Assembly (NCBI GenBank): GCA_036940085.1
Contig: JALLBK010000143.1
Location: forward strand, 1 to 51,990
DNA: 51,990 nt
Source of the DNA: Discostella pseudostelligera
Taxonomy: Eukaryota > Bacillariophyta > Thalassiosirophyceae > Thalassiosirales > Thalassiosiraceae
Direction: 5' to 3'
Numbering within the stretch: the first letter of the stretch is position 1; the number at the start of each line of letters is the position of its first letter. Position numbers and translations under genes: made by a program. This document shows, piece after piece, positions 1-51,990 of the stretch. The notes beneath the pieces are model-generated. The model searched no databases, had not been told where the DNA came from, and worked only from the letters and a program-made list of their open reading frames with translations.

Positions 1-2637
1 AATATTGGCAATGCAGAACCAACCCGTGAATCATTTGATGCTTGGATTCCCAATGATGGAAGATTTGTCGTTGGCGACGGAGGCGGCTGCGGCAATAGTG
101 GCGATGGAAGTGCCACCTGTGGGAGCAATGCCCACCCTGACGATGATGATTACGATGATGGTGATGAGACGGGGAATGGTCGGTGCTGCATTGTTGATGA
201 TGAAGATGCTGATGAAGACAATACAAAGCGAATACAGAAATTCGATATCATTGTCATCGGGATGCAAGAGGCGGCATTTCTTCATGACAATTCTTTCAAT
301 AATAATAAATCGGAACACGAGGACGGCAGTACAAAAAGTTCGAAACTTGATGTTCCTCCGGATGAGAATGATAATGTTGTGAAAGAGGTTAGTAGTGGCA
401 TTATCGATGAGGGTAATGTCGTTGCTGAAGGTGCTCTAGATTGTGTCGAGACAACAACATATGGTGTACTACTCGACACGGTCAACGATGGAGTGACCGA
501 ACTACGCAAGGGTAGTGAAAAGAGTGGACGACGGGTAGTACAAAATATTGGAAGGGGGAATTTGTTCATGAGAGGGTTGGGGATATCATCACCGAAGTTA
601 CCACTACCTCGAACCATTATCAAGACGTGAGTTTCAATTATTTTGATGGGAAGACGTGGGGGGAGTTGTTCTCTGCAAATATCTTTTGTTTCGTGTCTCA
701 TCATCAAATTCAATTACTCACCCCTATATTATGCATAGTCCAACAGTCCGGGAGCTGCAGAATCCATTCATTACACAGACAATGCCCTTGGCTGAGGACG
801 ATGCCACCACTCCTACGAACAACAACTCCAACAATCACAGTGCCGCAACTACCGCCACCACTGCATCGACCTGGAGTCTTAGTTATGGAACTAAAAAACT
901 TCATGAATTAATCACCAACCGGTTACCGTCCTATGAAATCATAACCTCCAATTTACGTGGACAGATGCGTCTGTACGTGTTGGCATTGAAGAGTTTGGTG
1001 AAGGAGATTGATGATGTTCGTGTGGCCGGCGAGAATACGGGACTTGGGTCGGTGTTGGCGAACAAGGTATGGTCTCTCTACCCATCAATATCATGTGACT
1101 ATCAATATTCATACCGTGTGATAATCTGTTGGATGTTCACTGATGCACTTGTTTCTTTTCTGTCTCGACAACAATAACTATGCGCATACCGAAAGGGAGG
1201 GACCATCGCGACCATGACCATTCGGGGTACACGTCTATCCTTCATGAATGCGCATCTTGCGGCCCACGAAGGTGCAACAAATTATGCCAACAGGAACCGA
1301 AGTCTCTATCAAATTCTTGCCGGTGCCAAGACCGATCCGTGCTACAACACACAAGATGCCAGCATTATTTCACATCATATGTTCATTTGTGGGGATTTGA
1401 ATTATCGTATCAACTTTGATCTAGCGGACAATCGAACTGCCTTCGTGTATGGAGATGGGGAGAAGCCATCGTATGGAAACACTGCGTCGAATGGTCGACA
1501 TTTTGGTAAGGCAAAGGAATTTATTGATGCCGAGGATTGGAAATCATTGGCTGCAGGTGACGAATTATCAATGGCATTGAGAAGGAAAGACTGTTTAGTT
1601 GGTTTTACTACGTTACCGTGCAATTTTCCACCCACATTCAAGTTGGCAAGATGTGAAGGATATCAGTACAAAGATGCGCGTACACCGAGGTGAGTGAGAG
1701 AGTGGAAAGTGAATGCTGTTTGACCATCATTGTTTGATTGTCCATAATCGCACCATTGTTTCATCGTTCGTGTCTCTAGTTACACGGATCGAATACTGTG
1801 GAAATCGGCTGACGGACTCGCCGACAATGTTGAACCACTCCTTTATGAACCATGTCCTGGTTTCATCACATCCGACCACAAGCCAATTCGGGGAGGCTAT
1901 CTGGTGAAGACCATAAGTGGGTGAGTTTGACCCACGGCTCTTGCAATTTGCATCCTTTCGCTCCATGCACTCATTTATACAATTGGATTTGCTTTAGAAA
2001 CTCGCTGAACCAAACACCACTGCTCAAAACGCATACTACATCACATCGATGTCACGACCGGAAGGTACATCTCCTAATATCTGATATTCAATGCACAGGC
2101 CTACCCGTGATGGACTCCCTTGCAATTGGAGGGCTGTGTGACCCGTACATTCAATTCATTTCCTACCCCAAATCGCTCTTGTACAATACAAAGAAAAAGA
2201 CTTGGCCTTCCACGAAAGTTATCAAACGTACTCTAAATCCAGTTTGGGAAGAGGTGGTGCATGTGAGTTTAGATCAAGGTCCATGCAACAATAGTAATAC
2301 GGCAATGGAACATAATCTCGCTGGATCCATGCTCTACTTGACGGTAATGGATGACGATTATTCACTCGACAATGAAGTTGTTGGTACGGTAGCTCTCAAC
2401 TTATCAGACTTGTGCTCTAACCTCCACACTCCGGGACCATTTGCGGTGCAACGAACGGAAATTAAGAGACCCATACTACGGAATGGTAAAGAGTTTGGAA
2501 CGTTGGAGTGCACCATTTCTTCGGCATATTGTTCAGCAAAGGAGGATAAGGCATTTGTTAATAGTGCAGAGAGAGCGAAATCCAGAGGAATGAATCCTCT
2601 CCTACAAGCAATTCGCAGGGTTTACTCATTTGATTGA
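1..2637 (+). CDS. Inositol-polyphosphate 5-phosphatase with C-terminal C2 domain (5' end cut by window edge)
   Basis: Predicted to remove the 5-phosphate from phosphoinositides or inositol phosphates; the C2 domain would bring it to membranes. The frame is open from base 1, where NIGNAEP and a DAWIP segment match the beginning of the catalytic domain, so only the far N-terminus is missing. Exons by splice signals and phase: <1-626, 739-1066, 1196-1689, 1780-1920, 1998-2637. Catalytic landmarks come in order: FDIIVIGMQE, LANKGG (formed across intron 2), NAHLAAHEG, FICGDLNYRI, PPTFK, SYTDRILW (formed across intron 3) and SDHKPIRGGY. The C2 domain occupies about 2056-2500 (VHLLISDIQ, DPYIQF, TLNPVWEE). 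An Asp-rich insert lies between the WIP and IGMQE motifs. No pleckstrin, SAC or RhoGAP domain is visible. Family assignment is secure; substrate choice cannot be read. Confidence 0.9.
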
Positions 2638-2761
2638 TGCATAGAATAGTTCACAAAACAATCCAATTTAATATTAGCAGATCTGTTGATTGTAAACTGA
2701 TCGTTTCCTTTCCAACGCCATTTCACATGAGCACAACCACTCATTATCGATCATCTATCGA

Positions 2762-3411
2762 TCAGCGTTCCCGTACGATCGCCCTAGCCCACCCTCCAAG
2801 ACCAGTACCACACCCTACACCCCCTCTACTCAAAGCTAACACCTCACGTAACTTCCTATGCGATAAAACATACAGCACACGTGTCGGATCTGGCGATGGT
2901 ATCAGTTCATGAGGTGTCACACCAAATACCTCCTTGCATAATTCCGTCCACAATTCATTGGCATTGGCCATAATCGACCATGAGTGACAAACACAGCACG
3001 CACGTGAGAGGGTAGTGGCGTCGCAGAAGGCGAGAATGGTGGGTATGATGTCGAGTGATAGGGAGGGAATATTAGTATCGTCGCCACTGCCGCTAATGGA
3101 CGATGATGATGCGTAGTTGAATGATCGATAATACTGTTTCTTGAAGGATGATGGACAGCATGTGCTTGGCGGCAATGCTAGTAGATAATTTGCAGTAGTG
3201 GATGGTGGGAATCGAGGCATGGATGGATCCTGTATTATGAATATGAGAGAGAAAGAAAAATGGGGAAATCAGAAGTTGGTGCATGTGCACTCTCACAAAT
3301 GTCGACAATGTAATGCAAATCAAACAGCAAACAACGTACACCCAAGTCAGTCCATCGCTGATGCTCCGTGTTCCTCTCATCTCCGTCCTTGCCATTTGAT
3401 AGTTTCGCCAT
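2762..3411 (-). CDS. Small F-box protein
   Basis: Likely a substrate adaptor of an SCF-type ubiquitin ligase. Two exons: 3411-3340 and 3229-2762, joined by a 110-bp intron (GTACGT donor, ATACAG acceptor, phase 0), giving about 179 residues. The start is the ATG at 3411 in the context CACCATGG; the frame extends further upstream but has no ATG. The F-box-like segment is LSLDIIPTILAFCDATTLSR followed by ACCVCHSW and ELWTELC, with the spacing of Leu/Ile, CR-like and W positions typical of the motif. No leucine-rich or kelch repeats follow; the C-terminus is short and Gly-rich. It converges with the 5-phosphatase gene, their stops being 125 bp apart. F-box identity is fairly secure; the target is unknown. 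It could instead be a non-SCF F-box protein. Confidence 0.65.
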
Positions 3412-3597
3412 GGTGCTACTAAATAATGGAGTAATTATTGCTGGAGCTGAAGTGCCGATCAATGATATCTACTTCTCGGATTAAATGATGGAAGAATTCT
3501 TGGCTGGACTTAAAGGTGAGGCATCGAGAGTCGGAGTGACGTCTTTATCGTAGGTCGCTGACACCAAATCAGCGATTAGAGGTTTTCCGAAGCGAGC

Positions 3598-3680
3598 TTC
3601 CCGCCAAATATTATGTGCGTCAAATCCAAGTTCCCGCCAAATCTTTCGTTACGCGCCAGCGGTGGCGATGTTCCCGCCAA
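3598..3680 (+). promoter_or_regulatory. Three TTCCCGCCAA (E2F-like) sites before the PRORP gene
   Basis: TTCCCGCCAA occurs at 3598-3607, 3631-3640 and 3671-3680, spaced 33 and 40 bp. It matches the E2F/DP consensus TTTSGCGGGAA read on the minus strand. The third copy overlaps the first possible codons of PRORP if translation starts at 3668, which favours the ATG at 3716. The sites lie between the divergent F-box and PRORP genes. Binding is inferred from the consensus only. Confidence 0.55.
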
Positions 3681-6331
3681 TATTCCATTCGCCCAGCAGC
3701 CACACACCATTCACCATGGCTTTGGTGCACCAGTGCTTCACTACGCAGGTCCCAACCATGAGCAGTGGCGGAACGGAAGGTCCAGCAGCGGCACAATCAA
3801 CAGCATCTGGTGATGTTGAATCCAATAGCGACAAATCATCCGTTGTAGCTGGCATAGCAACAACAACAACATTGAAGTACACCGACGACGACATCAAGAT
3901 GATGTCAGCCACATTGGATTATGATTACGATCCAGACATGATGGCGCGATACATTCATTTCTACAAAACTGGTCAAGACATTCACACTCCAAGTATTAAG
4001 GAATCCATTATTGGTATTATCGACGATGCTAGCCCTGCTGCTACAGACGACCAGAACAACAATGGCAACAAGAAGCAGAAACGAACCTGTAAAAAGCACA
4101 TCTCACCCATCATACTCGAAACCCGTCGTACCATCCAACTATGCTGCCGCGACAACAATTTGCCATTGGCACTCCAAACCTTCCACAAGGCTCTACGCAA
4201 CTTGATTAAATTAGAAGCGCAGGTATTTTATCAATTATTGAATTTATGTGAGGGTTCGTTTACGGAACGGGAGGGGATGGTGCATGTTGGTACACCGAAA
4301 CAGCGAGTTACCAAAAAGGAGAATGATGATGATAATGATAGTAATAGTATGGGTGTGAATGCCATGGAGAAAGAGTGCAATGCCAAGCTGTCACCACCAC
4401 CATCCACTGAAACAATCTTGAAACTCTCTCTCCAACAACGATTACATCACGCCGACCATATCCACTCCTTACTCACCTCACTTCACATTCCTCTCATTGA
4501 ACAAGCCTACACGGCATTGATACGACTATCCTCTCGAGGACGAGATTTTGAACGTGCTGAGAAATATTTAGATGAAGCCGAACGAACTCCGCAATGTAAA
4601 GTCAAATTACGAATGTATTCGAGTTTGATACGGGGGTATTGTGGTGAATTTGATGCAAATGAAGATGAGGAACAATCCGAGGGTGACAAAGCAACTGAAG
4701 CTGATTATAATGCTGGACTCGTTACGGTACTTCCGACACACCAGCAATGTCATCATCTCCGAGAGCGATTGGTTCAAGCATTGAGGGTGTGGAAGCGCAT
4801 GTATGATCACAGTGGGGGTCTCTCGACTGGACATCCCAATTATCATACTGCAAAACAACAACAGCAGCAGCTAGCAGTAGGAGACAACGCCCAACAACTC
4901 TTTGGGGAAGGAGTTTCGCCCAAAATATCCCTCTCGGAATGTGAATATGTGGCATTGATGAAATGTGCCACTACATTGCACGACGTACCACTTATGGAAC
5001 GAATCATGAGTGATTTGGCCGATATGGTACTCGTGCCGGGAGTGGCTACTACCGAATCTATATTGAATTGGTTTCGTTCCGATAGAAGCCATTATTCTAC
5101 GACGACATTATCCAATGGTGCAACTAGTTGTATGAATGCATCTGTTTTGGAACAAGTTGCATTGCCTCCTCGAGATGATCCATCACAACAGCTTGGATCC
5201 GTAACGAATGATAATGGGAAAGGATGGATAATGTATTGGCAATGCAGGGTAGTAGACTCAACCACTGGTGAACTCTCCCTTGGTGCAGCTGAATGCAGTA
5301 GCACAACAAAAACTGCAAGCATTCTTCCGAATGAAACCGTAAGGTACCGATTGAAACCAGTGGAATTGACCAGCAGAGCTTGGAGAGCAATGCGAGATAT
5401 GAATAATTCAATTGTACTCGAGGGGACGGTGGAGGGAAATATCAGTCAGTATCAAGGTGGTGGGAAGGGGAAGAAACGTCCTCGGGGAAGCAGTGGTGGA
5501 GTTCATGGCAATGCTACTAGTCAACATGGTGCGAGAACTCATTCCAATATGAATAGTAACAGCAACAATAACTCTCAATGGAGAACAAAGGTTTGGAAGA
5601 AGTTTGAGGCTTTCATTGAGGAACATCCACCGTACAATATTGTTATTGATGGAGCGAATGTTGGATACTTCGAACAGAATTTTGCTAATGCACCGAGGCA
5701 CATTGATTACAAGCAAATTGATGGACTCCTTCGGCACTTGTTAGAGCCAGCGTCTTATTCCAACGACCACCTTCAACACCAGCAGCAGTATGGCATCATT
5801 CTATTCTTACATGAACGACATTTCTCTTCCAAACTTGCACCATCATGGGCCAACAACCTCTTCCAATCATGGGACAGCAACATTCCTCCCTACAATCGAC
5901 TCACTGTGTATCGAACTCCAACGGGATTTAATGATGATTGGTTTTGGATGCATGCTGCTCTCATCCATGGAGGAAAGAAAGGCATGCCATCTGTGTTGGC
6001 GATTACCAATGATGAAATGCGTGATCATCATTTCCAGATGCTTGCTCAGGGGTCGTTTTTGCGATGGAAGGAGCGTCATCAGGTTCATTTTGACATTGGG
6101 CAATGGAACAAGGATCTCAAACGACGAGAGGTATTATTGCAATATCCAAGTAGTTATAGCAGGCGTATTCAGCGGGTGAAATGTGATGATAATGATGGAC
6201 GAATGGAAGATGCTTTTGTGATACCATTACCAAAGAAGGGAGACGAACGAAGGTTTGCAGACGGACTGCACGTGGCAGAGGAGGGTGTGCCGAACGAAGA
6301 GATGTACATTGTCGTTCAAAGAGTTGTATAG
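3668..6331 (+). CDS. PRORP: Protein-only RNase P (PRORP), PPR plus NYN nuclease
   Basis: Removes 5' leaders from precursor tRNAs without an RNA subunit. Single exon, about 887 residues from ATG 3668; ATG 3716 (CACCATGG context) is an equally good or better start. The middle part has PPR-like helices (TALIRLSSRGRDFERAEKY, MYSSLIRGYC, YVALMKCATTLHDVPLMERI). The C-terminal NYN metallonuclease domain is very clear: VIDGANVGY (Asp near residue 661), FNDDWFW (Asp 756/757) and ITNDEMRDH (Asp 782) supply the metal-binding aspartates, followed by RWKERHQVHFD. The central zinc-binding region (WQCRVVDSTTG) shows only one cysteine where plant PRORPs have a C-x2-C pair, so that site may be altered. Long Asn/Gln/Asp-rich inserts make it longer than plant PRORPs (about 530-570). 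Compartment (organelle or nucleus) cannot be decided. Confidence 0.93.
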   Translation: MFPPIFHSPSSHTPFTMALVHQCFTTQVPTMSSGGTEGPAAAQSTASGDVESNSDKSSVVAGIATTTTLKYTDDDIKMMSATLDYDYDPDMMARYIHFYKTGQDIHTPSIKESIIGIIDDASPAATDDQNNNGNKKQKRTCKKHISPIILETRRTIQLCCRDNNLPLALQTFHKALRNLIKLEAQVFYQLLNLCEGSFTEREGMVHVGTPKQRVTKKENDDDNDSNSMGVNAMEKECNAKLSPPPSTETILKLSLQQRLHHADHIHSLLTSLHIPLIEQAYTALIRLSSRGRDFERAEKYLDEAERTPQCKVKLRMYSSLIRGYCGEFDANEDEEQSEGDKATEADYNAGLVTVLPTHQQCHHLRERLVQALRVWKRMYDHSGGLSTGHPNYHTAKQQQQQLAVGDNAQQLFGEGVSPKISLSECEYVALMKCATTLHDVPLMERIMSDLADMVLVPGVATTESILNWFRSDRSHYSTTTLSNGATSCMNASVLEQVALPPRDDPSQQLGSVTNDNGKGWIMYWQCRVVDSTTGELSLGAAECSSTTKTASILPNETVRYRLKPVELTSRAWRAMRDMNNSIVLEGTVEGNISQYQGGGKGKKRPRGSSGGVHGNATSQHGARTHSNMNSNSNNNSQWRTKVWKKFEAFIEEHPPYNIVIDGANVGYFEQNFANAPRHIDYKQIDGLLRHLLEPASYSNDHLQHQQQYGIILFLHERHFSSKLAPSWANNLFQSWDSNIPPYNRLTVYRTPTGFNDDWFWMHAALIHGGKKGMPSVLAITNDEMRDHHFQMLAQGSFLRWKERHQVHFDIGQWNKDLKRREVLLQYPSSYSRRIQRVKCDDNDGRMEDAFVIPLPKKGDERRFADGLHVAEEGVPNEEMYIVVQRVV

Positions 6332-6745
6332 TTCGTGGGTTGTAACGGGTAACGGGTCACTCGATTTTGTAGTAGGAGTATCTATTGGCTGCGGAATGAG
6401 TGCTGATCCCTGCTGATTTTATGTCTCAGATACTTCTATCGACTGTCGGTAAGGGCAGACGCGAACTCGGCGATGATTTTCTCACCGTAGGAATGTCGCT
6501 GCATGGATTTTTTGGACGGTTGATTTGGATATGATCTCTAAAGGATAGAGTGATGAGCATGCATGACATAAAGAGTTCAACACTCCACCACCAGCATTCA
6601 AACAAAGATCTCCATTTCGATTGATGGTACTCCTATCAAGAGAGTGAGTTGTTTGACCTGTCAGTGAGATATGCGTGCAGAAAAAGGTTGGTGTGTTCTT
6701 TTCTAACGGTGATATTGCCTCCAGCTTCCGCATCTACACCGATAA
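6332..6745. other. Spacer between PRORP and the M50B-like locus
   Basis: Holds the PRORP 3' end and whatever 5' sequence the M50B-like locus had. No open frame with recognisable content was found. A missing first exon of the M50B-like gene may once have been here, because the first recognisable segment (from 6746) follows a stop codon and has no ATG. Confidence 0.4.
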
Positions 6746-7731
6746 TTCCGCCAATTCAATATCGAAGATCTTTCCGATCGATCTTACGCTGTTTCTGATG
6801 CAGGTGTCGATTCATCTGCATGGCTATACCAAAACGCTATCACTAACGCGACATCGACACCCATCGGCGGCGCTGACTGGAATCTCATCAACTGTTGCGG
6901 AAGATATGAGACTATTTTTCTCTCCTGCATGGCGGCATATCTAGTGATCATTGCCATCCTATGGAAAACGATCCTTATGAAGCCGATGAAACTTATTGCA
7001 GTATTTGTTCACGGTAAGTGGATGCGATGATAAGCCACATTTGTCACCAAACTATCAGCTTATGAGTTATTTTTTGTGAATTCGACATGCAGAGATGGGC
7101 CATGCCACTGCTTGCTGGATGAATCGAAGTGCACGGCAACGAGGGAGGTGTTACAAAATATGTTGGTGGTTGGCGATGGTTCATCATACCCGCAGGTACT
7201 GCTCACGCCTTGATTGATGCCTGCTCAGACATCTACAACAACAATTGTTGAACTTACTTTGTGTGCCTAATCTTATTAAAAAATTTCGGACAGGGTACGT
7301 CGGAGGGAGCTTTTGGTGTGCAGTCTTCGTTAAAATGAGTGGCAATAGATGGGGAAGTTTGGCTGCGTCGCTATCCTTCTTTGATTGGCTATACTGATTT
7401 CCTTGCGCTACTTTCCCAACCGAATTATGGTGATTCTCAACCTTGGATTCCTCGTTCTCGCTGTTGTGTTCATCTTGGTTGAGTTTCTTTTTATGAACCG
7501 TTCCTTCAGTATTTGACGTTATTCTACGGTGTCTTGTTCATTGGCTCGTTTTCAATCTATTACATCTACGATGACTTGATTACGAGGACAGTGGAAGGTT
7601 CGGATGCTCATGCCTGCCATAAGCTGATTCCTTGCTGCATGCCTAGATGCGTCGGTGTGCAGTTTGGTTTGGTTGCGCTAGCGTTTCAGGGACTAGGCCT
7701 CTACCTTGCACTTGTGTGGACGTCGACGTGA
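6746..7731 (+). pseudogene. M50B-like zinc metalloprotease, frameshifted
   Basis: Related to the peptidase M50B-like multi-pass membrane family of plants, fungi and algae. Exon-like pieces are 6746-7013, 7093-7195 and 7294-7731, with good GT-AG introns between (79 and 98 bp). Recognisable order: NCCGRYETIF and a membrane span; HEMGHATACW with the HExxH zinc site formed exactly across the first intron; IEVHGNEGGVTKYVGG; IIPAGYVGGSFW formed across the second intron; YFPNRIMVILNLGF; QYLTLFYGVLFIGSF; and YDDLITRTVEGSDA. The frame changes at least three times: near 7122 (with several residues expected before IEVHGNEGG missing), near 7388 and near 7495. No ATG opens the first piece. Conservation between the breaks is high, so inactivation is recent, or there are base errors here. 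The last piece (7513-7731) is open but is only the C-terminal part. Confidence 0.75.
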
Positions 7732-7844
7732 TTTGAACCGGTAGTGAAATGCCTTGTTCCAATTCAAGGGTTTCCATGTGACGACTACATTTGGATTAAA
7801 CCCGTTAGTGACGTGATACACCACGCACGTCGTCCTCACGAACA

Positions 7845-8032
7845 TCATTTATTTGTCCAATTTGTTACTATTAACGCCCTCGCATAACCCTCGGAACCGA
7901 TTGCAACGGCCTTGCCATCTGTAGGGAGGGACACTGTATATCTAAACGCATCATTGGGTTCTTCTCCATTCATGTCTCCGACAAGCTGTATCCATTTTGA
8001 TCCAAACGCATGACAAAGACATAACAAGCTCT
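7845..8032 (-). pseudogene. Remnant of a diatom-type WxQLGxDIxGE / VAIGA repeat protein
   Basis: The minus strand reads GSKWIQLVGDMNGEEPNDAF then YTVSLPTDGKAVAIGSEG. This resembles one unit of a repeat seen in many diatom predicted proteins, in which W-x-Q-L-G-D-I-x-G-E is followed by S-V-S-L-S-x-D-G-x-x-V-A-I-G-A. Only one copy is present, several usual positions are changed, and the frame differs from that of the upstream membrane protein that stops at 8033. It is best read as a decayed fragment or an accidental tail. The resemblance is from memory and was not searched. Confidence 0.4.
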
Positions 8033-9350
8033 CTAAGCAGTGGGCTCCGAGTCGTCCATTACCTCGTATCTCATAGATTGAAGCGAGTCTATCACCTCCT
8101 GTGATGGCCCAACCAATGTCGAATTCCGTATACAACACTCCGCCTCTGCAAGTTGGAGGAATGTGCACTCGTCTGACCCGGTCGAGAGTGTGGGAGCATA
8201 CTCATTGACTTGGCTACATGTCATGTTTCCGGAAATTAGTTCGGAATAGATGGCATATCCCTCGCAGAAGGTGCAAGACGATGAGGCTACTACTGATGCC
8301 AATGACGATGTTGTCGATGTAGATGGAGCATACGAGGCTGGAGCATCTGTGGATGGAGCATCTGTGGATGGAGCATCTGNATGTTGTCGATGTAGATGGA
8401 GCATACGAGGCTGGAGCATCTGTGGATGGAGCATCTGTGGATGGAGCATCTGTGGATGGAGAATCTGTGGATGGTACCGATGTGATTGGAGACTCCGAGT
8501 CAATTACAATTGAAGCAGCTGCTGACGGAGCCAATGTCACTGTAGACATTGTCTCTCCTTCTATTGTCTCTGTTGGCGCCGTTCCGAGAGGGTTGTTTGT
8601 GCCGATGGACTCGTTATTGGTCTTGGAATTCGTTATCATCGTCATGACAATCGATGCAGTTATTGCCCCAATAGCGATCGACACCAAACCAAGGAAAATA
8701 TAGTATCCTAAATTCCTTTTCCACCAGCCCCGATGACGATTATCGGGAGGAGGAGGAGGCAATCTACTATTCTGATCAACCTGAAATGGAATTGCATCAC
8801 AAACTTCTTCATCAACAAGGGTTGTTTCAAGTATAGTGATTGGTGGTTGAGCTGGAACTGCCAAGTTTGCTGGATTAGAACTTATCGACACCACCACATC
8901 ATCTCCATCCTGACTAGTTCCTGGTAGTTTTTGTTTATCGTGTTCAATCATCGATACAGTTGAATTGATTCGGCCGAAGGAGGAGGATGAGGAAGAGCCT
9001 TGAATTTCACCGCCGGATTCATTGGCAAAGACGGGTGGGGCTGAAGGTTGATTGAGCGCATGCCCTGACAGGGATGAATCGGACTCCGATGGCAAAGGCA
9101 ATGGATTATTTGGTGGCGGACCATTGGAGTCAGAAGGCTGAGGAAGATGGGGCGATGGGTCATCAGATTTGGTATCTAAATACCTGCACGTATTATCATC
9201 ATCACGATGCGTATTCAACAAACCATTGTCGCGCAACCAAAGTTCAAAGATTTGGAATTTGTTCCCCGCCACTGGAGATGGAGATGAGGTGGATGGCAAT
9301 TCTTCATTTTGATTGGTAATACTCGTGGTGGAAGAAGCCAAATCTGACAT
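8033..9350 (-). CDS. Single-pass membrane protein with Pro/Ser/Thr stalk and Cys-rich domain (broken by assembly duplication)
   Basis: Probable cell-surface protein. From the ATG at 9350 (MSDLASS) the order is: about 220 Ser/Pro/Asp-rich residues, a basic flank (RHRGWWKRNLG), one membrane span (YYIFLGLVSIAIGAITASIV), a Ser/Thr stalk, then pentapeptide repeats APSTD, and a Cys-rich end (CTFCEGYAIY ... MTCSQVNEYAP ... CTFLQLAEAECC). A single N at 8380 lies between two identical 72-bp copies, which shifts the frame. If the two copies are one overlap, the two reading frames join and the protein ends at the stop at 8033. The CxxC...C...C...CC end resembles a domain common in diatom secreted proteins. 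In-frame ATG 9419 is an alternative start. A 33-nt GTATGT...TTTCAG stretch at 9389-9421 is too short to call an intron. Confidence 0.65.
8308..8452. repeat. 72-bp direct duplication flanking an N (probable assembly artefact)
   Basis: Bases 8308-8379 are identical to 8381-8452, with the ambiguous base N at 8380 between them. Removing one copy and the N (73 bases) restores the frame of the membrane protein on the minus strand. The duplicated stretch itself contains 15-bp units (GGAGCATCTGTGGAT) coding APSTD on the minus strand, which would make assembly difficult. Confidence 0.85.
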
Positions 9351-10201
9351 TTGACATTTGATATAAATTGTTATCATGAATAATTGAACTGAAATATGAA
9401 AAAGAAGTTGTTGGCACATACCTACGTTAATCAAGGTGTGGAGCCATATTCGTCATGTGGCAGAGCAACCATAACCCCCAATCGCTTCGCTTCGCATTTT
9501 ACATCGATTAAGGACGCAGCCTTCCAATTGCCGATGAGTGCCACATCATGGTAACGGTAACGGTAGAGATTTACAGTTCTCATCTCCATTGCACATCGCG
9601 AATTCCCACCGCGAAGGAAATGATCACTGAAAGCGTCACATAGTGAGTGAAATATTGAACGATCCATGGGCTACGACCGAGAATTGAATGGGATTATGAT
9701 GGCCATTCGGGCCGATAATAATATGATCGGCACGATGAAGGAGAGGCACCGACAAATAAAGGCGGGAAGCATATTTGGCGATAAAAATGTGCCTACGTGG
9801 CGGGCGGCAAGTTGTTAGGAGTAGAAGAGATGGCGGGAAGAAGATTNGGCGGGAAGCATATTTGGCGATAAAAATGTGCCTACGTGGCGGGCGGCAAGTT
9901 GTTAGGAGTAGAAGAGATGGCGGGAAGAAGATTTGGCGAAGAAATGTGGCGATAATATTTAGCGGGACGCTTGCTCGCCCGCCCCCCGGCCCCCCATCCA
10001 CTCAAAACTGCAGCGCGAGACGCGAGACGACGACGATGAACGATGACGGCGGACGGCGGCATAGTATCTCAACACCCGCATACCATAGTACGCCACATCC
10101 CTCCCCAAAGACTCTCGCATCTCTCGCATAGACCACTACCGCCCTATTCATCATTCACTTTTTATTATTGAAACAAAGTAGTTCCCATTGCCATTGAAAA
10201 A
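9351..10201. promoter_or_regulatory. Divergent 5' region: membrane protein (-) and prefoldin 6 (+)
   Basis: No convincing gene. The right half is rich in GGCGGGAA and TTTGGCG sites (9761, 9831, 9848, 9919, and TTTGGCGA near 9932), similar to E2F sites, followed by a GC-rich segment and the prefoldin start at 10202. One 86-bp part is present twice around an N, so the true number of sites is probably about half. A minus-strand open frame at 9431-9667 has no recognisable product and no splice connection that keeps frame. Confidence 0.5.
9761..9933. repeat. 86-bp direct duplication flanking an N (probable assembly artefact)
   Basis: Bases 9761-9846 are repeated exactly at 9848-9933 with N at 9847 between them. 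This is the same pattern as at 8308-8452, which suggests two read or contig ends joined without merging their overlap. Confidence 0.85.
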
Positions 10202-10876
10202 ATGACCAACAATCTAGGAGCACAGGCAGCGTCCATGGTGGATGATAAAATTCGAGAATTCCGCACCCTCCAGGAAGAGCTGAACGAACATCGCTCCAAT
10301 TTGGGGATGCTTATGGCGCAGAGGAATGAGAATGAGATGGTGAAACAGGTGCGCAGTATGTGGAGTCTGTGCCCTATTTCATGTATATATTACATCATCC
10401 ATGGTTTGTCGGCGTCACAGCTGCCGCCTAGCTGCCGCGCGACCTTCGACTGCATTTGCTTACTAACACTGTGTTTTGTCTATCGATGTACAGGAGCTAG
10501 ACATTTGCGACCAAGAAGCATCTTCAGGATCGGATTCGGTTGTATACAAGCAAGTAGGCCCAGTCTTGATTAAAAATGATTTAGATGAGGCAAGGGAGAC
10601 AGTTGAAAAGAGACTCGAATTTATCACGGGAGAAATGTACGTTTCATTTTCATTCTACCCGTGGCAAGCACAATATTGCGTATAATAAGTCTCAATCCGA
10701 AAATTTTACCATATATCCTCTCGACCAAATATATTCGCAGCAAAAAGACAGAGTCGTTGGTGACCAAAAATGAGGAGCAATCTGAACAGTTGGCAATGAA
10801 AATTCAGGAGATGCAAAGTGCGTTGCAAAAAGCTGCGGTGGAAGCTGCCAAAGCGGCTGCTCAGCAAGCTGCGTGA
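10202..10876 (+). CDS. PFDN6: Prefoldin subunit 6
   Basis: Beta-type subunit of the hexameric prefoldin co-chaperone, which hands unfolded actin and tubulin to the CCT chaperonin. Three exons: 10202-10348, 10494-10636, 10741-10876, with GT-AG introns of 145 and 104 bp; the joined length of 426 nt gives 141 residues, close to the usual 125-135. Visible features are the N-terminal coiled coil (REFRTLQEELNEHRSNLGML, NEMVKQELDIC), the central beta-hairpin signature (VYKQVGPVLIKNDLDEARET, EKRLEFITGEIKK, formed across intron 2), and the C-terminal coiled coil ending in an Ala/Gln-rich tail. The order and spacing match human PFDN6. It converges with the B9D1 gene; the 274-bp spacer holds nothing recognisable. 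The upstream region has GGCGGGAA sites. Confidence 0.93.
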
Positions 10877-11150
10877 GTCGATCAGTAATAGTGCTTGAAC
10901 GAAGCGCGGAGGTTGTCGAAGGGGGCATGCTTGATATTGGAATATTGCTGCAAATGACACTGGCAAACTGCGGCAGAAAGGCAGGACGCTATCAAATATC
11001 TTTGGGACATGTGACAAACCATCGTCGTCTTCTTTGATACAGACAGCTTTCTAATATTTAGATCAGTGCTTCATTATTCACTCAATCAATACTATCCTGC
11101 TTTGTCACTTTCAGTAGCTAAGCTATCAATATCATCGTTCATTGGGAAGG

Positions 11151-12023
11151 TTAAGAATAACCAAATGTCGAGAAGTCCTTGACAGTCACCGTCAAATTGA
11201 CCTTCACTGTCCTATCACTACTGACGACTCTGGTTACGGCCCGCCCTCCTCCTCTCGCCACCATCTTGCTATCATAATACTCTGGATTTGTCCCCAGCAA
11301 CCAATTCACAGCCTGAACAAACCAACTGCCACTCACCGGACGGTACGTCTTTAGATACTTTGTACATCGACCCGGACTCACCGGAAGTAAAAGACTAGCA
11401 TACCCACGCACGACGTCACGGCCCATGAAATCAAATCCATAGATGGATATGACGAGACGAGGCCAGCCATATGGGTTGGTCGATTGGAAAGAGATCTCGA
11501 TGGGAAAGTTCCAAACTATCTCGTTGCCCCAATCCTCATCGATAGGATTCATCACACCCTGTCGTCCAACTTGGGACAAGCCCATTGAAACACCATGAAC
11601 AATCTCCCAATCTGGCCCGTACTGGAAGGAGTAGCGACAGTACAACTGGTCGGTTAGGGACGAGGTCGAAGACTTTGCAGACTCTACATGCCCGGTGATC
11701 ATTACGAAAAATGAAGATGTTTGGGTCGATCCAGTAGTAGCGCTGGGATCCAGTGCCAGCGGCCGATTGATCTTCGGATGAAGGTGGCTATTGGAAGGGA
11801 GTTGGTTAAGAGAAGGGACGTTACTCTTGGTCGATTCAGATTGTTGGGAATCGGAAAGGAGTGGGAGTGGTGTGTCGCTGTCACTATTACTGATCTCCCC
11901 ATTTGCACCACCTTTGGACCTCAACTCTCTTGACGACGAGCCTAGAAATCGAACGCTTGTACTCTGCAAGAGCTTTGACGTGGAATCAGATTGTAACATC
12001 GAAGGTTGATATGATGACGACAT
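11151..12023 (-). CDS. B9D1: B9 domain-containing protein 1 (ciliary transition zone)
   Basis: Component of the MKS/B9 complex of the ciliary transition zone, which gates entry of membrane proteins into cilia. Single exon of 290 residues; the B9 domain fills the C-terminal two thirds: FFVMITGHVESA, DLYCRYSFQYGPDWEIV-like segment, NEIVWNFPIEISFQSTNPYG, WPRLVISIYG, GRDVVRGYASLLLPVSPGR and PEYYDSKMVARGGGRAVTRV. The family is usually about 200 residues, so the N-terminal 95 Ser-rich residues are an extension. The WNFPI, STNPYGWP and VRGY motifs point to B9D1 rather than B9D2 or MKS1. The gene implies that this organism builds cilia or flagella at some stage; in diatoms this fits centric species, whose sperm are flagellated. 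Confidence 0.92.
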   Translation of the reverse strand: MSSSYQPSMLQSDSTSKLLQSTSVRFLGSSSRELRSKGGANGEISNSDSDTPLPLLSDSQQSESTKSNVPSLNQLPSNSHLHPKINRPLALDPSATTGSTQTSSFFVMITGHVESAKSSTSSLTDQLYCRYSFQYGPDWEIVHGVSMGLSQVGRQGVMNPIDEDWGNEIVWNFPIEISFQSTNPYGWPRLVISIYGFDFMGRDVVRGYASLLLPVSPGRCTKYLKTYRPVSGSWFVQAVNWLLGTNPEYYDSKMVARGGGRAVTRVVSSDRTVKVNLTVTVKDFSTFGYS

Positions 12024-12119
12024 GGTGCATGGCGATTGTTTGTCTCTCCCGACGAAGTCGAAGTAGTTTCATTTCAAAATTCAAAATTTTGCCAGCGGTC
12101 AGCTGATTATGATGATTTC

Positions 12120-13772
12120 TCACACCTGAACCTGGTCGACTAGGTTCAGGTGTTTGATGCGTTGCTCCTCAAACACATTCATGGCGTCCTCCCAACTTAC
12201 ATTATTCCTCGGTAGTTCAATACCAAACTGGAACAAAAGTACCGATCTGATGTGATCTTTAGTAAGGACTCGCTTTCGACGTTCCCCCGTCCGAAGCAAC
12301 CAATTTGCCTCAGCTAGTAGCGATTGCAGCTTTTGACGCTCCTGGATTGTTCGTTCGCTATCCTGCTGTCTGAGCTTCTCTTTGATCAATAATTTGATCT
12401 CCGCCAAGTCACGAGCGATCACCTTGGCTTCATCTGGTGTCAATTCTTCAAGATCAACTTCTCCATCATTGACAACGGATGAACTCTCAGTGTGGGTTAA
12501 ATGCTGCCGTTCTCGCTCCTGCCTTCTCATCAAGTTATCCACCATTGCTAATAATTCTTCGGGTCGGAATGGCTTAGGCAAATACCCATTAGCACCGGCC
12601 TTATATCCTTGAATCCGATCCGACACCATTGCCTTCGCAGTTAATAAAATTACAGGGATTTGTTCCAATGAATTTGGATAGTTCATTGCATTCAGATCCG
12701 CTAATTGCCCACTATTCTCTTGGTCATTGAAATAGGCCAAAAGTTCTCGAATAGCGTCAAAGTATTGCATTGCCTGATCTACTGGAGTGATGATTTTGTC
12801 GAGTTGAACATTGCTCTTTCCATCGACGATGGCATCTAATAGTTCGAACTCGTCTTTGTCGTCGTATCTGCCGTCACTACCGCTCTCTACCTTTTTCGGT
12901 CTCCCTCTTCTCTTCTCCTTCTTCTCTGGCCGCCCAACATCAGCCATGTTATCTGGATTGTCCATGGGAGAGCAGCGGCGCAATATTTCGAGCAGCTGCA
13001 CTCCATCAATACCGCCTGGCATGCGTATATCTGAAATGATGCAGTTTGGCAAACGCCAAGGCTGATAATGATCATGATCGTGACTCTCGATCCAAGGAGG
13101 AGAAGATTTTCGAATATTATTGGCCACTTCTTCTTCTCCCTCGTCTAAATTATTCATCGAAAGTAATGTCCAAGAGCATGACCAAAGCATCATTTCTAGA
13201 AACGTCATTGGACCATCGCACGCCGTAATAACTGAATATCCCATGGAGTGTAAATAATCCCCAATGGCAAGTCGTATTGGTGATTCATCGTCAATAAGAA
13301 CAATCCAATGTTTGGATCTCCATTCTTCACCTGTTGTATTCAATGCTTTACCAGAAAGATGTGTCGATGCAAGTATTGTTGATGGGTGTTCTGTATCCAT
13401 GTCGAGAAAAGATTCGTCGCCAGTGAAGGGTGCAATGGTCCCTAAATCAACAAATACTCCATCAGAAAATGCTGCATTATCGCTATTGTTATCGTGATCA
13501 AATTGTGCAGAACTCAAAAGCTTCGATTTAGCACGACGACTCATTCTCATTGCTCTCTGCTGCAAATAGTTGTCATGTCTCCTTCCAATCATCTGAATTG
13601 AACATGTGTTGCGATGCTGCTTGCACCAACGAGGATGGAAGATGTAATCGCTGTAGACAAACGCTGTTGCTGCAGCAGCTATCTGGTAAATTGAGTTGGG
13701 AGTAAGAATAATCATTGTCTTAGCCGACAATGTCATGGCCAATGACCGCCGAGCAGTAGATCGCCCCTTCAT
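12120..13772 (-). CDS. Response-regulator-like receiver protein with AT-hook-like insert, possibly plastid-targeted
   Basis: Single exon, 550 residues. A CheY-like receiver is split by inserts: acidic pair IDDESP (Asp 161/162), phospho-acceptor in ISDIRMPGGIDG (Asp 248), Thr in LLTAKA (about 378) and Lys in YLPKPFRPEEL (Lys 400), so all key residues of a working receiver are present. Between the phospho-acceptor helix and the Thr strand lie about 100 extra residues with EKKEKRRGRPKK (near 283-294), which has the RGRP core of an AT-hook. The N-terminus (hydrophobic LTPNSIYQIAAAATAFVYSD) could be a signal peptide with an AF cleavage motif, as in diatom plastid proteins. The C-terminus (DLAEIKLLIKEKLRQQDSER onward) is helical and not a recognised DNA-binding output domain. 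The gene starts 786 bp from the NOC2 stop. Receiver call is secure; targeting and DNA binding are inference. Confidence 0.75.
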   Translation of the reverse strand: MKGRSTARRSLAMTLSAKTMIILTPNSIYQIAAAATAFVYSDYIFHPRWCKQHRNTCSIQMIGRRHDNYLQQRAMRMSRRAKSKLLSSAQFDHDNNSDNAAFSDGVFVDLGTIAPFTGDESFLDMDTEHPSTILASTHLSGKALNTTGEEWRSKHWIVLIDDESPIRLAIGDYLHSMGYSVITACDGPMTFLEMMLWSCSWTLLSMNNLDEGEEEVANNIRKSSPPWIESHDHDHYQPWRLPNCIISDIRMPGGIDGVQLLEILRRCSPMDNPDNMADVGRPEKKEKRRGRPKKVESGSDGRYDDKDEFELLDAIVDGKSNVQLDKIITPVDQAMQYFDAIRELLAYFNDQENSGQLADLNAMNYPNSLEQIPVILLTAKAMVSDRIQGYKAGANGYLPKPFRPEELLAMVDNLMRRQERERQHLTHTESSSVVNDGEVDLEELTPDEAKVIARDLAEIKLLIKEKLRQQDSERTIQERQKLQSLLAEANWLLRTGERRKRVLTKDHIRSVLLFQFGIELPRNNVSWEDAMNVFEEQRIKHLNLVDQVQV

Positions 13773-14558
13773 TTTATGACATCGAGTGGCGCTGCCAGTG
13801 TATACTCACATCACTGAAAAACAAGAATCCGATGGGAAGATACGTGTTTCGCTAGTAATATCTATGTTGCTGGTATTCAATTTTGACGCAACTGGTCGAG
13901 CGGTTCCCTCTATGATGAGCAGCAATTCGAATATTGGTGGTGGTTTTGGGGGGCGATGAGCGGTGAGATGATATGCAGAGATACTCTTGGCCAGAACGTC
14001 GATGCTCCACAATTACCGAAAATGCAGCGACAACGATGAAACTGTAACATTGCACAATGAATCCCTAACAACGTCGGCATCGATTATCAGAGGATTTGGT
14101 CTTGTTGCTGCGGACGGCTGCTGCCGTAGTAAGTGACCGTAGGCTGCCATGGTTCATGTTCATGCAGAAGCAGACGGCCGACAGCTAGCGGCCGACCACT
14201 GAAACTGAAACCGTCGAGCGACGGACAGACCCAATAACTCAGACTTCCACGTGGAATACAGAGGCGGAGACACGGACGATGGACAGACAAGATTTCCACG
14301 GGGCAGCATAAATTGGCGGGAAAACCGATACCCCCACCGTCAAGAGCAACCAACAACAACCCAAACGACAAACGACAGTGAAAATCGAATGCATAACGAT
14401 TGTGACGATAAGTAGATGAAAGTCTCTCAGAATTTATGCTTTCCAAACTGCGGCAGCTCGACGAGCCGGAAGTGCAAATAAATGTTTACGTTCATGATTC
14501 CTTACATTCATTTGAGCACTATCGACTATTGTCGACAAGTCGAATGCGACTATCGTCA
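13773..14558. promoter_or_regulatory. 5' region of the receiver gene and 3' region of NOC2
   Basis: No supportable gene. On the minus strand this is the promoter side of the receiver gene. It contains a G-box palindrome TTCCACGTGGAA centred at about 14250 (CACGTG 14248-14253) and an E2F-like TTGGCGGGAAAA at 14313-14324, about 60 bp apart. A second near-match, TTCCACGGGGC, lies near 14294. Confidence 0.5.
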
Positions 14559-17470
14559 TCATTCCGACTCATCATCGGACCACACAATGCCCTCCTGCAC
14601 TTCATCCTCCTCTTTCAGTGCATTGATATTATTCAGGTCTTCCTGATTTACGACTGCCTTCTTCTTTTTCTTCATTGTTTTCTTTGGTTGCGGCTTCGGT
14701 TCCATTTCATCACTACTATCTCCTTCATCTTCGTTCTCATCGTTGTTCCTTTTCCGCTTATTCTTTGCGTCCTTCTTCTTAGATGAATCAGCTACCTGAT
14801 TGTTTTCCTTTCTCAAAGGCTGAGTTGCAGCCTCCAACCGTTTCTCCTTTGCCACTGCCGACTCATACCGGTCTCTCATGCTAGGTACATTGACAGGCTT
14901 TAGAGCCTCCAGACGACGGACCTCCTTTGGTGCATCTACTAATGTCGACCGACCATTGATGGCAAAGGCGGAGTACTTCTCACAGAGCTCAATGGTACCC
15001 TTAGAGTATGCGCGCCAGGTTCCGTTGGAGATTTCCTTATTGAACTGGTGTTGCACGGAATAGTTTGCACTGTCAGCAATCATTGTTGAACCAAAGAAAG
15101 AGCAAAGCCTCATCAGAACACCACACTTACTTTTCTCAACCTCTGTAGTATTGTAAAGGTAAACTCTGGAAATCCAGGCGAATACCGATACATATCAACC
15201 TCTCTGTTCAGCAAAACAAACGTCTCCTTTAGAACGCTGTCAAGTTGTTCCATCGTACGTAAAGTGTTCTCCTTCGGCAGCTTTAAGATCAAAGGAAGAC
15301 GCAACCCTCGCACCGTTGTCGCAGATTTGTTCTTCGATCCCTTTCCAGCATCGCGGAGAGGCTTCATTCCCACCTCCTTCATGTCCAATATACCCATCAG
15401 CAGACTGGTAGTCGGAATAAAAGTCTCGGTAGAGGCAGCCAACTGTTGCAATAGACGAACACAGTGCAGCCGTAGCGGGACGAATAATGCGGTAGGGACA
15501 AGCCGGCATACTCCAAAGATAATTTCTGTCATCGGATACAAGAGCGATCGCAGAAGGTTAGCCTCTTCATCCTTGCCAAAGCCCCCTCCCAGCTTGCTCA
15601 TCGATCCATCTTCCCCGTCCGAATTTTCACTTGTTTTATTATTCTTTCCACAAGCAGCACATAACACCGCCACCCACAACTTCAAACAGTGCACATACTG
15701 CCAACAGCATACGACACTCTTGCTCTCGGGAGTTTGCTTCATCATTGCCGAACGTAAATGCAATGCCAATTGACGAATGTAAATGAATGCATGCTGGTAG
15801 GCACTTGCATAATCCAGGGTATACAATTCCACGATACAATTCCCCATAAACGTCAATGTCGGGAGTACACTGGTAACATTGGACGCGGTACCAAACTTGG
15901 ATCGTTTTGCATAACTCAAGTACGTGAGCTTCAAACAGTCCTCAATAAATGGGTAAGGTTGCGTAATGGCGAGTTGTCGAACACGCAAGAATGCATGCAG
16001 TCGAACGGTATTGTATTCCTCGGACGTATCCAGTGGTGCACACCATAATTGTACACATGCCTTGAGATACAGCTTGGCAAGTTTGGTGTACGCAGTAAAA
16101 TACGGAATGTATTTGGCCAATGACGACAATACAAATTGCAATAGCTTGGCTTCTTTTCCAGCCTCCGAGAGAATGTGTAGTGTCGATTTGAGGAATGATT
16201 CGATTAGTGGACGTATTGCTTGCCAACGGGGTGATTTGGCAAGTTTCTTGGGATGTAATGGTTTGTTCTCGTCGAAAGTCACGGATGATTCCTTGTCCTT
16301 TGGAGTAGCATCGTCGCCAGAAGATTCCTCGTCATCGTCATCATCATCGTCGTCGTCCGGCTCATCCTTCAACAGATGGTGATAAAATTCCTCATGACAC
16401 TGTACCAAACAAACTGCCATTACTCGATCAAACACCACAGGACTTGTGAATTGAAACTCTTTCTTCTTCCTCTTCCCAATTCCTGCACCAGCACCATTTT
16501 CTTCGTCACTATCCTCCTCCTCTCCCTTATCTTGATCTTGCTGATTGGCATCACTCAAATGACACGCAGTCCTATACGCTGAAATAATACGTTTCAACCC
16601 CTTGATGGAATGGGCGGCGAATGCACCCTGTTCCAATTGTTGCAATCGTTGTGGTGTGAGTAGAAATTTATTCTCGGCGGCCTTCTGCTGTTTCTTGAAA
16701 TGAGATTGCATTGCATACTTCTCCTCCTCTTCGTTTTCATCCGATAAAATGTCGTTGGCTATACCATCCATGGCATCTTCATCTTGCATATAATCCTCTC
16801 CCTCTTCATCCATGTCATCATCCTCATCGTCTTCATCATCATCATCATCATCATCGCCAAATTCAAGCAACGAGCTCTCATTCTCTTTCAAGTATTTATG
16901 AAATTCTGGATCCTTCGAACTTAATTGTTCGAGCTGACGTTTGAGTCGCTGTTCGGATGCCTCGATATCTTCTTCCTCGGAGCCGAGGGAGGCGTAGGAG
17001 TCGACACTGCTCTCATCGTCATCTTCACGGTCATCCTCGCCTTTTTCATCTGCATCATCACCTATGCCATTGCCCATGACTTCGGCGCCACCGTCGTAAT
17101 CATCTTCTTTCTCAATCTCGCCATCACTATTATCGCTCCATTCATCTTCTCCCCCCATCACCGCCTTCTCAAAGAAGGAATCCATATCCAACTGTCCCAA
17201 ATTATCGGCATTCAAAAAATCATGTGAGTGCCGTTCTTGTTCTGCTTTTTCGGCATCTTCCTTGCGGGATGAAGTTGCACTAGTAGAAGCAGCAGATCCC
17301 TTGCCACCTTTTTCCTTCTTGGCACCACCACCGCCACTACTGCCGCCACTGCGCTTCATCGTAAGTTTACCCTTCTTGGCCAATTTGGTACCCTTCTTTT
17401 CGAGTGCCTTGGCGGCGCCACCGCCTGTTTTGGTGTTGAATTTACGTGATCGTTTCGTTGTTTTTACCAT
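14559..17470 (-). CDS. NOC2: Nucleolar complex protein 2 (NOC2), ribosome biogenesis
   Basis: NOC2 forms complexes with NOC1 and NOC3 that move 60S pre-ribosomes from nucleolus to nucleoplasm. Two exons: 17470-15131 and 15044-14559. The 86-bp intron uses a GTAAGT donor; the acceptor is the CAG before 15044, because the nearer CAG puts the frame into a stop. The joined product is 941 residues. N-terminus is Lys-rich with a nucleolar-type basic stretch; residues to about 300 carry long Asp/Glu runs; the conserved helical core includes YHHLLKDEP, LWCAPLD, TCHLSD, NCIVELYTLDYASAYQHAF, IRQLALHLR, YPMTEIIFGVCRLVPTALF, PLRLHCVRLLQQLAASTETF and GFPEFTFTILQRLRK|FNKEIS at the splice. The tail is Lys/Asp-rich. 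The gene is divergent from the F1-alpha-like gene. Assignment is firm. Confidence 0.9.
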
Positions 17471-18165
17471 GATGATTATGATGATGATGTTGTTACTAAT
17501 TATTTATTGATTGCCTCGATAGACTAGGGTGCTGCTTGGGTAAAATTTGATGGACCATTTGCATAGGATTGATCATCGCTCTTCATTGCCTCGATCGACC
17601 GTCGACCGCGATCTTTGATTGGTTGGCTCTCCTTCGCTTGTGTTAGTTGTGTTTGATGGTGCATCAAACGTTCCCGCCATATCGACGTCCAGACGGGAAG
17701 ATCTCGTCTGCGTCTTTCCCGTCATTTCGGTTGAATTCCGACGTAGATTTCTGTAGAAACGTAGGGCGCCAATTTTAAATTACATTTTAAAACTCAGAAA
17801 ATACAGTATGATTCTACATAATGAATTCCGTAGTGGAGACATACTGCACTCATCTGACGGTGACGTGTGTCAGCCTCGTTCTTTGTCTGACGCGCACACG
17901 ACGTCGCGTCGGGTCGGTTCACCAAAGAAGAAAAGCACAAAAAATAACAAGGCCGACCATGGCAATGGCCGTCACCATAACCACAACCGCAGCCATAGCA
18001 GTAACATATTCCCATCGTCGACTACCAGCAACAAGATATCTCCATTTGCTATTGCATAAATCAAAGCATCGTTCTACCAATCAGAAGATAAACTGCATCG
18101 GCACATCAACGTTCCTTCTCGGCCTTCCATCGTCATCGGTACCACCCCACGCTAACAATAATATC
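17471..18165. promoter_or_regulatory. Divergent 5' region: NOC2 (-) and F1-alpha-like gene (+)
   Basis: Contains TTCCCGCCAT at 17671-17680 (E2F-like, one mismatch) and a similar TTTCCCGTCATT near 17715. The frame upstream of 18166 is open back to an ATG at 17821, but this stretch has no recognisable content, and the ATG at 18166 starts a signal peptide. It is therefore treated as 5' untranslated sequence. Confidence 0.45.
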
Positions 18166-20672
18166 ATGAAGCTACAGCTGGCTTCTCCGTTCCTTGCGGC
18201 AGCATTCTCATTCTCATTTCCTTCTCAAACCAGCGCGTTTCTTACTAATCCGTCCTCATCATGGCAGAAGAGCATGACAGCACCCATCCTATCATCATCA
18301 TTATATACTAACCAGCGGCGATTCGTATCATCGTCCATGAAGGAGCTTTCCGTCGCTGCTGCCGCCTTTGACGAATCTACCACCACTGCTTCCGAAACAG
18401 ATACTTCGTCAGAAAACATGATTGTCAAGGGAGAAGTACTTTCCTATTACACATCAAGTTGCAGTAGTGGATCAGGAGCAACACTGGTCGCGGTGAAAAT
18501 TTGTGAAGAAGATTTACTATCCTCTCCCATGAGCACTCCCATTACATCCTTGTCAGCATCTGGTTTGAGTGCAGGAAGTAGTAGTGGTGGAAGTGTGCCC
18601 ATGGCTGGCAGTTTAGAACGACCAATTGGGTTAGAAAATGCATTGTTTTCCAAGAGCAGCAGTACAATACCGTCAAAGGATGCGGTCAAAAGCAGTTTGA
18701 AGAGGGTAATCGGTACGTTTCTATGCATAGCTACTATTCCCCCATTTGTTGACTCCATTTTCATTCATTGCTGGCCTACAACATCATTTTCTTTGCACAC
18801 ATTTATCTCCTTCCAGCCGATGGAGACCCAACTGGACGAACAGTATCCTTCTCCAATGGTTCCAAAGGCATAGTCTTGGCGCATCGTCATCCAATCTCGT
18901 TTGTGTTGATTGATGCCTCCACAGTTGCAGTGGATGGATATACTGTAGGCGATACATGCAGCATCTCCACTGAATTGGCATCACTTACTCCATCCTCCAT
19001 ACCTCCTGGTTCTACTGTCGATTATTTGGGTAGACATGTTTGTCTCCTCAATGATGGAAGTGTTAGCCGATCGTTGCCCAAGGCAGCATCAGCATCGTCC
19101 TCAACCAATGGTGCCGCCGCCGATGGACAATTGTTCGATATGTGGACAACGAAATTGAATGACGTTTCACCCATTATATCCTCCTCCTCCATCCTAACTG
19201 GACAATCAAAGGATGAACAACGTCCTATATTTGTACCAATTCCAAAAATATCAGATATTGGATTGATTGATTCACCATTGGTTACGGGAATCACTGCAAT
19301 TGATGCCTTGACTCCAATTGGATTGGGACAGAATATGTTGGTCATTGCCGAGGGAGAGGATGATGACCATGAAATGAGTGGAAAAGTGAATAAGCGAGGC
19401 TGGATGTTGAATTTACTACGAAATGTGGTGGAAAATAACAAGAAGTACGATGGTACTATGAGATGTTATTACTGTTTGACATCTGGTGATTCGAAAGTTC
19501 GGACAAGCGTATGGAATGGCATTTTGGAAGCTGGTATACAAGAGGATATTGTCACGTTGTTCTCCAATCATGATTCGAGTGCATCATCGACCAACAACAA
19601 TAAGGATGATGCCAGCTTAGTAGCCGCCGAAGCCGTGGCCGTGGCTGCCGCGGCATGTACGCTCGGAGAACATCATGCATTAACTACCGGTGGTGATTCT
19701 GTAGTCATCATCGATGACATCAACTTACACAAGTCACTTTGGGATATGACAACTCAAGAACTAGTCAAGGTATACGGAGTCAATGCCGTCGTTGAGGCTG
19801 ATCTCAATGGTGGGAGTTCGTCAGAGATGCGAGGTTTCTTCTCGGGGTTGATCCAACGTGCCGCGCGGTTCAATGTGAAGAAGGGCGGGGGGAGTGTGAC
19901 ATTGATACTGTTGTCGACGCTTCCCAATCTTGATGAGGATACAATCCACGACGATACTGAGGATGAGCCAACGTTCGATGCCTCAGATTTTGATTCCATG
20001 TCTGAGAAGATAAAGGATAGAATTGCCATGCTCGTCAAGGCTAAGGTGCCATTGACACCAACCAACTTGCGAAAAATCAAATTGCCAGTGCCCAAACCAT
20101 CGGAGAATGAAAATGTCAAAAGACTAGCACTTCAACACGTGGAAGATTTAATCAGTATGAGTGATGGTCAAATTTGGTTCGATGTGAAGCAAGATCGTAG
20201 TCCACCACTTGACCCATCACGTAGTTTGACACGCGTCGGAGTGGGTGCTGACACTCGGAATTGTCGAGCGGATGCACCCGCCTTACGGTCGGTGGTTGGA
20301 AGCTTACGTTTTGAATTTCAGCAAGCAACAGACATGATGGCTCCTAATTCCGAGGAGGGGGTAGGGAAGAATTTGAAGCAAGCGCAACGGCGGGATGCCT
20401 TCTTACTAGCCATGCACCAAGAACCGAATGAGGGTCGGAAATTATCTCAGGAATGCGTGTTGCTGCTTGCTGCATCCCGTGGGCATTTAGATGCAGTCAT
20501 AGCAGATGGAGGGATGCCGGGTACAATGAAAGGAAAAGAAACTTTGGCTGGCATGTTACAATATCTTCAAAACGAGGCTCGTGAGATAATGCAATCCATT
20601 GATGAAACGTTAGATTTGAGCTTCGATGAAAGGAACGTACTGGATGAGGCGATTCAAGAGTACTTCTCATGA
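18166..20672 (+). CDS. Divergent F1-ATPase alpha-subunit-like protein, probably plastid-targeted
   Basis: Two exons: 18166-18712 and 18817-20672 (GTACGT donor, CCTTCCAG acceptor, phase 1); 2403 nt, 800 residues. The N-terminus MKLQLASPFLAAAFSFSF followed by SQTSAFLTN has the look of a diatom plastid presequence (signal peptide, then Ser-Ala-Phe). The rest follows ATP synthase alpha: beta-barrel piece VSFSNGSKGIVL; nucleotide-domain start LVTGITAIDALTPIGLGQNM; VVIIDDINLHKSLWDMT in place of the Walker B strand; GLIQRAARFNVKKGGGS; ISMSDGQIWFD; and SLTRVGVGAD, which keeps the arginine of the alpha SRVGS motif. The Walker A motif is not intact: the expected GDRQTGKT is replaced by an acidic EGEDDDHEMSGK. 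ATP hydrolysis is unlikely. A role in assembling or regulating a plastid ATP synthase is a guess. In diatoms ordinary plastid atpA is plastid-encoded, so this is an additional relative. Confidence 0.75.
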
Positions 20673-20859
20673 GTGGGTGAAGGTGGCATTGTGGAAAACA
20701 TCTGAATGAGTAGCATTCATATTTAACTTGATCTGAGCTTGATCATTAGCGGCGAAGACGAAAATAAGGACTGTATTACTAGGTATGACCTCATTTATCA
20801 AACTCATTCTAGTTTACTCCAACTCCGTCGTAAGCCCCGAGCGATAAGTACCAACCGGA

Positions 20860-23800
20860 TCATCGCAAGAAGAAGTAGTGCTTTTTGACAACGTAAATTC
20901 CAGCTGTACATGCTATCAAGAGTGAGAATGCGAGGCAATTGACGATGTCACCGGACGAAACGTCAAAGGTGTAAATCATCAGGTCGCCTACACCACGAGC
21001 GATCGCCGACTCGAGAATGACCACGAACGAGTTATCAATGGTAAATTTCTTTATCTGCCGAGGAGTGCTTTGGACTTTTGACATGAGAGTTAATGTTACA
21101 CTCTCGAGTGTCACCATACTCAAATATATCATCGTGAAGCCCAACCAGTATTGTGCAATACCGATACATCCATCGTAGTAGTATGTCTGAGAGCCATTCT
21201 TCAGCCTGCCACTGTAAATCGATAGAACAAACATGAAGATAGATTCATAGTTTACCAACAGCAGCAACCCAAGTCTTGCCAAACGAAGTGCGGTCTTTGT
21301 TACATCACGTTCTGATAAGTTCCTCTTGGTTGCGAGAGAGAGGTTCACGGGGAAGATTACTGAAAACAATGTGAGAATAACCATTGAGAATAACCATTGA
21401 GAATAACCATGCGTTTCTGAACATGACAATGTAAGACGACGAACCTGATGCCATTATTCCCACGACAACACCGGACCTTGCTCCTGACCAATCGAAGTAC
21501 CTAGATGTTATAGTTCCACACGAAGATAGAAGAATTTCATTCGCCATTTTCACTACAAATAAAATGGCCACAGTTGTTGGAAAGGCAACATTTGAGAACA
21601 TCAATTGACGAACATTTGCGATGCACTCGGAATAGTTCAGTTGGTTATGATGCTTGACAGTCTTCCTAGACATAGCTTGTAATTTCTCAAACGTTCCATC
21701 ACCATGCCCGATTTTTGTTGATACAAATTGATTCGATCGCTTTGATGAATCATGTTCTTCGTTGTCCGAATCGAAATCCTCCTCTTGCGTCGTGAGGTAC
21801 TGAAGTTCGTGAGATTTGATTGGCTCGTGCTTTTTTCTTTTGGTTTCCGGTATGTCGAAGAAGAACAGCATTCCAAATAAATGGGCGCTCCAAGCAACTG
21901 CCATGACGTAGCCGACACTTTCTAGTGAGAATAGTCCCCGTTGTCTGAATGGAAAAAAGGACGGCGCCAGTCGATATGGTGGAGATGATGGAGTATCAGA
22001 GCCAAGTGAAGTCGACGATGGTAAAGACTGAATTGATTCTGTCAGAAGTGGAATCATGAAAGTTGGCGTTTCCTCTATCTCAATACCAGCAATTGAACCG
22101 AGAACAATCGAAAGTGGGATAATGATCATTGTCATCATCGCAAGCCACGCAACTTCAGTGTTGATGCTTTCACGCAACATAATAGTAGATAAAAGCTGTC
22201 GGTTAAGGAGTTCGGCTGAACCGAATCCAATCAGTAACCGCCCAGCGATTGCCATTCCAAACGACGACTTTTTTATCGCATGTGAAAACAAAATGTTCCC
22301 CACCAAAGCAAAGATACTGCACAGAGTAAGTGGAAGACGGAAGTCAGCAATTTCTAGCCGTCTTTTCTGAAGAGATTTTCGTTTTGATGCAAATAATGAT
22401 TGAAATACTAGCCCCAATATTGATGAAAAATTTGCAGCACCGATCAAAACTGCAGCAGAGCAACTTGAATCAAGAGATTTGGAAAACAAATGGGCTGTCG
22501 GGACAATGCAGTAATAGTTCGCCTTTTAACGAGATTCAAGTTAGGCAGATCAGTTAAAAAGTCGACAGTTGTACAATACCAATTTGTCTCACCAAGTATA
22601 ATATCGTGGAAGCAGCATTGAGTCGGACTACGTTCAGGAATCCAGTTGCTCGATCTGGTGGTATCCCATTCTCACCCCATGTGGAGAGTGGAATTATGGA
22701 CATGGAGGAAGCAACATGGCGCCGGAATCGAGTCCTATTTAATGTAGTAAGATTGTAGCCCTTTGAGCAAGCGGCGAGTGTTGCCACCATGACATCGCCG
22801 ATGCAGTCATATGCACCCCACGTTTTAAGAGATGCGTAAAATCTATCCAAATCCAAGGAATAAATAGCATCGGGTTGATAAGAGCGCAAGAAATCTAGAG
22901 TTTCCCGAGAACACCCCTCTAGTCCATCGTCAGCCACATTTGGTCCAGTGCTAATCATGAAAAGCCTCGATGAAAAGTGCTCGAATGGAATGGACTTCAA
23001 GCGAGCTGCTTCTCGAAGGCCGAAAATCGAAGATACAACGAATTGTAGGCGCGTAATGGGTGTGTTTGCACATGGATTCTCATCATCATGAGAAGCAACT
23101 GTCGAGTCATCGTCACCACGCAAGCATTGCCCGCTTATTCGGTTCATCGCTGCATCTCTAAGGCGAGATCTTGTGTGATGGCTAGGGGGTGGCGATTCTG
23201 GCTGCGTAACAATTGCTTGTTCGAATTCTTTCCCCTTGTTTGCCGATGCAAAACCTAAGCCCAGCAGGACTGATCTACTTTGAGACGCTTCAAAATCAGT
23301 AAGAGCGATAGCCAAAGACGATGAAACTGTCTCCATTGTGGTTGAGTTCGCGATGTGCTGAATTTTTGTGTCGTATGTCCCCATGATGTAACCGCCAAAT
23401 CTTTGTGGCTCCGCATCCCGACGAGACAAATACATCAATTGACGTTGTCTGCCATTATAAATTCCTTTTGTTTCCGTAGATAATCGCCGGTAGTAGCCCC
23501 CAAGCATTCTGTTAGCTAGAAATCGATCGTGTTTTTTGCAAATCTTCCTGACTGCAATGACATTGACGCATATGTATTTCAACAAGTGCAATAGCTCGAC
23601 ACCAACCGCAGTGTATGCATCCACTTCATCAACAGCTGAAAGGAGAGAAAAGTCCTCGCCCAAGAAGTCGGCCTTCTGAAAAAGAGGCTTGCTGATTCTC
23701 AACCGGTCGCGCAGTACTAGTTGTTTTTTGGTTTCGGACGAGTCTATCTTTCGCAATCGACGGTTGCCATTGTCGCCAAATCCATCTTCTTGCTCATCTG

Positions 23801-26306
23801 CCAACGAAGACGCCGACGATGGTCCAGAGTCATCATCATCACTATCAGAAGATGAAAGTTGATGCATTCCAACTTCTGCAAGGCTGGGAGATTTTCTTCT
23901 CATCTCATCTAGCCCATCTTCATTGGAGGAATATCGCAAACTGCCAATGGTGTCCGACAGCTCTCCAAGTCTAGAATTGGCAAAGAGAATTACTTTCTCC
24001 ACCTCTGCGCGAAGCAATCCTCGAAATCTGAAAAGAATAGTGGTGGCATTAGATTTGGGCATCTACAAACAAGCGTGGCAGATGTCAAATTCACATAGGT
24101 ACCTTTCTGTAATTGTGGCAGCACGGGCATGCGCCAAGCGCAAATGCACTGGAATACGCTCCCGTTGGCGTCGGAGCTGGCGCTGCTTTCGTAATCGCGC
24201 TCGCTTTCGCTTTCCAGCCGCGACGGCTGTCCTCTGCTTTGCTCCGGAGCGTCGATGATTCTTTGCATTGTCGTTGGATGAGAGACGGACAACGACCCCT
24301 CTGATTTGGGCAGCCGACCCTCCTTCCGTCGGCACAATTCGTTTGTTACCATTGGACGCGGTGCCGAAAAGATAGCGCATGATACCTCCATCACTACTAC
24401 TGCCGGGCATTGACTTCTTTTCATTTGAGGAGAGCGAGCGCTGATGAGAAGGATTGTGCCGACGAGCAACTGGTGTCGGAGAACGAACCGAGAAATACCC
24501 ATCATTACCACCAGAGTAAGAATAATAGCTTATCATGTTGGACGTTCCAAGCTCGTGTTCATCCCCTCCATCATAATCTTCAATCTTCCCTAAATCATTG
24601 TTTTGGCGTGTCGAATACTCAGTACTTTCATAATTCGATGATGGATAATCCTGGTTCTGAAAAGAATAAAATTGGGACATACCCAGTTTGGCATCCTCCG
24701 GAGATTTTCTGTTGGAAGAAGAAGAGTGCAACAATTCTCTCGTTGGGATCATGTTCAACGATACACCAAATCCACCACTCCCTGAATTTTTCTGTTTTCG
24801 TTGTTTTTCCGAGGAGGACGATGTAATGTAAGGAAAAGTCGGGGTCAAGGGCGATTCGGTTGGAGTTTCTGGCATTAATCCCCCTGCAGCGGTGGCGGGC
24901 ACAGGAATCGATTTGAATGGTTTGTCAACATCGGTGTCATTGTACACCAATGGTGTCAGAGGTGGTCGGAGATCACCTGACATGTACGCGATTCTATTAT
25001 CAGAAATGTCCAACCAAGTATCAACATTCTTTGGCTTTGGAGGATTCACTTCTTGACTGCTAGATTCTCTGCTCTTCAAAAGTAGCGGATCAGTTTCCGT
25101 CGGCAGCTTTGGCTGCCTCCCTCCTCCACCTCCTAACCAAGTGGGAATAACTCCACCCAGCCAACCTCGTTGCTCAGACGGCGACCCAACCATCAGCCTT
25201 TGACTTTCATCACCATCCGGATGAACAAATCCACTCCTGGCAGCAGCGGCAGCAAATGTTTCGTACCCCGCCTCAAGCACTCCAGGACTGTCAGTGAACT
25301 TTACTTTCTGCCCTCCTCCCAGCTTCTTCTTATCATTGATTGGTGATGTAGTTGGCGAAGCATCCGGCGTCCAGAGTAGGCCATGCTTGGATGCAAACAC
25401 GGGATCGTCTTGATCCCGCATTGGTGGAGATTCATACTTTCGACTTCTGTTCGAATCACCCAGTTTACTATCTTCGTTCTCTGATACTTCCATTACTGGT
25501 GTGAGTTTCTTTGAAGCATTCTTCCCATCATCGGATGCTGGCAGAGGACTGATTCTGTTATTGTCCAAGTGCATATCATCCACATCATGTGCACCGGAAT
25601 ACTGATCAACTTCATCGAAATCCTCATTGACACTCTTCTCTTCATCATCTTCCCAGTCATCTTCATCGTCATTCTCCTCATCACTTTGCCCTTCTAAATA
25701 ATGCCCATACGCAACATCTTCATCACTAACTAAGAATAATTCATCCCGATAATCCGTAACACCCGGAGATCGCCACCCACCCCTATTTAATGCTCTATCA
25801 TGACTACTACTATCCTTGTTGCCTCCTCGTTTCTGTTTTCGTCGATATTGATCTCGAGAGTAGTCAAAGTAATCATCATTGGAGACCCAGTTATTGTCGT
25901 CAGTAGTATTGGAGCCAAATCCATGGAACCCATCGCTACTGCTTGCTGTTGGGCCTCCTCTGCGTAGCCGACGACGCAGACTAGAATGACGACTAGCACT
26001 ACTTCCCGGCACGATAATTTGGCGTGTCATTCTAACAGCATTTTTCCACAATGATTTTAAAAATCCATCATCAGCTGTAACCATCAGACTACTCTCCACG
26101 GCATTCAACTCGTCGTCGTCATCATCTAATTCATCAAAATTGGGCAAATGAGCAAAACTGTCATTTCTACCACCACGCTTCCAATCCTCCTCTTCATACA
26201 CCGCCTCAATCTGTGTTAATAGTAAATGTAAGGACTGGTAGTCTAAATAGGCATCCTCCCATCCCCGTCGACGGGAGAGACGGAGGGAGGATTCGAAGCT
26301 TACCAT
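20860..26306 (-). CDS. Giant SPX-MFS phosphate transporter (PHT5/VPT type)
   Basis: Probably moves phosphate across the vacuolar membrane under inositol-pyrophosphate control. Four exons: 26306-24103, 24027-22593, 22522-21445, 21359-20860; total 5217 nt, 1738 residues. The SPX domain is in pieces: N-terminal helix (GWEDAYLDYQSLHLLLTQIE), then about 690 Ser/Asp/Gly-rich residues, then TERFRGLLRAEVEKV formed at the exon 1/2 junction, and the last helices LLHLLKYICVNVIAVRKICKKH, which keep the Lys cluster. The MFS part matches plant PHT5: NYYCIVPTAHLF (exon 2/3 junction), AGRLLIGFGSAELLNRQ, GYVMAVAWSAHL, FVVKMANEILLSS and MASVIFPVNLSL (exon 3/4 junction). Plant PHT5 proteins are about 700 residues; the excess is the SPX insert and a cytoplasmic loop. 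Reading each piece as a separate gene would be wrong. Confidence 0.88.
21372..21410. repeat. Three tandem 13-bp units inside an SPX-MFS intron
   Basis: TGAGAATAACCAT occurs three times without gap at 21372-21384, 21385-21397 and 21398-21410. It lies in the last intron of the SPX-MFS gene (21360-21444), just upstream of the acceptor, where the branch point is expected. The minus strand reads ATGGTTATTCTCA repeated. Confidence 0.9.
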
Positions 26307-26792
26307 TGTTTGTTGACGACGTCGACTTCAACTTCAAAGAGTAATTGATGCGAGATGAAGTGGAGCAAAAAAGGCGCCAAGCCCACGCCTGTCTTTGGAA
26401 GAGTATCTTTCGTCTGTCTGGCATCTGCATCGTGGGGTGAATTGACTCGATTCAAATTTAAATTTGAGAAATTCCACTATTCCATCGTAGGGGTGTATTG
26501 AACGTACACTTCCATTTTTCTCAAACTGGAAATTCAAAAATTGTGAAATTGTGAGTTGCCGCCGACAGCCAAAACATTCATCAGCGTCTTAAACATGAAT
26601 CATGCGATGTTTGATGTGTAGTATGTTGGTGCTGGTATGGACGTAGCGAGTGAAGTGGTTTGGCGTCATGAGGATTTTGTCGAAGCACAATTTTATTGAA
26701 AACAAACAAGTCTCCCAGCAGTGACGATATTATATTAGAGCTCCGAGTAGAGAAATCAATTGACAAATCATCATCTCCATCAAATCGACAAC
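26307..26792. promoter_or_regulatory. Divergent 5' region: SPX-MFS (-) and Cys-rich membrane protein (+)
   Basis: No gene seen. It is AT-richer than the flanking coding sequence. It holds an inverted AAATTTAAATTT-like stretch near 26455-26466 and no TTTGGCGGGA or CACGTG site, unlike many other promoters in the window. Confidence 0.35.
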
Positions 26793-29571
26793 ATGAGCGG
26801 CATGTTTGACGTCGACTGTCCTCGCACCCCCGACGGGGATGATAAGAAAAAGTCCAATGATGGAAAAATTAATAACTCACGACCGCCATTGCCATCCTCG
26901 GTACGGTCTGGATCGTCAAATGTAGTTTTGGTGTCCGCCCTCCCATCCCCCAGCCGCCGTCTTGGCGCCACCACCACCAGCAGCAATTCGCGCACTACTA
27001 CGACTCGTAGAGCACAATTCACGCCACGTCCACGAGGTGGAGGAGGAGCCAAGCGCTCATTAGGCAAGGGGATAGATCCAGAGGAGTATATTGTCACCCC
27101 GGCTGCGATGCCTCCACCACCTACTACTTCTGCCTCTGCACCGAGAGGACACAACTCTACAGGTTCGGCCGCACATCATGTTTCTGTTCCTTGCAGTATG
27201 AATCCGTTTGACGTCGAGGAGGGTGAAGGTGAGCAGTTCTTTATCGCTATCGTTTGAATTAGATGCGTCTACTTGATATCTTACTCAACTCTCTCAATTA
27301 CGAATGAATATCTTCATGGGCACAGGAGACAAGTACTTTGGCTTGAGTGCACCGGAAAAGCAACAGTTCTATGGGCCATCTCGCAACGACGTGACTACTG
27401 CTGTCACTACCACAACCACTGCAGAAGCCATCAACACCGGCGTTTCCATTCAGCAGCACCAAGATCATAATAATGCGATCAATGATCACCAGGGCGCCTC
27501 CATGGATAGTCCCGGAAACAATAACAACCATTCCACACTCACAACCCCAACGATAAATGCTGCTGCAGCATCGTCGTCAGTGGTAGATGATTACTCCTTC
27601 AGCAATGTCTTCACCAATATCAATTTGACATCACCAGGCAATCAATCTCCAGGAGGTACTCTCTTATCGGGTCATCATCATCACTCATCAGATCATCGTG
27701 TTGCGAAAAGGTCCAAGATTCGGGATACACTCCAAGAGTGGTACGGACGGACCTTCCCCGACAAAACTGATAAGTATACGCCACCCAACTTGGATTATGA
27801 AACCAACCTTGCCCCACGCGGTGTCAACTACGGCGGTGGCGGCGGCGGTGGTGGGGATACCAATTCCCAATCAGAGTGGGTAGTGTCCAACTGCTTTGCT
27901 CCCAATGGGATATATGTCAAGCATGATGCGCACTATACTCACCGCCGACGGGACGTTATGAAGATGAGTCTAGGAGTAATGGTAATGGTGGTCATGTGCA
28001 CCATCTTCGGTGTGACTATATCCGAGTTGAAAAAGGCCAATGCTGCATTACCAATTGGTGGTGGAAATGTCGGTGGTGGAAGTGGTAGTCAGTTGAATGG
28101 GATGGTACCAGTACCATTGACAAACTTAAGCTCTACCAGAATAGAACCCATCACAGCGAGACCAACCACATTGGCACCAGCTTCACTGGCACCAGCAACA
28201 TTGGCACCCTCCGATAGCCCTACTCTTGCACCATTGTCGCTATCACCGACTAAACCTCAACTCACTCGAAGTCCAGTGGCTGGAAATTATGCATTGCATA
28301 TTAAAACGAGTGATGGTACTGAGTGGCCAACAAGGAGCCCAATTACTTCTCGTCCGAGCAATGTAAGTTTGATTTGAATCATTTCCTGTGTGGCAGACAA
28401 TATTGTTTCTCTTTTGACTGAATTTCGACTCACGAACATTATCTCATCATTTGACCCTCTCAATTATTAGAAACCCTCCAAGCTAAGCGATCCCACTACC
28501 GAGGAGGCTACTCACACCAACCCTCGAAAAGGAAAACGAGGAGGAGGAATAGGTTGCACCGATGACGCCGACCGGTTCTTCTTAAATCATCTAAACAATC
28601 ACAAGAACTGCGAGTGGCTCGAAAATGGCAAGGTTGGATACACCGACCGGAAAGATAAGAATTGTGGTGGTCGAGAAGTGGAGGATGCTTCTATGGGTGG
28701 AACGATTATATATGTCACGACCGAATTGGGATTGGCATGTCGCCAAACTTGTGCGTTGTACAATGGCTGTGCGGATTTGGAGGATGAGGACACCGCAAAT
28801 GGTATCGAGGAGAGGCTAGGAGATGTAGATGTCGGAGATGAGGAGCTTGACTCGGAGAATGAGAACGACACGTCCTGTCAAGACTCTCCAGGTAAATTCC
28901 TAAATCACAACTCCCATCTCAAGGATTGTCTATGGTTACACAACAACAAGGAAGGCATTTCCGACCGGAAGGATTTGAATTGTGGTGGTCGAGAAGTGGA
29001 GGATGCACAAACCGGTGGAGTGATTTTATATGTCACGACAGAGTTGGGATTGGCATGTCGCCAAACTTGTGCATTGTACAATGGCTGTGCGGATGCGGAG
29101 GACGCCGCCACCGCAGAAGATGTCGAGAAGAGACTAGGTGATGTGGACATTGAAGAGGAGGACGAGGAAGAGGACGAGGACGAAGTGGAAGAGGGCGAAG
29201 TGGAAGAGGACGAGGACGAAGTGGATGAGGAAGAAGTGGATGACGACGTAGAAGATGACGACGATGAAGAACACGACGACGATGACGACGACGAAGAAGA
29301 AGAGCTGCATTCCATTGCCGAATCCATTGCCAAGGATAACGTTATCATGCGTTCGTACTCCTCCCCCTTGATATCCTACTCACTCACCACAACCTGCGTC
29401 GATGGCACTGGCGAATACATGGATCATAAGTTGTCACCCAAGCCATGCAAATGGTTAGAGGAAGCATCGGAGCATCAGCAGTCGATTAATTGTGGATCGG
29501 AGAAATATGGTATTACCGAGTTGGGAATGGAGTGTCCATGGAGCTGTAGAGAGTATAATGATTGTGAATGA
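26793..29571 (+). CDS. Single-pass membrane protein with three six-Cys modules
   Basis: Three exons: 26793-27228, 27326-28362, 28471-29571 (introns 97 and 108 bp); 2574 nt, 857 residues. ATG 26793 is the first ATG of the frame. Order: Ser/Thr/Arg-rich N-terminal half (about 350 residues), one membrane span near 356-378 (MSLGVMVMVVMCTIFGVTIS), a stalk of TLAP/SLAP repeats, then three Cys-rich modules. Modules 1 and 2 end in GLACRQTCALYNGC and share CGGREVEDA; module 3 is shorter and ends in ECPWSCREYNDC. Spacing (C..C..C..C..C-x3-C..C) is ShK-like and resembles domains widespread in diatom secreted proteins. A very acidic run (about 80 Asp/Glu-rich residues) separates modules 2 and 3. Probably a surface or wall-associated protein; function unknown. 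Layout parallels the 8033-9350 protein. Confidence 0.75.
28670..29096 (+). repeat. Near-identical duplicated Cys-rich module, DNA level
   Basis: The segments at about 28670-28777 and 28988-29095 match almost base for base (both carry GGTCGAGAAGTGGAGGATGC and TTGGGATTGGCATGTCGCCA), with few substitutions. This points to recent duplication or gene conversion within the gene; the third module at 29395-29568 is much more divergent. Confidence 0.8.
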
Positions 29572-29833
29572 GTACTGAGTTGAAGACGACGACGACGACG
29601 ACGACGTTCATGAGGACGTAAATGAGATGCATGATGTTTAATGAATCCTCCTACAACATAGTAAAGTAACAATGCGTATGTAAGAAGATAGATCCTTCAG
29701 CAAGAGTTGCATTCAAAGTGAAGATATAATAGATATCGACGTAGTGCATTTCGGTAATACGACGGTATTGATTAGAGTATCAAGGGATTGTATGATCGTT
29801 CGTCGTTTTTGCCGTTCTGGCTGAAGATACTTC

Positions 29834-29954
29834 CACGTGTCAAATCCAGAGAATGAGCAAGTCGGAGCGGTTCTTCCACGTGGCATGAGGGTGCGTCAAA
29901 ATCTGCCACGTGGAAGGAGTCAATCTTCCACGTGGCACGATGGTTTGGCGGGAA
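29834..29954. promoter_or_regulatory. Cluster of four CACGTG palindromes plus TTTGGCGGGAA
   Basis: Four G-box cores within 101 bp (29834-29839, 29877-29882, 29907-29912, 29929-29934). Three are extended to CCACGTGG-type palindromes, and the E2F-like site begins 10 bp after the last. G-boxes are bound by bZIP and bHLH factors; E2F/DP binds the second motif. Whether they act on cullin-3 is inferred from position. Confidence 0.55.
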
Positions 29955-30346
29955 CATCCGGCGCAGAGCGATCTCCGGACTAACTTCGATCCACCCCCGC
30001 GCCACTGCCCCCAAATTCGGCTCTCCCCCGCCAAATATCCAGAGTTTAACCAACGAGTTTGGATCTATCCCCCCTGTGCCCCCCTTTTTGGGTGACACAA
30101 CGACGACGACCTACGACGACGCAGCCGAAGCCCACCTCGATCGATCGACGCCGCATCGATATCGATACCCTAGTATCTAGAGTCGGGAAGACAACAGCCA
30201 ACGCAACCTACTCCCCCGCGGTCCCATCCAATTAGATATCTATTCATCATCACTCCCTCTTTATCACCTGCGGCGGTGTGAGACTCACACGGGGCATCAT
30301 TATTTGAAAATCAAAGAGTAGTAGCATTTCTACCGTCGGCAACCAC

Positions 30347-30389
30347 CAGCAGCAGCAGCAAGTAGTAGCAGCAAGTAGTAGCAGCAAGT
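30347..30389. repeat. AGC/AGT trinucleotide repeat in the 5' untranslated region of cullin-3
   Basis: Imperfect array of AGC with the longer unit AGCAGCAAGTAGT repeated twice. Simple repeat; no coding role seen. Confidence 0.7.
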
Positions 30390-30495
30390 CAAGGCCACCA
30401 CTTTCACTTTCACCCTACCTCCATTTCTACAAAAACAAACGGGGTCCAAAACATTAATCTGAAATCATTATCATCGTCGTCGTCAACTTCTAAGA

Positions 30496-33400
30496 ATGTC
30501 ATACAATTATCACCGCAATGATCCACCTGCCCCGGGCGGCAGTGGTCATTCTTCCTCATCAGCCACAGCACGTAAATTCACCATCAAGCCTTTTCGATCT
30601 TACACCCAAATGGACTCCTCTTCCGCCCTAGCCACCTTCGCTTCGTTATCTTCTGCCATGGATGAAATCCACAATCGGAATGCATCCACACTCTCTTTTG
30701 AGGAATTGTATCGCAATGCGTATAATTTAGTATTGCACAAACATGGTTTGTTATTGTATGAAGGTGTGCAGGAACGGTTGGTTTGGCATTTACGAAAGAG
30801 TGGACGGAGGTTGGTGGGGATAGTGTACGAGAGTGGAATTGGTGGTGGAGCACACAGTGGCGGCGATCGGGGGGACTATACTATTGGTGTTGGGGGAGGG
30901 GACGAGGAGGGTTCTGGGATAAGTACATCTGCCACCGCGGCAGCCAACACCAACACCGCAAGTTGTTGTTCCTCCAATTCATCTAATCCTGTATCATCCT
31001 ACAAACTGCTTGAGTCACTCTGCACCATCTGGTCGGAACATCGCATCACCATGATTATGATTCGTGATATACTAATGTATATGGATCGAACCTTTGTCCC
31101 ACAGCATCGCAAACGACCCGTCTATGATTTGGGATTATGGCTATTTCGGAAAGTAGTTTGGGAACGGAGTGTGGATGACTTTGACGATGATGATGATGAG
31201 GGGATGGAGATGGACGATGGGAGGGGACAACTCAAATCGAATGATGCTTACTCCCAGCGTCACCACCATCACCAACTACTACAACAACAGCATCCTCCGC
31301 TACTCCTGGGCACAGTAGCCTCCAACCTCATCCTCCAAGCAATTCATCAAGATCGCCTCGATCGTCTCGAGGATGCACCCCAACGCATGACATTATTACG
31401 TGATTTAATTCACATGCTATTGGAATTGGCTCATGCCAGTAGTGTGAATGCGGGACAGTATAATGATTCGAGTATTAGAGGTGCTGGTGGTGGAGGTGGA
31501 GGTGGAGGGAATGGTGGTGGTATCATGGATTGCATTCCAGTCTACGAACGGGATTTCGAGGAAGTATTCCTAGGGGAGAGTCAAGATTTTTATCGGAGGG
31601 AGAGTACTTCTCGATTGAGCCATTCCGCGGGGATATTAGAATCCAACAGCAGCAACATCCTGAAGAGTGATGACATTATGAATGATGGCAAACCAGCTGC
31701 CAAATATTCCGCCATGGAATATGTCCATCGTGCCCAAGCTCGTCTTGAGGAGGAGAAGGCCCGTGCGGCATTACTGGAATTGCCGACGCAAACCAAGAGT
31801 GCATTGCTACGTATTGTCGAGACGGAATTGATTGAACGACATGCCAAGACTTTGGTGGATATGGAAGGGAGTGGGTTTGCTTGTATATTAAAGGTGGTGG
31901 CGAGTAGTCCTGCCGTGGGAAGTGTCGCGGCGGCGGCGGCGGCAGCAGCTGCTTCTGCGTCGAGTGGTGGGAGTGGTAGCAGTGCCAATCGACTGCTCAA
32001 CAATATGGCAGGAGGTATTGAAAGCAGCGAGAGTGGCGTGGTGATTGATCGTGAACGCATCTCCGACCTGGCAGCCATGTATGATTTATTCTCGCGCGTA
32101 CCATCCTCAGTCAATCACTTACGAGATGCATTGTCCGAACGCATTCGATTGGATGGACGGGCATTGGTTCGAGATCAGGAAACGAATGTGTCCCCTCCTG
32201 CGGCATTTGTCAAGGGTGTGTTGGATATGAGAGAACGATTCCATGCCGTGGTGTCCACGGCTATGCGTGGGGAGAAGAAGGCACAGAAGAGGATGAGTGA
32301 GGCATTTGAGGATTTTTTGAATGCCGATGCCCGAGCCGCGAATTGTCTCGCGGTATATGTCGATGAATTGTTGAGGGTGGGATTGCGAGGGGCCGATGAA
32401 CGCCAGGTGGCAAGAGAGCTCGATCGTGTGATTGTGATTTTCCGATATTTGGCTGATAAGGATGTCTTTGAGGCATACTACAAGAATCATCTAGCGAAGC
32501 GTCTACTGGGAAATAAGAGTGGAAGTGAGGAGGCCGAGCGTGCCATGGTGAGCTTACTAAAGGCCGAGTGTGGTTATCAATTCACGAGCAAGTTGGAGGG
32601 TATGTTCAACGATATGCGCATTTCCAAGGAGACGGCAGAGAAGTATCGTAGTCATAAGAAGATGTTGGTGAATGTAAGTCCCGACGCAAGGGATTCCGAG
32701 AATGGAGGGAAGCCCGTGGATGTGGATGTCAATGTGTTATCGAATTCACACTGGCCAAGTCAGAATGTCCAGCAGTGTGTTCTGCCCACGGCCGTCATGG
32801 CGGCGATGGATCGGTTCAAAAGTTATTACCTCACCACCTACACGGGGCGGAAACTCTTATGGCAAACTTCCACGGGGTCGGCGGAGATACGTGCTAGCTT
32901 TCCACCCGCCAAGGGATCAACGAAGCCTCGTCGTCACGATTTGAATGTCACCACATACCAAATGTGCATCCTTGTCCTCTTCAACACACGCGATACCTAC
33001 ACTTTGAAGGAGATTAGGGACGAGACTCAAATTCCCGAGGATGAGTTGCGCCGTCATCTAGTTAGTTTGTGCACTCCCAAACATCGAATTTTACGCAAAG
33101 GTTCCAAGGGAAAGGGCATCTCCGGCGATGACGATACATTTACATACAATGCTGAATTTACGAGCAAGATGACCAGGGTGAAGATTCCGATGGTGAGCAT
33201 GCGAGATGCTACCGGTGCCGCTTCTGGGTCAGCTGCCGCTTCTGGTGCTGAAGAAGCAGATGGTCCTGCGGCGGCGGCGACGGCAGCAGCAGCATCTTCA
33301 TCCAACCGCACCGGCCTCGTTGATGGATCCGCGGCAGTGCCTATTTCGGTCGGGGAGGATAGACGTCACTTATTGGAAGCAGCGATTGTTCGTATCATGA

Positions 33401-33573
33401 AGGCTAGGAAGGTATTGAATCACAATGAATTGGTTGCAGAGGTGACGCGACAGCTTTCGGGTCGGTTTGTTCCACCTCCACAATTTGTGAAGAAGCGGGT
33501 GGAAAGTTTGATCGAACGCGAGTATTTGGAAAGGGATGAGCATGATAGGAGGGTTTATCGCTACATGGCGTAG
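30496..33573 (+). CDS. CUL3: Cullin-3, scaffold of BTB-type ubiquitin ligases
   Basis: Cullin-3 binds BTB adaptors at its N-terminus and RBX1 at its C-terminus. Single exon, 1025 residues, longer than the usual 730-770 because of Gly-, Ser-, Ala- and His-rich inserts. The N-terminus KFTIKPFRSY followed by EIHNRNASTLSFEELYRNAY and NLVLHKHGLLLYEG is the CUL3-type cullin repeat. The cullin homology domain is intact: FRYLADKDVFEAYYKNHLAK, RLLGNKSGSEEAERAMVSLL, CGYQFTSKLEGMFNDM, LLWQTSTGSAEI and LNVTTYQMCILVLFN. The neddylation site is the Lys in EAAIVRIMKARKVLNHNEL, and the protein ends EREYLERDEHDRRVYRYMA. Ala-rich inserts at about 32000 and 33200 look like expanded repeats in loops. The upstream region has G-boxes and E2F-like sites. 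Confidence 0.93.
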   Translation: MSYNYHRNDPPAPGGSGHSSSSATARKFTIKPFRSYTQMDSSSALATFASLSSAMDEIHNRNASTLSFEELYRNAYNLVLHKHGLLLYEGVQERLVWHLRKSGRRLVGIVYESGIGGGAHSGGDRGDYTIGVGGGDEEGSGISTSATAAANTNTASCCSSNSSNPVSSYKLLESLCTIWSEHRITMIMIRDILMYMDRTFVPQHRKRPVYDLGLWLFRKVVWERSVDDFDDDDDEGMEMDDGRGQLKSNDAYSQRHHHHQLLQQQHPPLLLGTVASNLILQAIHQDRLDRLEDAPQRMTLLRDLIHMLLELAHASSVNAGQYNDSSIRGAGGGGGGGGNGGGIMDCIPVYERDFEEVFLGESQDFYRRESTSRLSHSAGILESNSSNILKSDDIMNDGKPAAKYSAMEYVHRAQARLEEEKARAALLELPTQTKSALLRIVETELIERHAKTLVDMEGSGFACILKVVASSPAVGSVAAAAAAAAASASSGGSGSSANRLLNNMAGGIESSESGVVIDRERISDLAAMYDLFSRVPSSVNHLRDALSERIRLDGRALVRDQETNVSPPAAFVKGVLDMRERFHAVVSTAMRGEKKAQKRMSEAFEDFLNADARAANCLAVYVDELLRVGLRGADERQVARELDRVIVIFRYLADKDVFEAYYKNHLAKRLLGNKSGSEEAERAMVSLLKAECGYQFTSKLEGMFNDMRISKETAEKYRSHKKMLVNVSPDARDSENGGKPVDVDVNVLSNSHWPSQNVQQCVLPTAVMAAMDRFKSYYLTTYTGRKLLWQTSTGSAEIRASFPPAKGSTKPRRHDLNVTTYQMCILVLFNTRDTYTLKEIRDETQIPEDELRRHLVSLCTPKHRILRKGSKGKGISGDDDTFTYNAEFTSKMTRVKIPMVSMRDATGAASGSAAASGAEEADGPAAAATAAAASSSNRTGLVDGSAAVPISVGEDRRHLLEAAIVRIMKARKVLNHNELVAEVTRQLSGRFVPPPQFVKKRVESLIEREYLERDEHDRRVYRYMA

Positions 33574-33897
33574 TTTGAGCTGGTAGGTTTAGTAAGGGTC
33601 TATTAGAGAAATGATGGTAAGACTGTTCAATAGCTTGCTGTGGTTAGTAGCGTCATCGTCTTCTTTCATGCTAATGAATCCATGGTGTGACATGCTTTTA
33701 TCAGAGTGAACAAACGTAACCGACGCATCAATTCTCAACGGGAGAATTTCCCATTGAGGGTGCGGCAAAGAATAGGCCAACTCTTCGTTTGTACCTACAT
33801 GGTTCATTGAAAGAGAATTGTGATGATTTAAATTTGCGAACGAGGATCAATTCATCGATACATCGGTTGCATGTGCATCGCTGCTTGCTGAATCGCA
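33574..33897. other. Spacer between cullin-3 and the CxHC-module gene
   Basis: Holds the cullin 3' end and the 5' side of the next gene. No motif, RNA gene or repeat was recognised. Confidence 0.4.
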
Positions 33898-36800
33898 ATG
33901 TGCCAACGACTATGCTCACATAGAGATGGGATGGCCGGACTTTTTACCGAAGGTTCGGGTAGACCTACTCTCTTCTTTTTCAAATATGCGCATTGGGATA
34001 CGCGAATCAGTTCCTCGACAATGTTGCATGTGTATCTTCGTAGAAGGAATTGCATTTCAGAGCCAACGAATATTCTCTATCGAGGCTTTTCAAACACGGA
34101 GCGGGTTGGGGTGCGACCAACCCAACATGTCAGCGAGCCAGACCCGTCAAATCAACCAATGAATCGACGTCCCCATTCATTGTCCTTGGCCCATGGGGAA
34201 TTGCAACGAGCAGCCCAGCCAATATTCTCATTCAGGCATCGATGGAGTGTCCTCCCTCTCATCATCGCATCCTCATCATTCCATCACTCGACGACGACGA
34301 CGACGACGACCACTGCACCCGGTTTGCATCAAGGAATGATGTCCGACTTCTCTCTCTCTGGGCAATTGGAGCACACTCGCAAGACGCTGAAGCATCCGAA
34401 CTCTCGTTCTACATCCGTTGAGCGCGGTGAGGCTCGATACTCTCCTTCCAGAGATTACCCCACCAGCGCAATTAATCAACCTCCTCGGCTGTATTCGGAA
34501 TTCAGTAGATCGGATCACAGTGGATTCGATCATGCCATGGAGACTCAAGCCTCGTATCTCCAAAGAGAAGACTTTTACCAAGATAGGAAGAGATATAAGG
34601 TTGACAATCAATTGATCGCCGCAAGCACTCGCCACCCAAATGTTACCGCAAATAGACAAAGCGTTTCCGATAATGTAGTGGGGCAATGCGACTGGGATGA
34701 GGAGAGCCAAACCTCGTACACTCAAAATGAAGGTTATTACCAAGATAGGAGGAGATACGAAGTGGTCGATGATCGATTCATCGCCGCACGTACCCGTCAG
34801 CCAAATACAACCATTCATGATATGAATATGGGACCTTGCGTTTCTAATAATGCGATGGCGCGCAAGCCAAGATCGAGCGAACAGAGCTCGGCTCCAATCA
34901 ATGGCAATAACCCTCCTCTCCTACCTTGGCGTCTTTGCGACGAGCAGCGATTCTCAAATCACTATGGATTCGGCCCCGGCACCAACGTTGAAGCGCCCTA
35001 CCCTGGGAAATGCAATCGAGACGCAACGAGATATGATGTAGGCGATGTATGGAAACCAACCATGGCATGTCAAGCAAGTTCAAGCTTTCAACCGAACTCC
35101 AGGAATTACTCGCTTCAGCGTGAGTTGTCGACATACCGCTCGAAGCCAACCCCTCACCTACTTTGGGGTCCTGAAGACAAGCAACACCTCACTGAGTTGC
35201 ACTGTTTCGTAAGAAAGTATTGCATCTACATCTTTAGTGCAACGCATCAAGATATTGAAAGTAAGTTGAACGGCCAGTACATGTTCGATTCTGCGTTTTG
35301 AACTGACCAAATTATATCTTTACTCTTGATGCACAGACCCACGAAAAGGAAGGAAGACGGCGTTGAGGTTGGGCCAGATCGGAATCGGATGCCTTCATTG
35401 CAAGAATTCTGGTATGTTTTTGGATGAGTTTTCTTGCATTTGGTTATGTACCGAATTTACATTCACTTCCGACCTCTTTCCTCTGCTACTTCTTCCTCTA
35501 GATTCCAAGCTCAAGGGCTCCACTTATTTCCCAACTTCACTCAGTGGTATCTACAATGCCACGATGATCATCCAGCAACGCCACTTTCCAGTTTGTCCTT
35601 CCGTTTCAAGAGAGGCATTTTGCACGTATAACCAGCTCAAGACCCTAACTGCAAGAAGTGCATCCACAAAGGAGTACTGGATATCCTCGGCAAGGAATAT
35701 GGTAAGCAATCGCGAGGATCTGATTCTGCGATACCTCATCATGTTTCAGTTGACATTTTCTCTTTTCCGCTCGTCTGCTCTGTAGGGCCTATATCACACT
35801 TCAAACGGTGTGTTCTTCCGATCAAACGAAGATCCGAGTGCAACTCGAAGCAGCGCCATCCCTCAACAAGCAGCTAGACCAACACAGGAGTTGCTTGTTC
35901 GCTTGGTGGAGCCCAGTGACAAACGATTTGCTACTAAGTATGCGTATTTTGTTATGGAGCAGATGACGACCTGCGTTTTCACGGAGTCCGATCGACTTGG
36001 CAAGCGCAAATGCCACAAGATCGGGTTTCCTGGTATGGCGTGTCGACATTGCTATGTAAGAACTGCTTCCTCTTGGCTTGCTACATTATCCAACATCTGT
36101 CTCACCTTTTCTATTGTTGTCTCTGTCGGCGCTTGTGGACACCTTCCATGTCTTCTCGCTGTCAGGGAGGCAATGGTAGTGGAAGGTTCTTTCCACTGAC
36201 TCTGAAGACATTCAGTGATGTATCGAAAAGTATCCACGTACTTCGCAATCACCTACTTAAGTGCACCAAAGCTCCGATCGGAATGGCCGAGAAAGTCAGT
36301 GCTCTTTCCGAACGACACATTGACGAAAAGGTAAGGTGTTGGTAGAATTTGCTTTTATCGAGAGTGAATGTCCACTGAACCACGTCCGTTCCTTCTTTTC
36401 TGCTACACAGCAAGTAACTCCATTCGGATCGCAAAAGACATTCTTTGACCTCATCTGGAAGCGTCTGCACCCCGAACTATACAACGGAGTGAACGACATG
36501 CAAAATACCGTTGCGCCTCCTCCTCCGCTTCCGTTGCCTCCTCCTCCATCTCCTCCGCGAGCTGATTCAATTCAGAATCCTACTCGAGCCAGCCCGTCCA
36601 GCATGAGGGGGCCCATTTTCCGAGACTTGGTGAGGCGAGACAGTGCACCTCTAGAGCAAGACACTATTGAACGCAACATTCTCCGTCCCGAAGTCTTCAT
36701 GTCGACAACACATACAACGACTCCTCTTCCTCCCCTTGCATCACCGCCTATTGTCCACCGAGGAAAATTAAGCTCCGGGCGTATTGCTCGCCTTCTAAAC

Positions 36801-37091
36801 AACGACGACCACCACGGGAACCACGACGATACACGCCCCAGCAGACAGTTATGCATGATCCCCAAGAAGAGATACCTCTTTTCCCAGCGTAATATTGCGC
36901 AGGATGAGCATCAATACTATTGTCAAGGCCAATCGCGTCTCCCTGCGGCATATCCGTCATCGCATCCACCGCCACAGCAGCACGTAGCAGTGTCGTACTC
37001 CGAGTCTGATGTCTCGATTGCAATGATACTTGCCAATGGATTTGGAAAATCGGACGATGAACATCGGGAGCCCAATGAAGCCAATTTTTAG
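33898..37091 (+). CDS. Protein with two CxHC...Hx3C modules (diatom-type family, unnamed)
   Basis: Function unknown. Six exons: 33898-35260, 35337-35411, 35502-35701, 35786-36055, 36166-36330, 36411-37091, all GT-AG and consistent in frame (2754 nt, 917 residues). The first ATG is doubtful; MMSDFS at 34336 is a good alternative. Two related modules follow one another: IGIGCLHCKNS ... YFPTSLSGIYN ... RHFPVC, split by an intron, and PGMACRHCYGGNGSGRFFPL ... RNHLLKC, also split by an intron just after HCY. Each gives C-x2-C ... H-x3-C, likely a zinc site, with a Phe-Pro-Leu/Thr helix segment between. Exon 1 carries a tandem repeat around YQDRKRYKVDNQLIAASTR and YQDRRRYEVVDDRFIAARTR. The last exon is Pro-rich and disordered. 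Similar double modules occur in many diatom predicted proteins, as far as I recall. DNA or RNA binding is a guess. Confidence 0.65.
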
Positions 37092-37569
37092 AACCTTGGA
37101 AATTATGTGTACTAGATATTGCTACGACGCCTTCATTAGCCGCGTCGTATAATTTGGAATGTTATGTATTGAAACAATAGAAGTGTGCTTTGGACACCTG
37201 CCTGTTTGAATGGATGTTTGTTCTATCGAAGCCTCTCTGTATGCTAGCAAAGCCGTAGTCTGTAGGAATAAAATGAATTACACTGAGTTATGTGGAACGA
37301 AATTTGCTGAGCACGCAAGGAGATGACATTGTCTTTCTTGAGTGCCCATACAATGTCTAGCCCTTCGTCAAGATTCATCGCACTCCACTCTTTCCATGTT
37401 ATTTGTTTCTCTACAGGGCACTCCTTCATATCCTTCTCGGGGAATGCCCACGGCATCCGACAACCACCGACTGCGTATAACATTTGTACAAGTCATTTAC
37501 AACCATCTATACACCTACACCATACTCTCTTCTTACTCTCCTCAAGAAAGAGATATGTATATCTCTAAT
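37092..37569. other. Spacer between convergent genes
   Basis: 3' ends of the CxHC-module gene (+) and the His-rich gene (-). Open frames on both strands here have no recognisable content and unusual composition. Nothing else was seen. Confidence 0.4.
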
Positions 37570-39069
37570 TCATTTCTTGACATATCCGCTATTTTTATCC
37601 TCCGGAACACAAACATGCAACATTCGCACACTACATCCCGTACCAAAATTAATCCGTTCGACGACATCAGCATCAATGTACGCCCATGGACGAATTTTAT
37701 TGAATTTGGACGATGATAAAATGTTGTACTGAATTTGATTCAGTTGTTTCATCTCCGACGAGCCCTGCTGGTGTGGTTGATGTTGTTGAACTTGTTGAAT
37801 CAACATCACCAATGCGTTCCATGGACTCAACTCCTTCTGGAATCCGGCAGACTCCAAATCCGATCGTTTGAACAATCCTAATTCATGTCGCATAGTAAAC
37901 TTGGCATGGACATTACCTGATTCGACGTATAAATCTAATTCCAGAGGTACTGCCATCGGCAAGTACATTTCGGCACCAGTCGACGACGAAGTTGTGTCAT
38001 GATGTCGTCGTTTCAATGGCAACAGAATCAATTCACCACCTTTGCTCCCACACACATAGTTGGTGAGTACTGTCAGCGCATCATGTTCCGATGCCGAGCG
38101 ACACAGACGCAGTAGTAGGCCACCGTACAATGCCATGGGATCGGCATCGACGGCATCCATTTCACACATGTGCCCGCATACTTCACGTAAAGTTTGTAAG
38201 AAGTAGCTGTCGAGGGGTTGATGATCCATGGTGTGTTGATGATGGTTTACCTGTAGAAATTTCACCCCATTCAACGACGCGCGTTCCCCGGCAGCCTCGC
38301 GCTCGGCCATGGCAATATCCTCGACACCATACACACTGGGTAGTGGACCGTGCATCCGTGGGAATAATTTGGTGTCGGTCAAAGCACGCAATGTCTGTCG
38401 TCGATCATTTTGACGTGTAGTCTGAGCTACGCCGTGGTAGGCATTGAAATGCTTGGGATTGGTGAATTGCAGTGCGGCGGTGCTACCAGAGGCGATGTCC
38501 AAAGTGTTCATGTTGCTGTTGTGGTTGGCAATATTACTGTTATAGTTTGAAGTGGAAATGACCCTGTGTTGCATAGGGTGTTGATGACGAGGCAACGACG
38601 ATGGCGGTGCCGACGCTTGGAGGTGGTAGCTACTGCTGCTGTTACTGCTATTACTGTGACTCTGACCACGATGTCGACGAGTGTAAGAATAACGGTGAGG
38701 ACGAGGAAGACGAGATCCAACTACTATGCTGTTGCTGTTGCTGTTGTAGATGCTACTGCCGCTGCCGCTGCCACTGCTGCTGACGACGCTGGTAGCAGTG
38801 TTGTCCCCACAGAGCGATGGGAGGAGATCCGACAATGGTGATATCAATGGAGGGGTGCGATCAATGTCGACGTAAACGTCGTCGTCGTCGCCGTCGCAAC
38901 TTGACACTTCCGGGGTGGCGGCATGTGGTGGTTGCAAGCGATGCGACGGACGACGATAGTGGTGGTGGTAGCGCGGCATGTTGGCCATTGTGATAGGAAG
39001 AAGATGGTGCATCTGATGTGCGAGATGATATGAACGCGAAACTTTCCATATGTCGGAAATGAAATCCAT
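37570..39069 (-). CDS. Hypothetical protein, His/Ser/Asn-rich N-terminus
   Basis: Single exon, 499 residues, not recognised. The N-terminal 220 residues are low complexity (His/Arg clusters such as RYHHHYRRPSHR, then SGSGSGSSIYNSNSNS). The C-terminal 280 residues look folded: LDSYFLQTLREVCGHMCEMD, ALYGGLLLRLCRSASEHDAL, GGELILLPLKRRHHD, ELDLYVESGNVHAKFTMRHE, SPWNALVMLIQQVQQ and RPWAYIDADVVERINFGTGC. There is no signal peptide or membrane span. The ordered beta/alpha pattern suggests a real conserved domain, but I cannot name it. It converges with the CxHC-module gene, and its 5' region has an E2F-like site and two G-boxes. Confidence 0.55.
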   Translation of the reverse strand: MDFISDIWKVSRSYHLAHQMHHLLPITMANMPRYHHHYRRPSHRLQPPHAATPEVSSCDGDDDDVYVDIDRTPPLISPLSDLLPSLCGDNTATSVVSSSGSGSGSSIYNSNSNSIVVGSRLPRPHRYSYTRRHRGQSHSNSSNSSSSYHLQASAPPSSLPRHQHPMQHRVISTSNYNSNIANHNSNMNTLDIASGSTAALQFTNPKHFNAYHGVAQTTRQNDRRQTLRALTDTKLFPRMHGPLPSVYGVEDIAMAEREAAGERASLNGVKFLQVNHHQHTMDHQPLDSYFLQTLREVCGHMCEMDAVDADPMALYGGLLLRLCRSASEHDALTVLTNYVCGSKGGELILLPLKRRHHDTTSSSTGAEMYLPMAVPLELDLYVESGNVHAKFTMRHELGLFKRSDLESAGFQKELSPWNALVMLIQQVQQHQPHQQGSSEMKQLNQIQYNILSSSKFNKIRPWAYIDADVVERINFGTGCSVRMLHVCVPEDKNSGYVKK

Positions 39070-39501
39070 GTGGAAGAAGAGAACAAGTAGAGAAGTCGCG
39101 GTAGCATGGATAGGTCGGCGAGTTGCCTTCTCGTTTGGGAGAAAGCTCTTCTTTACTGGAATACTAATTCCTACACATGAGGCATAATATTATTATTGAC
39201 TCGACAACATTCTTCCACGCAAAGATTTGGCGGGAGATCACCCGCCTAAAAGCGGCATGCACAGCATTCCACGTGGCGAATGGCGCCGACAGGACAAAGG
39301 ACCCACGTGCAGACAAAGTCAAATGCATATCATTATTCATCGTGGCAACCCAAAAGGATATCATGAAATCCTATTTTATTACATGATAACTCAAACTAGA
39401 TGCGTGACTTCGCTGTTCACATCCAGGATGAACAGCTTTTCTCTGCATCCGATATGTATCATGCCCCGTATTTGTTGCTTGCCTAACTTTTTCCTTGAAC
39501 T
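39070..39501. promoter_or_regulatory. 5' region of the His-rich gene, 3' region of the zinc-module gene
   Basis: TTTGGCGGGA at 39226-39235, CACGTG at 39270-39275 (in CCACGTGG) and CACGTG at 39304-39309. No gene is seen. The E2F-like site and the first G-box are 35 bp apart, close to the arrangement before cullin-3 and before the ankyrin gene. Confidence 0.5.
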
Positions 39502-42047
39502 CTAATGCACGCGGCCACCTGCTCCACATAGCTCCTTCATTTGTCGTTGCTCCTCCTCTTGCTTCTTTTTCAAATTCATCTCCCTTTGCTTGTGAACAAA
39601 TTCCTCAAACTCTCCCATTTCCAACGGAACGAATGATATCATCTTGTTACATTTCCCACAGGGATAAGTTATCGATGGAACTTCGACAGCACAGTCAGTA
39701 CATATCCAGTAATCACGTCCATTGAGGAGCTCGGTACGTGTTCGTTCGAGGAGGGTGACCTCTGGTACATTTGCAAAAGAAACTGGCGCCGAGGAGGAGG
39801 TGGTAGATAACGACGACGATCGGTTAGTTCGCTTATCTGCCTCGCCGCCACTCTCCAAGGCGAACAAGTTGAAATGGTGTGAACAGAACCCATCTTTGCA
39901 AGATCGTTCGAATTTATCACAGGTGCTGACCTTGCAAAAAAGTCGGCCTTTCTTATGTTTTCGTCTCTGCTGGGAGATTTGATCAGCAAACTCCGGAGGG
40001 ACATAAGTTTGTCGCGATCGGATACCGCCGCTCGACGAGGGAGGGCTCATTTTATTGTCCCCTTCGTCCTCCTTTAACTAAGTAGGGGAAAGACGAAATA
40101 TATTGAAACACAGAGAAGAGTCGTTGGGAAAAGCATAGCATTCCAATAAGAAGCCAGATACCGGAATAATCTCACCTGCGCACTTCTCTTTCTACCAGAG
40201 TCTCTAATAGTTTCATCCACCTCCTCGCGCTTTTTGCCTGCCTTCTTAGTTACTGCTACTGGGGAGATCATACCTTCCGATGACATGGGACTTGCTCCAT
40301 TCCTCTTTTGGTTGCACTCACCGCATTGCTTTGAAATGTCGATATTTCTGTGCCCGCAGTCACCGCAAGTCCACGAGGCGGCTTGTCCCGTGCATATGAG
40401 ATATCGGTTGTAATGCCTACGACAGAATCCATTACTTTTGGACTGAGCGTGTTTATGACAAGAACTTGCCCTGCACTTTGGTGATCTAAAGGGGGTGGAT
40501 GGCGATGTTACCGAAAAGTCGAGCATATTGTCAAGTTGAGTGAATATGGAGGACCTGACGCTGCTACTGCTAGTCGGGGTCCTCGCTCTGCCTTCGCGCA
40601 ATGGAGTTCTTCGCGGAGATAAGGGAACATCGTTTGTCAATCCCGATTGTGTTATTTCTTCCGCTAAATTCCTAGTATTTCTCTTGGGATATCGAGAATG
40701 CTCATCGCTGCGCAGAGTGCTGTTACTACGACTTCTTGGTTTCTTGCGTGCCACCGGAGTTGCGCGAAGGAACTCAACCTCCTCCTCGTCGTCGTCGTCC
40801 TCCACCTCCACCACTACTCCTTTGGGGGGAGATGGTGTCCTACCACTTGACGGGGAACCCTTCGTCAACGAATAACGACAATTACGGCACCATCTTACGG
40901 AAAGTTTGACCTTGTTCCCACACTCACAGGTCCAAAATTTGACCTGTCCAGTGCACATGAGATATCGGTTGTAATGACTGTAACATAATCCGTGCGGACC
41001 CTGGGAAAATTTAGTGCATGAAATGGCCCTACACCCCTTTTTCGGAACTGATGTGGGAGAGATTTGAAAGTCGAGCATGCCGTCGTAATCCGTGGAGGCA
41101 ATAGCAACCGCTGCAGCCGATGATCCAGTATCATCTTCCCACTCCTCTCTCATGGATTTAGTTATTCGAGTCCGTTTTGGATAGCGAGATTCAGTATTGA
41201 CGTCAGCGCTGTGTGTAACAGGTGGCTTTGGATCATGTTCTATTACTGGAGTTGAGGAAATGGAATCTACCTGAATTTCTCCCGAGTTATCATCATCGTT
41301 GTGAACATTGCTCTTCAGTAAGCTGCATTGAGGCATATCCGAATATTCAGATTGCATCGATAAAGAGAATGCATCTGCACTGTGTTGTGTTGGAGGCATG
41401 ATGGGTTCTGGTTCTGGAGCGGCACCAATTTCTTCAGACTTGGCTGGCTTCATCAACTCTGACTCGATTGGACGAACATCAGCTTGTGTATCTTCTGGAA
41501 GCTTTCCTAATTTTTCAGAAGAATCACAATCAACTCTCTCAGTCTCCCCCCAGTCTTCGTACTCCTTCTTGATAGGATGATGTTTGGAGTCGTCAATAAT
41601 GTCATCAGCACCCGCTGCCGCTGTGAGGTCAATACTACTATTACCCGATGCTGACAACATGACACCACCACCAACTAAGACACCCCCTGCCAAATATATA
41701 GCATCGCCATCGGCATTCGTTAGTCCTCGTCGGGATGGTCGCGCGACAAATCGTTCCGGTTCGAACGATGGACGCAACGAGCGCCGTCGTGGTGGTGGCA
41801 GATGATGTGGCCGGGTCGTCGGCGGCGGCGGAAGCTGGCTGATGCTGATGAGCCCATCCACCGCGGCGACGGCGTCGGCATCAACTACTTCTCCTCGCTC
41901 GCAGGCAACCACATCGCCCTCGTTGGGAGGAGCGTCATGAAGATCAGTACTTGCGGTGGCAATGGCGTCGTCGTCTCCTGTAGTGTTCATGATGCTGATG
42001 CTGATACCAATTGAATGCCTGGGCCTACCGAGTGCCGAATGGACCAT
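39502..42047 (-). CDS. Protein with three copies of a paired zinc-binding module
   Basis: Not a named family as far as I can tell. Two exons: 42047-40176 and 40077-39502, joined by a 98-bp GTGAGA...CTTAG intron, phase 0; 2448 nt, 815 residues. Each module pairs a first part, C-x4-C-x(9-10)-G-[LF]-C-x2-H, with a second part, W-x-C-x(1-2)-C-x(9-10)-C-x2-C. Module 1 starts near residue 339 (CRAISCTKF, GLCYSHYNRYLMCTG, FWTCECG, WCRNC). Module 2 starts near 525 (CRASSCHKH, GFCRRHYNRYLICTG, WTCGDCG, QCGEC). Module 3, in exon 2, starts near 672 (CKVSTCDKF, GFCSHHFN, YWICTDC, PCGKC) and has a longer spacer between its two parts. The second part resembles a zinc ribbon or RanBP2-type finger. The N-terminal 330 residues are disordered. 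ATG 41990 (MNTTGDDD) is an alternative start. Nucleic-acid or protein binding is likely but unproven. Confidence 0.7.
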
Positions 42048-42393
42048 GATGTGGTCATGGTTTCATTGTGGGCTGGGCAGGGCCCTTCTGGGTCGATGGT
42101 ATTATTTTTACGAATTCCCACGTTTACGCCGAACTACAAACGGCTTGCCGCCAAAACGAGAGTTGAGATATCAGCGTCGTCTGGCGTCGGGGGCTCGGCC
42201 TGTCTGACACTTCCAAAGTAGTACTCCTACCTCTCACATAGTACTGTCGATAGCTGATGATGAGCCAATATCATGTTCAAGCATGTACATCTAATGCATA
42301 CTAGTTTTATGCTGATATCTCGTCACATTTCTATCTCTATACAATACTATTATGTTGGCGCGTGTATTGCTGAGGGGCAATACTTCCCAAAGA
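42048..42393. promoter_or_regulatory. 5' region of the zinc-module gene and 3' region of the ABCA gene
   Basis: No gene seen. A weak E2F-like GCCGCCAAAA lies near 42147. AT-rich sequence follows toward the ABCA stop at 42394. Confidence 0.35.
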
Positions 42394-45300
42394 TTATTCT
42401 CCAAGTGCTAAAAAGACGTCTTCAAGGGAGCTTTGCGAGACTAAGAACTGATTGATCATTGCTGCAAGAGAAGTGTAACGACCATGCAGCTTGTTAGTAA
42501 ATAGACATTCAGATCAATCACATCGAAATGCAAAATTAGATGGAAAAAATATGCTCACCCTCCGAAGCTGCACTCTCTGAATGAAGGCATGAAAATAGCT
42601 TTTGAATGGACACTTCTCTTGGTAAATTGAGGTGGATTGTCTTTGCCTGCTTCGTCGCAATCTTGGCATCTTCATGGACATTTTTCTTTACAAATTGCAG
42701 CAGCGAGTCGATCGCCTGTTCAGTGTCTTGAGCCAAGTTGACCTTGTCAAATGAATGAAGCATTGAGTACAGTACCGATGTGCAAGAGTGGTGAGAAGAA
42801 GAAAGAACTATGAACGGGCGAGAGCATTTGCATTGTTCATCAAGGGCGGTCCAAAAGCTTACCTGAAGAAGATAGCCCGAGCCATAGTTATCCTTCATTC
42901 AACGATTTTAGTGTGTGCACAATATGAATCAGTTGATAGAAAATTCGCGGTGCACAATGACTCACCTTCAGGTGTTGTTGCGATCCAATCACTTTTAGTG
43001 CACCCCTAGCAACGATTGCAATTCTCGAACACAAAACGTCAGCCTCAAGCATCATATGAGTAGTGATTACTACTGCCCGTTCGAGGGTTGCAAATGACGA
43101 CAAAAGTTGCCAAATCTCATTCCTTGTAGAAGGGTCTAATCCTGTACGATAGATGCAGAGAAAATATCAAATCAGTGTGAACTTGGCTTTGGTCTACTCT
43201 AGTACCGATAAAGTGTGACTTACCAGTAGTGGGCTCGTCCAATAGGAGCGTATTCGGTGATCCAAGCAAAGAAACAGCGATTGATAGTCTCCTTCTCATG
43301 CCGCCAGACAAGGCTCCACTGAGTCTGGTGTATACCTCAGGTTCTCCAAGGCCCACAGCCGTTGCGATGTTCAGAGCAGCAGCTCTAGGGTCGTTAATCC
43401 CTTTCAACCGGGCGTAGAACTCGAGGTGTCTTTGCACACTTTGATCTTTCCAGACACACTCAAACTGAGGGCAATTGCCGAGTCGCTCGTAAACTGAATT
43501 GAGTTCAGTGTGAACGTCGTAGCCTGAGACGAGAGCTATGCCGCTTGACGCATTATGCATACCGGCCAATATATTCAAGGCTGTTGTTTTACCTTTCGAA
43601 TCATGGCAAATTTGAATATAGATCATGAGAACAAGATGGAAGTGGAGAAGATACGGTGGTTAATGGAGCATGAGATGCTGAGCTTCATGCCGCAATCATG
43701 ACAATATCGTACCTGCACCATTTTTACCTAGAAGACCGAGCACCTCCCCCGCCTGTGTCAAGAGACCGACAAGTTGATGAGTCGATAGGTCGGCACGAGA
43801 AAACAATAAAGAAAGAGACTCACCGGCACATGCAAGTCGAGGGCTTTCAAAGCAAGTTTTGGGGGTGCGCCTCCAAGAGGAGGAAATTGCTTCCGGAGTT
43901 TGTGCATAATCACAGGGGGGAGTTCATCCCGATGGCTGTGCATGAAAGATGTCGAAAGTATTGGATCAGAATCACTAGCTTCCAGATCTCCTTGATGGGC
44001 GAGATATGGCTGGATAATCTCATGAACTCGCTGCCGTTCCATATCAACTTCTGGCAACTCAGTTATATTTGCTTCCGACTTTATCGACTCTCGTGCTTGC
44101 CAATGACAGTTCCATAACGTTCCGAATAATTGCTTCACACGTATCACAATCGTTGTCGGATATATAGTCAGTGTCGCCATCATCAATCCTAGAATTGTCA
44201 ATATAATTGCCCCAACGAACATGAATCCGAGATTCTTCCCGTACAGTAGTGTTGCATACTCAAACGTGCATCTCCGGTTCTGCAAGGAGCACGAAGCGCC
44301 ACCCTCAATGAGCTGATTGATAAACTGATCTGCATACACCTCTGGCTCGGCGTAAAATACAATCTCAGAGTAAAATGAAAGCGCCAATGTCTGGAACAAA
44401 CCCATCTGAGGAAGAATTGAAATCTTCGCAGGCGTACATAGCAGAGCTTGATCGGCAATAGCCCAGCCAACCAATTCCACAAAGCTACTGTCCACAGTGT
44501 CAATTGTGGTAGAGTCGTCTAGGAGAGGTATGTTCGTCAAGCAGTCACGCATATGGCCATCAGAGTCCGTCCAGTACCCGCCGAAGTATCCGAAAACGTA
44601 ATAAATCATTGGTGATAGGCAAGCTCCCAGAAGAATGATGGTTATCACAATCAAGCTAATCTTGAATCCTGGGAGGAACGCGCTTGACAGCACTGCTCCA
44701 GGTGCCGTCAATGAGAAAACCACTATGATTCCTAGCAACAAAACATACCCCCCTGATGCTGGGTGAGCGTAAACTGATACCATGTTGCCATCATGCGTTC
44801 CAGATAGCACTTCCAGCCGATTTAATGGGTGCACAACGCTGAAGAAATATTGAAAAATAATGTTGGTCAGCCGATGTACTGCGGAATCAAAAAAATCGGG
44901 TGGCTACTTGACTCACGGCCGACCACCAAATTTCGCAAATCCGCAGTCGATGTCATTTGGATCACAGTTGGGAACTAAAGCTGTGCGATAGATACTTGAT
45001 CCGAAGAAAAGCGTCAAAAGAACAAAAGAGTAGATGAACTGTACGCAGAATGAATAGATCCAAGTGCCCAAAAGAAATGCTGGCTCCAGCAAGCTCTGAG
45101 TAGACATCATCTTGAACAATCCATTATGTCGATCGCTGTAAATCGGTGCTATCAAGCTTATCAGCATGAAGGAAAGGAAACATATAGGGGCGAGGAGATA
45201 GAAGGAAGGATACGGCCATGATGTTGACATGGCAAACCCTATATCGGATTGAATGGCGCAATCAAGAATGTCAGTGATCCTCGATTGCCTACAAATTAAT

Positions 45301-48300
45301 CGCATGCGAATACGACTCACCAATCAGCATGTTGATTGCACAAAACATGGAGAAGGTGATCCAATTCCCAACCGAAGGACAGCCACTCCAATTCCTCATG
45401 AAGTTGAAAACGAGAATGGCTTTAGTTTGGTTCAAAATGGACAGCTTCCTCGAATAACTAGATATGTCGACCCTGGGCACATGATCAATTCTATGAAGAG
45501 TTCCTGGTGAGGTATCCGTGTCGACAACATCAGCCGGGGAAGCTGGTACCTGCATCTTCCCGCAAAAGCGAGGAAAACAACATCCACGATCGTCGTTTTC
45601 ATTTCGTGATGCAGAAGGCGGTGCATTGTGGGTGACAGCAAGAAACACTTCTTCCAAAGATGAGTTTGATATGCCAAACTCCTTGACGGTTGAGTTTTCA
45701 TTTTCTAACCATCCAAGAAAAGTCGCGAGAGACGTCAAAGGGACGCCATCGCCTTTTCCATCTTGGTCGGCTTGATCCTTGCACACTTTTTTGACTGTGA
45801 CAGTGGAGTAACCCGGGGTGCTTGAGAAGTTAATGAATGGAAGTGAACCCGCAAACATATCCTTGACCAAAGTTTCGACAACTTGCTGGTCTTTCTTATC
45901 GCAAATCAGTGAGAATTGAAGTGAAGAACCATACTTCGTTTTCAGCTCTAAAGGCGAGCCATAAGCAGCAAGTGTACCATGGCTAAGAATCGCAACATTA
46001 TCTGACAACAAGTCAGCCTCTTCCATCGCGTGCGTAGTGAGGAGAATTACACGCCCCTTCTTTATTTCGGATAAATGTTTCCAAACAAATCGTCTCGACA
46101 TTGGATCCATTCCTGTTCGAGCAAGAGCAGGAAAATAAAGTTATGAGTGAGGTGTTTCCTCCATCAATTGCAGCATGATTAATCACCATTCGACTGAATG
46201 TACTTGCCAGTAGTTGGTTCATCCAAACAAACTACCCGTGTGTCGCCAATTGTAGAATTTGCTACACTAAGACGTCGCTTCATTCCGCCACTGTATGCTC
46301 TCACGCGAACATGCTGGACATCATCAAGATCAACAGAGTCCAACCAGCGCTGTACAGTATCGGGCATGTCATTGGCGGACACTCTACGGATTCCGGCGAA
46401 CAATTCGAGATGCTCACGCGCTGTCAAATTCGGCCAAAGAAAGTCATCTTGCTTGCATTCTCCAATTATTCTCCGAACGGCCTGCGGGTCGGAACGGATG
46501 GAAAGTTCTCCAATGCGGATGTCCCCATTCGTTGCATTTTGTGCGCAACAGAGGAGATTAACAAATGTGGATTTGCCTGAATCAATGGTGATTTGACAAA
46601 TATGAGAGCGCGAGGACAAATAATTGGAACAACACGACGAAAAAGTAGTACTGACCTGCACCATTGTGCCCAAGGAGAGCCGTTACCTCAGAGGGCTTCA
46701 TCGTCAAACTAAATGGCTTTAGGGCGTCCACCTTGCCATAGGACTTGCTAATATTGGTAGCAACAACCCCATCCTCTCCATCATCAGTCGAGCGCCCGCG
46801 TCTTCGGCACCGAATGTTCAACGGATTGTAGAATTTCATCGCAGCTCCATTCTCCATAGGATGAACGGCAATCACATAGCCAGCAATGAGCGAATAGCCG
46901 ACGACGAGAACCATAAGGTAACCAATGCAATCATTGAACGATGGGCTTCCCGAGGATGGATAACCTTCTAACGGATTGTAACATTCAGTGTATTCTTCAC
47001 AGAGATTTGATACATTCCCTGATGGACAATTACTCGTAGACTCCGTGGTTTCCGAATATATGACAGTCCAATCATAGTATACCTCTGCCACAATGGTCGA
47101 TCCCTGAGAAAACAAGGATGTCCCATTAGTATTGATCGGATCATATCCTTTTCCTCCCCTATAATTCGAAAGTGCTAATTGCGCAAGATATTCCGGAGAA
47201 TACGATGCCTCAGCTAACGAAAAACTGTTCCCGGGCAAGGAAGTGTAGCCCAATATGTTTGACCATGCGTTGATGAAGTGATATTGAGGAAGCAAGTACC
47301 ATACAAAAGATTTCATTTTGGTATTTGCCGAACTGCCCGCAACAACATAACAGCCCTGAATCGCAAATTATGTATCAACACAATGAGCTCGAGGAACGAC
47401 AAAATGTTTCAACATGAAGCAACCATCCATCACCTACCTGGAAAATATCTTCTTTGGATACATCATTCCGTTCATCCAGTGTTTTGTAGTCACGGCTTTG
47501 CGCCATGGACACAAGCGGCACCTCACACAGTGTCAATGCTTCCGTTGCGTTGAAAGTAGTAGAACCATTCGTAGCAGTTGGATCATAGTTGTAAGAGTAG
47601 TCAAATTTCCCTCGCTGCGTGGACGCATACAGCCAAAAGACACCAGCCCCCATGGATACACTGCCATAGCCCATGCCATACGTATTCAAACTTAGATCGA
47701 AGGCACTGACAGATCCAAACAATGTATTTGCCGATCGAATTGTCGGGGTTACCGAAAAGACCATAATGGCCAATAGAACAAAGAGGGTCAATGTTGTCGA
47801 CTGGAACGTTCCACACACTGTCGCCAAGAAGAAGCTGGCGGATACCAATGCCAAATTCAAAAAGAGCAATGTACCCAATACCGATGCAAAATTGACACTT
47901 TCCAATGCATGCACATTCGGCAAGAGTGAGGCGGTAATGGCCCCGGCAAGAGAATTGACGGTAGCCAGGACGGTGAAGGCACAGAGCCAAGATGCCCAAT
48001 GTACCGATGTATTCACAGCCTTTAACATCCCCCATCGTTTGGATTGGAGTTCGTCACGTAAGATTAGGAATGCGGAGATGCTCGCAAAGGTTGGTCCAAG
48101 GCTCAGAAGCCACACCTAACATATAATGACGGAGAAATTCAAAATAGATAAACCATGTTGAGTTGAAAAATAGACAGCAAGGTGATGAAAAAGGAGTAAC
48201 AAACATTGGGTAAATATGGTACTCAACTGGCAATCCCCGTCTCCATGGTTCATTCAACGTAATTGGTATCTCTCCCTCCCATTCTTCACCTTCCATCACA

Positions 48301-48536
48301 TAGAAATTATCGGCAGCATAGTAGGGATCGACCATTCCACATTCGGTCAATGGTGGGAAAGCACCCTGTGGACCACGAGCATCTCGTCCAGTAAGCCAGG
48401 CAAAGATGGTGGAGAGTACTGAAGAGAAGAGTAGGATAAAGAGATGGATGGGACGACGGGTGAGGAGGCGGCGGTTGGTGGTGACGAGGACTTGGAATTG
48501 ACGAAACCATAATGTTGATGATGACGCCATGGCCAT
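42394..48536 (-). CDS. ABCA-type full ABC transporter, 13 exons
   Basis: Likely moves lipids across a membrane. Exons by frame and splice signals: 48536-48201, 48115-47438, 47355-46656, 46576-46208, 46112-45321, 45238-44917, 44838-43824, 43752-43713, 43592-43224, 43141-42966, 42892-42863, 42742-42559, 42461-42394. Total 5079 nt, 1692 residues, the usual ABCA size. Half 1: membrane region with a large outside loop, then NBD1 (GHNGAGKST, YSGGMKRRLSVA, VVCLDEPTTG, TTHAMEEAD). Half 2: the same, with NBD2 (GKNGAGKTT, LSGGMRRRLSIA, LLLDEPTTG, TTHMMLEAD), ending in FLVSQSSLEDVFLALGE, typical of ABCA. All catalytic motifs are intact. Start is ATG 48536 (CACCATGG). The exon 1 donor (GTTACT) is the least certain junction. 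A weak E2F-like TGGCGGGAA lies 25 bp upstream. Confidence 0.9.
46113..46207 (-). other. GC-AG intron in NBD1 of the ABCA gene
   Basis: The 95-bp intron begins GCAAGT after CCAACTACTG and ends in AACAG before GAATGGATCC. Only this junction gives EPTTGMDPMSRR in frame; using the GT three bases further on shifts the frame. The equivalent intron in NBD2 (43142-43223) starts with an ordinary GTAAGT at the same codon. Confidence 0.85.
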
Positions 48537-48871
48537 GGTGGCGATGAGTTTAGGCGAAAATGGCGGGAAGAAAAGTGCACTCACTACCACTACGTACGAT
48601 CGATATCTAGAGATACAATCAGCCTGCAGCGGATGGTCGATTGAGAACCAGCCATCGAAACAAAAGCAGTCGATCACGGGATATTAATCTATCTGTGGGT
48701 GTATTTTGATGCCCGTAGCTCGATGGGAAGGTGCAACGGCGTTTTTGCGGGTGCTGAGTTGTACCGTACGTGCAGAAGATCCACTTCTACTATTTCCATT
48801 TTCCATATCCCAGGCGAAGGGAAAGACTGAAGGTGTAGCTGACTATGTATTTGTCATTACGATAGTTACCA
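48537..48871. promoter_or_regulatory. 5' region of the ABCA gene and 3' region of the ankyrin gene
   Basis: Contains TGGCGGGAAG at 48561-48570 (E2F-like), about 25 bp before the ABCA ATG on the minus strand. No gene and no CACGTG site were seen. Confidence 0.4.
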
Positions 48872-51646
48872 TTAGAGCTCGTTCTTGCTCTCATCTCTCT
48901 TCCTTTCCGCCTTCTCCTCCCGCTCTAATAATTCACCATCGGTATCGGGTTGGAAATCAAAATCTTTCGCCATATGTCCCTCCTTATCCTTGATGGTATT
49001 ATCGGCCCCGGCCTTCAAGAGGAGATCCACCAATGTGGTATGATTCTTCAGTGCCTCCTGAATGAGTGGACCCGTCCCGCCATCATCAATCTCATCAGTT
49101 GTAGTATCTGCTCCACCATCACTGTCGGCGTCACCACCAGCAGACGCGGACTTTTCCAACTTGGCATCACTGACAAATTGGCTGTAGCGTTCCCACAATG
49201 TCTCTACTTGATTCTTTCCATTGTACGCAAACATCAATGCGGTATGTCCATCAATATTCTGCGAATTCACATCAATACCATCCACTTTGATCAACTCCTT
49301 GATGACTTCCAAATGTCCCCGGGCTGCAGCGGCCATTAAGCTGTTGGTGCCCTCCTTATCTTTCGCGTTGACATTCGCTTTCCCAGTGGACAACAACTGC
49401 TGTACAATCGAGACATGACCCTCGCTCGACGCCGCCAGGAGAGGCGTCACTCCTTCATCACTAGCATCATCGACCCAATTCTCTTGACCAGCCTTGGGTG
49501 AACTCGCATGTTTATTCAACAATGCCTCGGTAACATTGGCAATTCCACGATGTGCCGCCTGCAATAACGTCGTTACCATATGATCATCCTTGTAATACAA
49601 GTCGGCACCATGTTCAATGAGCAGTAGCGCAAAGTCGGCATTCTCCACAATAATGCTATCCATGAGTAAATTGTGTGACTCTCCCTCTTCATCAACGTAC
49701 GGAGTATTGGGATCGGCACCAGCCTTAATCAATGCCGAGGCAACTTCTCCATAATTTCCCTTAATCGCCAGTAGTAGTGGACTGCGTTCCTCGTCATCCA
49801 ATACGGTAACATCGGCACCAGCATCAATCAGTAGCTTGACACATTCCAAATGTCCCTCCTCGGCGGCAACATGCACTCCTGTAACACCATCGACATGCGG
49901 ATCTTCATTGGGATCGACCGTACCCTCCTCAATCATCTTGGCAAGTTTCTCAAGATAGTCGGGTGTGGCCGTGGCCACCGCATTGACATCGGCTCCCTCA
50001 TCAATCATTAATTTAGTACACTTGGGGTGTCCCCCCGCTGCTGCGAACATTACCCCCGTACCACCCGAATGCGAAGGTAGATTAATATGTTTGATCAATT
50101 CATCCTTACTCATAATCTTCTTGAGTGCCTCCAACAAGGCCACGGTACCCTCATAATTCCCCTTACTCGTTACGGCATGCAGTGGTGTCACGCCATCCAT
50201 ATCAATTAAATCAGGTTTGGCACCCCGTTCCAACAAGAACTTCATAGCCTCACCGGCCCCACCGGTGGCAGCTTCCAACAATGCCGAACCACCATTGGTA
50301 TGCAATTCATTCACATCGACCTTGCCTACATCCAATAATAGTTTCATGGCCTCGACATGTCCCGATGCGGCAGCATACATTAATGGCGTAACATGTGTCT
50401 CATGCATGGCATGAATATCGGCCTTGCCTTCTTTTAAGAGGTATTCAATAGCCGAGGTGTGACCATGCGCCGAGGCAATAATCAATGCAGTAAATCCAGT
50501 ATTGGACACTAGATCAATATACCGTCCCTTGGTCTCTTCATCTTTCTTTGCGGAAGCACTTTCCACCAACAGCTTCAATACAGATGCGGTTCCATTCTCA
50601 GCAGCATTCATCAATGGAGTAACACCCTCACCATCGGCGAATCGAGCATCAGCACCATGATCCAATAATAATTTCACCGCATCGGCATGTCCACCCACAG
50701 ACGCAGTCATTAATGCCGAGATATTATCCGATCGAGCATTATTGGCATCGGCATCTTTTTTTAATAATGATTTCATAACATCGACACGACCTTCGCCGGA
50801 GGCAAGCCACAGGGCAGTGACGCCACTATTGGCAGGACTATCCACCTCGGCACCTTCTTTGAGTAGCAAGTCGACTATTTTGGTGTGGCCCATAATGCTA
50901 GCCTCCATAAGAGCAGTGATACCATCTTTATCTTTGGCATTGACATCGGCACCCTCTTTAAGTAATAGCTTGACTACTTCCATATGACCCGCCGATGCCG
51001 CTGGGATGAGTGGAGTTAATTCATCCCAATCGCGAACATTCACATCGAGCTTTTCCACCTTGAGTAATTTCTGTACTAGCTTTTTATCTCCATCGGATGC
51101 CGCGCCGATGAGACGTGCCCCAGGGGAGGACATGGCTTCAATATCGGCCATGGATGCAAATTGCAATTGAAGTGGTGTGTAGGGATGTTCCACGGAGTCA
51201 CAGGGTGCCAATTGAACTTGTTTATTGGCATCTACCACAAAATTGGAATCTTTCTTTGTCGTAGAGTCCAACTTATCACAAGACTTCTTGGAGAGACAAG
51301 TACCGTCAGGATCGACATCGGTCTCATCGACTGGACGTTTGTGTATCTGATAGGAGCCAGGTGAACCCACGACGAAGAAGAGAGTGTCGATGGAGCAACG
51401 ACGAAAGTCTTCACCGGAGAGACAGAGCGAGTCGGAGGAATCTTGGAGGAAGAAGGGGGGTGGACCTTGGGCTTTGGCGACGCCGGAGGTGCTGCTGCTG
51501 CTGCTGCTTTCAGATTTCTCCGATGACGACGGCGCGGCGGCGGCGACGACAACAGTTGCTGTTGTTGCAATGGCAATGATGCCAATGCAGATGGCAATGG
51601 AGGGTATTCTCATGATGATTGGCTTGGATCTGCGGCAAGGTGCCAT
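48872..51646 (-). CDS. Ankyrin-repeat protein with signal peptide and C-terminal KNEL
   Basis: Single exon, 924 residues. The N-terminus has a basic stretch (MAPCRRSKP) then a hydrophobic core (IAICIGIIAIATTATVVVAA) ending in Ala, a good signal peptide; the Met at 51613 is a second possible start. About 100 residues with six cysteines follow (SLCLSGEDFRRCSIDTLFF, GTCLSKKSC, LAPCDSVE). From about residue 185 there are at least 15 ankyrin repeats (for example GHMEVVKLLLKEGADVNAKD), continuing nearly to the end. The last residues are charged and finish DESKNEL. With a signal peptide, KNEL is close to the KDEL/HDEL ER-retention signal, so the protein may reside in the ER lumen, which is unusual for ankyrin repeats. 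Without working retention it would be secreted. Its partner is unknown. G-box and E2F-like sites lie upstream. Confidence 0.85.
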   Translation of the reverse strand: MAPCRRSKPIIMRIPSIAICIGIIAIATTATVVVAAAAPSSSEKSESSSSSSTSGVAKAQGPPPFFLQDSSDSLCLSGEDFRRCSIDTLFFVVGSPGSYQIHKRPVDETDVDPDGTCLSKKSCDKLDSTTKKDSNFVVDANKQVQLAPCDSVEHPYTPLQLQFASMADIEAMSSPGARLIGAASDGDKKLVQKLLKVEKLDVNVRDWDELTPLIPAASAGHMEVVKLLLKEGADVNAKDKDGITALMEASIMGHTKIVDLLLKEGAEVDSPANSGVTALWLASGEGRVDVMKSLLKKDADANNARSDNISALMTASVGGHADAVKLLLDHGADARFADGEGVTPLMNAAENGTASVLKLLVESASAKKDEETKGRYIDLVSNTGFTALIIASAHGHTSAIEYLLKEGKADIHAMHETHVTPLMYAAASGHVEAMKLLLDVGKVDVNELHTNGGSALLEAATGGAGEAMKFLLERGAKPDLIDMDGVTPLHAVTSKGNYEGTVALLEALKKIMSKDELIKHINLPSHSGGTGVMFAAAGGHPKCTKLMIDEGADVNAVATATPDYLEKLAKMIEEGTVDPNEDPHVDGVTGVHVAAEEGHLECVKLLIDAGADVTVLDDEERSPLLLAIKGNYGEVASALIKAGADPNTPYVDEEGESHNLLMDSIIVENADFALLLIEHGADLYYKDDHMVTTLLQAAHRGIANVTEALLNKHASSPKAGQENWVDDASDEGVTPLLAASSEGHVSIVQQLLSTGKANVNAKDKEGTNSLMAAAARGHLEVIKELIKVDGIDVNSQNIDGHTALMFAYNGKNQVETLWERYSQFVSDAKLEKSASAGGDADSDGGADTTTDEIDDGGTGPLIQEALKNHTTLVDLLLKAGADNTIKDKEGHMAKDFDFQPDTDGELLEREEKAERKRDESKNEL

Positions 51647-51990
51647 TGCCGTCGGCGTCGACTTGCACTTCGCCTATGCAATGATGATCGGTGGATATGG
51701 AGTGAATTGATGATGGGCGTTGATGATGATGTGGAATGTCGCGGAGAAGAGCGAGAGAAAGAGAATGGAGGGCTCCCACACTTCCACGTGTAAGTAACTG
51801 CGTTGGATGTTGGATCTTTGGATCTTTGCAGTTGCTGTTTTGGCGGGAGATGATTTGAGTCGACTTGAGACGCGGAAGCAGCCACTTCAGTTGACTCGAC
51901 TCCCCTTGCTCTGGTATTGTACACGTGGCAGAGATTATTTGGCGGGAGACTTCAAAAATGCCGGTTGGAAATATTCCAGACAGTTGACTC
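51647..51990. promoter_or_regulatory. 5' region of the ankyrin gene with two G-boxes and two E2F-like sites
   Basis: CACGTG at 51785-51790 and 51922-51927; TTTGGCGGGA at about 51838-51847 and 51938-51947. The two motif types alternate (G-box, E2F, G-box, E2F) within about 165 bp. No gene is seen before the window edge. Confidence 0.55.

Follow-up and report, generated by a model that had tools for sequence, protein, structure and literature searches.

In diatoms atpA is plastid-encoded, and the locus analysed here raises the question of what a nucleus-encoded relative of the F1-ATPase alpha subunit, altered at its nucleotide site, might do in such a cell. The gene was found in a stretch of 51,990 nucleotides of Discostella pseudostelligera (contig JALLBK010000143.1; the window in what follows), taken from an assembly of 23 megabases in 963 contigs. 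PsaA and PsaB are missing from this assembly, and the plastid genome is therefore absent from it. Diatoms account for a large share of ocean photosynthesis, and we found little literature on the assembly or control of their plastid ATP synthase. Plastid ATPase subunits are retained even in the non-photosynthetic diatom Nitzschia putrida (PMC9054022).

Gene model and predicted fold

The gene occupies positions 18166–20672 of the forward strand, and its two exons form a spliced open frame encoding 800 residues. Exon 1 (18166–18712, with a GT donor at 18713) encodes the presequence, a low-complexity linker and the first strands of the N-terminal beta-barrel. Removal of the phase 1 intron of 104 bases (18713–18816, GTACGT..CAG) joins it in a single frame of 800 codons to exon 2 (18817–20672), which contains the remaining barrel, the nucleotide-binding fold, the C-terminal helical domain and the stop codon, and for which AlphaFold2 returned a model with a pLDDT of 86.2 and a pTM of 0.87. 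The intron is further supported by several relatives (e.g. P0002, P0011 and P0029), whose ORFs start just before the equivalent of exon 2, at ADGDxTGR. The gene was proposed to be nuclear, and its single intron agrees with this. The adjoining gene, at 15113–17470 of the reverse strand, encodes a Noc2-family protein (PF03715, E 9.8e-65) and is divergent to the pseudo-alpha gene, as we call the locus. On the other side, at 20860–22489 of the reverse strand, two overlapping open frames of 394 and 189 residues resemble a multi-pass membrane protein and possibly belong to one intron-bearing gene; the 394-residue frame has no Pfam match.

Searches against the ATP-synt_ab families matched both PF00006 and PF00306, each below its cut-off (21.6 against 29.5 and 17.8 against 27, respectively), and the curated alpha models PRK13343 (68.5 against 554) and TIGR00962 (53.8 against 484.45) also scored below theirs. 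Structure prediction followed by structural comparison recovered the alpha fold over the whole chain, from the barrel to the C-terminal domain, with about 22% of residues identical to alpha when aligned by structure and with low confidence in the linker after the barrel. The structural matches listed were exclusively F1 or ATP synthase entries and the sequence-profile matches were alpha, alpha-like or export ATPases; the rooted tree nevertheless places the protein outside alpha on a long branch. In the model of a pennate member, residues 1–67 have a pLDDT below 50 and the first strand spans 87–96, so that no ordered helix precedes the barrel where spinach alpha bears MATIRADEISKIIRERIEGY. The initial annotation as an F1-ATPase alpha relative is supported by the whole-chain fold, though the family scores stay below the curated cut-offs. 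The protein is a nucleus-encoded alpha look-alike with a predicted three-domain alpha fold, and, within the alpha superfamily, a paralogue that falls short of an orthodox alpha on several defining points.

A decayed or artefactual gene would account for the lost Walker A motif, and we consider it extremely improbable: the frame runs through 800 codons after a single clean intron, 63 other family members are 53–88% identical over the aligned part, and many columns are invariant across 61 diverse members. Conservation rules this candidate out. Chance similarity was likewise rejected, on the family and profile matches, the conservation and the structural matches.

A diatom family with an altered nucleotide site

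The first protein search returned 67 matches: the window protein itself, the 63 relatives and three bacterial-type alphas. A profile built from 16 sequences gave 292 matches, and a profile headed by a distant member gave 246; in each case the best 120 were listed, and all protein searches scored just those candidates sharing most words. The resulting family comprises at least 196 proteins, the window's own included. Among the family proteins in the matches listed, all 12 with readable organism names came from diatoms: Thalassiosira sp. AJA248-18, T. punctigera, T. exigua, Conticribra weissflogii, Chaetoceros sp. GSL56, Attheya sp., Thalassionema nitzschioides, four Pseudo-nitzschia species and Nitzschia inconspicua. 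Three diatom classes, with centric and pennate forms, are represented among the taxa looked up, and search and tree agree that the nearest relatives of the window protein belong to Thalassiosira-type diatoms. The name Phaeodactylum did not occur among the matches listed, and of 22 stretches of the scanned viral contigs that fitted the pattern none was confirmed as a relative. Several members are MMETSP transcripts, which indicates that the gene is transcribed. The database labels of members are "F0F1 ATP synthase subunit alpha", "F-type H+-transporting ATPase subunit alpha" or "hypothetical protein", and such labels would mislead metabolic reconstructions. No title or start of abstract in the literature searched described this protein, a search that would miss it under other gene names.

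Residues were counted in an alignment of 177 long members and 15 alphas, spinach included. The 177 were drawn from 196 family proteins by dropping 19 of under 540 residues, the window protein (P0001) and three bacterial alphas having been removed beforehand. Some of the 177 are ORF fragments of intron-containing genes, and near-duplicates among them mean that the counts are not independent. An intact Walker A motif, GxxxxGK[ST], is present in a single member (P0084, GQKGTGKS) and absent from the window protein, so that the proposed loss of this motif holds for nearly the entire family, whereas the residues of GDRQTGKT occur in 15/15 alphas. One further member is nearly intact (P0139, GANGTGKR). 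The former Walker A of the window protein, EGEDDDHEMSGKVNKR (19350–19397), into which TGITAIDALTPIG (19284–19322) runs, is an expanded acidic loop with Gly replaced by Asn, Thr by Arg and a Lys kept at the Lys position. The acidic stretch ending in SGK that had drawn attention is indeed present, but it is a detail of one lineage; the family-wide feature is the replacement of the Walker A Thr by Arg, in 171 of the 177 members. The loop takes the shape of an expanded acidic stretch ending in NKR in the window's own Thalassiosira group, GQDTGVGQR in a Chaetoceros-like group and GHDxxDMRR in pennates, and mean conservation over the P-loop columns (171–177) is 0.41 in the family against 1.00 in the alphas. 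As the loop sits within the clean frame of exon 2, a corrected splicing that restores it was rejected.

In F1 the arginine finger of alpha serves the active site of beta, while alpha's own Walker A serves a non-catalytic site. The roles given here to the finger, adenine-site and catalytic-Glu positions we take from F1 structures. To our knowledge alpha is non-catalytic in every F1, so the loss of Walker A means the loss of the non-catalytic nucleotide site and not of catalysis, and the description of the protein as "catalytically dead" drew the wrong contrast. The finger is retained throughout: its Arg occurs in 177/177 members and 15/15 alphas. In the window protein it is Arg 655, in SRSLTRVGVGAD (20217–20252), the segment that the earlier reading gave as SLTRVG, with TRVG at the place of the SRVG of alpha. 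The Walker B-like strand VVIIDDINLHKSLWD (19701–19745) had been noted for its paired Asp residues; the first is found in every one of the 177 members, but the second in just 95. In the C-terminal segment at the adenine-site glutamine positions of alpha (20382–20492), the first Gln is kept (175/177 in the family) and the second is lost (replaced in at least 174/177). The Gln at the place of beta's catalytic Glu is kept in only 20/177. Conservation is 0.99 in the VISITDGQ stretch, 0.82 in the finger segment (equalled by 13% of windows of equal length) and 0.69 in the Walker B stretch (equalled by 44%). A looser pattern count over 200 proteins, 193 of them readable, found the Walker A pattern in 1 and the finger pattern in 178, leaving 15 without the latter.

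The Lys retained at the Walker A Lys position in 60/177 members, the window's group included, and the GTGK of P0084 and P0139 mean that some members may still bind a nucleotide or another ligand. In a 107-sequence tree built before the pennates were added, P0084 branches close to the base of one of the two main clades (support 0.846). Judging from this one sequence, the intact loop may be ancestral and have eroded along separate lines, and P0084 itself may be a natural intermediate or a reversal.

The family has also gained residues. The interval from GSxT to DLISMSDGQ measures 74–94 residues (median 82) in the 177 members and 85 in the window protein, against 22 in each of the 15 alphas, and the length comparison places about 60 extra residues in a stretch (19902–20147) that replaces alpha ETQAGDVSAYIPT. 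The alpha pattern D[VI]S.Y[IV]P of the DVSAYIPTN loop, which we take to face gamma and the central shaft, occurs in 14/15 alphas and in none of the 177 members. The extra stretch is conserved in itself, with a consensus around DF, KIK.RI..LV and IPLT..NLRKIQIPVP. Upstream of it, VEADLNGGSSSEMRGFFSGLIQRAARFN (19791–19874) replaces the corresponding alpha segment, with about 9 extra residues before SSEMR. Invariant family-specific residues also occur outside the alpha motifs, e.g. K306, W309, D310 and R339 in the exon 2 model.

Presequence and phylogenetic position

By eye, full-length members open with a hydrophobic signal peptide whose last residues are AF, or AW in Pseudo-nitzschia and Nitzschia. 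In the window protein signal peptide and motif cover residues 1–25 (18166–18240), the motif reading SQTSA|F, and the proposed plastid-type presequence with a SAF motif was therefore recovered by eye. A rough filter requiring a signal peptide with an A-[FW] motif followed by an acid-poor region passed 40/62 members (35 with F, 5 with W), against 65/1240 shuffled N-termini. The window protein passed with its best score at Phe 16 and not at the SAF of Phe 25, some other passing members being likewise scored away from the AF or AW seen by eye; many of the 22/62 that failed also show one of the two motifs by eye. A fair positive control for the motif is this genome's nuclear CF1-type gamma (L089), whose open frame carries MKFLCVAAAALATASAF at an internal Met. 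Taken from these presequence features, pseudo-alpha is probably sent to the plastid. The genome carries two nuclear gamma genes (L089, 1141–2436, and L090, 1552–2331; also L088), one of them with a plastid-type presequence. ATP12 has one match in this genome; ATP11 has none, and since the control genomes were equally silent nothing follows from this.

In a tree rooted with beta, 33 family members come together in one clade (support 100, branch length 1.91) and fall outside the whole set of 15 alphas, a position that could be due to long-branch attraction. AU tests with beta left out, on trees from fast searches, rejected none of the groupings tried, giving p values of 0.141 with plastid alpha, 0.475 with mitochondrial alpha, 0.0966 with alphaproteobacterial plus mitochondrial alpha and 0.58 with P0065, although the RELL and ELW measures, unlike AU, exclude the last. 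P0065 and P0066 are unnamed proteins of 654 residues that fuse a delta/OSCP domain (PF00213) to a full alpha with an intact P-loop. The AU tests are compatible with a plastid, a mitochondrial or another alpha origin, in a sampling without cyanobacterial alpha.

An ordinary mitochondrial alpha with a repairable P-loop had been named as one finding that would overturn the initial annotation. No intact loop emerged and the rooted tree leaves the family outside all 15 alphas, but without beta a grouping with mitochondrial alpha is not rejected. The ordinary alpha of this genome is a separate intact gene (L001, contig C594) that has GDRQTGKT and groups with alphaproteobacterial alphas; the identification of pseudo-alpha with it was accordingly rejected, and the mitochondrial role is already filled. 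A mitochondrial location is also highly improbable, as the signal peptide with its AF/AW motif and the distinct mitochondrial-type gene both speak against it, and the AU result that might be cited in its favour bears on origin, not on location.

Candidate roles and comparison with known systems

The reading we prefer, at a probability of roughly 0.45, is that pseudo-alpha acts in the plastid by docking on CF1 beta through its kept arginine face, in assembly or regulation of the enzyme. It would bind beta, free or in part assembled, on its catalytic face as alpha would, nucleotide-free, and would hold or order intermediates of beta or alpha-beta, or keep them inactive. At the presumed gamma-facing loop, the conserved extra stretch would either exclude gamma or recruit it, and the protein would serve in assembly or regulation and not in the finished rotor. 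Discarding Walker A and never the finger is what we would expect of a protein that meets the catalytic face of beta and needs no nucleotide. In PMC7607909, Atp11p is described as binding beta at a pre-catalytic site and BFA1 and BFA3 as binding at CF1 beta II-2; PMC9806626 places CGLD11/BFA3 at the hydrophobic catalytic site of beta. Known beta-binding factors at that face serve assembly, which favours a beta-capping role for pseudo-alpha in the assembly or control of CF1. Against this reading, the finger segment is conserved but unexceptional, as 13% of windows equal it; its Arg may have a structural role; and CGLD11, judging by its name, occurs in diatoms as well. The Lys that 60/177 members keep in Walker A, the GTGK of P0084 and P0139 and the 22/62 members failing the presequence filter also weigh against it. 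We infer import into the plastid, beta as partner and work in assembly or regulation; the lost loop and the kept arginine point to a hitherto undescribed helper or regulator for the ATP synthase of the chloroplast.

The long branch that separates the family from all alphas (1.91, support 100) and its invariant residues outside the alpha motifs would also suit an alpha-derived scaffold with a new job outside the ATP synthase, in the plastid or the periplastid space. We hold this to be somewhat unlikely, given that the finger Arg and the Walker B Asp persist in 177/177 members, though both may be structural. Pseudo-alpha might instead be a structural variant of alpha that occupies one of its places in some CF1 complexes and yields a hexamer with fewer non-catalytic sites, as the alpha fold from the barrel through the C-terminal domain would permit. 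This is unlikely: identity to alpha is about 22%, the D[VI]S.Y[IV]P pattern is missing and some 60 extra residues stand in what is presumably the shaft-facing loop, and the pennate model has no ordered N-terminal helix ahead of the barrel; the extra stretch and the missing helix in particular lower its odds. A solved structure of F1 from PS3 bears the title "non-catalytic site depleted" (8ygv), so the loss of Walker A would not by itself keep the protein out of the hexamer. An inhibitor or dark/redox regulator that slows ATP hydrolysis on assembled CF1 is quite improbable, because a protein the full size of alpha could bind there only by displacing an alpha or at an exposed beta face, even if the kept finger, the acidic variable loops and the extra residues at the presumed gamma-facing position would fit it.

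A more specific form of beta capping seems doubtful to us at present: that a dedicated nucleotide-free alpha mimic of diatoms caps CF1 beta by its finger face, carries a new gamma-facing module and uses the Walker A Arg in place of the Mg-nucleotide to lock the bound shape. If true, it would add a class of assembly or control factor that arose by duplication of a subunit, in contrast to Atp11, BFA or CGL160. As a conserved plastid-type alpha look-alike of centric and pennate diatoms with no orthodox nucleotide site, the gene is a concrete one to knock out, and it tests whether the alpha face that completes beta can work alone as a chaperone or regulator.

Compared with F1 alpha (AtpA; TIGR00962, PRK13343, PF00006/PF00306), pseudo-alpha scores below the cut-offs, lacks Walker A with its Thr turned to Arg, carries about 60 extra residues in place of ETQAGDVSAYIPT, has lost the second adenine-site Gln and is a nuclear product with a plastid-type presequence. 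The MMOB1660 and MSC_0619 alpha-like families, which we take to be mycoplasmal, are likewise divergent alpha relatives put to other use, and their models match pseudo-alpha weakly (49.4 and 20.6 bits against cut-offs of 600 and 520). Atp11p, BFA3/CGLD11 and BFA1 are, as far as we know, not alpha paralogues. Pseudo-alpha has no ATP11 match, its Pfam scan at E ≤ 10 yielding solely ATP-synt_ab and ATP-synt_ab_C. It would nonetheless share the proposed target of those factors, the catalytic-site face of beta (PMC7607909, PMC9806626). The alpha of Bacillus PS3 F1 depleted of its non-catalytic site (PDB 8ygv, by its title) similarly has no working non-catalytic site, but it is engineered and otherwise orthodox, whereas the change in pseudo-alpha is natural, family-wide and accompanied by extra stretches.
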